Shown: one piece after another, positions 1 to 64,000 of the stretch
Layout of the letters: every line of letters starts with the position of its first letter
Position numbering within the stretch: the first letter of the stretch is position 1
Assembly (NCBI GenBank): GCA_001600175.1
Contig: BCJC01000002.1
Coordinates: forward strand, 2,267,111 to 2,331,110
Length of the DNA stretch: 64,000 bases
Reading direction: 5' to 3'
Origin: Erythrobasidium yunnanense
Lineage: Eukaryota; Basidiomycota; Cystobasidiomycetes; Erythrobasidiales; Erythrobasidiaceae
Position numbers and translations under genes: made by a program
The notes under the pieces: model-generated
Told to the model about the DNA's origin: nothing
The model's database searches: none
Seen by the model: the letters and a program-made list of their open reading frames with translations, nothing else

Positions 1-2317
1 AAGCATCAGCCAGAGTCTAGATATACTCCCTTCATCGAGACTATATTCGGAGGCAAGCTTGCCAGTGTGATTGTATGCGAGGAATGCAGAGGTGTCAACC
101 GCATCGAGGAGGACTTCCTCGATATATCGCTGCCCATCAAGGGCGATGATGGGAAAGTCAAACGAGTAAGATACTTCAATTACAGGGAGAATGTTGAATG
201 AAGTCTAACATGCTCATCAGCGCGACCGTCTGCGAAAATTCTTGACCAACTCGTCAGCAAACAAGTCAACGAGCAGCAAGGATCAGGCCGATACCACCAC
301 CAGACCTAGAATGGCGCCACGAGCGCCTACTGCTATCCTATCTGTATCTGAAACCGAAGGCAGCGATGTCGAGCCTCAGAACGGAGGCAGCGCACCTAGC
401 CGGCAGGACTCGCTCAGCTCGTCGGGCAACGGTCTCGGGCGCAGGTCTTCCGCTTCTGACAATGACGCAAAGGTGCAGCGACGGAAGAGCCTGGATCCTG
501 CCTTTCTCCGTGCGAATACGGTAAAAGGCTTTCTGTCGCCATCCCCCTCTGTCTCTAACAACCTCGCTGGCAATGGTGATGCTTCGACTTCGATCTCGCG
601 AAGCTCGAGCATAAGGCGAACAAGTGCGACTGGAGGCATGACTAGCGGTACTGAAAGCGATGCAACCAGGACCACCGCAGGCTCCCGGCATACGAAGAGC
701 AGCACAACATCGGCAAGAGATCTGCTAGCAAGGCCGTCCAGAGAACAGCAAGACTATATCCGCAAGCTATTTGCTGAAGTGCCTGGTCCTTCACCATTAG
801 CTGGTCTTCGCATTTCGCACCCGCCTGGCTCAGGCTCGCATGGGCACGCAGCATCGGAACCTGCCTACGCTTCACACGATAGCATGACTACTGGACTGTA
901 TAACTGTCTTATGCAGTTTACATCGGTGGAAGTGCTAGAAGGAGAAAATGCCTTCCAGTGTAGACGGTGTTGGAAGCTGCTCAATCCAGAAGCGGTCGCG
1001 CAGATAGGTCGGAAACGGGCAGCCAAGACTCACAATGATGCCACTCTTCAAAAGGTTGTTATAAAGCCTCGGCCAGGCCTGCTGGGTTCGCACGATACAG
1101 ATGAAACGCCCCGAGCGAGCTACAGGAAGAATGCGAGGAATGCAGGGGATGAGGATATGGTGTCAATCAACAGACGTCTTCTGGCAACTAAGCGAGCTCA
1201 GCTGGACGGCCAAGGCATAGAGGACGATATCGCGTCTGGACTGTCCGCGCGGCAAGGGCCTGAAATTGTCTTGACTGCCTCGAGCCCGCCGCCATCATAC
1301 GGGCAGCGAGGCAATCCATCACCCCTTGAGCAAGCTTTAGCTGCCGAAGCACCTACTGCTGAGATGCAGCATCTGAGCATGACAGCCTCTCGCGGAAGTG
1401 AGGGTCTCGCTTCCTCTGGAGCCTCTTTATCTGGCCGCCTGAGTGATGGCGCAGAAGCAGACGAAGAAGAGTTGGCTGGCGTCGAAACGTCAATAACGAA
1501 GAGCGATGACAACGATCGAGAGAGGCCACGCAAGACTAGCGCACAATCGATAGCTTTCACGCCAGATACTCGCCTATCTTCGAAACCTCCAACGGCCGGA
1601 CCTCCGACTTTATTGCTGCCGCCTCGAGCGCAAAGGTACATTGCAAGGCGTGCGCATAAGCGTTACCTCATCTCGTCACTGCCGAGTGTGATGGTGTTGC
1701 ACCTCAAACGCTTCCAGCAAACTTCGAAGTCCTCGCTCTTCGGATCCTTCAACAATCTGAAGAAACTCGACGACAAGGTCAGCTTTCCGCTCTTTCTGGA
1801 CATGAGCCCTTTCATGGCGCCTCCGCCTTTTGTTCCTCCTCACGAAAGACACGCTGCAACGGACGACCATGACGAGAGAGGTCGACATCGTCGAGTCTCA
1901 AGTGACGCATCAGAGGCTGTGGAGAAGAAGCACTGGTTCAGACGACCTAGCCCTTCTGCCGCTTTCCGGCGGAAATGCCAGTATCAGCTCTACGGTGTCA
2001 TCTGTCATGAAGGTAACATGAACAACGGGCATTATACGTGCATGGGCGAGTCACTTTAGCATCGAGCGTGTCTATATGCTGACTTGTTCCGTGCAGTCTA
2101 CACCAATCAGCATAAAGTCGACGGCGAGGTGGTCGTTCCGGATGGCGGACACGGCCTGCAAAAGTCCGATCACAAGGCCAAGCGGCGGTGGATCTACTGC
2201 TCTGACGATCTTGTGCGTGTAGTGGGCGTGGAGGAAGTCCTCAAGAGTCAGGCGTACTGTCTGCTATACGAGCGGGTGGACGAAGATGATCTGCCAGCCG
2301 AGGCGCCGAAGCTGTAG
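1..2317 (+). CDS. Ubiquitin carboxyl-terminal hydrolase, USP16/45-like (5' end outside window)
   Basis: Peptidase C19 deubiquitinase that removes ubiquitin from protein conjugates; the N-terminal part with the Cys box lies left of the window. Visible: a zinc-ribbon half (VCEECRG near base 82), a long Ser-rich disordered insert, the second half (FQCRRCW near base 955) following CLMQFTSVEVLEG, which recalls USP16/USP45, then LHLKRFQ (about base 1700) and the catalytic-His box GNMNNGHYT (about base 2030). The C-terminus after HKVDG is also typical of the UCH fold. A first intron lies at 166-220 (GT...AG). The intron after the His box fits in frame only as a GC-AG intron at about 2040-2096. The inserted low-complexity region (residues about 90-500 of the visible part) splits the catalytic core, as in other USP16/45 members. 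Family is clear; the exact subfamily is less sure. Confidence 0.85.
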
Positions 2318-3701
2318 CGCAGCGATGCAAACCAAACCAAAATCTCTGTAAACCCTCTGTAACCTATGAAAATCTCGGCACGGGCGGAAAGTCCATGCCT
2401 AGTAGGCCGGTATGTCGGCTAAGATCGCTAACAGGCGCTCAGAGTCATCACAAGTCATACTTCTACGAAGGAGGCCTGGATCACCGATTCCTACCTGCTA
2501 CGAAGTAGTCGCTGCTATCTGAGTGAACTGCTGCAGCGAATCTGATATGGCTGCCCGCTTTACTGGCCCCTGGCCCCATCTGCGACGAAAAGGGGCCGCC
2601 AGCTTGGCGCCTGTCGTGTCGCTCGCGCCTCAATTGGATCGACACTTAGTTGCTTCGTCTCTAACGTTTACAAGGCACTAATGGGAAATGTTACAATGCA
2701 ACACGCCTACACGCGCCGCTGTCATACAAGCCTCAAGCCACTACGTCTGCTTAACTCCCGATTCATCTACTATAGAGCCTATCGCAAGGACCCCGATCTA
2801 TAAAGAACATACAGTAAAGTGATTGCTGACAAACAAAAGCTACAACAGGCTAAAGGAAAAGGAAATTCCGCACAAGCTGAGCTGTCTACGAGACAAAGAG
2901 CTTCGACTTCGCCCTTAACGATAACAAGTTGATCCGAATCCTCGCCTGATATAAGCGGAATTTGTCTCTCGTCAAAATTTAAGTACAGTCGGAGCGCCAA
3001 TACTAACGCTGGAGACGGACCACGGATACCTACCAATGCACTTGACTCTCTATCCACATCTTACTACGGGTGCAGGCATACGGCACGAGCACAGATGGAC
3101 CGTAGAATTTCTGTCATTTCTGCAGACCGCGCAGACTGTTTGAACGCCGCCTAGACAGAGTTGGCTGTTCAGATAGACCAGTAGAGAGCTCAATGCTCCT
3201 CATGACTCTGTTCAAGGCCATCATAGCGTGATACAGAGCCTGTGCTAATCGATTTCGCAGGATCTCCGATGTGAGCCTACCCGCCCTCTCCTGACTCAAG
3301 CGCCAGCAAGCTCTGCACATATGCTGCGCATTAATGATGTCCTGTGCGGATTTTAATAGTGTTACGTGACAGGTGGGAGATTCTCACGATAGGTCTGCAT
3401 GCGCCCACGCCGTTTGATCGACATCGAATTGACTTAAGCAACGAGACAGGCGGTTGCGGAGAGTGCTCATTATGTTGCATCGTGTGTGGATGTAGTACGG
3501 CTGTTACTACGAGCTCTACGTATATGTAGGATTGGGATTCTTTTGCGGCTTCCAGGACTGCGATGGGAATGCAGGCGCAACAGTGAGCGTGCCACACAGT
3601 GTATATACGCTGCTCTACATCATCATTGCCCGACTTCCCCTATTTCCAACTTTGTCGCTTGTCTCTGCTCATCCCGCAAACCGACCCCAAACCAGCCCAA
3701 A
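2318..3701. other. Intergenic stretch without a recognisable gene
   Basis: About 1.4 kb between the deubiquitinase and COX6A. Open frames on the minus strand (2779-3057 and 3114-3320) have no recognisable domain, and no splice sites join them in phase. The last 100 bases are pyrimidine-rich and probably form the COX6A promoter and leader. I see no RNA gene or repeat. Confidence 0.5.
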
Positions 3702-4640
3702 ATGCAGCGACTTACTTCAGCCTTCCGCACGGCACCTCGAGCTGTCAGACAGTACAGCGTAGCTACTGCAAAGTGTGCGTAGCAACACATCGTCCTGGTT
3801 TCTTCGACTGAAATCGACGACCCTCCCAGCCGGCGCCCAAGGCAACGAGTTCATGGCCGCAAGAGAGGCCCAGAAGGATCATGCTGGCGGTAGTGCCGAC
3901 CTCTGGCGAAAGCTCAGCTACTTCGTCGCGCTTCCATGCGTTGTTGTCGGGTAAATTGCTGTCTTTTGGACGTTTCTGGCGGTCCTGCATGACTGCTTGA
4001 AGCTAGAAGCCAAAAAGCTTCGCAAGTCGGCGAGAATAGCAGGAAGCTGATCATACTACTCTACTCTTGTTCGTCTTCGTAACAGCTACCTAAATGTCCG
4101 CAACATGGAAGCCGAACATGCTGCCCACAAAGCTCATGCAGAAGAGGCAGGCGAGGAGCACGGAGAGCGTATTGTGGGCATCACATATACGAGGGAGCAT
4201 TCCACAGATTATTGACGATTTCATCTTCTTCTACTATACTCCCTCCGATTTACTATGACCTCGCATGGCAACCTCGCAATATACGAATGCCAAAACGGCT
4301 TCCAACTAAACATCATGGCTGTACTTCACAGGTGTATCCTTACATGAACAGTAAGCGATTCTGCATCTTCATGCAGCTTGCAATGCTAACTTTGTGCGAC
4401 TTTGCAGAGCGAGACAAAGTCAGTATGATCAGGGCGGAAAGTTCGCAGATAGCTGATACCTTCTCCTTCGACCTACAGGAGTTCCCTTGGGGCATGCAGA
4501 CATTGGTGAGCGATGAGTGCCCGCACATGTAAAGCTGTTTGGCTGATTGTCAGCGCCTACTCCCACTCGATTTGGCAATGTGTCTCCCTGAACAGTTCTA
4601 TAACCCTCACGCCAACATTGCACCTGAAGAGGCCGAGTAA
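3702..4640 (+). CDS. COX13: Cytochrome c oxidase subunit VIa (Cox13/COX6A), mitochondrial
   Basis: Nuclear-encoded accessory subunit of respiratory complex IV in the mitochondrial inner membrane. Exon 1 encodes a basic, Ser/Arg-rich mitochondrial presequence (MQRLTSAFRTAPRAVRQYS). The next exons encode WRKLSYFVALPCVVVG, the start of the single membrane span, then YLNVRNMEAEH. Small exons then give VYPYMNKRDK, EFPWGMQTL and FYNPHANI, matching the family's conserved YPYMxxRxKxFPWG...LFxNP ending. Six short exons join in phase; one intron, about 4172-4331, is longer than its neighbours. The stop is TAA at 4638-4640. Subunit VIa binds adenine nucleotides in animals; regulation here is not visible. 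A second complex IV subunit gene lies 1.5 kb downstream on the other strand. Confidence 0.92.
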
Positions 4641-5183
4641 GTGCGAAGATCAGGAGAAGCCGAGAAGCGCTGTCAATCACCTTCCGACACATGCTATCAA
4701 CACTAGATTGTCGTCGTTTCTACATCTTTTAGCAGCCCCTTCATATATACGCTCAATATATGCTACGTACAAACTCTCCTAGACGTCATGACCTAAACCA
4801 ACTCAAACGACAGCTGACCTCCAAACCGCTAGGCAGATAGGACAACATCGGTCCAGCAGTCTACCCAAATAACGCTGACAGTTTGCACGCGCATACAGAA
4901 TCGAAAATGAAAGCCATGTCTCTCTCCCTTCCTTAACAGAGTAAAAGGCATCGCAGCCCATTGGATGCGAACAAAGGCAAGCGCTGGCCAGTTGTCCAAG
5001 ATAATTCAAGGTCTTTCAGCGTGGTGCACCCGCCTTGGCTTCGATCATCAGCATACAAGGCCGGAACACAATAATTGGCCTAAGTTAGCAAACAAAACAA
5101 ACCCTAAAGACAGCTCCTCAACTCGATCTGCAAGCAAGCGTTGTTGGCGAGCTGCTCGTCAACTGCATAACAAGATCAGAGAC

Positions 5184-5690
5184 ATGTGGCCATTTGTCAA
5201 CACTTTCGATGAGGATATCGATGCCGTACGCTGGGACGTACGGGTCACGGCTCACTTGGACGATAACGGCAGAGCTACTGAACCTTTGTTCGAGTTCAAA
5301 GGCGGCAGGATATATGGACGACGTATCCGAGACTGGACGAGTGACGAAAGCATCGAGTGCTCCGTTGCTCCGGAGATAAAAGCCTTCTATCGGAAGGCAG
5401 CTCAAAAAGCATTGGATAGCGATCCGCTGGCGGGCTCGTTCTTTGCAGAACCGATAAGAGGAGCTTCAGCAGGCACGCCGTTCAGTCCACGGCTAGGCTC
5501 GTCGATAGCAAGCCTACTGACTCCCCCCACAACCCCTCTACCTAAAACATGTCAATTCAACCTGACGTGTCAGCTGAAAGAGGTGGGGCATCAAGCTCGC
5601 CCTGTGGCGAGTACACGCCGCTTTTCGAACTTCATGAAAGCGCCCGAGCGGAGTAGCTCCTGGAAGTCGAGCCGGAGAAGCTCTGTTTGA
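5184..5690 (+). CDS. Hypothetical protein
   Basis: Not recognised. The open frame runs from an ATG at 4965, but the part before 5184 looks like leader sequence, so I prefer the ATG at 5184 (MWPFVNTFDEDIDAV), giving 168 residues. Residues about 1-90 look folded: an acidic start, WDVRVTAHLDD, FEFKGGRIYGRR and a helix EIKAFYRKAAQKAL. The rest is Ser/Pro-rich (PPTTPLP) and ends in a Ser/Arg-rich tail. There are no membrane segments or known motifs. It sits between two genes for cytochrome oxidase subunits, but nothing in its sequence points to mitochondria. Start and exon structure are uncertain. Confidence 0.5.
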   Translation: MWPFVNTFDEDIDAVRWDVRVTAHLDDNGRATEPLFEFKGGRIYGRRIRDWTSDESIECSVAPEIKAFYRKAAQKALDSDPLAGSFFAEPIRGASAGTPFSPRLGSSIASLLTPPTTPLPKTCQFNLTCQLKEVGHQARPVASTRRFSNFMKAPERSSSWKSSRRSSV

Positions 5691-6100
5691 GGAACAGGCT
5701 TCGTCAAGGGTCGTTGAAAACATTCACTGAATTCTTAGATCATCCAGCATGGTCTAGGGGGGTGCTATGATGTGTTAACATTAAAGCAGCAAAAGCCATC
5801 TTCCAGTCTGTATAGTTGGCGAAAGTGGAATCATTCTCCGGCTCGCAGACGGTTTGTCTAGCTTGCATGCATAAGCGAAAGTCCTTGCCATAGTACGTCG
5901 AAAAGGCCTCGAGATAAGGTTTGCTGTAGTAATATGTTGAAAGAGCCAAGGCCACCCAAAGGTGTCTGTACAAAGTTGACCCGATGGCATTCCTGTACTC
6001 GACAGTGTCTCTCCATTACTCTCAATCGCCGCCCTTGGGGATCTTGCCAACTCCTCGAGCCCTACAGTCATAAATGTCAGCCTCCGGGGCGGATCCGCCC

Positions 6101-6614
6101 TCAATTGCCTACATGTTAGTAAGTCCTGTAAATTCTTGGTCTCAGCTTGTCAATGAGTAGACGTGGAAGGTATTGCCTACCGTAGAAAGCCCCTCCGAGG
6201 CCAACAGCGAAAAGGGTCAAGTAGGCGCCTGAGATCGATTCGAAAGAGTCAGAAATTCATCTGGGCAACAGATCTAACGCTCCATACGCATATACAGCTT
6301 CGCTCTAGGCTGCTTTTGGTGAATAAAGAGCGATGATGCCTAGTTACTGGCTGGTCAGCTGGCTTTCCTGGCGGACTTCTTTAGGCGGGCCTCACCTGAT
6401 ACTGGCGCTGTCTCTGGGGAACGAGGCTACCAAGAATGTACATGTCAGTGTTAGTAGGTTGCAGCCAGCCAGATCTGTTCCAGTGCGTACTTTGGTCCTG
6501 CAAAGCGAGGCCAAACGGAGAGGATAGTCAGAATCCGGCCCAGCTCAGCGCATAGAGAACCGGCGAAAGAGCGCCAGTCTGCCAGCGATGCTCACTGTTT
6601 ACGAGAGCGTCCAT
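6101..6614 (-). CDS. Cytochrome c oxidase subunit VIIa-like small protein (yeast Cox7 type)
   Basis: A tiny protein of about 60 residues in several small exons, assembled by splice phase: MDALVN / RPN / LVPQRQRQYQ / the PRAKLYMRMER exon / AYLTLFAVGLGGAFYG / N-stop. The pattern QRQRQYQ, then PRxKLY, then one hydrophobic span followed by a short end is that of subunit VIIa (yeast Cox7), which sits at the edge of complex IV. Introns have good GT...AG ends and CTAAC branch sites. The start ATG is at 6614 and the stop TGA at 6103-6101. Because the protein is short and the join is by eye, the assignment is probable rather than certain. With COX6A at 3702 it makes two complex IV subunit genes within 3 kb. 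Confidence 0.62.
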
Positions 6615-6963
6615 TGTGACTTCGCGTCGGATTGTAGGTAGGATCGGGAGGAATTGGGCAAGAGCAGACCTACGGCAGCTCTCCTCAGCATCAAATGCTG
6701 CCAGAGTGAATGAAGCCTCAAGGAGCACATAGTATTACAGAAGATCAACGACAACGAAAGGCATGATGGCCATCTTCTGCGACTGAACCTTGGCGAACCG
6801 TCCAGAATTGCGAAGTCCGACCCCTATCGCTTACCACAAGTTTCCCGCTCTTTCCTACCTTTCTACACTTCCTCCAGCCTTATCTAGGCTCTTGTATTCT
6901 TCCAACGAACCTTCCCTTCTTCGCTGACACTGGCAATTAAGCGAGAAGATTACATCGCGAAAG

Positions 6964-8467
6964 ATGTCATGCTACCGACCGCAATACTCAAATGAGGACG
7001 CTGCGAGGTTCGCAGCCAGAGATAATGTCCGGGAAGATCTACCGCGAGGGCCTAGGAGAGAAACTTATCGGCATGACCGCGATCCGCAAGAAGGGCCTGG
7101 TCGGCATAGTAGGCAAACGTCCTACAGCTCAATAAGTGACATACAAGACAAGTTCGTCAACCAGCGACGGACGCTGCAAGACAACGGAGGGACAGTCGAA
7201 AGAAGGCAGCAAGCGGATAGGAATGCTACTGAGGGTCGCCGGAACACTTGGGGAAGAGGGAGGTCAAGTCCATCATATGAAGCATCGTACGGTATGTCAG
7301 GTGAACTTTCGGACACTTGTGCAGACCCTGACTGACCGCGCTCAGCAGACCCGTCAGCCAGAACCCGCTTCGTCAACGATAGAAGGGCTCGCATACTCTG
7401 CAGAGACTTCCCTAACTGCAGCTACGGTGATCGCTGTCGCTTACTTCCATCCAGAAGAGATAGAGAACGAATCGCCTGCAAAAGCGTATCGCCCTGATAC
7501 GACATACGGTGGCAATGCCGATGATGCAGACAGAAAGATTCCAGCATCTCCTGATTCAAGAAGGAGGACAAGCGTGGTTTCTTCCCATACCCGCCAAGCG
7601 TCTTCAGCTAGCTCTTCCACTGCTGCCAGCGGTCCGGCATCTGCAGCGACAAGCTCGCCACAGAAGGATGCGCGGGATATAGCTAGGATAGCCGCTGAAC
7701 AGAAACTGGCGAAGGCACAATCGTGGGGATCTTCCGGCCCTCCGCTTGCCCAGGCTGGATGCGCAGCTAGCGCATGGGATGCTACAATTCCTTCGCATAC
7801 GAATCCACCAAATTCTGCACAAAATGCGTGGGGAGACTACAGCCCTGTGAATACAGCAACTGGCAATACAGTTGGGGCGGCTGCTTGGGGGAGCCCTAGT
7901 CCGCCTCCTAATAGCAGTGGGCCAATGGCACAGGCAGGCAACAATATGCCTACTGCAAGTGCACCATATATGCTCTCGATCAAGGGTGCTGCCATACCGC
8001 CTCAGGACCCTCGCTTTGCGACACCTGTCTCGACCACCAGCGAGGTATCTTCAAGGGGAACGCTGTCGTACACTGATGCACCTCAGATACCTCGCGCTCG
8101 TACTTTTAGTGGCTCGATAGGTCGGGTGCCGAATCTAGCTGCAGAACAGTCAGTACCACGTTCTATGGCAATAGGGCGTGAGCAAGCTGGTGCAGGCAGC
8201 ACGAAGGCGGAGTCTCTTTCACCGCAAATGAATATGCATAAAACCTTCGCGGGCACTAGCTTGAAGCAAGAGGCTCCGTCTACGGCATCTGAGGAGGAAG
8301 TCGACGAACTAGCGGAAGACGACAATACAACGACAACAGCGTCGAAGACACCAATATCGCCAGATATCATGTCAATATTGGCAAGAGCAAGAAGCAAACC
8401 AGCTCGATACCTGTCCTCGATCGAGCTGATTGCACGATTTGACCGAGAGTTCCCTGACTGGCTGTGA
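6964..8467 (+). CDS. CCCH zinc-finger/WG-repeat protein 1 with FPDWL tail (frame broken inside the finger)
   Basis: First of four tandem genes sharing a C-terminal tail. Exon 1 (6964-7291) is Arg/Asp-rich, ends in NTWGRGRSS and is followed by a phase-1 intron (7292-7345). Exon 2 begins with basic residues and a zinc finger, C-RDFPN-C-SYGDR-C-R. There one extra T (7441) shifts the frame; YFHPEE then follows in the new frame, which stays open to 8467. The paralogue at 9169 reads through the same site as C-x5-C-x5-C-x3-HPE, so the ancestral finger was intact. After the finger come Ser-rich disordered sequence, WG motifs (QSWGS, NAWGD, AAWGS), SIKGAA (about 7978), an acidic patch and the tail ELIARFDREFPDWL. 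The extra base may be a sequencing error, a recent lesion or +1 frameshifting; no known slippery site is visible. RNA-related function is inferred. Confidence 0.75.
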
Positions 8468-9168
8468 GTAGCTTCGTCCCTGTTGGCTATCGATCGTAAG
8501 GCTGATAAATGCGCTTGGCATGCTCTATAGGCCGGCGAGATAGTACGATCGAGCTCGCTTTTCTGTAGCATATGCATATGTAGTGGATTTGCGAAGTGTC
8601 TGTAACGGTTGTAGCAGTCTTTAGTTGCGTCTATGGGCTAGTTTGTTGTGCGTTGTCCTGTCTCCGTGCACCAAGGAAGGTGCATCGTGATGTCGCGTGC
8701 TGTTCTGCCTTGCCCTAACTGGTCGCAAAGTCTTTATTTGCAACCGGACGTAGCTCTCTCTGTGTTATCACAGAGTAACGCAAGCTTTCTCTCTTGCTGC
8801 TGGAAAGCCTCAATCGATGGATTTCAAGGCCAACATGGCCAGGTCTGGCAATTAGACATTCTACCTCGCAAAGCCCCGAATCTCGCGAAGTCACTATCTT
8901 TACATTCCTTTTAAGCACTGTGTGCACCTTCCTCTCTGCTCTGTCCAAGCTGCAGCTAGAAGCGTCGAACAAATCTTCGTTCGCATGAGACAGCTGCAAG
9001 CGGTCGTGCACGCCTCTACGCGCTCGTCTTTCAGCAAGCCCTTAATAACTTCATCTTGGAGCTTGAGCTGCGTAAGCTTGTAACTATTCTCCCACAGAGA
9101 ACGCGCTTGGGTCAGACAACCCCTATACTGCGAGGCACCGTTCAGCTGCGAAGTACACTGTACACACC
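8468..9168. other. Intergenic, no gene seen
   Basis: Between WG-repeat genes 1 and 2. Short open frames on both strands have no domain. The last part probably holds the promoter and leader of the gene at 9169. Confidence 0.5.
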
Positions 9169-11553
9169 ATGAGCGTGAGTAGTCGTAAGAGCGACAGCTG
9201 TCGCATCGCCTGGGGAGACTTATTTGAAGCTTGGGGTGACGACTGTCATGGAAGCCCGTCCTCCACTCTTGAAGACACCAGCTCTATGTCAACGTCTGAA
9301 GCAAAGCGGCGTGAGCAAGTGCTTCCTCTAGCGCAACGCATGGGAGAGGCATACTCTACACGTGAGTTCTGGCAAGGTAATTCAACGCTCACCCATACCA
9401 AGGTGATTTGGAAAGGCTGACCGTGTAAAGCAGGTCCTTACACTCTTCCTCGTAACACTAAACTACGGAACAACGATAAAAAGCGTGCCCTGTGTCTATC
9501 CTTTCCCGCCTGTCAATTCGGCACAGGGTGCCATTTCTACCATCCCGAGGACGAAGAGCCGAAAATACAAGAAACTCCTTCGGCGAAGCGATCGCGATGG
9601 GAGGCCAGCTCCCCAACCTCGCCTGGCAGGCACTCAGCGAGGTCATCAATGGCGTCTACCTCACATCAAACGATGGGTCACAGCAGATGGTATACTTTTA
9701 GCGATAAACGAGCTAGAATGCCAGCTAGGCTATGTGACGACTCATGGGCACCCACAGTACCACGCCCAAAGGTTTCAGCCTTCACCAATTCGAAATCACG
9801 CAGAAGCGAATCCGGAGATTCCAGACAGTTCAGTGAATCTATGCCTGCTGTGTTCAATGTATGGGGTGATTCCAGTCCGGCATGGACTCAGAGTCAGCCC
9901 AGCTCAGACGGATGGGGCACTCCTGATCCGCATATAACAGCTCCATCACTGGCAGACGCTTGGGGCAGTCCGGATCCTCCGGTCGCATCTGCAATACCGT
10001 CAGCTCAGAATGACTGGGGGAGTCCTGCACATTATGCTTCATCCGCTTCTACCGCAAATCATGCTTGGGGCAACCCAGAATCACCCTCACAAGCTGACAT
10101 CACGCGCGCAAGAGATCTCTGGGGAAGCGGAAACCACAGACATACCTCTTTGAGAGTATCGAGGGCGTCTTGGGGTGGTGATAGTGCTGGCCGAGCTTCA
10201 ACAACGCCATCATGCGGCGCATGGGCCAATCCTGATCCAGCGTACGAGTCATCATCATTGGGACCGAAAGTCAGCTCGGCTTCCAGGCCGCTTCCAGCAC
10301 CGGCTAGGGGAGGGCTTGAGCCTGCTGTTCCTCCTTCGCTAGAGTCAGCGGCTGCATGGGACTGCATGAATGGCAGCCATGCCACTTCAAAAACTCCAGA
10401 GGCAGCATCGGGAGCCTGGGGAGGATCAAATCCTGCTTACACGGTTGTCTCAACAGCATCACTACCCGCACGGGGCGAGGGTAGACAAGCATATAGACCG
10501 CCAGTATCGAGCGCGAAAGCGGACGCCTTTTTAGCTGCCGTACCTTCTCCAACTCCGGAAACTGCCTGGCAATGGGAAGGCCTCAGTCCGCCTTATCATA
10601 CACAATCTCTTCCAACGACTGCCTCAGGCAAAGCAAATGCTGTATGTGCAGACCAAGTTTCCGGAGAGAATACCGCTCTGCAAACGTCGTCACCATCGTC
10701 TACACTTATCACCAAGAGAGCAAGCCACAAGCGGGCTTCCTCTACCGGAGCATCGGGATCGCGTTCTCATAGATCCGCCAGGAAGTTTGCTAGAAAACCC
10801 GAAACGTCAATCGATTCAGAACAGCCTAAGTCGATTCCGGACAGATCACCCATCGATGCTGCTTTCTTAAATGACATAAGCGCATGGACACGATCATTTG
10901 CTAGCAAGCAGATACCTGCGACAAAGGAGGGGCCTAGCTGTATTGACAAGCCGCTCATCACGGAGGCTGATTGGGGCTCAGTCACCAGAGATTGGGCGAA
11001 AGACACTCCCCTTCTGAGGATTCGCGACCCGGCTGTGTCTACAAGTCCGCATCCTATTTCATTCTCCGTCAGCGCGCAAGCTAGCCAGCTCGATACATTC
11101 CCATCGGGTGGTCTGAGCATCAAGGGCGCCGCTTTGCGCAAGAAATCTACTTCTGCAGTGACGATGACTCAGCATATAGCGTCAGTCGCAACGGGTGATC
11201 AACCCCAAATTCGCGGCGCCTCGACCAAGCTCTCTACTCTGCCACATCGTCTTCCTGCTGCGAATGCGCTCATGTCGCGATCGAATATCCGTGACGCTGT
11301 CACAACCACCGAGACAGCGCGTGAGCCTTTGTCAGGCACAATGTCGGAAATTCAGATTAAAGATACTTTAGGGAGCTCTGCGGTCCATCAGCACAGCGTG
11401 CAGACGACGAAGCCAGATGTACCGACCGTCAGCTCCACAAAGACACACCTGTCGCTATCAGTAACAACTATTCAAACAAATACCAAGTACCGCTATATGA
11501 CCGCTGAAGAACTAGTAGAGCGTTTTGATAGACAGTTTCCAGATTGGCTGTGA
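9169..11553 (+). CDS. CCCH zinc-finger/WG-repeat protein 2 with FPDWL tail; candidate Argonaute-hook protein
   Basis: A 770-residue paralogue of the gene at 6964. Exon 1 (9169-9361) already carries IAWGDLFEAWGDD. A phase-1 intron (9362-9433) lies at the same place as in gene 1, just before the finger. Exon 2 starts with basic residues and one CCCH finger, C-LSFPA-C-QFGTG-C-HFY-H; this C-x5-C-x5-C-x3-H spacing recalls Nab2/ZC3H14-type poly(A)-binding fingers. A long disordered region follows with at least nine WG motifs (VWGDS, GWGTPDP, AWGSPDP, DWGSP, AWGNP, LWGSG, SWGGD, AWGGS, DWGSV) and single Trp among Pro, Ser, Gly and Asp. Near the end are SIKGAA (about 11120) and the terminal ELVERFDRQFPDWL. 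WG/GW repeats in disordered proteins are the classic ligand of Argonaute PIWI pockets. That use here is inference; there is no enzyme domain. Confidence 0.82.
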
Positions 11554-11993
11554 GTACCACTAGCAAGTGTAGAACTCAAAGGCTGATTCTGACCTTCTGC
11601 TTGATAGTCATTAACTATAACCGCGAAAAGTAAATGTAGTACCTGTAGCATTTTCACGGCGTGCAGTTGTATCAGTGCTTGTAGTGTCAGCTTGTAGTAG
11701 AATGCTTGTTGTCGCATACATGGATTCGCAGAAACTCCTTTTAGCTTTGGCTCAGACCACCACGTATCGATACGCTCGAGTCGAGCCGAGTATACAAAAA
11801 CCTATCATCACAGCTGGAAGAGCATGCTCGAACGCGCATCAGCGCGACATCCGCCTTTCGGGCGCGACCCGAACATGGGCTGTCGATTTTTTTCCTCTCA
11901 TAGCCCAAGGCGCTTCGCGTACTGCTTGTCAGCACCTTGAACACGAAGCGATTTCCCTTCTTCCGTTTGCGACTTCCAGAACTTGCTCTTACG
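11554..11993. other. Intergenic, no gene seen
   Basis: About 440 bases between genes 2 and 3 of the tandem set. The frame of gene 3 is open upstream to 11937 but has no ATG before 11994. No other signal seen. Confidence 0.5.
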
Positions 11994-13199
11994 ATGCATG
12001 AACCACCTGAGGAGCGCCTGGAAAATCGACACGCACTTCTCTCTGAACGGCCATCGGGGCTGCGGTATACGCCGTATCCCGACAGAGGACTGGCGACAGT
12101 CCTGTACTGTCACCACTGCCCGCTGTTCTTCCGAATTGGTGATCAGATGGGATGTATCGTACATCTACTGGACGCGCACCGCAGCGCGCTGGACAGTATA
12201 CAGCTAGCATCGTATATTAAATGGATCGCAAGTCACATGGAAGCGGCTGAGGTCAGAGGAGAGCGGATTGCAATACCGATGTCACCTGTGCACCTGCGCG
12301 CATCACCGCACGTTCCTTGGCAAGCTCCAGCCTGGAATCAAGCTCAGTATCCTTTACGGCGTATCGCTTATCGTGGTAGCGAAGGATTAGGCCATGGTCC
12401 AAGAACGCAACACAGTATTAAGGGCGTAGCGAATTCGCACGATGGCCAGCACAGGGCGCGAGCACATCCTTCAAGTAAGCAAGCAGATCGTACAACTTTA
12501 TCGTAGCTGCAACAGCATCGCTGATTTGAGCTTACCTAGCCCTGGCCTCTCCTAGTCCAACACCTAGCCTTTCGTACGAAGGCAAGGAGGCGTGTGGAAA
12601 GCTGCAAGCTACCCTCAACAATGCTGTCTCTCAGGCTGGGATTCAGCGGAGACCATCTGTCGCCGGTAAGCGGTAGCAGACTGCGAAAGCTTCTTGCTCC
12701 AGTGATCGTCAGAGGCTCACGCTCGTTTCTCTCAATTGTCCAAGACCTAGCCGCACTCCGTGTTGGTCTACAGAGGGACATGAGCACTCCCCTGCGATCT
12801 ACGACATCATTTGCACCCTCACGAGGCAAGGAAATACAAGCAATCCCAGACGCATTTCTACGTAAGACGTCCAGAGTAGCCCTGGACGTACCAGACAAAG
12901 CTGGCGAAGCGACACAAGTCTCGCGACCGAAGAGTGCTATTGTCTTTGGGCGATCGAAGGCAAGCAGCCCTGCTGCATCGTCTAGTGCCAGTACAGACAG
13001 CAGACCGGGGACGCCCGTATTAAGCTATCTGCTCCCACGGGACAGCGCACTCAATAGTGCCTACTCTCGAAAGACTGGACCACCTTCTTCCGAGTGGCTC
13101 TCGATGCTAGCCGCGTCTTTGCCTACACTCACTCCGCTTCAACTGGCAGACCGCTTCCAGGAGATCTTCCCTGATTGGCTCGCTCTACAGCCTCGTTAG
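11994..13199 (+). CDS. C2H2-like finger protein with FPDWL tail (tandem gene 3)
   Basis: Three exons, 11994-12474, 12540-12665 and 12715-13199, joined in phase 1 each time. The N-terminal part holds one finger-like unit, C-HH-C, then 14 residues, then H-LLDA-H (about residues 37-60), followed by a helix-rich stretch. SIKGVA appears near residue 145, matching SIKGAA in the two CCCH genes upstream. The middle is Ser/Pro-rich and basic with little order. The end is SMLAASLP followed by LADRFQEIFPDWLALQPR; this tail is closest to that of the next gene, the sirtuin. There is no known enzyme domain. The finger might bind nucleic acid or just zinc. The start is the first in-frame ATG. The shared tail and tandem position tie it to its neighbours; its function is unknown. 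Confidence 0.72.
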
Positions 13200-13652
13200 A
13201 GTCGACGACATGCACTCTTCACGCTGCGATCATGACTCAATCTTCGATTGTTCGTTACCCTAGCAAAGGGTTGATTTTCAGGATCCATGTTAGTTGCATT
13301 TACTTCATAGCTCAGCTGTATCAATACACCAATACTTGAGACACCAACTCGCCCTGTAATCATATGATGTTGATTCACTCGAAGTCAAGAGACTGCCCTC
13401 ACTTCTTCTCTCACTCGATCCATGCTCGACCGACGTCTCGCAGAACTACCCAGCGCAAGAGATCTGCTTCCATTCGCGCAGAGCGATGGCTTGAACCACC
13501 TTTAACGCGCTACATCGGCTGCTCTCCGAAGTCGCGTCCTTGAGCCTCTCGAAAATGTTTATCCACCGTCTGTACCAGTCATTGGGTATCAAGCTTCCTT
13601 AGAGTACAGCCACGACAAGTATCAGATAGCATTTCCAGCCTTATTTTGCATT
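13200..13652. other. Intergenic, no gene seen
   Basis: About 450 bases upstream of the sirtuin gene. No coding signal or repeat seen; it presumably contains the promoter. Confidence 0.5.
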
Positions 13653-15068
13653 ATGCACCGTAGTCGGGCTTTCTTCCTCTCCGCTCTATCCTCGTCAACT
13701 TGTGTATGTCCCAGCAATGCACCATATACCCTGGATCTCTCTTTATCGTATGCCTGCTAACTCACGCAGAACACGCTTATACACATTCTTGCGGCATTGC
13801 CTGCCCAGCTCGGCTCCAGGAATGTCGAAATCTCGAACAAACAGTGCTGACAGGTGTATCTCGCACGCTTGAGAGCCTCTTCCTGATGAACGCACTTCCA
13901 TCAGCGAGTATGCGTATCTTCCAAGAACATGCGCGAGAGGTGTCTGCTCTATATGCAAAAGGCTCGCAAACTGCAAAAACATCCTGGCCATTGTTGGCGC
14001 CGGGATGAGCACCAATGCCGATATCCCAGACTTCAGAAGCTCACAAGGTCGATACACAAGCGAGGGCAGCAAGCGCGAAGTCAAGGAGCTCTTCAAGGCG
14101 AGTGTCTTCGCGGTGAGTCCTCTGGTGTATTCCCTGGCAAAAGAATACGCTAACTTATATATACAGAATGCGGGAGCCTCAGAAGCTCTCCACGAAGTCC
14201 TGCAAGACATCTACAATGCATCTCTGGTTGCCGCCCCAACTCCGTTTCACGAACTGCTGTTTGCTCTGCACACTCGCAACCAGCTTCAAAGGGTCTACAC
14301 TCAAGTGAGGCAAAAGTCCAGCTCAGTACTCCTGCTCTGCTGATATACTGTTCTGCCCAGAACATGGACGATCTTGAAGGCAAGGCTGGATTTCGTCTCA
14401 GCAGGAACACGTCACATCTCTCTCGCGGCGATGCCATACAGCTCTATGGTAGCGTTTCTCTCCTCATCTGCTCCAATTGTCGCCATCTGGCCAAGCTGGC
14501 CAACTATCTAGACCGATCCGGATATCCCTGCCCGCTGTGTGGTCACAGAACCAGCTCCAAAGGACGACCTATACCCTCTAATGGCATACTCAGGCCTGCG
14601 GTTACCCTAAACGATATGACGGATATCGTTCAGCTCAATCACGCAAGCATTGACGATGTCATGCAGAAGGATATCTCGTCTGCCTTGGATCTTGTCTTGG
14701 TAGCCGGCCCGAGTCTTACCGCCCCCGAAGTGCGCTCCTTTCTGCAAACTTTGAAGCAACAAAAGGCAGCGAGGGCATCTTTCGTCTTTGTAGGAAAGGA
14801 TATACCCACGACAAAGCTCGCCAATATCTTCGACTACATTGTGCAGGGCGACTGCGACACTTTCGCATGTACTTGCACAAGCACCTCGATGCAGATCCGT
14901 AATGAGCTGGACGACTCGAATCGGCGTTCGATGCTGGCGGCATCTCTGCCTAGTGCACCTGAGTTGGCAGACCGGTTTGCGGAGATATTTCCAGACTGGC
15001 TTCCTCTACACCCTGGTCCCTTCAAAGTCAACATTGTCAGTTTAGATTATAGACACGTGCATTCGTGA
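13653..15068 (+). CDS. Sirtuin-like protein (Hst3/Hst4 type), catalytic His replaced by Tyr, FPDWL tail
   Basis: Five exons (13653-13703, 13770-13843, 13926-14112, 14167-14304, 14361-15068) join in phase to 385 residues. Sir2-fold motifs: NILAIVGAGMSTNADIPDFRSS (Rossmann and cofactor loop), KELFKASVF, PTPFHELL, VYTQNMDDLE, a zinc ribbon C-SN-C...C-PL-C, GILRPAV and VAGPSL. GILRPAV and the KELFxASVF block suggest the nuclear Hst3/Hst4 branch, whose members deacetylate histone H3 K56. The conserved catalytic histidine of the LHGS motif is tyrosine here (LYGS, codon 14445-14447, about residue 179). The same His-to-Tyr change is the textbook way to inactivate Sir2, so deacetylase activity is doubtful while NAD or partner binding may remain. 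After the Sir2 core come SMLAASLP and ELADRFAEIFPDWL, shared with the three upstream genes and foreign to sirtuins. Confidence 0.85.
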
Positions 15069-15334
15069 CGCGATTGCGGGCGTCGATATAGCAGAGCGCT
15101 CTTTCTGTCTGGCTAGAGTATACGATAGTCATTGTGTATCCTCGTGGCGCCTTGTCGATAACCATCTGTAGCCAACGCCTCTTCTCTTCCTGCGCACTCG
15201 GCTTATCAGCACTGAATCACTTGCTGCATGATACGGCACCAGATGCAGCGTACGATATTTGGATAGATGACTTGCAACTATTGCATACGAATCTGGCGCA
15301 AAGAGTGGATCTAAGGCCAGCTTCGTACACCTGG

Positions 15335-18300
15335 ATGTCCGGCAACGACCATCAGACCTCCCGCAACAATCACAGCCGTTCACAGAGCTATACAGGCAAT
15401 CAGTATGCCGCACGAGTCTACAATGCTGCCAACGCTGCAGCCATGGCGGCCCAACCACTGCTTGGCTACCTCGGAGCTGGTTCTACACAGCAATCAGCTT
15501 CAGTACCTCGAACGATAGTACCGGATAGCGTCAAGAGTCATCTATATGCTGCGGAAAGCTCGCAGCGTCCAGAGGGTGTCGCTGGAGGCGCATCGTCACC
15601 ATCAAGAGCCGATACGCCCAACCTTTCTAGCGGTACAGCGATGCGACGGGCTGCTTCCACAGACGAAGACCCTCGGCGTAAAGATAGTCGGAATCTCGAC
15701 TCCATCATCTCCGTAGGCTAGATCTAATCCTACGTCGAATGAAGGTATCTTTAGCTGACTCCACGCCCTTCCCTACAGCAATTCTTCTCAAAGGCCGCCC
15801 AGATCATTGTCCAAGCACGTCTCACACATCTTCAAGCTCAACATGAAGTACTGCATTCAGCGGCCGCGCAAGGCGGTAACAAGCGGACGCGGAACAGATG
15901 GTTCAATCTGGAAATGGACGAGGTCGACGTCTTCAAGGAGGAGCTCAAGACCTGGAGATCAGTCACTAGTATACTGGCCGAAGCCGCAGGTCACCCAGGA
16001 TTAGCAACGTCAGGAGCCGGCATGCTGGTCCCTAGTATGGTGATCGACGTTATTCTGGACGTCTCCGATATGTCTGGAAATCAGGTTCTGGTCCTGAATG
16101 ACGCAAACAGAGAGGGTAGACGGCTGCGGGTCGACCTTTCCAGGCAAGGCGAGCGCAACAAGCTTGGCGGACACGCTTCTTCGAGCAACAGCCCAAAGCG
16201 ATGCAACATCGTTCTTGAACAATGGACATTGGTACTCCGTCCACCTGCGCCTGCCGTATCTCCAGAATTGCCAAGCGTCTACAAACACTGCATCATCGTA
16301 GGTCGTGTCAACACGCTATCACACACAGCATATGCTAATATGTTTGCGAGCAGCTCTTTCGCGCGCTCTTCACACTTGTTCGAGCGCTTCCCGCATTCGA
16401 TTTGTACAGGAAGCAGAGACGGAGAACGAGCCGTAGCGAACTCAAGATCGGTTGCCGGATGTCGGCCAAAGAGCCAGAGTCGGCCATTTCCAAAGGTTTC
16501 GACAGCCAAGTCTTTGTTGAGGAAGATAGACTTGAGATCGGGATAGGTGAGATGCGAACCTGTGGCGAACGGACCAGCGTTGACGAGATTTACGGGGCAG
16601 ACGAACCACTTAGCCAAGAAAGCTCGGCGCCTGCTACCGAGGAGTATGCTTTCAGCCCCATTGTGACGCCCTTGGGTCTTCTTGACTTGAAGTGCAAATA
16701 TCGGAGTGCTGTCGACTTTAGCGTGGAGGAAATAGAGGCTCTCCTCTCCTCTCGCTTCCTAGACGAAGACTTCTTCAAGCCTACGATGCGAAAGTATTCA
16801 AGTGGGAGCGGAGTATGTCAAATTGTGTCTCCCTTATGTATCCTGCTAATAAAGTTTGTTCTCTAGGTCGGCTCTTTACCAATAAGAGGCAGTACGCCAA
16901 TGTCTGCGCAGCCCTCTCGACAAAGTTATGGCTCCCCAATATCTCGACAAGTCGTTCAACGGGATTCTCCGTCAACATCGCAAGCCAGCTTACCTAGGCC
17001 CAACGAGACGGAAGGTGCTTTCATTACGTATGGACGAGCCAGCGGGGCACAGGCTATGACTCGCGGCCTCTCTGCGCAAGGTACACCGCCCTTACAAAGA
17101 AGACCATCAACCGGAACTTCCCATCCTTTTAAGCCATCATCCTCTCCTCTAAGCGGAGGCAGCACTGCTCGCCAGGCATCTTCAGCTTCGCCTTTGGAAG
17201 CACAGACGTTGACAGAGAGGTACAGCGCTTCTCAGCGGCTGTCGAATACTCCCGCTTCTGCAGGCACATCAGCTTTGCGCTATACCTCGCCTCGTCAAAC
17301 ATCTGCAACGTCTTCTTCTCAACTATTTTACACCAAGCAAACCATCTCACCTCCCGAGGGCAGCCGTTCTCCCATATCGGGCCTTTCCGCTCTGCAGATC
17401 GGCACTCCGCCTGCCAAACCTGCAAGCGCGTCCAACAGAAGTCCAACGCAGGCTATAGCAATGCCTGGAACTTCAGCTATTCCTCTCTCATCTTCGCCCA
17501 CCCCAAGTCTGATCAAGCGATATTCTAGCTCCCGCTATTCTCGCTCATACGGGCAGCACAGCTCTGGCAGCAGTCCTAGCGAGGCGCAAGGGCCATGGGC
17601 AGCTGAGGGCTCAGTCAGACATTCCCGCATGTCTTCGGACGCGCCCACCCGGAATGACAGCCTTCTTTCCTCGGAAAGCTCTTCTGCTCGATACTCAGGC
17701 AATCCTACTGGCAAGTCAGCCGATCTTCGAGGAGGAGGCGAGGACAACGGAGATATCAGGAGCTTCCTGGCAATGATCGACAGCCATGCGCACATAGGAC
17801 ATCTGCGGCCCGGTCAGTCAATCACGACAGCCTCATCTTCGTCAGCCAACGCTTCCTTCGGCCGAGCACAAGCAGAAGAGAGGCTGAGGCTTCTCGCAAG
17901 ATCCGTGTATCAAGATCAGAACGAAGAAGGTATCCCAACACTGCAAGGTAGCCGACCTCTACCTATCACCCGGCACATACGGTCAAGATCCGGAGACGGG
18001 TCTACCTTCGCCCCTTCGGCTTCTGCAAGGCACTCGCCCTCGCCAGATCTCCACTCTATCAGTCCCGCCGAGGGTACTGCGTACTTGGCCTCAGCTTCAT
18101 CAGCTACAGCTGCATCGATACGAATCAGGGCATCTCAGCCGCCTATGTCTAGCAGTATACCAGAAGAAGATTCCCATATGTCTGCGCATCCCTCCTCCTA
18201 TAGCAGAGCTCGCGGCGAGCATTTTCCCTTTCCTCGTTATCAGTCTACCCGGCGAAGGTCCAGTCAAGGCAGCGACAAGGCTAGGCCTTCTTTACTCGGT

Positions 18301-18462
18301 CTGGACCAAGATAACCGACGGCCTGATAGCAGCCAGAGCATTACATCAAGTACTACACAGCAGCGGGACTCGGCAGGTGCCAGTCCTGCACTGTCGCATT
18401 ACGAGACTGGCGAAGAACAGATCATGGCTCAGATGGACTTTGGCTCGGATCATCAAGCATAA
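15335..18462 (+). CDS. ATG13: Autophagy-related protein 13 (Atg1-complex regulator)
   Basis: Regulatory subunit of the Atg1/ULK1 kinase complex that starts autophagy; it bridges Atg1 and Atg17. Four exons (15335-15712, 15779-16297, 16354-16812, 16867-18462) give 983 residues. The HORMA domain is clear: FFSKAAQIIVQAR, RWFNLEMDEVDVFKEEL, VIDVILDVSDMSGNQVLVL, then IVLEQWTL, LPSVYKHCIILFRALFTLVR, LKIGCRM and VTPLGLLDLKCKYR, ending in SVEEIEALLSSRFLDEDFF. The C-terminal half is a long Ser/Pro-rich disordered tail with HPFKPSSSPLSG (like the Atg17-binding segment) and DIRSFLAMID (like the conserved Atg1-contacting region). Ser richness fits phospho-control by TORC1 and PKA, known for the family. 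The frame is open upstream to 15134, but no conserved sequence supports an earlier start. Confidence 0.92.
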
Positions 18463-18680
18463 CTTCGATTGTACACAGGGTTTATTTCAATTTCTTTTGT
18501 AGCTATTCTTTCGATTTCGTGGCAGTCTTGTCGTTTTGAGGTTTTCAAGTATGTGCCGATATGTAGTAACGCAATTCTTTAGATGCTGGAAGTATCATAA
18601 AGAACATCCAAGAGTGTCAGGGATGAGAGAGACTGTTAAGCGCTACATCGCCTGCTTACCCAATCTAAGGCTCGAGCTGC

Positions 18681-19133
18681 CTATTCATTCAGCTTCTCTC
18701 CACCTCTGGCAAGCTTGAATTGAGTAGCTCCCTGCTGCTTTTGAGCGTACTGCCATCTATTGTCGACAAACGTCTCGAGTTCGGGTTTGGGTACTTGTCT
18801 TCCGAAGACTCCGGTCTTTAGTATGACCATGCCATTCTCGCTTGCTGGCTTGGTCTCGCTCTTTATGGGACTACCACAGTTCTGGCAGAAGAAACGCTTG
18901 ACGACGTTGCCGCTCTTGGAATCTGGATCCTCGTAAACGGACAACATGCCCTTGGGATCGCTGATGTTTACAGAAGCAGCAGGGAGAAGAAGATTGGTAG
19001 CGCCGAGTGCGCTTCCGGATGTCTTTTGACAATTGCTGCAGTGGCATACGTGACCGTGGACGCTTCCTTCTGCTTCGTACTTTGGATCCGTGATTTCGAC
19101 GGTAACCGCCTTGCAATTGCAGCTGCCCTTCAT
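18681..19133 (-). CDS. GFA/CENP-V domain protein (glutathione-dependent formaldehyde-activating enzyme family)
   Basis: A single exon of 150 residues with the cysteine pattern of the GFA fold: GSCNCKAV near the start, CHCSNCQKTSG at about 40, and FFCQNCGSPI at about 90, which bind two zinc ions. The founding member Gfa speeds the reaction of formaldehyde with glutathione, but most fungal members are uncharacterised and the substrate here is unknown. The start chosen is the ATG before KGSCNC, where the domain begins; the frame stays open upstream but the extra residues are not domain-like. The start codon lies only 48 bases from that of the divergent gene at 19182, so the two probably share control sequences. 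Confidence 0.88.
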   Translation of the reverse strand: MKGSCNCKAVTVEITDPKYEAEGSVHGHVCHCSNCQKTSGSALGATNLLLPAASVNISDPKGMLSVYEDPDSKSGNVVKRFFCQNCGSPIKSETKPASENGMVILKTGVFGRQVPKPELETFVDNRWQYAQKQQGATQFKLARGGEKLNE

Positions 19134-19181
19134 TTGGATGCTCCGGGAATGATTGCGAAAGCTTGAAATCGAAAAGACCAG

Positions 19182-19891
19182 ATGTCGCCAGCTGAAGAGG
19201 CGGATGACCTGATCCCACCGCGGCTGCTGACACATCGTCATCGAAACCTTCCAAGCTCAGGTCGACCTCCAACAGATTACTTACAGCTTGGTACAGTTAG
19301 CGTATGCATTTACGCAGATAAATCTCACCAGATTGGCTGTCGAGCCCTTTTGGCCTTCCACCAATGCAGTCCATCAACAACTTGGCTCGCGGAGCGTACC
19401 AGTCATTGACAGCCACAGCTGCTCCTTCGACTATCAACAACTATGCTCGCAAGCCTTTATGCTACTTCAGATGGCCTGAACAAGCAGACCAGACATTGGA
19501 ACGATACATACTTGTCAATGTAGCTGTCCGCCAAAGACTTCTGGATGACCAAGACATTATAGATCTCCGACTAGACCAGCTGTCCAGGACTTCTGCAGGG
19601 AGTCTGCAGGAGAGAGCCTCTCCTCGGTTCTGGCGACCTTTGTCGTGGAATGGACTCGGTATGCACGAAGTGGACTGTAATAGCAGCGGCTTTACGCGCG
19701 TAACAAATACGCAGATAACTCCTGCAAAGCTAGCTCGGATGGGTAGGCTCACGCAAACAGAGGGTAAGATCTATGTGCTGGACACGCACAATGGGCATGT
19801 TCATTGCTTGAAAGGGAATCTAGTACGTGTAAGCGGGGTGAGAGACGCCAGGACAGTTGTCTCTCTACAAGCTACAGTCGGACAGCAATAA
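19182..19891 (+). CDS. Hypothetical protein, divergent partner of the GFA gene
   Basis: Not recognised. Two exons (19182-19290 and 19332-19891) join in phase 1 across a very short intron of 41 nt, giving 222 residues. Visible pieces are an acidic, Pro-rich start, LCYFRWPEQADQTLERYILVN, a helical stretch with RQRLLDDQDIIDLRLDQL, and a C-terminal part ending in IYVLDTHNGHVHCLKG. There is no signal peptide, membrane span or catalytic motif. Its last codons overlap the 3' end of the minus-strand gene at 19872 by 20 bases, tail to tail. The exon join is by eye; a start in the second exon (M at 19364) is possible. Confidence 0.5.
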
Positions 19892-21245
19892 GATCCTTTC
19901 TGCGTCTGTTTAGGCCTGCCGCAGCGCTCGAGTTGACGCCTATAGCTCCGTCCAAACTCGTACTACCCTCCGTCTCGATGTTTGCTCCAAATCCATCGCT
20001 GTTATTGTGCAGTACTAAAGTCGCACCAGGGAACAGCTTGCCGTTGTAATAGCCATCGTGTTCGAAGAGATCTGCTTTTGACAGACATCGGATATCTGGT
20101 CTTCGCTTCTCCAGTATCGTCTTCAGTAACGGCACGGCATCGTAGTCCGCATAGTTGTTGAATGCGAAAGCGCGCATGTTGGGCAGCGGTACCGTTTGCA
20201 AAATCTCGGCGAAGGCATGGAGAAGAAGGTGATTCAGGAAGCCTGGCTCGACCAGTCGAGCGAAGATGGAAGGAGGATCCCAAGTAAAGACGTAACCATT
20301 GGTGCACAGGATCTCCAAGCCTCTAAGCTCATTCAGCAGGCTCTGCTTGCATGCGGCCTGCATCATTTCCAAAGAAAGCAGGCTGCCTTGCACCTTTACG
20401 CTTCTGCCCTCTAAAGCTCCCCAAGAAGGCTGAAGGATGTCGTGCTGCAAGAAGCGCGTGGCTTCCTGTATAGACATTGCACTGATGGCAGCGATTTGTG
20501 CAGATGGGCAATCGTGTGATTGATGAAGATGCCATCGAGCGTGAGAGCGAAGTCGCTGATGATACTGATGTCTGAAGTGACCGTCCGAAAGTTGATGAGC
20601 ATCCGGGATTTCCAAAGTTGAAGGAAATGGTTCTGGCTTTGGTGCGCCCACCGGCGGGATTGCAAAAAATCGCAATGCGACCTGATCGTCCTCGAAGTCT
20701 AGATGGATCATGGTACTCAACACCACGTTCCTATACTGATGCTTTCCATTGACAGACTGGAAAGGTACTACGGTATGCCGTCCGCTATACGCGTAGTCGC
20801 CATGCATTTTGATCGGTACCAGCGCCGTGACGAAGGAATGCAATGCTCCCTGCATGTTCGAGATGGGACTGCCCTTGATGTACTTTGACGATATTGCGGA
20901 CTCTCGCTTGTTGCGCATGAGATGCTCGACGAGAGAAGCAGGGATCCAGGGGCTCGCGACAATAACTGGGCCCGGCTCGTGTTTCATGTTCTGGACATAG
21001 TATGACCTGATATCGGATGTATTTGCTGGCATGTAAGGATGCACAGCTAGCTTGTCGCTGCTTTTCGCAAAGACGGCTTTGAGCTTCGTCAAGGAGTCGT
21101 GCTTCGTGAATGAGATCAGCTGCAGAAGGATTCGGTGATTCTTCGCATACCATGGCGTAAGGACTCTGGCTAGTTGGTAATAGGAGAGGAGAGGAACGGT
21201 CGATGGTTTGGAGGCACAGCATAGCCAGAAATCCGGCCCGCCCAA
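19872..21245 (-). CDS. Hypothetical protein with HNNSDGFG motif
   Basis: Function not assigned. The frame is open for 457 codons; the true start is not resolved, since the frame begins without an ATG and an upstream exon ending near 21260 is likely. Soluble-looking, no membrane span. Recognisable textures include an N-terminal part with LSYYQLARVLTPWYAKN, a segment PWIPASLVEHLMRNKRESAIS, and a C-terminal block MRAFAFNNYADYDAVPLLKTILEKRRPDIR, then LFPGATLVLHNNSDGFGANIETEG. The last block looks strongly conserved-type, with possible nucleotide- or sugar-phosphate-binding character, but I cannot name the family. The stretch at about 20500-20600 reads poorly in this frame (His-rich) and may be an intron. 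Confidence 0.55.
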   Translation of the reverse strand: MGGPDFWLCCASKPSTVPLLSYYQLARVLTPWYAKNHRILLQLISFTKHDSLTKLKAVFAKSSDKLAVHPYMPANTSDIRSYYVQNMKHEPGPVIVASPWIPASLVEHLMRNKRESAISSKYIKGSPISNMQGALHSFVTALVPIKMHGDYAYSGRHTVVPFQSVNGKHQYRNVVLSTMIHLDFEDDQVALRFFAIPPVGAPKPEPFPSTLEIPDAHQLSDGHFRHQYHQRLRSHARWHLHQSHDCPSAQIAAISAMSIQEATRFLQHDILQPSWGALEGRSVKVQGSLLSLEMMQAACKQSLLNELRGLEILCTNGYVFTWDPPSIFARLVEPGFLNHLLLHAFAEILQTVPLPNMRAFAFNNYADYDAVPLLKTILEKRRPDIRCLSKADLFEHDGYYNGKLFPGATLVLHNNSDGFGANIETEGSTSLDGAIGVNSSAAAGLNRRRKDLIAVRL

Positions 21246-21652
21246 AGCGCTCCAGCTAGGTGCGCTGCATGACAGGCGCGCAAGAACGGGTGTCAGGTTG
21301 GGCAGTCAAGTCTAGAAGCAGTCGTTGAGTGCGCAGAACTACGGAGAAAGCTCGCATATTGTCTGAAAGGCCAGAGAGCTTCCGCCATAGATTGGCACGG
21401 TGTGAACGCGGTAAAGTCATTGCGTGTCCCTTATACATAACAAAGAATACCATTCATAATAACGTGTCTCTTATTACATCGATCTCAGGTATTCCTCCCG
21501 GCATCGGTATCCCCTAGTTTACCTTTTACGATTTCCCAAGCATAAGATCGTTCTTTCACCTATCTGTCCCGTATACTGAGCAGAGAAGCGTCGCGCATTG
21601 CGCCAACGCTAGCTGGCATGCATTCGATTCGACATCGCGTGTCCAGCCGCAT

Positions 21653-22610
21653 CTACTTCTGCTGGCTCTTGATGAACTCGAGAGCGAGCTTGCAGCTGTC
21701 TTCTGGTGAGACAGTGGCTTTAGCATCGACAAGCTTGCCACCCTTCTCAACGATAAAGTGACTCCGCTGGTTGCTCTTTGCGCCTTTAGCGGCACCAAAG
21801 ACTTTGGTCAGGATTTGGCCTGGGTCGCAGAGCAGGTGGTATGGGAAGTTGTGCTTTGTCTTCCAAGATGCCTGCGACTTGGGCGAGTCGCCAGACAGGC
21901 CGTATACTGCAATCGATCACAGCTTTAGCTGCCATGATTCTTCGAGCGAGAGCTCAGCTTACCATCGTAGCCGAGAGGACCAAACTCAGCGTAGTTATCT
22001 CTGAAGTCGCACGCCTGCGTAGTGCAGCCGGGTGTATTGGCCTGTGAAGGTCGAGGAGCACGTTCAGGTCAGTCAATGGCTCTTGATGTACACAAAGAAG
22101 GCTATCGCTGACCTTGGGGTAGATGAAGAAGACTGCACCCTTCTCCTTTGTTAGCTCAGAGATTGTGACGTCCTCGTCTGCCTCGTTCTTGAGGATAAGG
22201 CCTTCCGGGAGCGTGTCGCCGACTTCGATTTTCCCGCCGGTGGACTCCTTGTTCTCTGCTACTTCCTTCTCTGCCTCCTTATTCTCCTCTGGTATGTCTA
22301 CTTTCGCAGCCTCATCAGGCTTGTCTGCAGCTGCTGTTGTTTCTTCGCTGGGCGGGGGTGCTTCGGCGTCCGTTTTGGCTGGAGCAGCCGTACCTTCGCC
22401 GGCTGTAGCTTCTACTGCAGCTTTATCGTCGTCGCCATTATCTGTGTCTGCTGTTTTCGCCTTTTTGGCGCGCGGTTTGACGACTTTGGGCTCTGGCGCT
22501 TTATGGCCTCCTCCTCGAGCGCTTCTTCGCAGCTCGCCGTTGCCGTTGCTACTCTCTTCTTGTGCTTTTGGCTCTGCTGGCGCTGCTCGTTTTGACCCTT
22601 TCGGCGGCAT
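21653..22610 (-). CDS. DOT5: Nuclear thiol peroxidase, Dot5/PrxQ-type peroxiredoxin
   Basis: Peroxiredoxin reducing hydrogen peroxide and alkyl peroxides with thioredoxin. Three exons. The N-terminal 120 residues are disordered, first basic (KGSKRAAPAEPK, KPRAKKAKT, a likely nuclear signal), then Ala/Glu-rich. The catalytic domain follows: [40 protein letters not shown] with peroxidatic Cys in TPGCT and a resolving Cys four residues later (atypical two-Cys PrxQ arrangement), YGLSGDSPKSQASW, LLCDPGQILTKVFGA and SHFIVEKGGKLV. A nuclear signal plus a PrxQ domain is the architecture of yeast Dot5, linked to telomeric silencing. It is divergent from the gene at 22731 with 120 bases between the starts. 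Confidence 0.92.
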
Positions 22611-22730
22611 TTTGTAGGTGAGAGAGTTCTGGCTGGAGCAGAGGCAAGCTCGGTTGGGTTCTCGCGCAAACGGGATACCTAAATAAATGTTGAAGCCTGT
22701 TGGCAGCTCAAACGTCGAAATCAGGCAACA

Positions 22731-23598
22731 ATGACCGCTGCATCCCAAACTACAAGCCCAAAACCTGCTGGAAAACGAAAGCGTAGCCGTCAGGGTTCAT
22801 CGGATCAGGACCTCCCGGATCTCGTAGCTGGTCGCAACGCATTTGCAGCATCTTCATCTTCTTCATCCTCGTCTTCGCAATCACCACAGTCTCCGCCTCA
22901 CTTGGCTTTCGTATCTCCATCCCAGCTCAGTCCCTTGGCCAAGAGCAGCGGACTACGCTCTTCTCCCTGTGCTTCAGCAAGATACGTAGACCTCGGCAAA
23001 GGCAAACGACGGGCCTTAGATCCGCAGATAGACGAGCCTGAGTCTATCGCGGATGACACATCTTTCCGCCACGCTTCGATAGATACGTCGCATCAGGTGG
23101 ACAGCCCTTCAAGATTTCATGCTTGCAAGTTCTCTCGAGCAGGGTGAGCGTGCCTGTTGTAGAGTCTCTGAGATTCGGACTGAATGTCACATTGTCAGAT
23201 GCCCTTTCGTGGGAACTGCCGCTCAAGTTCAATCGCATGAAATCACATACTGCACTCCTCTATATACTCAGCTAGCCCGCTCGCGAAAGAAAGAGCGTAG
23301 CGCTTCAGTAGAAAAGGACCTCACTTCTTCTAGCGAAGTCGAATCATTGAAAGCTCAGATTCATCATCTTCAGTCGGATCTTTCACGATTGCAAAGCCAG
23401 TTCGAGACTGAGAAGCGGCTGCGCACAGAGAGGCTGCGCAAAGCGAGCGAGAAATGCCTCGAATTGATGTCCGTGTCAGAATTGGGAGAGGGAAAGGTGG
23501 AATTTCTGCGTATGCAGCTACGTGCCGAACGAGAGCTGAGGGAAAAGCTGGAAGACGAACTGGATGGCTACCGTCAGCGTACCTTGCGGCGTGACTGA
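22731..23598 (+). CDS. TRAF-type zinc-finger protein with coiled coil
   Basis: Two exons; the donor is near 23144, after the codons for CKFSRAG, and the acceptor just before CPFVG. The N-terminal 110 residues are disordered with a basic KRKRSR start and Ser runs. The join restores one finger, C-x6-C-PFVGTAAQVQS-H-x4-C, the C-x6-C-x11-H-x4-C layout of TRAF-type fingers. After it a heptad-like region rich in Glu, Leu and Arg (about 90 residues) forms a coiled coil to the end. Such proteins often follow a RING domain in ubiquitin ligases, but no RING is seen here. It probably acts as a dimeric adaptor. The start ATG is 120 bases from the DOT5 start on the other strand. Confidence 0.7.
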
Positions 23599-23670
23599 AC
23601 GGCTGGTCCCAGCTTAACTTCCAGTGGGTGGTAATCATGGCGAACATCCTAAACAATCCACGAACTTACG

Positions 23671-24188
23671 ATGGTTCACAGAATCACATGGGTAGTCGTG
23701 CCATCTGGCCTCGCACATCCCCAGTCGGACCATTCTTCGCATAGAAAGTGCTGTTGTTGTAATGTGGTTGACAAGCCTGCCCAGACTTCTTCCCGGCGCC
23801 GCTTATGTAGTCGGTGTTATACACTTCTGCTCTCTGCGATGCGTTCCAAGCTGCCGAGCGAACGGAAAGCTTACGTTGAATCCCTCGTGGAGCTACCGCG
23901 TCGAGAGCGACCAGGTACCACATTGAGAATTGTTGCAACATCCTTCTACACCAGGAAGTAAGTGTTACATGTGCATATCTTGCAATCTCGCAAAACTACC
24001 CTACTAACGAAGCTCAAAGACTCCATCTGACTCTACTCGCAACCTGCGTAAGCACTCGCGGTACTCGATTTACGCCTCTCGGTCATTGCGACCTAATTCT
24101 GAGACTCCTCGTATTTTTCCTCGGACCTCCCCTCCTCACTGCCAGCTTCTACGTTCTGTTTGGCCGGAAGTTGCAAAGGCGCGTCTGA
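23671..24188 (+). CDS. Small Cys-rich membrane protein, unknown
   Basis: Two exons (23671-23957 and 24020-24188) separated by an intron with a good GTAAGT donor and a CTAAC branch site; the phase-2 join keeps the frame open to TGA at 24186. The result is 151 residues: a cysteine cluster CCCCNVVDKPAQ...LCSRC that could bind zinc, a basic helix SKLPSERKAYVESLVELPRRERPG, then one hydrophobic span LLVFFLGPPLLTASFYVLF followed by a basic end GRKLQRRV. It may be a tail-anchored organelle protein. Family not recognised. It starts only 73 bases after the previous gene. Confidence 0.5.
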
Positions 24189-24214
24189 TGACAAAGCTTT
24201 ATTAACCTTTCTAT

Positions 24215-26518
24215 CTATGACCAATGTCCAGTATTCAGCGTACCTATCACCCAGTGCATTTGATCCGAAGGATTCTTGAACAGCACGCAGAGTAAGGCGG
24301 CGATGATAGCTAGGAAAAGGCAGACGACATTAGCATGAGACAGGCAGATAGTTTGATTAAAACGAGAAACGTACTGCCAGGCAGAAATGCGAACCATACA
24401 ATCTTGTAGCCGGCCGCTTGGACATCCTTCATAGCGTCTGTCGCTGCAGCGATGATTTCTGGAGTGATGCCAGGGACAGCGGCAATCCCCTGACCACTCA
24501 ACAAGGCTATGATGAGGGCCGTAAGATTCTGGGGTTGGAAGCCGCGCATCAGGGCTGCTTGCGCTATCGCGGCAGGTACTTGATCGGTAGTCTTCGATGC
24601 GTAGATGGCTTCGGCAATGGCAAGACCTACGATCATCCATGTCAGACACCCTCTCAATGCTGTACGTGACTTTCCCTAGACTTACTAACTGAACCGCCGA
24701 GGGTACGGGCTGAGATAGTCAACGCCGATGCCGTCCCCATGAACAGTGGAGGGCACGACAGTTGCACAAGCGTTATAAGCAGAATGAGGGGCGCTGCAAA
24801 GCCGATACCACCGATCCCGTTGCTAAAGACAGACAGATTAGCATTAGCGAGGTTGGATTCCTCGGTACCTGGAAGCTTACAAGACCAGACCCATAAGACC
24901 ATTCCTGCCCGATAGAGCTAACCCAATGATGCAGACGCTAAAGAATGCAAAGCCAGCGCAAATAGGCCACTTCACATCCTTTCGCTTTGTCACGTCTGTC
25001 ATCGCGTTGTCAGTTTACCGCACAATGCGCGAGAGACGGACGCTTACAGTATGACATGAAAGGTCCCAATACAGTTACTGCAATGAAGAACGGTAGAAGT
25101 CGCGCGTTCGTCGTAATTTTGCCCGGCGTTCCCCACAGGCCAATGGCTTGTCCGGACTGCATGCCGCAGGTCAGCGTCGCTCTATTATCTGTAAGTATGG
25201 GACTAACATAAATGTTGTTGATGAGATAGAATAAGGAGCCTTCAACAGCAATAACGACCAAAGCGAGCGGGAAGTTTCTGCCATTCTGGAAAAGGCGATG
25301 ATCCATGAACCCTCTGGAGGTGCCCTTCCATTCTTCGGAGAACGGTCGTCGAGTCAGCTGCCATATTTGCGATGTGTTCGAAGTACTTTCTTACCGTATA
25401 CGATGCAGCATACGAACATGCTTGCACCGATGGCTACGGGGACATATGAATGCTTGTCCTTCCACTGAAATCAACCGGTCCTGCTCAGCCATGCTTCTCG
25501 AGTCGCTCAAAGGCAAATATCTTACTCCGTAATTCACTAATTGCAACAAGCAAAGTTCAGCGTCAATGTCATATAGCTAGGTTAGTGTCCCTCACTATCA
25601 CTTGACCACGCAAGGCCCATCAGCAGGGGAATAAGGCCGGCCAAGAGTAGGAAGTAGCCTAGCCAATCCAGTCCTCGAAGCTTTTGTCCAAGGCTGGAGT
25701 TGTTTATGGTGCGGGGAGGCGGTCGATAGAAGATGAAGAGTCCTAACAGAATAATGCCGTTCTGGATGAGGAGAATTTTGAATACCCATCGCCAGCCGTT
25801 GACGGGGTCCGCGTTGGCAGCAGCGCCAGAACCCAACAAGGCGAGTATGGCACCCAGTGCGCTGACACTGTGAGACCTGATGAGTACAACGCCGCTGGCT
25901 TACTCTGGTGTACTCACACAGTGCCATAGGTCTGGACATGCGATCGATAGATACTGGGAACCACCTCACTCCCAATCGCGAAGGTCAAGCCAGAAATACC
26001 AGCAGCAAATCCAGTAATGGCTTGTCCGACGATGACCAGGTTGATGTCAGTTGCGACCATAGGCAAGATAGCGCCAATACAATAGAGGACGAAAGCTCCG
26101 ATGACAATCCAGCGTCGGCCATATAAATCGGCAATGATACTGAATATAGGTCCGGTAGCAATAGAAGGTACAGCTTGTGCTTGTACAATCCAGATGCGTT
26201 TGTCCATGCCATTGAGTGGGCCAGCGATAGAGTAGGAATTGGCAGCCGGAGCGATACTTTTAGAAGCCGTCAGCTACCATTTAGCTCGCGAGAGCAGCAG
26301 ACATACCCAACGTATGTATTCTGAATTTGCATGAGTCCGAAAATAAGGAGGATGACCCAAGTTCGCCATGAAATGGTTTGTTTGGCATTAGGATCTTGCC
26401 CCATCGTTCCTACCACAGTGACAGCTTGGTCGAACTCGTCCACCGCATAAGTGTCGTGAATGGGGTCGCCGGCATTCTCGATGCGACTGTCCAGCGGCGT
26501 GTCTTTAGCGAGCTCCAT
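24215..26518 (-). CDS. MFS transporter, TRI12/siderophore-transporter-like
   Basis: Major facilitator superfamily transporter of the fungal drug/siderophore branch (about 14 spans). Roughly nine exons with short introns. The cytosolic N-terminus (MELAKDTPLDSR) is acidic. SWRTWVILLIFGLMQIQNTYVG is span 1; then WIVQAQAVPSIATGPIFS and the loop motif DLYGRRWIVIGAFVLY (MFS motif A, GxLaDrxGRr), GQAITGFAAGISGLTFAIGSEVVP and VNGWRWVFKILLIQNG, followed by PPPRT and later spans to the end near 24215. The IGSEVVP block is typical of the TRI12/siderophore group. Substrates in that family include trichothecenes and ferric siderophores; here it is unknown. It is divergent from the PhyH gene at 26773 with about 250 bases between, so co-regulation is likely. 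Confidence 0.85.
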
Positions 26519-26772
26519 GTTGCTGGAAAAAGGGATGTCTGGTGGACAAGAAAAGAGCCAGATGAGAAGAAGTTGAAGTACTTGGGGATCTCCTCGATAC
26601 CCTCCTAACCAAAGCGGGGAATGCGGGTACCTCGTACCCCACGGGTAGGCCGAGTGGGCCCAGCAGGGTCCGCAACCCCATCGGAAGGCCCTGGTGCTCG
26701 AATACAGGTGCACTTTTCCATTAGATTTTTGTCTTCTTCCAATACTCAAGTCAAGCCACAGCCCGCCCAACC

Positions 26773-28096
26773 ATGTCCACTAACGGCCTCAGTCACTCAG
26801 ATTTCACCAAAGCACCGAAGTCCTCAAAGCCAGTCCCGCCATCGTATGTGCGAGCCACTCCTCTCATCACACATATGACCGAGGAAAAAGTCTATAACGA
26901 CTTCCGCGATGGTAAGACTTAGTTACTTGGTCATTTGAGTGGAATCAGACTTACCTTGCGTTTCCTGCAACACTGCAGACCTACTGAGAGATGGATACGT
27001 CGTTGTCAAGGGAGCTGTTCCCCGAGAGCGAGCTCTTCAGTACTCGGAACAGATCCAGGACTGGCTCGAAGGCTTCAACCTCGGCTACAAGAGAGACGAC
27101 CCGTCAACGGTCAGAGAGGATTGTCTGCCTATCATGAGCCCGAAGGGATTGATGATGGCCTACGGCGCCCCTCACGAGGTGGGCTCACGATATTAATTGT
27201 TCACCCGAAATACTTTGGCTGAAAGGCATTCCTTGCTTGTCTCCGGCAGTCCTTCACATGGGCCGTCCGTTCCGAGCCCGGCGTCATTGCTGCATTCGAA
27301 GCCATTCACGGGACAGAAGACCTGATTGTCAGCTTTGATTCCATCAACGTTTCTCTCCCAAATCGCAAAGACCTACCCAAGAACACGGCTTGGGCTCATC
27401 AGGATCAGGGTGAGTGCCATGAGGGTAGCTCAATTAGTAACAATACTCATTCTCCTGCCGCTCACAGATCCAGAGCGAGGCGGCTTGCGATGCATCCAGG
27501 GCCTAGTCAATCTGATGCCAAACGGTGACGATGATGGCGGACTTGTCGTTATGAAAGGAGGTCACAAAATCAGCGAGGAGTATCACAAAGTCTTTGAGGA
27601 CGAGGAGCAGGAATTCCGATGGACGAACGAGGTGAGGGGCACTGTTGCATGTTCCATTACGAGTGAGCTGACCACTGTTTTCTTGGGACAGATGTACGTC
27701 TTCAAAGAGACCGGTCTTGCTTGGCTAAAAGAGCGAGGTTACGAGTTCGTCAAGGTCAACGCCGAGCCCGGTGACCTCGTCCTCTGGGATTCGCGAGCTC
27801 CGCACTACAACGCCGCACCCAAGGGCGGCGTTCCGCGCTTCGTCATCTACGTGTGCTATGCTCCAGCCAACTCTGCTACTCAGGAGGAGCTTGTCAAGAA
27901 GCGCGAGCTCTTTGAGACAAGCCAGGGTACTAGCCACTGGCCGCAAGCCCTGCAGGCGCACATTCGCGAGTATCTGCAGCCCATTCGGGATGGCCAGCCT
28001 GATCCTCTAAATACCTGGAAACCTCGAAACCACCCTCAACTGAGTGAGCGGGCGTACAAGTTGACCGGGATTCCATACATCCAGGCCAGAGCTTAG
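26773..28096 (+). CDS. Phytanoyl-CoA dioxygenase (PhyH) family 2-oxoglutarate/Fe(II) oxygenase
   Basis: Non-heme iron oxygenase that hydroxylates a small molecule using 2-oxoglutarate. Five or six exons. After a short N-terminus comes DLLRDGYVVVKGAVPRERAL, the PhyH start. The iron-binding HxD is in NTAWAHQDQ and the distal His in SRAPHYN, preceded by EPGDLVLWD. RCIQGLVNLMPNGDDDGGLVVMKGGHK is the central sheet. A C-terminal block SHWPQALQAHIREYL...PQLSERAYKLTGI is seen in fungal members of unknown substrate. Adjacent genes are a transporter (divergent) and a pathway-type transcription factor just downstream, suggesting a small metabolic cluster. Confidence 0.88.
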
Positions 28097-28370
28097 AGAC
28101 GGGTTATCGTTTGCCTTCTCGTAGGGTATTCCAGATCTGTTTGTTGTACCGTACCGTATAGGCTTGCTTGATGCATGTACACTCGTATGGTTTCTTCTTG
28201 ATCATCGCTTTCGCGCAATTCGCACGCGGGCCCACATAATCGCCTGCTTGATTTCGTTCTTCCCGTTGAGGCGGACATCAGCAAGACCTTTATGGCACGT
28301 TAAGCCTCCACGCGCAACATCAGTGAGGAGGAGTGCATCGTCCAAGAAGTCCGAAAGGCAGAGTCGAAAG

Positions 28371-31300
28371 ATGGATCTCGATATGGATGAAAGCCAAGAA
28401 GCAGCGTCGGATGCTGATGTCGATGTCGAAGTCGAAGTGTCTAGTTCTGGAGCTCGCACTGGACCCGGATCAGCTGCAGATACTGACAGCATGCCTATAC
28501 GCTCCCGCTATGCCTGTACCCATGCGACTTGCAACAAGACGTTCTCCAGACAAGCCCATATGAAGAGACACGCTCTTTCGCATGTTGACGAGAAGCCCTA
28601 CAAATGCGAGGTATGCCATGACTTGCAATACGATATTGTCAACTGTCTGCTGATCTTTCCGGCTTCCACGTCCGGCTTGCGAACATCAGATCTGTTCATC
28701 GGCCTACGCACGGCAAGACGTGTATGCCAGACATAAAGCTCAACATGCAGCACGCGATGCCGAAGCGCTGGCGAACGGGTCTTATCCTGCTCGGGGCCGT
28801 ACAAGGCTGGCTTGCGAACAGTATGGTACCCACGCTCGAAGTAGAAGGCTTCTAGCAAGGTCTCAGGCTGACCTTTGATCAAACACAGATGCGCCAAAGC
28901 AAAGAGCAAGTGTTCTGGGGTAGGCGGTCAGACCTTGTCTCGACAAAGCCTTGGTTGACTCTTGTATTGCAGACCCTACCCTGCGAGAGATGCAAGACTG
29001 CAGGGAAAGACTGCACATACCCGTCTACGAATGGGCCACAGGCCGAAAGCAGTCTTCCACGCCCTTCTGCGTCCATCCTGCCAGACATTCCTCCGAATCT
29101 TTCTGTACCGGATTTTGCGGATCTCAATACTACAGCTTGGCCAGAGGCAAACTCCTTCTATGACCTGGATATGCTCAACACGCTCCAACCGACCCCTTCT
29201 ACATCCTACATGCCCTTACCTCTATCTTCGAGTAATGTAGATGCCTCCACCAGCATGGCAACGAATCAGGCTCTGGGGCAGCTTGCACTTGATGGAAGTA
29301 TCGAGCCTTCGAATTGGCTGTTCCATCCCGACCTGTACTCTTTTTCGGCTCCCGCATCGGTCCCGAATACAGAGGCTCTTCACTTTCAGCAGCATCAGCC
29401 ACTGCAAGTCGCAGCAGCGCCTCCTCCAGCATTCAATGATGTCGATCTGGACTTTCTGGACCTCAACTATCTCGATTTTCTATTTCCAGACTCGAAAACG
29501 GAAGCGATTTTTCCACTCTGCTCCACGACGACGTCCAGTCATGGCCCTCTCGTACATGGACACACTTCACAACCTCTGGCATCCAGCCGGGCTCACACGC
29601 GAGGTTCTCTGGCCCCGTCAATCGGTCTTGATGCCGAGGATCAGTCGGGATCGAACGAACTCTTCCGACGCTTCCAGACCGCATCTCATGCCACTCTACA
29701 TTCGAAAGAAGATCAGAGCTCTGCGGCTGAAGCCTTACGGGCTCTCGGCAACAACGATGACAACGGACCTCACTTCCTGGATGATCCCCGAACGCGGGGC
29801 AATTCGCCCGTTCCGATTACCAGCAAAGTACTCGATACTGATCTATATTCCAATGCTATACCTTCTGTCCACGAACCGGAAGCTTTGTCATCGATGGAAA
29901 GATTACATATAGGACCACGTACTGTAATTAAGCCTCTGTTGAACAATCCCTTTCTAACCTTGTTTCCAGTGCCATCTGTAGCTGAAGACCGTAGGTACAG
30001 AGGCCTATACTGCAACCGTCTGTACTGACTTTCTCTTGGCTAAATGCAGCATCTTTAGCGGGACCTCCAGGCATCGCTTTCGAGCAAACATCGCTGACTG
30101 CAGTACTGGAAATGCTGCATTACTCCAGAATCAGGCAGTCGGCCTATCACGATGTGTATGGCCAAATGGCTCGCATGTACGTTAGATTCACTGTCTCCCA
30201 AGCCATCAAAGGAAGCCAGACGCTGAGAAGAATCCGACAGACCACTCAGACGATACAGTGACTACTGTGATATCTATGTGCAAAGGGTTCATCACCATTT
30301 ACCTGTAGTGAGTGCGCATGATGTTGGCTTTGGAAGCACTTCCAAGACCTTCTTTCCCACAGCTTCATCTACCTACTTTCGAGGCTCGCCGCGCATCGGG
30401 CTTTCTGCTTTGTGGTATCGTCATGATGGGCGCGCAGTATCACATGCATCCTGCGTGCGTTTAGCTGATCAAAGTATCAACCACGCTCGAACTGACAGTT
30501 TCCGGCGTAGCTCCGCACGACTTGCATATCTGCTGGCAGAAGTCGTATTCTCTGCTGCTGGGACTCTTGTAGGTCGAAGTATGCGTGGTTTCCTTGTTCT
30601 CGCTAACTGGACCTGCTGTAGCTCTCGCTTGACACCTCCCTCAGTCGGAACCAGGAACTTTGGCAGACATATCTAATGTGGACCCTGATAAGGTACACTG
30701 GTGTTCGTCGCCTCTTAGAGCTCGTGGACGTCTTCCGCAACACATTGACAGTTTCCCTGGCCAAACTGTGAGTAATGCGAATGGCTTTCTTGGCCTCAAT
30801 TCAACTACGGTTTGCTTTACAGACATGCATTCGATGGAACCATCGTTCCGCTGGACGTGATTACAGAAAAAATGTCTACGGAAAAGAAATGGCTGGCCTG
30901 GAAAACACGCGAGAGCCGGCTACGCACTGGCTTTGCCTGCTTTCTTGCCGATGGTGCGTTCGCAACGCGTGACGAGTTCAATGCGCCTGACATCACCTAT
31001 GATTTCCAACAGCGGAATTCACCATCTTCTTGGACCGACAAGGCATGATGGTGCCAAGCGAGCTTCAATCCCAGCTTCCATGTGCAGACAGCCTCTGGGA
31101 AGCGCCCACGCACCACGATTGGTGGCAAGCACTGCCACAACATCCAACTAGATTGCCTGCGGCACATTTGCTCTTTCAAGGGAATCCGGCGTCTCCAGAA
31201 TATTTAGCAGCGGCCAGAGCATCTTCTTTTGCATCGACTATTCTGTAAGTGGCCTGATTACGAAGGAGAACAGGCGTTTGATGATGACAACGACAGTGTT

Positions 31301-32160
31301 CAGCTTGTGCATGTATCGCTATGGTACCTGCGGGCCTCTGGCTGCCTTAGCCCGACTACATTGCGGGCTGGGGAAGCGGACATTCTCAGAACTCTGTCAG
31401 CTCTCGGTAACGGTCCCAACGAGTTCAGTCCAAGCCTTGCGTCTCCGCTCACGACAGGTTGGACCGGCTATGCGATTGTAAGTAGACATCCGTTTGGCTG
31501 TAAACCCTTCTGATGATCTGGCGCGGAACAGCTCTATCACCTCTGCCATATCAGTATCCGTATTCCCCTTACGTCTCTGTTGAAAGCGGCGGGCAAGAAA
31601 GGCAAGGCCGATGCGGCTCGTACGCGTAAAATGGTAGGCATTTGCTGCAGCTAAATCGTGATGATCTGAGCACTGACACATGCGCCTACAGCTGTACGAT
31701 CAGCTTCGGGAAGACAGGAAAGCGGCAAGAACGCTTGCGATGCACGCCGGACAATGCTTTCGTCATATTCGGGATGAAGGCTCTGGCGCGCCGTTTGAAA
31801 TTTTTTCGCTCTTCTTCGCGGGGCTCTGCCTTTATTTGTACGCTGTGGCTTTTGAGGCAGACAAGCCATCAGACGAAACTTCTTCAACTTTCCTCGACTG
31901 TGCAAAGCCCTCGTAGGTCCTGATGTACGGCGCCCTACGTGGTCTCTGCTGAATTATTGTGTCATACAAGTATCTACGAAGTAGCCTGGACGCTCAGCGA
32001 TACCGGGACCGCAAACATCAATGGTCGCCTGCTGAACTCGAAGGCTGCAGGGATTGATCTTCTCAATGGCACTGTCGATCTTCTCACGAAGAAGCAAGTG
32101 TGGGGGATGCGCTGGAATCTTATTCGCTTGCTGCGTGCCCTGACAGATGCGCAGGAATGA
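28371..32160 (+). CDS. Dual C2H2 and Zn(II)2Cys6 transcription factor with Fungal_trans domain
   Basis: Nuclear regulator with three modules. Two C2H2 fingers: YACTHATCNKTFSRQAHMKRH, then, across an intron, YKCEICSSAYARQDVYARH. Then a Zn2Cys6 cluster spread over three exons, CEQCAKAKSKC...PCERCKTAGKDC. A Ser/Pro/Asn-rich acidic linker of about 330 residues follows. The Fungal_trans domain occupies many short exons: TAVLEMLHYSRIRQSAYHDVY, LHLPTFEARRASGFLLCGIVMMGAQY, RNQELWQTYLMWTLIRYTGVRR, WLAWKTRESRLRTGFACFLADG, ending RWNLIRLLRALTDAQE. This combination is known from fungal melanin and secondary-metabolism regulators such as Cmr1/Pig1. Likely target genes are its neighbours (transporter, PhyH, rhamnosidase). 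Exon borders between 30000 and 31950 are approximate. Confidence 0.85.
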
Positions 32161-32374
32161 GGCATTCAACGGCAGAGCCGACAAGGCTGTTCGTACTCCA
32201 AAGAAAGTAAACCTAGTTGCTTTCGTCCTCTCGGCGGTATTCGAGGGCGTGGACCACAGGCTTGTCTGGTCAACAATCGAAGAACGAAGCTCCCCAGTCC
32301 CCGTCTGTCCCCGGCCTGGCTGTATACATCTGTATGCCGAGACTATTATGGATGGAATTCCGGAAACCGCCTGG

Positions 32375-35067
32375 TTACAACGATCTGATGGTGTAATTTC
32401 CCGAACCTAGGCGGAGCGGAAAGGCTGTAATAGCTGTACCGTTTCTAAACTGATAGGTTCCGTTCTTCGGTGGCACAATCGAACCGCTGGTATTGTCTGG
32501 GACCACGATGCTCATGGTGTAAGAACCGCCTTCGACAGCCCAGGAAGCGACGAGCGGACCCGAGGGAGTCTGGAGAGTACCATTTGCATGCTGTAGACCC
32601 AGATCGAGCGGAGCGAATGTCCACTCCTTATAAGCTGGTGCCGTGGGGCGAAGGCCAAGCGCGTAGCGTGTGAGCACTGCTGTTGCACCAGAGCCCCATG
32701 GATGACCGAGACTGGTAAAGATGGAAAGACCCGGATTGCCTTGGTAGTCGACATACTCCCAGGAAGATCCAGAATAGTTTGGGCCGTCGACAGCCATGGC
32801 AGAGTACATACCATCCAGGAGGTATCGCATTTGCTCGACCGCACCGATCTGTCCGAGAGCTTCCAGCAGATAGCCGCTTTTGTATGGTGAGAGAGGTGTG
32901 ACAGGTGTTCCCGCGGTAGCGGATGTCTCCACGTATGCAATGCCATATTTGAGAGCATCGAGTCGAGGAAGCTGAGCATTGGCTTGCTCGAGACTGCTAA
33001 CGTTTGAGATGACAGCCATGGCCAAGTCGATATAAGAAAAGTTCCCGTCTGTGATGGACATAGCGAAAGCACCAGCAGTCGAGTTCCAGAGGAGATTTTG
33101 TATGGCCGCAGATGTTGTGTCGGCTTGCTGGGTGTAGTTGCTTGCGAGGTCTTGCTCTCCTAGAGCTGTCGCAAGCTCGGCCATGTTCCTCATCGTATAG
33201 ACAAAGTATGCAGAAGGAGCAGTACCGTTTGCTAAGCCTTTCCAGACTCCTTGCGGGGCCCACAGTTGATTCGACGGCTCGACGATGGAGCTAGAAAAGG
33301 CGATTTGTCTCTTGAAGGCGGACCACAAGCCAGAGATGAAATCGAGATCACCCGTAGAGATATAATAGAGATGTGCCGAATTGAGGAAGTCAAGCTGATA
33401 ATCAAGTAGAGCCGTATAGGGCAGGCCTGTCCAGGTTTGTGCGTACTTGGATACAATGCCCATTGGGTTGCTTGTACCAACTCCACCATAGTTGCCAATG
33501 TGATCCGCGGCAGACTGGATAGTCCCCTTCCATACGTCGTAGTCTTGGGTAGAGACAGCAATGCTTGTAGCAGTGGTGTAGAAATCTCCCAACCAGACAA
33601 GACGATCACGCTTGCCTCCGTCGAGCTGCAACACTATATTCAGTATAATGTTTAACACGGTTGAGAATCGACACTCACGCATTGACTGTAGGAATTTGGA
33701 TGAACAGCATACTCACCGATAATGTCTGCATCGGTCATGGGATTTGTGTAGATGACTGTCCCGTTCAGGTCTGCTACCTGAATGTTGCGATAGTAGGCAT
33801 CTTGTCCTTGCCAACCTCCAATCCCGATTGTGTGAGGACCGAAGTAGAAAGGAGAAGGTGGAGGTAAATAATCGTATGAGCTGTAGTTGATGGATGCGAA
33901 CTGCTGACCGTTGATACTGAGGTTGTAGATCTCCTGATTGAAAGACGAGGCGCTGACGTTCACCCATTGTCCCTCTAGCAAGGGAGAAGGAAGAGCAACC
34001 TCGCCATATCTGTAGCCAGGAATCGTAAGGTCTGTTGGCGCAGTACCAGAGTTGTTCTGGAGGCCAAACATTGCTCCCAATGTAACCGTATTTGCAGGAA
34101 GAAGTGTTTTGTTCCAAGTGCTGTAAGTATCGGCCTCGGAGAGGTTCCCAGTGAAGTAGAACTGAGGGCCATAGCCAATCAAGCCAGCGTCCAACGCAAA
34201 GCCGAAGCCTCCTCTAGCTATCTTTGCCTCAAAGGACAAGGTGTATGCACTTGGGAGTTCGCCTGTGAGGTTTGCAGAACGTCCGGTATGCTGGCCTCGA
34301 ATGAAGACTCCGTCGCTTCCTGAAAGATCCCAAGTAGAAGGTTGAGTATCGTTTCGTACGCAAGCATGTTGTGCGGATGTCGGACCGAGATGCCAGATAC
34401 GATTGTAGGTCTCGTTGGAACAGGAGAAGGTGCTCTTGGTATCTTTAAATGTAGCATCACCCGATGCATCTTGGGCCTCGGTCGTAGCTGAGGTTGGCTC
34501 GATGCCGATGTACGAGAGTGACAGCTCGGAACCTTGCGTAAGTTGAACTTTCTGCCATCTTTGGGAGCCTTGAATAAAGTACGCTTTGTAGTCTTTTTGA
34601 CCGTTTGCAACAAGGTCTGTGATGTTTACGGTTTCCGATCTGAAGTTGCTCGCCAGCGCTGACGTGAAGCCATAGGGACCATCGCCGTATGGCTGGAGTA
34701 TACCCCTACGTAGGAAGTTTACCACTTAGCCCTACCATCCACAGCAGAAGATAAGGATAGACGTACGGATAGCCCTCCGAGAACGTCATCAGGACCTCTA
34801 CGTATCCTCCTGAAGCATGGTTTACACCGAAGACAGGAAAGCCGGATGTAAGTGAACCGTAGTCGACTAGGAGAAGGTATGATCAGATTGGGTGGGATTG
34901 AGAAGCAGCAGAATTCACTCACGTAGTATGCTTTCATTGGTGCGGAGAACCAAAGGTGCCTTGTACACCTCCGACATGGTATTGCCGACATATTTTGGGT
35001 TGTAACGAGCTTCCGCCTGGGTGATACATAGCAGGAGAGCAGCAGAGGATAGTATCCAGTGTGTCAT
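32375..35067 (-). CDS. Secreted GH78-like alpha-L-rhamnosidase (six-hairpin glycosidase)
   Basis: Predicted extracellular hydrolase removing terminal alpha-L-rhamnose from glycosides or plant polysaccharides. Exon 1 encodes a signal peptide (MTHWILSSAALLLCITQAEA). Next come a beta-sandwich region and a lectin-like insert (SAYTLSFEAKIARGGFGFALDAG), then, after an intron near 33610-33677, the (alpha/alpha)6 barrel starting LDGGKRDRLVWLGDFYTTA, the family motif whose acidic residues line the active site, and SGSSWEYVDYQGNPGLSIFTSLGHPWGSG. The C-terminal beta domain ends in NYTIRSL. Many NxT/S sites fit secretion. It is tail to tail with the regulator and divergent from the ABM gene (361-base gap). 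Family assignment is good, substrate assumed. Confidence 0.83.
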
Positions 35068-35428
35068 GATCGAGTTGTAGGAAGAACGCTCGACGCGTTA
35101 CTTCGAGGATGCAGGGTTGCGAATTGGAGAAGCAAGCGGAGTTCGTAAGGGGCCTCGTCTTGTAGAGGTCTGGTTCCGGCTTGAAGCAGAGATGGGGCTC
35201 TCCACACGGGGAGAGGTGTACACCTTTCTATGGCGCTATATTCAGGTGCACGTGTGTGATGGTCTCGCGCGTATAGATGTTTCGGGTTGAAAGAAAGCCC
35301 TGCCGGCCAGCCTTGTGGGTTCGGCAGAAGTGGGCATGCAGGCAGGGAAGGAGAAAGGAAGCATGCTAGGGAATATGGCCCTTCACACTCAAGTCAGGTA
35401 ACTACACCTATTCGACACTGCTGCGAAA
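35068..35428. promoter_or_regulatory. Shared divergent upstream region of the rhamnosidase and ABM genes
   Basis: 361 bases between two start codons facing away from each other. No specific operator was identified. Confidence 0.4.
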
Positions 35429-35959
35429 ATGCCTGTTCTCGACGGACCTCCGCAACTTCCCAAAGAATGTGCGTTGCAGTTTATGAATAGCGGTCTTAAA
35501 TACCCAGGCAGCTGATCATTGTGTCAGACGAGACGGGCGGCCCATTCTTGATGCTCTGCAAGTAAATTGAAAGGTCCGTCACCGATGCACCTCGACCAGG
35601 CCCTGATCCATCTTCATAAGATTCGAGGTTCATCCTGGAAAAGCAGCACGAGTGAACGAGCTGCTGATCGCCAATGCGAAGCATGCTCAGACCCCTGCGG
35701 AAAGCGGCACCATCTCATATCGGTTTTTTTGGAACATCGAGCAAACGGTGGTCGTCGTTTACGAAGAGTATGCCGATTTGGCGGGATACGAGGTGAGCAG
35801 AGGCAGAATAGACTTCTCTACGGGAGCCATCAGCGACTGATGGAATGTCCGCAGGCTCATAACAGATCTCCGACGTCGCCTGTCTTCGGGAAAGCCTTGA
35901 TGACAGAGAATCTGTTTGGGGCAATAGAGGTCGATTGGTTGCGCGAGACGGTCGTGTGA
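35429..35959 (+). CDS. ABM-domain (antibiotic biosynthesis monooxygenase-type) protein
   Basis: Four small exons join in phase to about 110 residues: MPVLDGPPQLPKEYE / TGGPFLMLCK / FEVHPGKAARVNELLIANAKHAQ...GTISYRFFWN...VVVYEEYADLAGYE / AHNRSPTSPVFGKAL. The ferredoxin-like order (strand, helix starting KAARVNELL, central strands with YEEYADLAGYEAH, then the closing helix and strand) is that of ABM/YgiN proteins, small dimeric oxygenases or quinone-linked enzymes; many fungal members have unknown substrates. It lies at the edge of the accessory block, divergent from the rhamnosidase. Confidence 0.78.
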
Positions 35960-36299
35960 TCCGTTGCATGAGGTAGTACACTTACATAGACTGACTGTTT
36001 GTCGGATGAATCAAGTTATGTTGGAGCCAAGAAAGGAACAACAGCTCCGTCATCGAGGTTGAAGCAGGGATTTGATCTTATTGCATGAGGAGCATTCCTG
36101 TATAGATGATACAAGTACTACCTACTACTACTAATTTGGTCATTGCCGGTCTGAAAGCAGCACATACTATATGAAGCTGAAGGGCTGAATCTAAAAAGCG
36201 TAGAAGCCTAAAAGTGCGAAGCTAAAGTAACAAGCAGAGGAAGAGATTGGGATAGTGCTGGCGCTTCTTCCTGGAGACTAACGTATCTGTAAAAGGGGC
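35960..36299. other. Convergent intergenic region
   Basis: 340 bases between the ABM gene and the 3' end of the bZIP gene. Probably both 3' untranslated regions; no structure or gene seen. Confidence 0.45.
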
Positions 36300-38600
36300 T
36301 TATGCCTTCTTTACAAGGTTGAGCTTGTTGAGCTCCAAAGTCAGGATGTCAACCTCCTCCTTCTCGCTCGTGACAGGTACGACCACCAACTTGCTCCTTC
36401 CACCAATGACATCTGCGACCTTCTGTCCATCGACGGACGTCTTGGCCGGAACCATCGACCTCGTAGCTGGTTGTTCACCCGCAAATGCGTCCCAGAAGGC
36501 TGTCGAGAGCTTTTCGAAGAGTGTCTTCGTCGCCAATGCCCCGACATGCTTGGCTACCCTCTCTGATTCCTGAACAGGATCGACAGCGACGGTGGCCGTG
36601 GTAGAAGGCGAAGATAGGAAAGCAGGTCGCAGACCCGCAGGTAGAGCATTGCCGGACTTCTGAGCTTGCTGCGTAGCTTGTATGCCAGCGACGTTGTGCG
36701 CAAGCTTGGAGTATAGTTGGCCTCTGTAGTCTTGTAGACTGTCGTTGCGCAGAAGAAGGAAGGGATTCGTCTCGAAGAATGAATCGCGAACTGGATCTGA
36801 TGCTGACTTTTTCTGCTGAGCATTGTTGTTGGTGGAAGAAGCGGCGGCTGCTGCAGCAGCCGAAGAGACGAATTGATCTCGGAGGAAATTGACTTGAGCT
36901 TCACTGAGGCCATTCAGAGCTGGGTTCATGTTTCCTCCATACGCAAAAGCGTTGCTAGAGGGGCTGATGTCTTTCTCCCTCTTTCCAGCTAGGAGAGACG
37001 AAGCGGAAGAAGGCGAGTTGAACGAAGCAGCCGGGGAATTGATGTTGATTTCGGGTACAAAGGTAGTGTGAACATCCATTGCTCGTCCTCCGGATCCGAA
37101 ACCTCCAGCGAAAGGAGAGGCCGAAGTGTCCCAGAAGGAACCGCCTGTCGACGGCGAAATGTCTTTGCGGACATTGGGCTTTGCAGTCGACGAACGGGTA
37201 GACACTCTTCGTTGCTGTTGTTGGGTGGAAGAAGGTGCAGTGGAAGTAGAAGCTGCAGTGTCGAAGAGCGACTCGGCATCGCCGTTCGTGGATGCGGAAC
37301 TCGAAGCGGGTGAGAGAGCGGGGAGGGAGCCAGCACCGTAGAGATCCTCTTCGTCTGGGGTAAGAGATGAGGTGGAAGTGGAAGCGACTGGCGCGCTGGA
37401 AGCGGAGATCTTGGCTGCAATGCTCTCCCAGTTCTTCTTGAGCATTTCAATATCTGCTCGCAAGCCCTGGTTCTCGCTCTGTAGACAGAAGGCGACATGA
37501 CATTAGCGATGCAGTTCGGTGCACGCCGCCAGTATTAAGCGACCTACCCTAAGCGTGCCCACTTCCTCTCTCAATCCATCAATGATCTGGTCCTTCCCAG
37601 CGATCTGCTCCTCGAGTGTATCGATGTGTGCCTTTCTTCTGTGTCTGAAGTTTCTAGCTGATATCTTGTTCCTCAACTGTCTCTTCTCTTTGCTCGACAG
37701 CTTCTCGTATTCCTCCTTTGATGGTCTGTCGATGTAGTCTGGAACAGGCACCAATGCATGTGGATGCGATACGTTCGAACTCGAAGTGATTGTCTTCTTG
37801 GTTGCAGCAGTAGCTTTAGAAGCTACGGAATTACTCTTCTTACTTGAAGAGGCGGTCGATCGACGAGCACTCTTGCGAGGTGCATGCTCGGCTTCGGAAT
37901 CCTCCTCTTCATCTTCCTCTTCATCCTCCTCGCTGACTTCTTCAATGATGAGCTCGCTCACGGCTCTTTTCTTGGCTGCCCTGCGAGCGGTCGGAGCGGG
38001 AGCAGGCGCGGGAAGCTCCTGCTCAAGTGCCTCTGACTTGACGCGGATGCGTGTGACAGGAGAGTTGTTCGTCTGCATTGGTTCTGACTGCTGCTGCTGT
38101 TGCTGTTGCTGCTGCGGCGGCGGTAAAGAAGTGTATCGGGGATCGATGGGTAAGTCCGACCCCGAAGGAATCGCGAGAGGCGAAAAGGCGGTAGAATTGA
38201 AAGAGTACGAGGAAGAAGTAGTCGAAGAAGGATCGATAGTGGTAGTCGTGTTCGTTGCATCGGCGAAGGGGTAGAGGGGTGCATTCGACTGCTGCTGATA
38301 GTTGTTTGCGGAATTGAGAAGGCTCTGGAACCCTTCGATATCGTGCATCGATGGCTGATACGACGACATCTGCTGCTGCTCCTTCTGTTGTGCACTCGTC
38401 ATGTCCAAGTAGTATCTGCAGATGTTCAACTTGGTGAGCTATGCATTGACCAAACTTGGCTCGCCCGGGACTCACTTGAACAGGTCGATGGAGGATCCTT
38501 GCTGCTGCTGCATCGACGACGAGTCATCATCGTTCAACAGCATGTCTGTGTTGATGAAGCTGAACGCTGATGGCGACAGCGGCTGCGTCTCAAACTGCAT
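36300..38600 (-). CDS. bZIP transcription factor with poly-Gln tract
   Basis: Three exons. Exon 1 begins MQFETQPLSPSAFSF and includes QQQQ. Exon 2 holds a Gln run of nine (about 38085-38110), an acidic EEDEEEDEEEDSEAE stretch, KKSARR-type basic patches, and the bZIP: PSKEEYEKLSSKEKRQLRNK, with the basic motif NKISARNFRHRR, followed by the zipper IDTLEEQIAGKDQIIDGLREEV. Exon 3 continues the coil (LRADIEMLKKNW) into Ser/Ala-rich sequence and ends LTLELNKLNLVKKA. The N-x7-R core and the KLSSKEKRQLRNK prefix are typical of a widely conserved fungal bZIP group. The target pathway is not deducible. The ATG at 38600 is the first in the frame; an extra 5' exon is possible. Confidence 0.87.
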
Positions 38601-39016
38601 GTCTGCAGTATCTGAGTGTGAGCTGTCGGCCGACGTGGTCTGAGGACGCGTAAGCAGGGTGGTTGGAGATATCTGGGCTGCTTCTGGCGGTTAATCTCAG
38701 GTATTGACAGAGTCTTGAAAGTGTTCAAATGCGTTAAAAGGTGTTGAAGCAAAGGAAAGAGTCGGTGCAGTATCAATGCTGCGATGAGTCCTTGCTGATG
38801 CCCGCAACGAGATTCAGGTTTGGTGGCGAATGATGATAGGGGATGCCGCTGGCTGATGAATCTTGAAGGATCATCCCCGAGAGATCAGATCAGAGAAGAT
38901 GCGAGAAGCAAGTTCCGGCTTTATCGCAGGAACATACCAAAGCATCAAAGATCTGGCAGTCAAACATCGCAGAGCTACATTCGCAGAGCCAGGCACGTAT
39001 AGGCCTGTCAGTCTGT
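38601..39016. promoter_or_regulatory. Upstream region of the bZIP gene
   Basis: About 416 bases between the bZIP start and the 3' end of the next minus-strand gene. Presumed promoter and 5' leader; no specific element recognised. Confidence 0.35.
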
Positions 39017-39835
39017 TCACATCCCTCCGCCCAGCTTCTTCAAGATACCGTACAATGGTCCAGAACCGCCGACCGCATTGCTTACTCGCGCCCGAAAGCG
39101 TCGGCGTCGTGTAGGAATACCAGCTGAAGCTTGATGAGGTGCAGGCTGCAGCTTCTTTGCAGGCCGATCTGCTCGAACTGGCGATGAAGTAGCCCTAGCA
39201 GGACCTGAGTTATGGTGCTGTATGGAAGAGGAGGAAAACCTGGCGGTTGTACGTTCTTCCTCAATTAAAGCATTGCCTCGAGCCAGCCAGTCCTCGTCTG
39301 TAGACCCACAGACAGGCGTAAAGTCTTCGACAATGGGTGTCGTAGCCAGTGAGCCTGTTGCGGTGAATCTGTTCACTCGGCCTGCGTAATCCTGATTAGA
39401 TGCAGACAGGATTGGCTTTGATTGACTTTACATACCAGTGCTTCCAAGAACAGCACGCTGAGTATACTGCTGCACAAGGTATATGTTTGTATATCCTGTC
39501 AGATCCCTGCTCTCATCACTACCTCTCGCTCTCCGCACCGCCCATCCACGCTCTAGCAGACTTTTGATAAAGGCATCAAGGGCATACTCCACGATCTTCA
39601 TGTGCGAGCCTATGAGAAGTAGCAGTGCTTCTTCGTTAGCTTTGTAGCTTGGACGGCAGTAGAACTGTAGGTGTCGGCTGATCAGGTGTGGATAGGTCGA
39701 TAGAATGCTTTTAATGTGAGAGTGAAGGGTGACGTCCCATAATCGAGGGAAATGGATGCATATATGAAGTGGAGAGGGAGCAGCTCTGGCAAGTGAAAGA
39801 GGGGAATGCTGGCTGGACCCAGCTTGAAGAGCCAT
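39017..39835 (-). CDS. Hypothetical protein
   Basis: Not recognised. Two exons with an intron near 39380-39435. The N-terminal half looks folded: SPLHICIHFPRLWDVTLHSHIKSILSTYPH, then a helix NEEALLLLIGSHMKIVEYALDAFIKSLLERGWAVRRAR and TNIYLVQQYTQRAVLG. The second half is basic and Ser/Pro-rich (PARATSSPVRADRPAKK, PTRRRRFRARVS) and ends GPLYGILKKLGGGM. There are no membrane spans. The basic tail suggests nucleic-acid contact or nuclear location, but that is guesswork. The start is the ATG at 39835. Confidence 0.55.
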
Positions 39836-40072
39836 TGCTTGCAGAGTCACTAAACCCGTCGCTTGACAATGCTCTTATGATGTGTGAAGTAGATTAGAGG
39901 ACTAAGATCTTTGCGCAGAAACAATCCATGACAGACATTGACAAATTAGTTGGGCACGTAGGACGGTCAGTACGAAGTGTCAGTCAACTCCAAAGAGAGG
40001 GTGAGAGCTAGCGAGAGGTAGCACCAAATGATAAGAATCGCTCATAACGATAGTAGTTAGCCATCGTCTGCC

Positions 40073-40405
40073 TCAGACATCGTCTGTGACGCCAAGACAC
40101 ATAGGACAGCTACAGGAGCAGGGACATCTTCAGCAAGACGTCGCCTCCCTGAATCATTGTACTGACTACCAGACTCACAGATACATGACCCGGTCTCCAT
40201 TCATGACCTGATAGGCTCGCAGGTGATTGCTCCGGCGAGTGCAGTCTACGCCGTCGCATGCACCCCTCGCTATTAGGAAGTCGGGATGGCGACTGAACCA
40301 CGTCTGTTGAAAGATGACCCTGCCAGGCGCAGGTCTCGAGCCGCTAGCAGCAGGTTTGCTAGCCTTGGGCTTGCTGGAAGCGCCTTTCTTGCTAGCGCGA
40401 CCCAT
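40073..40405 (-). CDS. Small basic protein with a C-x4-C...C-x2-C zinc-ribbon-like end
   Basis: Two exons. The first (to about 40180) starts MGRASKKGASSKPKASKP, a Lys/Ser/Ala-rich basic tail, then VIFQQTWFSRHPDFLIARGACDGVDC...LRAYQVMNGDRVMYL. Splicing over a GTGAGT...TAG intron gives CPMCLGVTDDV and a stop. The join places CDGVDC and CPMC in one small protein of about 86 residues, a plausible four-Cys zinc site, which supports the splice. Unknown function; the basic N-terminus could bind nucleic acid. Confidence 0.5.
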
Positions 40406-40865
40406 CTAATTGTTAAGTGCGGGCTGGATGCGTGTCGGCTTTTAGCTTAGTTGGCTACCGAGGAATTTGCCAGAGGTGCTACTCGGAGCAGTGACCAGCA
40501 GCTGCATACCCATGGCTCTATGCCTAGTGTAGCGCGTGAGTCGTCTGACTAGAAGCATCGCCCATGGAGCAGCGGTTGGGAAAGGAGACCGAAGAGGGAG
40601 AGAAGCGCGTTCCTCGCAGAAGCATTAGCATTCAGCATTTGACATCATCTGTCGCGGAACGTCCAGGTTCCAGATAGTGTAGAGCCTGTCATCCCGTCGA
40701 AGCCAGCGGCCTCGTCGCCCGCAAGCAGTGTGGCCTGCTGAATAGCGATATACCGTGCAGGAGGCATTGTTTGACCTGTGTGACGAGTCATACCCAGGTC
40801 TGCTGGCGCTTTGTGCCCACTGCGGTTGTCTTTTCTCCCTCATCCCGGGAAATTCAAGCGAAAGC
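40406..40865. other. Intergenic region upstream of prolyl-tRNA synthetase
   Basis: 460 bases with divergent starts at both ends. The synthetase frame is open upstream from 40755 without an earlier convincing ATG. No other gene seen. Confidence 0.45.
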
Positions 40866-43386
40866 ATGGCGTCCGTTCTTGAAGCCATCAAAGCGCGTCT
40901 TGAAGCGTTATCCATTGTTTCATCATCAGCTTCAGACTCTTCGTCAGCCAAAGACCTGAAAACATATGTGTTCAAGCCAAAGGGAGGGGACAAGCAGGTC
41001 GTAGCGGTCGTCTGCGAGCACGATAAGGATGTCGGGAAAGCCAGCAATCTTGCGAAGACATTGGGCTTGAAGGACATGAGGGCAGCAGAGGAAGCATACA
41101 TCCAAGAACATTTGGGCGAGTCGAGAGCGTCGGGTCAGTTTTCGAGAAACGATAACGAAAGCAGCAAAACAAACTGAAAGGTCCATCTACAACTATGTTT
41201 TGACAGTCTCTCCTCTATCTCTGTCGCAAGACAATGCCGCCTCTGTCCTGCTGGTCCTGTCCGACTCCATTTCGACACTGGACTCCGTGACCGTAGGAAG
41301 CACGACACTAAGCTCTGCCGACCTCCTCAAATACATCCAAAGCACCTCTGTGACCGTCAAAGAGCAAGCCTTCAGCGAACGCGGCGCTGCTGGCGTTGTA
41401 GCTCCAGGAACAACAGGCCCTGTGCCTGTTGCAAAAGTCTCTGCTCCTTCGAGCAAACCTTCAAAAGACAGCAAAGAAGCTACGCGAGAAGATGCGTCTG
41501 GCAATATCCAGTCGCTGGGCGTCACTATCAAGAAGGATCAAGAGGATTTCGGAGGATGGTACAAACAAGTGCTTACATATGGAGATATGCTCGACTACTA
41601 CGATGTATCTGGGTGCTATATCCTCAAACCTGCTTCATACGGCGTCTGGGAGATGATCCAGCGTGAGTCCGTAGCATCTGAGGGAGCGTGATATAGCGTA
41701 CTGATCTGATTCACAGGCTGGTTCGATGGCGAAATCAAGAAGCTCGGTGTGGACAACTGCTACTTCCCTATGTTCGTCTCCGCACGAGTGCTCGAACGAG
41801 AGAAGGATCACATCGAAGGTTTCGCACCGGAAGTCGCATGGGTGACGAAGGCGTGCGTAACCATTCTGCCATAATCACAACTAGTGGAGAGCTTATTGTT
41901 TTTCTTGCGTAGTGGCTCGTCCGACCTGTCCGAACCTGTTGCTATCCGACCTACATCTGAAACTGTGTAGGCTGCCTCAACTTCTGACTTTGTTTACGAT
42001 TACTAAAGCTTCCTTGCAGTATGTACCCTTACTACGCCAAGGTATGCTGCGATAGCGCGTCTCATTAGCGATTCTGACCCTCCCGCTACAGTGGATCCGC
42101 TCGCACCGTGATCTTCCTCTCAAGCTCAACCAATGGAACAGCGTAGTCAGATGGGAGTTCAAAAATCCTCGTGAGCTTTACGCTTCGATTCGGAACCAGA
42201 GACAATGCTGATCATATATATAGAACCCTTCCTTCGTACTCGAGAGTTCCTATGGCAAGAAGGACACACGGCATTCCTCACCAAGCCAGAAGCAGACAAA
42301 GAAGTTCTCCAGATTCTCGACCTATACAGACGAGTCTACGAGGATCTCCTGGCCGTCCATGTCATTCCTGGAGTGAAGTCAGAGAAGGAGAAGTTTGCGG
42401 GTGGTCTATACACGACGACTGTGGAAGGTTTCGTTCCCACAACTGGTAGAGGCATCCAAGGTGGTACCTCCCACTGTCTGGGACAGAACTTCTCCAAGAT
42501 GTTCAACATCACAGTAGAAGACCCTAACAAAGCCGCCAACACAGATGGAGAGGCCTCCAAGCTATACGTCTGGCAGAACTCGTGGGGTCTCTCGACAAGA
42601 ACAATAGGTGTGATGGTTATGGTCCACGGAGATGATAAAGGCCTGGTCCTCCCTCCTCGCGTTGCACAATGCCAAGTCACTGTCGTTCCTTGCGGTATCA
42701 CCAACAAGACCACTCAAGAGCAGAAAGACGAGCTCATGAAGCAGGTGGACAGCGTTGTGGATACTCTCCGAAACGCTGGCGTCAGGATCAAGGGAGATAC
42801 GCGAGAAGGCTATACACCTGGCTTCAAGTTTAACGACGGAGAGATGCGGGGTATTCCCCTGCGTCTCGAGATCGGTCCTCAGGATGTAGCAAAGTCGCAA
42901 GTCCTGTCTGCTCGGCGAGACACCGGAGCCAAGAACCCTATCCCCCTTAGCGAGCTATCGAGCGCCGTGCCCAAGCTGCTGGAATCTATTCAGCAAGATA
43001 TGTTCAACAAGGCGAAATCAGAGTTCGAGGAGCGTCTGAAGGTCGTGACTGAATGGAAGGAGTTTGTACCTACGCTTAACAAGAATTGCATCTGTGTGAT
43101 GCCATGGTGTGAGGTAGAGAAGTGCGAGGATGACATCAAGGATAGATCGGCGGAAGAGTGAGTTCGTCCTAATTGCTATTTACATCGAGACTGACAATTT
43201 GGCATGTATTAAAGATCGAAAGCTCTGCTGGGTGAACAAGACGAACGCGCCCCTTCAGCCGGTGCAAAATCGCTTTGTATACCTTTCGACCAAAAGAGGT
43301 GGGGATCAGACATCACTTCAGAGACGAAATGCACAGGGTGTGGTCAGGCTGCAAAGCGATGGACCCTGTTCGGCAGATCTTATTAA
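40866..43386 (+). CDS. Prolyl-tRNA synthetase, eukaryotic/archaeal type
   Basis: Cytosolic class II synthetase charging tRNA-Pro. The N-terminal 160 residues form a variable YbaK-like/linker region. The core starts [37 protein letters not shown] (motif 1 region), then [37 protein letters not shown], motif 2 [30 protein letters not shown] and motif 3 [26 protein letters not shown]. The anticodon-binding domain follows. The C-terminal zinc domain has [13 protein letters not shown] and, after a last intron near 43160-43215, [12 protein letters not shown], ending in the terminal Tyr typical of this type (LFGRSY). Introns are short, several of them within the motif 1-2 region. Confidence 0.94.
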
Positions 43387-43840
43387 AGGTAGCTGAGCGG
43401 GTGATTCTAGAAGGTCTGTGTCAGTTCCGGTCGTAATGCATCGCAGTAGTCACTTCCAAACTCCTGCCAACCTCTTTGACCTCGAATCGACCTCGGCGAT
43501 CTTTATGATCGCGCCATCAACACCATACAGTTTTGCACGTTGCTCTGTCTTTGATGCCATGCAGGCTTCCCGCAAACAAGTTGAAGATGTCTGCCCGGTC
43601 ATTCAAGCTTCTGGCCGCCCTGCATGCAGAATACACAATGTCTGCTCAGCTGCCCTCACCAACCACGTATAAATAGACAGCTTTGGTGCTTGCGCCGCGG
43701 ACATCGTCCAACTCAATCATCCTGCAGAAAGGGACCTCTCGCTTGCATGGCGGCCTCAATGCCTTTCGGACCCGTTCTGAGTCCGCTAGCGCTGTAGACA
43801 TCTATGTGTCAACAAGACTTCCATCCTTGAACTGCCAGCC
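43387..43840. other. Intergenic, no gene seen
   Basis: About 450 bases between prolyl-tRNA synthetase and the first LtrA copy. An open frame at 43418-43672 has no recognisable motif. Confidence 0.45.
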
Positions 43841-46064
43841 GTGGGCCTAAAACACATCTGGCGCTATCTTCGCTCGGCGCCGTTTGTAGCGAACGCTTAC
43901 CACGACAGCGAAATCAGCGAAGGCCGCCTACGTAGGAAAAACCGACGAGTCGGCTTTCTAGAAGTATTTCCCGATCTCTGCGGCGCTTTCCATCTTCACA
44001 AGCGAGACGGACTTCGCCTCAGCAGAGAAATGGGGATCCTACTGCGCCTTCTTTATAGGCCTATGGTCGATCTGGAATGCTCAAGTCATGTTCGCTTTGG
44101 AAGTAACAAGACCAATGGCATCACTATCGTCTGAACGTTACTGCAATTAATGGTGTACGGAATGCTTGCAGCTGTGGCTGGAAGCTTTCATATAGGATAC
44201 GGCCTACCTGAATATCTCAATCCCGTTCCAGACCATGAGATACCGCCATGGGTAGAACCGCCAAGCCAGCTCGTCGACCGCCCAAGCATAGTACGGCGAT
44301 CGCTCAAAGTGATTTTCGGCGTGTATGCCACTAGCCGTCTCCTGCTCTTTATACAGTACGGTATCGTCATGGCACAAGCACGACGACACGATGCGAGTCG
44401 TAGAGCAGCCTTCTTCGCCATGTGCGGTCTGCTTGCGAGCGGAGCTTCATTTTTCGCAGGCATGGCGGTAGACTGGGATGAGCTCGGTGATCCAAGAGCC
44501 GTAGCATTCACAAGAATCCTCATCCTAAGCTTCGGCAGGCTCATCGAATATGCCGCCACGGCCGCCTCTGTCCTCAGCTCCTCCTCTATCCTGATCGAAC
44601 TTGAATACTGGACCGAACGCTTTGCATCGCTCAGCTTGGTTATATTTGGAGAAGGCGTCTTCGGCCTCTTCGAGAGCTATCGAAGCACATTCATCGGACC
44701 TACTGGCGGCTTCAATCCCGTTCTTATCGGCATCCTAATATGTGCAATTGGACTTTACAGGGTTCTATATTGTGAGTCCCCCTCGAATTCTGGTACAGTA
44801 ACAGATTCTAACGCTGAGCCAAGACCTGTATTTCTCTACCTTTACTCGACACTTAACGAGCGATACTACAAGTGCTCATCTTGTTTGGGGGCTTTTGCAT
44901 CTGCCAACACATTTGTCTCTTCTTCTATTGACGCAAGGTTCGTTGAATTCCGCTGGCAAGGGGGCATGCACTGGCATCTCTCCGCAGCCACAGTCCGGGC
45001 AGTCCGGATTATCTCAGTCTTCTTTAGTGCAGAACCATGGATAACTTGTCAACTGCATCTGGATTCGCACCTAGAAAGCCTCACCGACCAGGAGGGTGCT
45101 AAGCTTACGGTCTCCCGATACCACGAGCTTCTCCTCAACTCCGAAAGCGGGAAATGTCTCAATCATTGGTCGAGCTATATGGGCGTCAATCGCATCTCTC
45201 AAATCAATCTTTATGCCTCTATCGCTTCACACGACCTTATCCTTTTTGGCAAGCTTTGTCAAGCAGAATCGTACTCATTGCTTTTGAGGCTCCTCTCCAG
45301 CTTTCGCTTTGATGCTGAGGTTAGCCATCCATTTCACGTAACGAGTAGTCCTGACCGGTATACACAGGCCGAAGTATACAACAAAATCAACCACTATATC
45401 GATGGTCCGCATCGTGAAGCCGCGCTTCTCAATGAAGCACTCGACGAAGTCTATGCAGCACTCTACACGTCAGCGAAGCCTGCAATCACATGTCTAGTGA
45501 GACGTCCGCAACGCCAAGACGGTCGATCCTGCTGACGTGACTTGTCCAGGGTGCTTTCTACTTCTGCTAGCCATCTTGGGCTACTTCCAGCCAGTATACA
45601 AAGGTGTGCTTATCCATCGCCGAGCGTATGTCCAGTACTAACTGCCAGCCTGCAGAGCGTTTCGGCAAAGTCAAGCTTGGTTTCCGGGCTTCCATGGGAA
45701 CCGTTCTGCTTCTGTTGATGATTTTGAAGTGAGTGGGTGCTGTGAGACTGACCGCGATGTGTAGGCTTACAATGCAGCAGCTTGGGCACTACATCTTTCA
45801 CCCAGCAAACACCGCTAGACAATCTCCTTCGTAGCGATTGGCTGGTGCCGCTTCTCTTCTTTGCTGCCTTCGGCGTGGCTGTCGCAGATGGGGTAAGTAG
45901 ACAGGTTCAGGCTGCTCAACGTCGTGCTGACCGTGCTGATTGGACCGCAGGTGCTGCACGTCTATCGAGTTACGAAAGATACCAAAGATGCCGACGCCTT
46001 GGCATCTCCGAGTACATATGTTGACAACGGTACTAGCACAATGTCGTCTAAGCAGTCGCTATGA
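43841..46064 (+). pseudogene. LtrA-family membrane protein, copy A (5' part damaged)
   Basis: Homologue of low temperature requirement A proteins (PF06772 type), multi-span membrane proteins of unknown transport or signalling role. Compared with copy B at 46595, the expected start codon is GTG (43841), an 8-base and a 7-base loss in the second span region shift the frame out and back (about 43980-44095), and a conserved Trp codon is TGA (44132-44134). From 44150 the frame is long and well kept: GMLAAVAGSFHIGYGLP, RSLKVIFGVYATSRLLLFIQYGIVMAQ, ILIELEYWTERFASLSLVIFGEGVFGLFESYRSTF, then exons shared with copy B up to DNLLRSDWLVPLLFF and a stop at 46062-46064. It is probably a recent pseudogene, or expresses a shortened protein from 44150. 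Confidence 0.7.
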
Positions 46065-46594
46065 GCCGATGCACTAAAATCGTACCTTCTGCTGGCCGCT
46101 CATAATTGCATATTCGCAGTTGTCGTGCACTCCAAGTAGTCTTCGGAGGTGTGGATTCCGGTTTGTGATGCTGCGGCTCAACACTTGAGCGGTTTGAGTC
46201 TGGATGCAAACGTTACGAATGCGTTGAGTGGCAGCGCTGGGCTCGCTTGACACTTTGCAGGTGGGTTGCCTCCATCGCACACAAGATCTTATGCTTCGGA
46301 CACAGAAACTTGACTGATCTTGACAAGTCCTGTCATGGGTCATCAGCGCGGGCACGTGCCAACTCCGCTTGCGGGCAGTAGTGTACAGTTTAGAAGCAGA
46401 ACATTCCCGAGAACATTCTTCTTTTGGTCACAACTGTCACATTCACCTGGTGGGTGCTTTTGCTGTAGATACACTCTAGACAGCGCACCAGCCAGCGCTT
46501 GCCAGCTAGCGCTCGCCGGCCAGAAGAAGACAGCCCGAAGTCCGAAGCCAGCTTGAAGAGCAAGCCAGAAGAGCATACTTCGAGCATAATAGCA
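46065..46594. other. Intergenic between LtrA copies
   Basis: 530 bases. Just upstream of copy B lies a small imperfect repeat of GCCAGCGCT-like units (about 46490-46520). No gene supported. Confidence 0.4.
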
Positions 46595-48854
46595 ATGCCC
46601 TTCAAGCTCTTCTGGCGGCATGTCCGCACCTACTTCAAGAACGAGGCCGCTGCACCCTTCGTCACGAATGCTTACAAGGATGTCGCCATCAGAGAAGGTC
46701 GACTAGCGCGAAAGCATCGAAGGGTCGGCTTCGCAGAACTGTTTTTGGATCTATTCGTGGTCGCCGCTCTGTCTCTGTTCACGAGCGAAACAGATTTCGG
46801 GGAAGGCGAGAAATGGGCATCGTACTGCGTCTTCTTCGTCGGACTATGGTCGATATGGAACGCTCAAGTGATTTTTGACGTGAGATTCGGTGGGGAGAAG
46901 ACGGATGGTCTCGCGATCCTCTGGACCTTTCTCCATCTATGCATAAACGGAATGCTAGCAGCCGTGGCTGGAAGCTTTCGTATCGGCTATGGTCTTCCCG
47001 CCTACTCTGATCCGATACCAAACCCAAATATAATATACCACCCTGGGTCGCTCCCTCGACCCAGATCATCGACCGTCCAGCCCTAGTCAAGCGCTCTCTG
47101 AAAGTTACCTTTGGGGTCCTCGCGATCAGCCGCTTCCTCCTCTTCATTCAATACGGCATCGTTATGATCCAAGCACACCGTGCTCGCAAAAGCTACCGTC
47201 CAGCTTTCTTTGCCATGTGTGGCCTTTTTGCAAGCGGGGCACTATTCGCCGGTGCTATGGGTGCTTCTTGGGGCACTTTCGGCGACTCTCGTAAAGGAGC
47301 CGTTACACGGATCATTCTCTTTGCTCTTGGCTGGCTGCTGGAGTACGGTGCCACCATCGCATCTGTACTCTCCTCGTCTTCGATCCTCATCGAACTTGAA
47401 TACTGGACGGAGCGTTTCGCTGCTTTGACCCTGGTTATACTGGGTGAGGGCGTCTTTGGGTTATTCGAAAGCTATAGGAGCACTTTTTTGGGTCCAACCG
47501 GTGGATACAAGCCTACTTTAGTAGCTATAGTGATAGCTGCAGTCGGCCTCTACAGGATTCTATACCGTAAGACCGGCCAACCTTCCGGCTGCTCTCTGGT
47601 CTGCTGATGACCTTCGCCTATAGACTTGTACTTCTCCACCTTCTCCCGTGAACTAAGGCGGGACACTGCAGGCACTTATCTAATTTGGGGCTTTCTCCAT
47701 CTGCCAACCCATCTCTCCCTTCTACTTTTGATGCAATGTACGTACAGCAGGCAAAGGAGGCCTTAGCTGACTGTTTAACGCAGCTGCCGTACGTAACATT
47801 CGGACAATCAGCATCTTTTACGGTGCAGATCCCTGGATCAAATGCCAGCTCCTCCTAGACAACCGGGCCAACGCTATCAACGATAGGGACACTGCCGTCA
47901 CAATCGCGGATTATCAGGGACTTCTACTCAATACCGATGCTGGTTTGTGTCTTGATCGATGGTCTACCTACATGGGCGCGAATCGACCTGCTCAGATCAA
48001 TCTATACGCTACCATCTCTGGCAATAACGTCACCACTTTCGGCAATCTGTGCCAAGCACAGTCCTATTCTCTGCTCCTCCGCCTCTGGACTACATTCAGA
48101 TTTGATGTTGATGTAGGAGTGACAGCTTTTATAGATGGACCATTAATCTGAACATCGAACAGGCCCATGTGTATGATGGCATCAATAGCTACATCAACGC
48201 CCGGGAAAACGACGATGCAGTGATCGAGGATGCACTGAACAGGCTTTATAACGTACTCTACACGTCATCAAAGCCTGCCGTAACATGCATGGTAAGTAAA
48301 CCCCACCTACTGCTTGTCAACCACTCCCTGACCAGGACGTATTCACATAAAAAGGGAGCTTTTCTCGTTTTTTTGGCTTGCTTAGGCTCCTTCCAGCCAG
48401 TGTACAAAGGCAAGTTTTCAGAGGCGGACCAATCTGCTCGCTAGCTGATGCCTGGGCCTCGTAGAACCTCTTGGAAAAGCCAAGTTGTGTTGTCGTGCTT
48501 TACTTGGCGTGGCTTTGCTGTTTTTGACATTACTCAAGTAAGTCGACGTGCCACCCAGTCACACGACAAGGCATTTATCCGTCTGCTAGTGTCGGCATAA
48601 CTTCCTACACGCAGCAAACGGCCATGGACAATCTCCTTGACAGTAGCTGGCTGGTGCCCTTCATGTTCTTCGTTGGATTGGCTGTGGTTGTCCTTGACGG
48701 GGTAGGCCAAACCATGTTCGGTGAGATACCACAGCGACTGAGACAAATCCGCCAGATGGTCTATATGAACAGGACCGGCTCCCAGGACATCCGCTCAAGC
48801 AACTCGTCTACATCGTCACCAACACACGAGACTAAAGGCCTGGCCAAGCATTGA
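46595..48854 (+). CDS. LtrA-family membrane protein, copy B (one frame break)
   Basis: Tandem duplicate of the gene at 43841 and the better-preserved copy. It starts MPFKLFWRHVRTYFKNE, then the family motif HRRVGFAELFLDLFVVAALSLF, KWASYCVFFVGLWSIWNAQVIFDV and INGMLAAVAGSFRIGYGLP. At about 47024-47034, in an AATATAATATA stretch, the frame shifts relative to copy A (5 more bases than copy A). Past it the protein continues in the other frame with RSLKVTFGVLAISRFLLFIQYG, LIELEYWTERFAALTLVILGEGVFGLFESY, then several short exons (WGFLHLPTHLSLLLL, IFYGADPWIKCQLLL, LGSFQPVYK, DNLLDSSWLVPFMFFVGLAVVVLDG) and a Ser-rich tail. No splice pair removes the break. Either this copy too is decaying or the base count in the AT stretch is wrong. 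Confidence 0.68.
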
Positions 48855-48933
48855 CAGCCTCCTGAAATCCTATCGTATCGAGTTTCGTTCACACATAAAT
48901 CTCCCTAAAAATGGCCTTCCTGCCCGGTCCACC

Positions 48934-51087
48934 CTAGTCCTTCCGCCGGTCGGGTGTAGGCACTAGAGCCCACAAGATGGCCATTGCAGCCAGAAGCGAT
49001 ATGATCATTGGTTGGAGGACCCAGGTCCCATACTTTGAGGCCAAAGCACCTGTCACGAATGGGAAGACGGCGCTGCGTCACAAACGTCAGCGACACAAGG
49101 CGAGTCCGTGGCTAGATTTCCGAGTTACTCACGCGCCTGCAGAGCCTACGCTTGCCACAAGTCCGACTGCGCGTATAGAGCCATGCGGTTAGGCAAAGCT
49201 ACCGAAGGAAATGGGTGTACTTATCTGCGTGAAGACTGAAATACGCATAGTCAGTTCTAATCACCTAACGGCAATGTAGCATACTCACTGTTTGGGCATT
49301 AATTTCGTAAGAATGCTAATGGCACCTGCTCGAAATCAGTCAGTATTTTGATGATAGAGTGTTTTTAAGAGTAGCCGTACATGGGAACAAAGGTCCTAGC
49401 AGAAACCCGACGAGCGAGAAGGCCACGGCTGAGGACAAATCGATTTCAGAACGATCTTGCGTTTTATAGGAGAACCTACCATTCCCGATAATGCTGCGCC
49501 AGAGCCAGATAGATATCTCGAGTAATATGGCCAGCGCGATATAGAGGTAGATTACCCTCTTCTCGCCTACCCACAGGTTGAAGCGAGGAAGGATGATTCG
49601 CGAAACAGCGATACCTGCCCGGAATCTTTCAACCGCAAGGTATAAGCGAGGAAGTTCGCATGCTCACCTGCCCAGAAACCACTCGCTACGAAGCCGACAG
49701 AAACGCCGCCATGCCTCGTATCTATCAGAAACGCAACAGCCCATCCTCCCTATCGATGCGGCACACGTCAGCGCCAAAACAGAGACGAGTAGATTTGGAG
49801 CTCTCACGATTGAGACCTCTGCTCCAACGTAGAGCAGAAGGAAGCCCGCTATAAGCCAATTTGTCTTGCTAGTCAGGATCAGCCGATCCTTAGCCCCTGA
49901 CGAAAGTACTGGATCCGCCGCTGCGCTTTCTATGCGGCCCGATGACGACGTCCCAGGTATTGCAGTGTCATATGCTCCCTGATGAAGCGAAGGAGACGTT
50001 TCTCTTTCGCTAGCCTTAATTGGCTCCATCGATTCTAGCTGCAAGTCAGCAGTAGCGGAGGTTACCTCATGTCGCTGAGCAGATCGATGGCAGAAGGTGA
50101 GGTATAGGATGATGAAGTTAGAAAGCGCAAAACCCAGGGAGACAGCAAAGAATCTGCTCCATAAGATTCCTTGTCGCACGAAAGCGGTTGCGACTAGCGG
50201 TGAGCAGAGTGCACCTATGCCGTAGCTGAAATAGACGTGTGAGTTGTACGAATCAAACAGCGGAGCCTTCGTACTACTCACGCGCCATGTAGATAGCCGA
50301 GCTTTTGAGATGCGTTTGACAGGCCCGCGACGAACGCATTGGCACCTGCATCTATTCTCCAATTGGTATGTCTCAGACCACGCCAACAGCGATATGAGCG
50401 CTCTCACCCTGCCATGCTACGCCTGCTCCGCTGATCAGCACAAGTCGGACAAATTTGATATCAAGTAATCGTACCTAGCCCAACAAAGCTGAACGTAATG
50501 GGGAACAGAACGAAGGGTGGAGGGGCAATGACAACGCCATAGCCAAGCAGCTGAAACGCTGCTCCGATTGTCAAGCAGCGACCCATGCCAAAGCGATCTG
50601 TCATTCGCCCGTTCGCAAGCCCTGCGACGAGGTAACCGACTGTGAGAGTAATGGCCTTTAGTATCCTCAAAGCGACGATGTACGTAGAGCGCTCACCGCA
50701 TTGCGAGATGAAGCTTTCAAGCACGCTCAGCTTCTCTATTGGACCATATTGATTTCTCGCTTACATAGTCGCTACAACTGTGTAGCTCAGCTTGAAATAG
50801 CTTTCGATATAAGGAATCAAAGGCCCAGTGCTGGCATCATTCCAGCCAGCTGCCGCGAGAGCCCAGTAGCATGCAAAAAGTTGGACATTCTCGCGGTGAC
50901 TGAAGAAAGTCTGGACTTTCTGGATTGGACCAGGCTTCTTCGTGACAGTCGCACTCGCTATGGTTGGAGTATGAGGGCTGTCGCGCTCGCTGTCAAGCGA
51001 TCCAGCATGGACAGGCGACTTGGACGGCTCTGCGAGAACTTCGTGAGGTAGCGCAACTCGAGGCAAGATGTCCATCGATATCGACAT
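48934..51087 (-). CDS. MFS transporter
   Basis: Major facilitator with about 12 spans in eight or more exons. The long cytosolic N-terminus (SISMDILPRVALPHEVLAEP, Ser/Asp-rich) precedes QLFACYWALAAAGWNDASTGPLIPYIESYFKLSYTVVAT, the usual first span and loop of a fungal MFS group. Next is the motif A region AGLANGRMTDRFGMGRCLTIGAAF, then LLGYGVVIAPPPFVLFPITFSFVGLG. The C-terminal exon SAVFPFVTGALASKYGTWVLQPMIISLLAAMAILWALVP is the last span pair, ending PDRRKD. The substrate is unknown. It is divergent from the CocE/S15 hydrolase gene with 480 bases between starts. Confidence 0.82.
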
Positions 51088-51567
51088 ATCTGGAGTACTG
51101 AGTATGGCCAATCGAAGCAAAGGAGCAGGCTACAGCATCGACACAAGATTTGACATCTCGCTAGGCTTCGAAGCGATAGCCGGCCGCGTGGCAAGAACGC
51201 GCGAGAGGTACGAAAGGCCTCAACATCTTGAAGCATCCAAGGACGGCTCTCTGTTTCTGCTGTACGAGCTCATGCCCCCTAAGTTTGAACATCTCCAACG
51301 CAGACCTGGGAAGCGGCTGCGAGGCTTAACAAGAAGCCTTGTGGGACTGCCGCACATCACCCGTCCGTCTTGTCGGAGAAAGAGGGCGGACGTAAAGGCT
51401 GCAACGAGGGCGGGCTGCCTGGGGCAAGGTCGAGACGCAGGAGGAAGCGCATGACCCACTTGCCCCGGGAAGCCGAGAGGCCTGTCTTCAAAGCAGGGAC
51501 ACACTGTTGGGAAGCTGCTTCTCTACCCATTCACCTCACCTCAAGCAGCAATTGATCATTGAGAAAC
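51088..51567. promoter_or_regulatory. Shared upstream region of the MFS and hydrolase genes
   Basis: 480 bases between divergent start codons. Open frames inside are short and look like shadows. No element identified. Confidence 0.35.
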
Positions 51568-53755
51568 ATGCCAGTTCCAGTTCAGCTTGCCGTCCGCCTA
51601 CTCGATAAACCTGTCGTTGGACACAATGGCTACCAAGCTTTCAACCCACGCTCTGAAGTTCTGCCAAAAGGCTGGCAGCGAGAAGGACAGAAGCCATTAT
51701 CTTGCGACATAAGGGTTGATACGGACGTATGCTTCACGGTCCGCGATGGATGTCGATTGTACGCCGATATATACAGACCGAATACGGATAAGAAAGTTCC
51801 AGCTATCATATCATGGTCACCATATGGTTAGCTTCTCAGTGGCAGAAGACTGGAGTCGTCCGGCAGCTGATATCTGGCTTCCTCAGGCAAGAAGTACGAT
51901 GGATGGAGTATGGTCAAGAATATCCCATGTGAGCTTTCTGATTGACTTTGTCGGTCACCGCTCATCTGACGCTGCATAAACCAGGGCAAATCGGCGTAAA
52001 ACCATCGGATCTCAGCGGTCTCGAGAAGTTCGAGGGCGTGGATCCAGCTCTTTGGGTACCAAATGACTACGCTATCGTCAATATTGACTGCAGAGGAGCA
52101 GGTGAGCCGAGCTGAGTTGAGTTGAGAATGAGCTGCTGTAGATAGGCTGACAAATGTACTGAAAAGGTCACTCGGATGGTATTGCCGTATTGATGGGCGA
52201 TCAGGAAGGCGAAGATGGCTACGATGTCATTGAAGCACTGGCGAAACTGCCATGGTGTAATGGCAACGTAGGTATGGCTGGCAATAGTCATCTGGCCATT
52301 ATTCAATGGTTCATTGCTGCAAAGTAAGCGAGGCTTCTCCATAAGAGCAACACCCTTCAGCACTTCCTGACGTGCTCCTGCTTTTTTGTCTTTTCCTCTA
52401 GACGCCCACCTTCTTTGAAGGCCATCGCGCCTTGGGAAGGCTGCTCCGACCTCTACCGTGAGCAATTCGCTCGGGGAGGAACGTTTAACCTCAATAACTT
52501 TGTATGTGACCTCGACTTGTAGCGAAGAGGGAACGCTTCCTGAGCACTTTGACTTTCAGGGCTGGATCATCAAGAATATCTATCGTGGTACTTTCGTATG
52601 TTTTGTATGTCGTTGACATGGCTATCCCACTGAATGAGCCGATTGACAGGGTATTGAGGACTATATCGAGATGTATCGCCGTACCCCACTTTGCTCGGCA
52701 TTCTGGGCCGATAAAAGAGTCGACATGACAAAGATCAATATTCCTGCATATATCACTGGCTCCGATATCGGCTCAATCCACACTATGGGTTCAATCCGAG
52801 GCTTTATGCAGCTAGACACGCCTCACAAGTGGATAAGATGGGCTGCCTGGCAGGAATGGCACGATCTATGGTCAGTGCCCGAGACAAGTAGGTGTACTGT
52901 ATTACGGCAGCATACAAGAAGATACTAAAGGTGCTCATAGATGTCGAGCTTATGAAGTTCTTCGACAAATTCTTGAAGGGAATCGACAACGACTGGGAGA
53001 AGACGCCTCGAGTGCGCTGGACTACACTTCAATTCGGAGACGACGAGCCGATACAGAACATTGAGCTCGAAGACTTCCCACCTCCTCAGACTGACTATCG
53101 CGCTTTCTACTTGACCTCCCAAGGCGGATTGACGACGGAAAAGTCCAATGAATCGGCAAAGATGTCTTACGATTCCAACAAGGCAAACGATAGCGTAGCC
53201 TTCACCTATACTTTCCAAGAAGATACCCGTCTACTAGGTCTTCCAAAAGCTCACCTGTTCATGTCCTGTCCCGACAATGGAGACTGGTCTATCTGTATAG
53301 AACTGCAGAAGCTGGACAGCGACGGCAAGCAGCTCCGCAACTGCAACGTGCCCTTCTCTAGAATCCCCATCAAGTCCATGAAGGACGTGCCAGACTCGTT
53401 CAAGAATGGCCTGTTGATTTTTGATGGCTCGACTGGCTTACTCAGAGCTTCCAGACGGCACATAGATCACTCGAAGAGCATGCATCCAAACTATCCCTTC
53501 CATCCGCATGACCGGACGGAGCTAGTCCCGAAGGGCGAAATCGTCGAGCTGGAGGTTGGAATCTGGGCGATGGGAGTCGACTACAAGAAAGGAGAGAGCA
53601 TCCGCGTAATGATCAACGCTTCAAATCCAACCTGGCCAGAGCTGGAACAGGAGGGTCTCGTTACGAGTGAAACTGGCATCAACGTGGGAAAGCATATTGT
53701 GCACATCGGTCTAGAGCACCCTAGTCGCATTATACTGCCTGTCCTCCCTCAATAG
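51568..53755 (+). CDS. CocE/NonD-family (peptidase S15-like) alpha/beta hydrolase
   Basis: Serine hydrolase of the S15/CocE superfamily: esterases or acyl/peptide hydrolases. About nine exons. CDIRVDTDVCFTVRDGCRLYADIYRP is the usual N-terminal strand block, then PAIISWSPYGK, NDYAIVNIDCRGAG, GQIGV and HSDGIAVLMGDQEGEDGYDVIEALA. The nucleophile elbow is GMAGNSHLAI (Ser between Asn and His; most relatives have Trp or Tyr after the Ser). APWEGCSDLYREQFARGG is typical of the family. A C-terminal jelly-roll domain runs from DYRAFYLTSQGGL to HIVHIGLEHPSRIILPVLP. There is no signal peptide, so it is probably cytosolic. It sits among transporters and a monooxygenase; substrate unknown. Confidence 0.87.
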
Positions 53756-54318
53756 ATGCTATACATCCGGAGGAGAAAAGACCCTTGTCCTGCTTATATC
53801 AGTCTTTTGTTACTGCGCGAAACAGCGGAATCCAATGCTAGCGCGCTTCCAAACTTGCTGTTTGCTCAATACGTTGCGTATGGCATTCCGAATCTCTGTC
53901 CTTGGCGCTTTTGAAAATGAGGCAGCTAACAATTCACGCTTGCTACATCAGTATCGCTTAGTACCCGCTACCACGTAGCTACTACCAGAACGAGGTCAGA
54001 GAAGCGCATAGGAGATCGAACAGTGTCTGGTATACAGGTCTTGGCTGTGTAGGCTGATGAACTCTCGGTGGCCTTCATGCACCTCTACCGTACTGGGTAT
54101 GTTGTCGCCTTTCGAACGGTCGATGGGAGATATCGTCGGCTTTCGCACATAGGCGGATGTTATACTGAAGTGTACCAAAGCCTCGGGCCAAGTGGGTCAG
54201 GCTGACTGCCAGGTCTTCAGTGCCACGGCAGCCGCGGCAGGTATGCCTTTCCAATACTTGATCTCCCACCTCGAAGTCGAGGATACATCCAAGCAGGCGC
54301 GAAACGATACTGCTCATC
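53756..54318. other. Intergenic, no gene seen
   Basis: 563 bases between the hydrolase and the monocarboxylate-type transporter on the same strand. No coding or RNA signal seen. Confidence 0.45.
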
Positions 54319-55974
54319 ATGGATGACGAGAAATCGAGTGCTCTGTTTCCGCCACCTTCTTCCGAGCTCGTCCAAGAGCCGCTACCAGCGAACTTTCCAG
54401 ATGGAGGCCGACAAGCTTGGCTGACGGTCTTTGGCTGCTGGCTGGTACTGTTCTGCGGATTCGGTAACATGCTTCCATTATCTTAATTACCTGCCCTGAC
54501 TTGGTTCCTTTTGATCGTACGCGGCAGGCCTCGCGAACGCTTTCGGGTGAGAAGATTGGCCGCTTTATACGTTCACTCCTGACATATGAATGCGTCAGCG
54601 TGTATCAGGACTTTTATGAGCGAGAATACCTTATGCACCATACTCCCTCTCAGATCTCGTGAGTTGCGAATCTGGCAAGAACAGTTGCGAACTAAGTTCA
54701 TTATTGTTAACAGGTGGATCGGAGGTTGTCAGACGTTCCTTATGTTCTCGCTAAGTCTCGTAACCGGGAATCTCTTCGACAGAGGTTACTATCGCTGGCT
54801 TCTTGGAGGCGGGACCACCCTTTTTCTCCTTGGAATCATGATGCTCTCACTCGCGACGCAGTACTACAGTATCTTCCTATGCCAAGGCGTATGCTTAGGC
54901 TTGGGCGTCGGTTGTATGTTTGCAACAGCCTTGTCGGTGCCAACGCATCATTTTTCGAAAAGACGGGCATTGGCGGTTGGCATTGTGTCGACCGGATCGT
55001 CCTGTGGTGGTGTGGTGTTTCGTAAGTTTGCCCTCCGGACACTTCCGTCGGCTCAAGCTGAACGCCAATGTCAGCCATTGCACTGAATTATATGCTTTCA
55101 AGCAAATCACTAGGTTTCGGCTGGTCTTGTCGGATCATCGGCTTTTTTAGCCTAGTTTGCCTGGTGCTCGCCAATCTTCTGATCAAGACTCGTCTGCCTC
55201 CCAAAGCGACTTTAGAAGACACCGAATCGAAAGACCCATTCGGGAGACGCCTAGCCGTGTTGTTGAAGGATAAAGCCTACATGTGTGCAATCTTGGGGGT
55301 CTTCTTGATGGTCTTGGGGATCCTCTTTCCAGTTTTCTTTATTCAGACGGTGAGAGCATAAACTGTCAGATTTCAATAGCACTGACAATTGGAGATCTCT
55401 GAAGTTCGCGTTGGACCACGGAGTCGACAAGACCACAGCTTTTTACTTGATCGCCGTGCTCAATGGGTTCGGCGGCATAGCTAGGCTAGTCGCAAACTGG
55501 CTCGCTGACATATATGGTCCAATGAATATGATTGTGAGTCTTGTGCAGTCAGCAAGCGAGCGCCCGGAAAATGCCGAGCACACATTGTGGCAGATTCCTT
55601 TTCTGGCAGTGTCGACGGCGATGCTCTTTGCGTACGCTGCCTGTACCACCACGGCGACGCTCATCGTCTTCTGCATTCTCTTTGGCTTCTTCAGCGGTGC
55701 ATACGTGTCGCTTCTCCCATCTATGCAAGCAGGTTTTGCGCAAGGTCTTCACGAAGTAGGCTTAAGAATCGGTTTCACATTTTCGATCGTAGGCATCGGA
55801 GCCTTGGTAGGATCCCCTATTGCTGGAGCTCTACTAGGAGACCCATCATCTCAAGGCGGATACCATTGGTGGAAAGCAACCCTGTTTTGTGGCAGCATGG
55901 GTACCACCGCAACAGCAGCAATTACAGCTGCACGTATCATGCAGGCAAAGCGCAAGGGCAGACACATCGTTTGA
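54319..55974 (+). CDS. MFS monocarboxylate transporter-like protein
   Basis: MFS protein of the monocarboxylate porter group. The start is [16 protein letters not shown], then the hallmark [70 protein letters not shown], and [42 protein letters not shown] (spans 4-5 with the family's FxKRRALAxGI). After several introns come [32 protein letters not shown] and the last spans to the cytosolic end AKRKGRHIV. It probably moves an organic acid. Neighbouring monooxygenase and hydrolases suggest uptake or export for a degradation pathway. Confidence 0.87.
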
Positions 55975-56682
55975 AATGTGTCCGGGACGGCCAGAGGTTT
56001 CTGCTTTCGGTTTCGTGTTCCAAGCTGTCGTGTCGTATTGTAGCTCTCGGGCATCTTGTACTGCTCCAGTCTATATGCTCTGTCCATCAAGAGCGAATTA
56101 TGTGGTTTGGAACAGCCATTCGTTTTGCTCAGCAGACCACGACTTGCTTCTCCTTCGTGACGGGTCGGTCCACACGGGCTTGCTTCCCTCCAGCGGCCAT
56201 GTTTCGCTTTAACGCAGATGACAGCGCAGCTAGCTGCCGGAGCGCCCTCAACCTGGGCACCAAGAGATGACATTCATCCGTACCCCAGCTTGTCGACGGG
56301 TCGACCAAGCGTTGCATCTGAGATATCTGGACTTCGAACACAGAAGGCTCTTCGTAAAGGCATTTCAAAGATGCGCGAGATGCAGAACATCCAGGTCTTG
56401 ATGCAACCAAGCAGAGGTCCGGCTGGCCATGGATCAGCGCGAGAGCTGAAGACCTGCGCTGGCTCGGCAGAAGTCTTCAGATTGGAGCGTCGCATCAAGG
56501 CTACTATGTCCTCTCTTCAGTAGAGCGAGGTCGGCTTCGACAGATATCTAAGAGAGCAAGATCGGTCTACGACTTGCGTACGATGAATTCTAGAAATACA
56601 AAAGTCAAACGGCTACAGTACAAGCTTATGCAGCATGAGTAATGCTCAATCATCAAGGCTCTCTTGCACTAAAACTCAAAAC
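55975..56682. other. Convergent intergenic region with one weak open frame
   Basis: About 700 bases. The plus-strand frame 56218-56523 (101 codons, Arg/Gln-rich, SKMREMQNIQVLMQ) has no recognisable domain; I treat it as doubtful. Otherwise probably 3' untranslated sequence of both flanking genes. Confidence 0.4.
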
Positions 56683-58379
56683 TCAAAAGTCCACAAGCTT
56701 CGCCTGATAGATGCCTAGCTTGGTCGCAGCAGATACAGCCAGACCTGCTAGCCAGACAGCAGTCGTCACTCCCTTGAGGAGCAGCAAGCCTTTCCACGTG
56801 CTGGTATCTATACTGCTGGCAGACTCGCTCGATTTGACCCAGGCTGTCGACATAGAAAGGTCAATTGGCATGAAGAATCCGTCTTGGTGCTCCATTGTCA
56901 ACTCACCGAATGCTCTCTTATACATTTCGGAATCAAACTCTTCTGCGAGCGCAAGCATGTCCTCGTCCGTAGCTGCCGAAGGTGCACCGCTGCGTAGGAA
57001 CGTCGTTTCATATAAGCGACTCTTGAGCTCAGCAGCATCTTTCATCGCCTGATTGGCACCCTGGCCGCGGCCGGCTACGAGGTAGAATTGGAGTCAGTCT
57101 CAGTTCCAGCAATAAAAGGGAAAGTAAAGGCGACTTACGCGACATAGCATGGATAGCATCTCCAATAAACACCACCCGTCCTAGTGCGGCTTCCGTTTTG
57201 CGCCAATGTGCACACTGAAGGGGAACTGAAGAACCGAGAAGACCGATCTTCAAATTCTGGCGACCGACCCTCGGTAGCACAGGAAGGCCATCAGGAGAAC
57301 AACCTCTTTTCAGCAGTTCTCTCTCGGCTTGATCCAATCTCTCTTCATCTGTCTTCAATGCCTGGAGAGCCCGCATCGTCTCGTCACCCAGAGCGATTCC
57401 CCAAAACAGGAAATAATCGTCTGCAGACCCTGGCGAAGCCAAAGAAATTTTGGGAGATAGTTTGTAGATAGCTGAGAATGATTGGAGATCCCCTTCCATC
57501 AACATCATGGTGCCTCTTCTCTTCAAAGTGTCGGGCAATTGTTGGTAAGTCTCTCGGCTAATGTTTCCGCGCGCTTGCATACTGAGATGATCCAGCTTCG
57601 TCAGGTTGTCTATGCCAAATATGTGATTACACTGTTGCACATTCAGCGCAAGGTCACACACGAAATTTGGAGAACACACCAGACTATTTGAGCCATCGGC
57701 AGCGATCAAGATCTAATAATGGGATTCACAGTGATCATCAGTACCCTCCGGATTACAATAGGTGCTGGATATCCATATACTTACGTCCCCTTCGGCTTCT
57801 GTGCCATCTGTAAACTCGCAAAGGACACGCGAGTGCTTCGGGCTAACTCCAGGCTTGACAGAGGCGTTCTTCAACCTTTTGGACAGATGGACGCAACCAT
57901 GATGCAGAGGTTTCCGTAAAAGATAGTCTTTGAGAGCAGAGCGAGGTACGGCTCGGCTCTTCGGGTAAAGGTGGAGATCGCCAAGATCCACCAGTACAGA
58001 GGTGTCCTTGCGTATGAATGTTGGAGCACGAGATATTTCTGCGAGAAATCACAAGATTTTCTTCAGCTTTCGAGCATCTGGAAAGAAAAACGTGAAGAGA
58101 GGGCACAACGCTAGACCCCTTGCACTAACCATTTCCCCAAATACTCCTCATCTCCTCGTATGTCTGCTTATCGAGACATTCCTTTAACCCAGCGATACCG
58201 TCCTCGCCAAGCCGGATCTGATAGCCGCCTCTGTCGGAAGAGTAGGCCAGGTCATCCCTTTCGAACATGTCGACCTTGAAGCGGTTTTCGGAGTCATTGA
58301 GTAAGCCATTCGCTAAGCATAGGCCGGAGAGGCCAGCACCGATAATGATGACTCGGAGAGGACTACTAGCGTCAGTCAT
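56683..58379 (-). CDS. FAD-dependent monooxygenase (aromatic hydroxylase family) with C-terminal membrane anchor
   Basis: Flavin monooxygenase of the salicylate/PHBH-like group. Four or more exons. The N-terminal Rossmann motif is LRVIIIGAGLSGLCLANGLL with the family's Asp/Glu after the second strand (VDMFERDD). The DG motif is LIAADGSNS near the middle and the second FAD motif is RVVFIGDAIHAMS, followed after an intron by GRGQGANQAMKDAAEL. The C-terminus has a hydrophobic span LLLLKGVTTAVWLAGLAVSA, suggesting membrane attachment. Similar enzymes hydroxylate aromatic rings or act in secondary metabolism. It is divergent from the metallo-hydrolase gene (339 bases between starts), probably co-regulated. 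Confidence 0.87.
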
Positions 58380-58718
58380 GTCGGCTTCTAATCGCAGGTA
58401 AGGACAGGTGAAAGTGGTATGTATCTGCGAGCGAGATTGAGCAAGGTGTCACGCTTACTTCGCTGAGAAGAGGTCAGAAACGACCAGGAGCGCCGTACGG
58501 CCCCTCCGGCTGTACCCACAAGTTCCCGACCTTGCACTATACCCGGCATCTATCTCCCCTTAACAAAGCGCGTTACCTCCGCTGGGAACCTTGTGTGGTG
58601 ATCCTAATCCTGGTTCTCTCGGTCCGGGAAACTGTTTGGCAACCAGTTTTTGGACGGGCAAGTCCTCTCGAAACCTTTCCAAGATCCTAGTCTCGTCGTT
58701 ACGGAGCAGCATATCATC
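58380..58718. promoter_or_regulatory. Shared upstream region of the monooxygenase and metallo-hydrolase genes
   Basis: 339 bases between divergent start codons. No specific element recognised. Confidence 0.35.
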
Positions 58719-60042
58719 ATGGCTGCAGATATACCTTCTACGACACTGGAATGGTTTGTAAGCCGAAGTTTGCCATAGGCACAGCTCACAACTTGATGAC
58801 GGTTCCCAGGGAGCCACGACATACCGGCTTACAATCGGAGAGACTGTCTTCTTCCTTGATACTTGGCTGGACCGACCTTCCAACATCAAAACCTATCTAT
58901 CCACGAAAGACGTCAAGAAATGTGATTATATACTGATCTCGCACGCGGTACGATTCCAGCCTCCGGGGTTATTTCAGGATAAATACATCGCTGATGAGCT
59001 TCATGACAGCACTTTGATCACCTGCCTGGCGCCGATATAATCGCTAAAGCGACTGGAGCCAAGATCATTGCGAACGGAGAAGCCATCAACGTCATGCGAC
59101 GTGCCGGCGTCCCAGAAGAACAGCTCATTCCTATAGCTGGTGGGGAAGTCTATCAGTGCGGACCTGGAATAACGGTCTATCCTCAGCCTGCTCTACATTG
59201 TCTGCCTGGGTGGTCTGGACACGAGCATCCTGAATATATGGATACGGGAAAGGTCGGTGCCACACAGAGTTCGCTCATGCTCTCCATACTGATCTTGAGG
59301 TCGTGACAGATATACTTGGGCGGCTGGGGGGTGTCGACCCTCAATATAACCCAAGGTTTGACGGCAGGTGCGGGATATCGGCTTGTAGCGATAGCATACA
59401 TAGAGTAGCTGAACAGCTACGTACTCTGCTAGGTTTTGGAGGACGTATTCGTGATGGACCCATTGAAGACCTCAAAGGAGACGAGAACTACCTTGCCCTT
59501 CGCGAGTTCCTCAGAAATCCCGACTACCACCACAGCTTCTTCGATGGCGGGCAAATTATGTATCGTGAGCTTGGAGCATATCTTCTCTTCGACATGCAAG
59601 CATCTGACCGCCTGAAACCGTGTGATGGGCAGAAATCAATATTGAAGTCGGAAAAACGATCAAGTCGATCCTTTTCTCTTCGCATAACGGCGCATACGAA
59701 GGTGTGATACGCTCTCTGGAGCCCAAGCCGGATCTCGCCATCATAGGCGTTGCGGGCAGAGCCAATCTCAATGGCAAGCCTTTCCAAGGCAGCACAGCCG
59801 AGTTTGTGACGCGGGAGGTGGAGTGGCTGGGACAGCCTGAGCGTGTCATATGGGTATGTCGCCCTTGCCATCCGGTAGAAACAGCCATTGAACCTTCCTA
59901 TGCTGTTTACCAGACGCTTCACGATCAAGCGCCGGTAAAGCCATTCTATATCGATACCACCGCTGCAACGGAGATGGTGACTGCTAGAACGAGGTCCAAG
60001 GTAGTCGATCTGAAGCATACGGAGGTGTATCGGGTCTTCTAG
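58719..60042 (+). CDS. Metallo-beta-lactamase-fold hydrolase
   Basis: Zinc hydrolase of the metallo-beta-lactamase superfamily. Exon 1 is short (MAADIPSTTLEWF), exon 2 gives GATTYRLTIGETVFFLDTWLDRPSNIKTYL and CDYILISHA, and exon 3 begins HFDHLPGADIIAKATGAKIIANG, so the join produces HxHxDH, the metal-binding signature. Later exons carry PALHCLPG, FFDGGQIMY and, after an intron at about 59564-59631, INIEVGKTIKSILFSSHNGAYEGVIRSL, PDLAIIGVAGRANLNGKPFQG and a Thr-rich end. It resembles lactonase-like members (UlaG/quorum-quenching style) of fungal genomes; the substrate is unknown. It pairs divergently with the monooxygenase and may open a lactone or ester in the same pathway. Confidence 0.85.
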
Positions 60043-60771
60043 TCCTATTTCTCGTCACGTCTGGCGGTTTGACGATGCATATGGGACGGCGTCGCATGAA
60101 AGCTGCCCGGATATGTGAATGAGTATTCGATCGCTTGTAGAGGCAGGTATGTGCGTCAGGCATCCAGCAGTTGTTTTTTTGAAGTGTAAGGCTTGATACG
60201 GGATTCGGCAGTCCGTATGCCTTGGAAAGACAATATCAGGGATAGCCAAAGATGCCCAAGGCAGTATGAATGTGTGCATAGGAAAGAGCAGCTAATTTGT
60301 GTATTTCTTGAGCAAGCAGCAGGGAGTGCGACGTAGAGATCGTTCGAGCGGGTACTAAGTCGTTCTGCAGAGTATAGTATTGTTGCACTTTCTTATTGGA
60401 AGGTCCCTAAAGACTGCTGCTTTCAGCTTTATCTGGGTTTAGGCGAACGTGGTCGTAGCCATATCTCAGCTAACATCGATCGTTGCATCTTCACCCGAAA
60501 TATATAGAATACTTCACACAACGAGACGCAAGGGAAGTACTAGACGAGAAGGAGAAAAGTCTGGGGTTGAAGGGAGAGGTGATAGGGTTGAAAGGGTCGA
60601 GGCATCTGTAACAGCCAATAAAAGCGGACGTGGGTGAAGTAGGCGACGCGCTAGTCTTGGGCTAAATACAGATGGTTGGTTTTGCTTGCGATGCATTGAT
60701 TGCGAGCGACGATTAGCAGTTTTGCTCCGTGTCGCTTGCTTGGGCGTCATCGAGTCGTCGTCGTCGTATAT
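60043..60771. other. Convergent intergenic region
   Basis: About 730 bases between the metallo-hydrolase and the 3' end of eL14. Short open frames are of low complexity. A small TCG-repeat tract is near 60750. No gene supported. Confidence 0.4.
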
Positions 60772-61385
60772 TTATGATGATGATTTGGCCTTCTTGAGCT
60801 CTGCGGGACACTCATAGTCAGCTCATGCTCGCATACTGTGCTGGCGAGTTGGTTTGCCCACCTTTGCCGACGCTCTTTCTCCTCTCGGCTTTCAAGATCT
60901 GGACCTTGAATCTCTCAAAGTCTGTCAGGTTCCTCCTCTTCTCCTGGGTAGCTCTCTTCTTTGCCCATGCCGAGTTTTCCCACTTCTCTTGCACACCGCT
61001 GCTCTTCCACACTTTACTGACGACGCTTGAACCTGCTGCTCGTGGTAGCTTCTTGAGTACATAAGGAGTGAGGACGACCTTCTTGTATGCGATAGCTTGA
61101 CGGGGAACAGATGATTCGGGTCCATCGATGAGGGCCTATCAATCAGCGTTAACTTTGTGTATTCACTCGATTTCGATGGCGGTTTCGGGCGCACCCTCGC
61201 GTGGTCGATGATCTCTACGATGACAGCGAGCTTGCCAGCTGATGGGCCATCGTTGACGAGCACTACCCGCCCGACTTCGACAAATCGCTTGAACGTAGGG
61301 GCCTGCATAATCGCATCCAGGAATCAGCCCAGTATTCCCTGGCCTATAGTCTTGATGTCTAATCCACCTGTGCTGCCGACGACAT
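60772..61385 (-). CDS. RPL14: 60S ribosomal protein eL14
   Basis: Component of the large ribosomal subunit. A short first exon encodes MSSAAQ; then [36 protein letters not shown] (the KOW-like barrel), ALIDGP...[72 protein letters not shown] and a final small exon ELKKAKSSS. The order and motifs are diagnostic of eL14. Four exons, with introns near the 5' end as is usual for fungal ribosomal protein genes. Confidence 0.92.
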
Positions 61386-62802
61386 TCTTGAAGGATAATG
61401 GAATAAGGTGATGGATGTACGCAAGTCTTCAAGCTGGCCTCTCGAGCACGCAGAGGGCGAGTTTCCCCTAATTTCGATCACTTTTCCTCAAAGGAAGGAA
61501 GAAATTGCAATCGCCAGAAGAAAGGAGGGAGCAAGAAAGTCTCCAGGATTGACTATGATCTCGAGTGCATGAAACGATAGCGCTGCCATTAATCGTCGCG
61601 GCTTGCAGTGTGCTCCCGCTATCTCGAAGGAGAAAACCTGATCATGAAAGATTCTTTGGCGTACATCTTGCTTTTGGCGCGCTCTTATGCTCTTCCTGCC
61701 ATTGTCTACATGAACACTTCCTGTTCCATGCTGTCTCAAGCGCTGGTTCCGCTGCTTTGATGACGATTTGATGGGCTGCCGATCCTGCTAACTCACCCTT
61801 CCTCTCCACAATCTGATGCTCTAGACATACTCCATGCACCATCGTATGTCTACACGGGCTGCCTCCTGGCTGATCGCGCTCGAGTGGCAGAACACGCTGG
61901 CCTTACATGCATTGGAGGCCGCATCGCCCAATTAGCCTGATTCGGGATTTCTCAGCTTATTTAGCGATAGTAATGCACAGCTTCACTCCAGTGGACTGTG
62001 CTCTATAGCCGTACCGACAATGACCGCACCCGCCCTTCGAGCCGCAATGTCCACGAAGCTGCTGATATGCGTCAGGTTAGCGATCGTACGTATCAGTGCG
62101 CAAAGCATCCCACCATACCTATGCAAGCTTTTGGTCGCTACGCACCCAGCGTCCAGCGCTCTTTGGGTAGAAGCTGTCGTACGATGCTACACGGGGGACA
62201 TACCAAAGCGACTAGGGACAAGCTTACAAAGCTACTTTGAGGTTGGTAGACTTGAAGCGAAACATTTCAGGGAGATCCAGGCATTTGACCGCCATATGCC
62301 CTCATGCCTATCGTCTGTATCAAAGCTGATCAAAGCTTCCACTGTCGGCTGCGCCAACGGGCTGAGAGCACTGCACCCTCGAGTCAATATACACTACTGT
62401 AGTATTGTCGCTCGAACGCGTCGTCCTAATCGTCATCCTATCGTGACAGGGATTTGCGATGAACCCTTGTTAAGACAACGTACTATCCGATGCTCTTTGT
62501 CGGTTCGAGAACATACAGGCTGTCCGCTATCCAGCGAAGGCTTTGTATCTTGCAAACAGTTGTGAGACCCAAACCTGAATCTCTGGCTATTGAGCTGGGT
62601 AGATTGGCACGACGCGTGGTCGGGTCGTTCACTTTCTGTTCTTGTTCATTCTATGTAGCTCAGTAGCCATTCTTGAGCGAGCGAAGAAATGTCAACATCG
62701 ATAGCCGGTGGGACCGGGGATCATGCGCACGCGTGTACCTTTTGCTTTCCTCCACTCCATCAGCTGAGCTCGAAAGCTACAGCCAGCTTTTGTGACAGCA
62801 CG
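61386..62802. other. Long intergenic region upstream of eL14 and of the membrane protein gene
   Basis: About 1.4 kb between divergent genes. A plus-strand frame at 62020-62565 (181 codons) has no recognisable domain and unconvincing composition; minus-strand frames at 61488-61842 are likewise unsupported. Presumably the promoters of both genes. Confidence 0.45.
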
Positions 62803-64000
62803 ATGGCCTCGCAAGCTTCTGGCAGCGGATCTGCGCGCCGTCAAGCTTCAGGCGACGGATCGGCTTCATCGAGCAGCGGCAGTCCGATTCTCGAGAAGAA
62901 GCGACCCTCTTTCGGTGCAGATATGCGAAGCACAAGTAGCAGCAGTAACAAAAGCGCAGCAGGACCACCACGACGTCCGAGCTCGTCGACTCGAAGGAGA
63001 AGCAGCTTGAAAGCCGTCAGCGAGGATCTGGACGAACCTGCCGTCGATGATTACGAAGAAGAAGCTTTAGATAGCGACGAGACGCAATATGATGACAAAG
63101 ATGCGCTCTACGAACAAGATAAAGTCGCAAGTGAAGAGAGCTTCGGTGGATTGCATTATGTAAGTCGCGCTGTTGCCTGATTATAGGCGCACTGCTGGAT
63201 TATAGAGCTTCTTTCTAGAGCAAGTGACTTACACTTGCTGTTGCAGCTCCCGCTCATCGTCGCTGTCGTACCTCCGCTTGGGGCGATCCTGCATGGACGC
63301 GCCGAAGGTGTGCAGATCTCTCATATAACGGAAGTAGGATATGCAAGCTAACATTGCACTCATTCAACAGCCTGGACAGACTTCCTCATCCTCCTTCTAG
63401 TCGCTTTCTACCTCTATCAGGTCGTGCGGGGTAAGTCAGACACGCTACCTCAGACCTACAGTCTTAGCTAATGCATGCGGTTGCCGTATATGCAGTTCCC
63501 TGGGAACTTTACTACGCCTCTCGCACGCGTCGCATCAATGCAGCGACGTATGCTCTCAGTCACACAGACGACGACACGCCCGCTTCTGTCATTCAGCGTC
63601 GAAAAGCAGCTCAATCCGAGCTTATGCAGAAAGAGATCTTCTCTCTTATTTTCTGTGTCGTCTCGCCATTCATCGGATCCTACCTTCTCTACTACGTAAA
63701 AGGCGCTCTCAGCGATCCAGATCGATACATAAACCCTTACAATGTCAGACTGTACGTCCTAGCTAGTGGAGTCAAGCCATGGACGCACTTCTTTTCACTG
63801 GTCAAGAAGAGGAGTCTATTCCTACAGTCCGAAGTTCACTATCCGACACCTACCGTTTCCCTCCTAATGAGGAAGGTCGAGAGCATGCAAGAGGAGATTA
63901 ACAGCCTCCGAGGTATACATGCCACCAAGAAGGATGTCAAAATTCTTCGAGAAGGCATCGATGTGCCCTTGACAAAACTCAACAAAGCACTCAAGACGTA
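62803..64000 (+). CDS. Conserved fungal membrane protein (3' end outside window)
   Basis: Family of unknown role, widely present in fungi as far as I recall its sequence style. The N-terminus is Ser-rich with RRQASGDGSAS, PRRPSSSTRRRSSLKAVS and an acidic DDYEEEALDSDETQYDDKDA. A first intron near 63159-63246 leads to LPLIVAVVPPLGAILHGRAEAWTDFLILLLVAFYLYQVVRVPWELYYASRTRR, two hydrophobic spans with the PPLGA and VPWELY motifs. Another span region is EIFSLIFCVVSPFIGSYLLYYVKG. After it come PYNVRLYVLASGVKPWTHFF and a coiled-coil part (KVESMQEEINSLR) running off the window. The start at 62803 (MASQASGS) is chosen over 62689 because the extra residues look untranslated. Confidence 0.72.

Follow-up and report, generated by a model that had tools for sequence, protein, structure and literature searches.

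Helical short linear docking motifs occur at the ends of disordered proteins. Tas3 and GW182 are presented as WG/GW Argonaute-hook proteins in PMC2904775, and Gwo1/Gwc1 of Cryptococcus are presented likewise in PMC4778953. For the sirtuin SirTM, PMC4518038 describes a Gln in place of the catalytic His and, in fungi, a macrodomain fusion. PMC4053722 reports that the Sir2-H364Y change eliminates deacetylase activity.

Here we compare with these systems a row of four consecutive genes (genes 1 to 4, or g1 to g4; Table 1), modeled from sequence alone, in a 64 kb stretch of DNA, the whole of which is referred to as the window. The row lies beside ATG13. All four encode the tail LxxRFxxxFPDWL, which was found at four loci in the 20.9 Mb genome searched, all on the + strand and inside 6.6 kb. 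A first-pass annotation had described this common tail in four consecutive genes, and its claim was borne out, with the four peptides reading as it had given them.

Table 1. Positions in the window of the four genes and their features
Feature	Position	Strand	Remark
Gene 1	6964..8543	+	Nab2-like CCCH finger, WG repeats, SIKGAA, tail
Gene 1 exons	~6964-7291, 7346-7440, (one-base slip inside finger) on to 8463, 8531-8543	+	last exon if last intron spliced
Gene 1 CCCH finger, first part, CRDFPNCSYGDRCR	7396..7440	+	PF14608 E 0.0037, below curated cut-off; genome match
Gene 1 SIKGAA motif	7976..7993	+	
Gene 1 tail, LIARFDREFPDWL	8426..8464	+	
Gene 1 probable intron, GTGAGT...TATAG	8464..8530	+	donor inside the tail's last Leu codon
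Gene 2	9169..11614	+	read as a paralog of gene 1; 12 WG/GW
Gene 2 exons	9169-9361, 9434-11549, 11608-11614	+	last intron kept: stop at 11553
Gene 2 CCCH finger, CLSFPACQFGTGCHFYH	9493..9546	+	
Gene 2 SIKGAA motif	11116..11133	+	
Gene 2 tail, LVERFDRQFPDWL	11512..11550	+	predicted helix AEELVERFDRQ, then FPDWL
Gene 2 probable intron	11550..11607	+	same tail codon and phase as gene 1
Gene 3	11994..13199	+	N-terminus with Cys and His (YCHHC...HLLDAH)
Gene 3 exons	11994-12474, 12540-12665, then to 13199	+	last exon from one of 4 frame-keeping acceptors (12703-12751)
Gene 3 SIKGVA motif	12414..12431	+	
Gene 3 tail, LADRFQEIFPDWL	13143..13181	+	then ALQPR and stop
Gene 4	13822..15068	+	degenerate sirtuin; SIR2 E 1.5e-19
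Gene 4 exons	13822-13853, 13905-14112, 14167-14304, 14361-15068	+	start uncertain
Gene 4 Tyr codon at the sirtuin catalytic His place (QLYGS)	14445..14447	+	
Gene 4 tail, LADRFAEIFPDWL	14964..15002	+	21 residues after

Occurrence, conservation and predicted fold of the tail

From residue frequencies, about 5e-6 chance matches to the tail are expected over the window and 0.0016 over the whole genome. Set against four copies in 6.6 kb, and against the synonymous pattern of the tail codons described below, chance or a reading artefact is scarcely credible as the source of the tail, even allowing for the frame slip in gene 1 and the inferred last introns of genes 1 and 2.

Further tail genes, which the first-pass annotation had proposed looking for, were sought in six frames, a reading that a tail with an intron inside its core would escape; two DNA patterns gave no fifth copy in the 20.9 Mb. 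The pattern for FPDWL matched 15 times genome-wide against 3 for the reversed pattern. Four of these matches are the tails; the other 11 were rejected, with a preceding LxxRF in 0/11 and a stop within the upstream 50 codons in 7/11. The pattern for RFxxxFPxW matched 11 times against 3 in the control, four being the tails and seven not. The nearest of these seven, RFELSFPDWT at C2:3244161, is without the first and last Leu and lies in an 85-codon open stretch overlapping an ORF that is longer and differently framed; the 9.5 kb around it showed neither a finger nor a SIKGA or WG motif of the kind sought, and the match was put down to chance. Three peptide queries against the genome recovered tails alone, 1, 2 and 2 of the four, and are therefore insensitive to distant copies.

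Codon comparison agrees with the earlier view that the peptide, not the DNA, is being kept. Over the 12 codons of the tail, g1/g2 have 2 identical, 7 synonymous and 3 replaced, and g3/g4 have 4 identical, 7 synonymous and 1 replaced. Across the six pairs, pS in this core is 0.72-1.14 against a pN of 0.07-0.37, so that synonymous change is close to saturated and the peptide is nonetheless retained. Replacements are too few in g1/g2 (P 1.4e-4) and in g3/g4 (P 3e-4), with weaker selection between these pairs (g1 or g2 against g3 or g4; P 0.021, 0.045, 0.057 and 0.11), all of these values coming from six pairs that are not independent and from a small sample of 12 codons. The last two tails had also been said to share SMLAASLP, and they do: it is part of a 31-residue end block with 71% identity in g3/g4. 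BLASTP against a database of five sequences, run without composition correction, gave this block E 1.8e-8.

The apparent stop TGA of genes 1 and 2 overlaps a GTGAGT donor in the last Leu codon of the tail, in the same codon and phase in both genes; this hexamer occurs 16 times on the + strand of the 64 kb. Downstream of both donors lies a branch-like CTGAT or CTGAC, then AG. Read in this way, the donor of the last intron likely sits inside the tail Leu codon in both genes, and splicing would give the ends DWLPAR (gene 1) and DWLH (gene 2); the tail peptide is read whether or not this intron is spliced. The tail had been placed at the C-terminus, which is right in that it lies near the end in all four and inexact in that genes 3 and 4 run on for 5 (ALQPR) and 21 residues beyond FPDWL. 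Because the four ends differ after FPDWL, the internal helix rather than the terminus appears to be the conserved unit. A signal read through the end itself (C-degron, PDZ-type or targeting) would fit a tail found near the C-terminus in 4/4 genes, but ends as different as L/LPAR, L/LH, LALQPR and the 21 further residues of gene 4 make it very improbable. The Atg8-interacting motif, defined as W-x-x-L/I/V, was absent from the set of four as a whole: WLAL (gene 3) and WLPL (gene 4) fit, while gene 1 (WLPA or WL-stop) and gene 2 (WLH-stop or WL-stop) miss it.

In an AlphaFold2 model run without an alignment, 17 of the 710 residues of the gene 2 ORF reached a pLDDT of at least 70 and 684 fell below 50; the last two ten-residue blocks averaged 75 and 79, with a helix at 695-705. 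The first-pass annotation had the tail following either disorder or a complete sirtuin core. The former agrees with the gene 2 model, which is mostly below 50; the latter is not supported, Tyr standing at the catalytic His of the sirtuin. The tail, predicted to form a short helix that bears hydrophobic L, F, F, W and L at the end of a mostly disordered protein, could also serve self-association, the four proteins homo- or hetero-oligomerising with no third partner, and the GW protein Tas3, which has a C-terminal oligomerising helix, offers a precedent. The charged tail positions differ between the pairs g1/g2 and g3/g4, an indirect point against this reading, and we regard self-association as unlikely, if worth weighing.

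Kinship of genes 1 to 3

Judged from their sequences, genes 1 and 2 are diverged tandem paralogs, with a Nab2-like CCCH finger, WG repeats, SIKGAA, the tail and a shared tail intron position. With neither composition correction nor low-complexity masking, their finger regions align over 25 residues at 40% identity (E 4.6e-4), and the remainder gives a gapped match (27% identity, many gaps, E 1.2e-13). A phase-1 intron precedes the first finger Cys by 18 residues in gene 1 and by 20 in gene 2; the ungapped alignment puts these first introns at neighbouring places, separated by two residues, and not at one identical place. The gene 2 finger fits the Nab2-type C-x5-C-x5-C-x3-H, and both fingers score below the Pfam cut-off of 25.8 (15 bits for gene 2, 18.2 bits for the gene 1 piece); Pfam gave genes 1-3 no family above its cut-off. 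Gene 1 is not a single open reading frame: within the finger, which is thereby interrupted, a one-base slip separates the finger frame (6964-7291 and 7346-7440) from the tail frame (open as far as 8467), and the slip may reflect one copy decaying. Gene 2 has 12 WG/GW in 771 residues, and none of 2000 shuffles equalled the 10 of its main ORF. The gene 1 ORF has 3 (P 0.023), the other window ORFs at most one each (11 analyst-chosen ORFs), and genes 3 and 4 none.

SIKG(V/A)A and the tail link gene 3 to genes 1 and 2. The carriers of the tail had been called unlike proteins, a description that does not survive the paralogy of genes 1 and 2 and the presence of SIKG(V/A)A in gene 3; the sirtuin alone is foreign. 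Across the genome, IKG followed by AA, AS or AT matched 27 times against 19 in the control, which is no clear enrichment. The C3 CCCH locus near an IKGAA was tried as a relative and rejected, with a finger row like that of CPSF30 and the IKGAA in a separate ORF; we take the CCCH gene to resemble CPSF30 and the ORF with IKGAA to resemble a sulfurtransferase. Searches of the genome with the gene 2 main ORF (cut-off 0.01) and with the gene 3 N-terminus (cut-off 1) returned self-matches only. As the gene 2 query missed its relative gene 1, such a search misses weak relatives.

Paralogy might be the whole explanation, with genes 1-3 an old tandem family, a local duplication having carried the 3' end of gene 3 into gene 4, and the tail being the best-kept relic of that ancestry, with no shared partner today. 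The finger, WG and SIKG motifs and the shared intron position agree with this, as do the adjacency of all tail copies and the confinement of the significant g3/g4 match to the 31-residue end block. Yet the peptide is kept despite synonymous near-saturation, and the disordered sequence before the tail gives only a weak alignment even in g1/g2 (27%, heavily gapped), which argues that the tail is selected for something. Descent on its own seems to us rather improbable.

The sirtuin of gene 4

The first-pass annotation recognized a sirtuin in a gene at 13653. The SIR2 domain is confirmed (PF02146, 71.1 bits, cut-off 24, E 1.5e-19), whereas the gene model starts at 13822, itself an uncertain start. 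That it is an ordinary, complete sirtuin enzyme is not supported: the catalytic His is missing, QLYGS aligning to QCHGS of Sir2, against HG kept in 5/5 other SIR2 loci above the cut-off (whole genome, six frames; a weaker sixth at C2:1448005 was left out). In the NAD pocket, GAGMS and TQNMD are retained, GIPDFR has become DIPDFR and GTSL has become GPSL, and the zinc module has two CxxC (CSNC and CPLC in translation). The AlphaFold2 model of the sirtuin exons, run with no alignment, is poor (mean pLDDT 35). With Tyr at the position of the catalytic His, which we take to be H364 of Sir2, the gene 4 sirtuin is probably inactive.

A proposed docking module compared with described systems

On balance, it is somewhat more likely than not that the tail is a helical module for docking onto one common partner. 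This module would be old and locally duplicated, under purifying selection and shared with a pseudo-sirtuin. The short amphipathic helix, followed by FPDWL, would dock onto this partner. The tail would have belonged to a local gene family and been duplicated along with it, in genes 1 and 2 and in the branch of gene 3; it would then have been copied onto the 3' end of the sirtuin gene, or else from the sirtuin into gene 3. Because genes 1 and 2 are paralogous and gene 3 has a second short motif, common descent explains most of the sharing, and the sirtuin alone would need a separate gain of the tail. Genes 1 and 2 may bring to the partner a Nab2-like CCCH finger, for RNA, and a WG array, clearest in gene 2; gene 4 would bring a sirtuin fold, its deacetylase activity probably lost, to serve in binding or in blocking. 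Should the tail prove to be such a handle, the genome alone would have named four members of a complex not described before. If it is mere tandem-family inheritance, the locus is a clear case of a short helix outlasting the rest of disordered proteins.

A link between the cluster and RNA silencing is possible, given the WG repeats and the Argonaute and RdRP genes of this genome: Piwi matches lie at three places, some with internal stops in the six-frame reading, and RdRP matches are present. A local fungal RNA-silencing complex can be imagined, in which a natural dead sirtuin, a third protein and the two finger proteins, which would bind RNA and hook Argonaute, meet at one hub through the helical tail, the dead sirtuin being an acetyl-lysine/NAD reader or a blocker of active sirtuins. 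We hold this fuller picture to be speculative and distinctly improbable.

The tail is like helical short linear docking motifs in being a short helix with a few fixed aromatics, found with disordered protein and in several proteins. It differs in that, to our knowledge, LxxRFxxxFPDWL fits no described motif, as the first-pass annotation had also held: a tail profile, in which rows 1-2 end in an artificial W (TGA read as W), gave 9 matches among PDB sequences, the best at E 0.28 and judged chance. Literature searches, judged by the titles of the papers listed, placed the FPDWL string in unrelated contexts and showed no such cluster for the combined features. Gene 2 resembles Tas3/GW182 (PMC2904775) and Gwo1/Gwc1 (PMC4778953) in its WG/GW array and in the Piwi and RdRP matches of its genome; it is set apart by its CCCH finger and by the tail with FPDWL, and is a candidate Argonaute hook only. 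Gene 4 shares the missing catalytic His with class M sirtuins (SirTM/Mfs1), and its assignment to them was rejected on the definition in PMC4518038: SirTM has Gln and a fungal macrodomain fusion, whereas in gene 4 the residue is Tyr and the Pfam matches include no macrodomain. A natural His-to-Tyr sirtuin would show what the sirtuin fold does without deacetylation, and is useful because it copies a laboratory allele used as inactive. That allele, Sir2-H364Y, has the same His-to-Tyr change (PMC4053722); unlike it, the change in gene 4 is natural and stands alongside those of GIPDFR to DIPDFR and GTSL to GPSL.

Occurrence and conservation of the tail

All four copies of the tail, the peptide LxxRFxxxFPDWL near the ends of four neighbouring genes, lie in the frames proposed in the first-pass annotation. 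A looser expression, R[FYL]xxx[FYLIV]PxW, applied to the six frames of the window, recovered these four and two other matches, RFTRPYPFW at 45223 and RLRYRLPCW at 53201, neither of which resembles the tail. From residue frequencies, the whole-genome expectation of LxxRFxxxFPDWL is 0.0016. Across the 10 contigs of the genome (20.9 Mb), two DNA patterns placed the tail core at only four positions, all within the window, and the search for further tail genes that the same annotation had suggested found none with these patterns. The remaining pattern matches have either no LxxRF or no FPDWL and are not tails. Peptide queries against the genome each recovered one or two of the four tails; tails with changed core letters or an intron-split core are invisible to these searches. 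Two of the labelled genome matches, L062 (C6:1957712) and L063 (C9:6048), have identical translated stretches shown around them. Each is some 6 kb away from the end of its contig, and together these features suggest a duplicated chromosome-end segment. The tail is not known to match any described motif, its novelty being judged from one PDB profile search and full-text searches of open-licence papers.

Positions of the tail in the window
Feature	Position	Strand
Tail, gene 1	8426-8464	+
Tail, gene 2	11512-11550	+
Tail, gene 3	13143-13181	+
Tail, gene 4	14964-15002	+

Across the six gene pairs, the 12 core codons gave pS of 0.72-1.14 (exceeding 1 because synonymous sites are few) and pN of 0.07-0.37. 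Replacements fall below expectation in the core of genes 1 and 2 (P 1.4e-4) and of genes 3 and 4 (P 3e-4), as well as in their longer blocks (19 residues, P 9e-5; 31 residues, P 6e-4), and the deficit is less clear between pairs (P 0.021, 0.045, 0.057 and 0.11). These values bear out the earlier claim that conservation is of the peptide and not of the DNA.

Gene models and relationships

All four gene models were derived from sequence alone. Their short introns, like the size of the genome, fit a fungal source, as the first-pass annotation took it to be. In gene 1, a phase-1 intron is followed by a one-base frame slip within the CCCH finger (window 7396-7450), which is either a sequence error or a real lesion. 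The gene 2 model spans two introns; gene 3 has two introns, the second with four of eight tried acceptors keeping the frame, and gene 4 has three and an uncertain first exon. Genes 1 and 2 each have a likely GTGAGT donor that starts within the final Leu codon of FPDWL (window 8464 and 11550), followed downstream by a branch-like sequence and AG, and this donor overlaps the in-frame stop that immediately follows the tail. Because of this overlap, the predicted spliced ends (DWLPAR in gene 1, DWLH in gene 2) and the unspliced end (DWL in both) would be within three residues of each other. Provided that the upstream frame is right, the tail peptide of both genes would be present spliced or unspliced, which eases the concern, raised at first pass, that transcripts might show these ends not to be translated as proposed.

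Genes 1 and 2 are paralogs. They have WG repeats, SIKGAA and the tail in common, 40% identity over 25 residues of the finger region, and a weak gapped match outside it (27%, filters off). Nab2-type hits were weak and below cut-off for both (E 0.0037 and 0.038). One intron lies in the same codon of the tail in each gene, and the other has the same phase, 18 (gene 1) and 20 (gene 2) residues upstream of the first Cys of the finger. Gene 2 shows a strong enrichment of WG/GW (0 of 2000 shuffles reach the count) and gene 1 a mild one (P 0.023); none of 11 further ORFs of the window, a set of our choosing, has more than one. Gene 3, for which no relatives were found in the genome, combines SIKGVA and the tail with an N-terminus bearing YCHHC...HLLDAH; its putative membership of the local family is based on two short motifs. 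Genes 3 and 4 have end blocks that are 71% identical over 31 residues. Given the paralogy of genes 1 and 2, the motifs of gene 3 and the sirtuin identity of gene 4, the simplest account of the cluster is a single local family together with a sirtuin, and paralogy alone is a serious rival explanation of the shared tail.

Just upstream of the cluster, an ORF without a Pfam family (4911-5690) contains IRGAS at 5454, which resembles, perhaps by chance, SIKGAA and IRGAS in genes 1 and 2. The ORF immediately downstream (15755-16546) matches ATG13 (PF10033, E 1.5e-33).

Predicted structure and possible role of the tail

The gene 2 ORF (710 residues) was modeled with AlphaFold2 without an alignment, giving pLDDT below 50 for 684 residues and at least 70 for 17. 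Its final two ten-residue blocks average 75 and 79, and a helix at 695-705 (AEELVERFDRQ) is followed by FPDWL. The gene 4 last-exon model is poor (mean 35) and has a helix at 199-209 (APELADRFAEI), at the tail. A predicted helix followed by FPDWL fits these models. The best reading is that the tail would be a helical docking module maintained by selection, through which its bearers may bring differing activities to one partner; self-association through the tail is a serious rival. The residues after FPDWL differ, which argues against the C-terminus itself being read.

Gene 4 and comparison with known systems

Gene 4 is a sirtuin by its SIR2 domain match. A Tyr codon (14445-14447) occupies the catalytic place and faces the His of Sir2 in the phmmer alignment; HG is kept in all five other SIR2 genome loci above cut-off (a weaker sixth hit, C2:1448005, is not counted). 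With Tyr for the catalytic His and with GIPDFR and GTSL altered, gene 4 is probably a natural pseudo-sirtuin; TQNxD and the two CxxC are retained. Deacetylase activity is reported absent from Sir2-H364Y (PMC4053722). We infer that gene 4 is inactive as a deacetylase. Class M sirtuins, as described in PMC4518038, have Gln where the catalytic His would stand, and the fungal ones carry a macrodomain. On that description gene 4 likewise is without the catalytic His, but differs in having Tyr instead of Gln and no macrodomain.

Three places in the genome match Piwi and two match RdRP, and the WG-bearing members may have a role in RNA silencing. The WG/GW hooks of Tas3, GW182 and others are described as Argonaute binders (PMC2904775), and the GW proteins Gwo1 and Gwc1 are known in Cryptococcus (PMC4778953). 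The WG repeat array of gene 2 (9169-11550) resembles Argonaute hooks.
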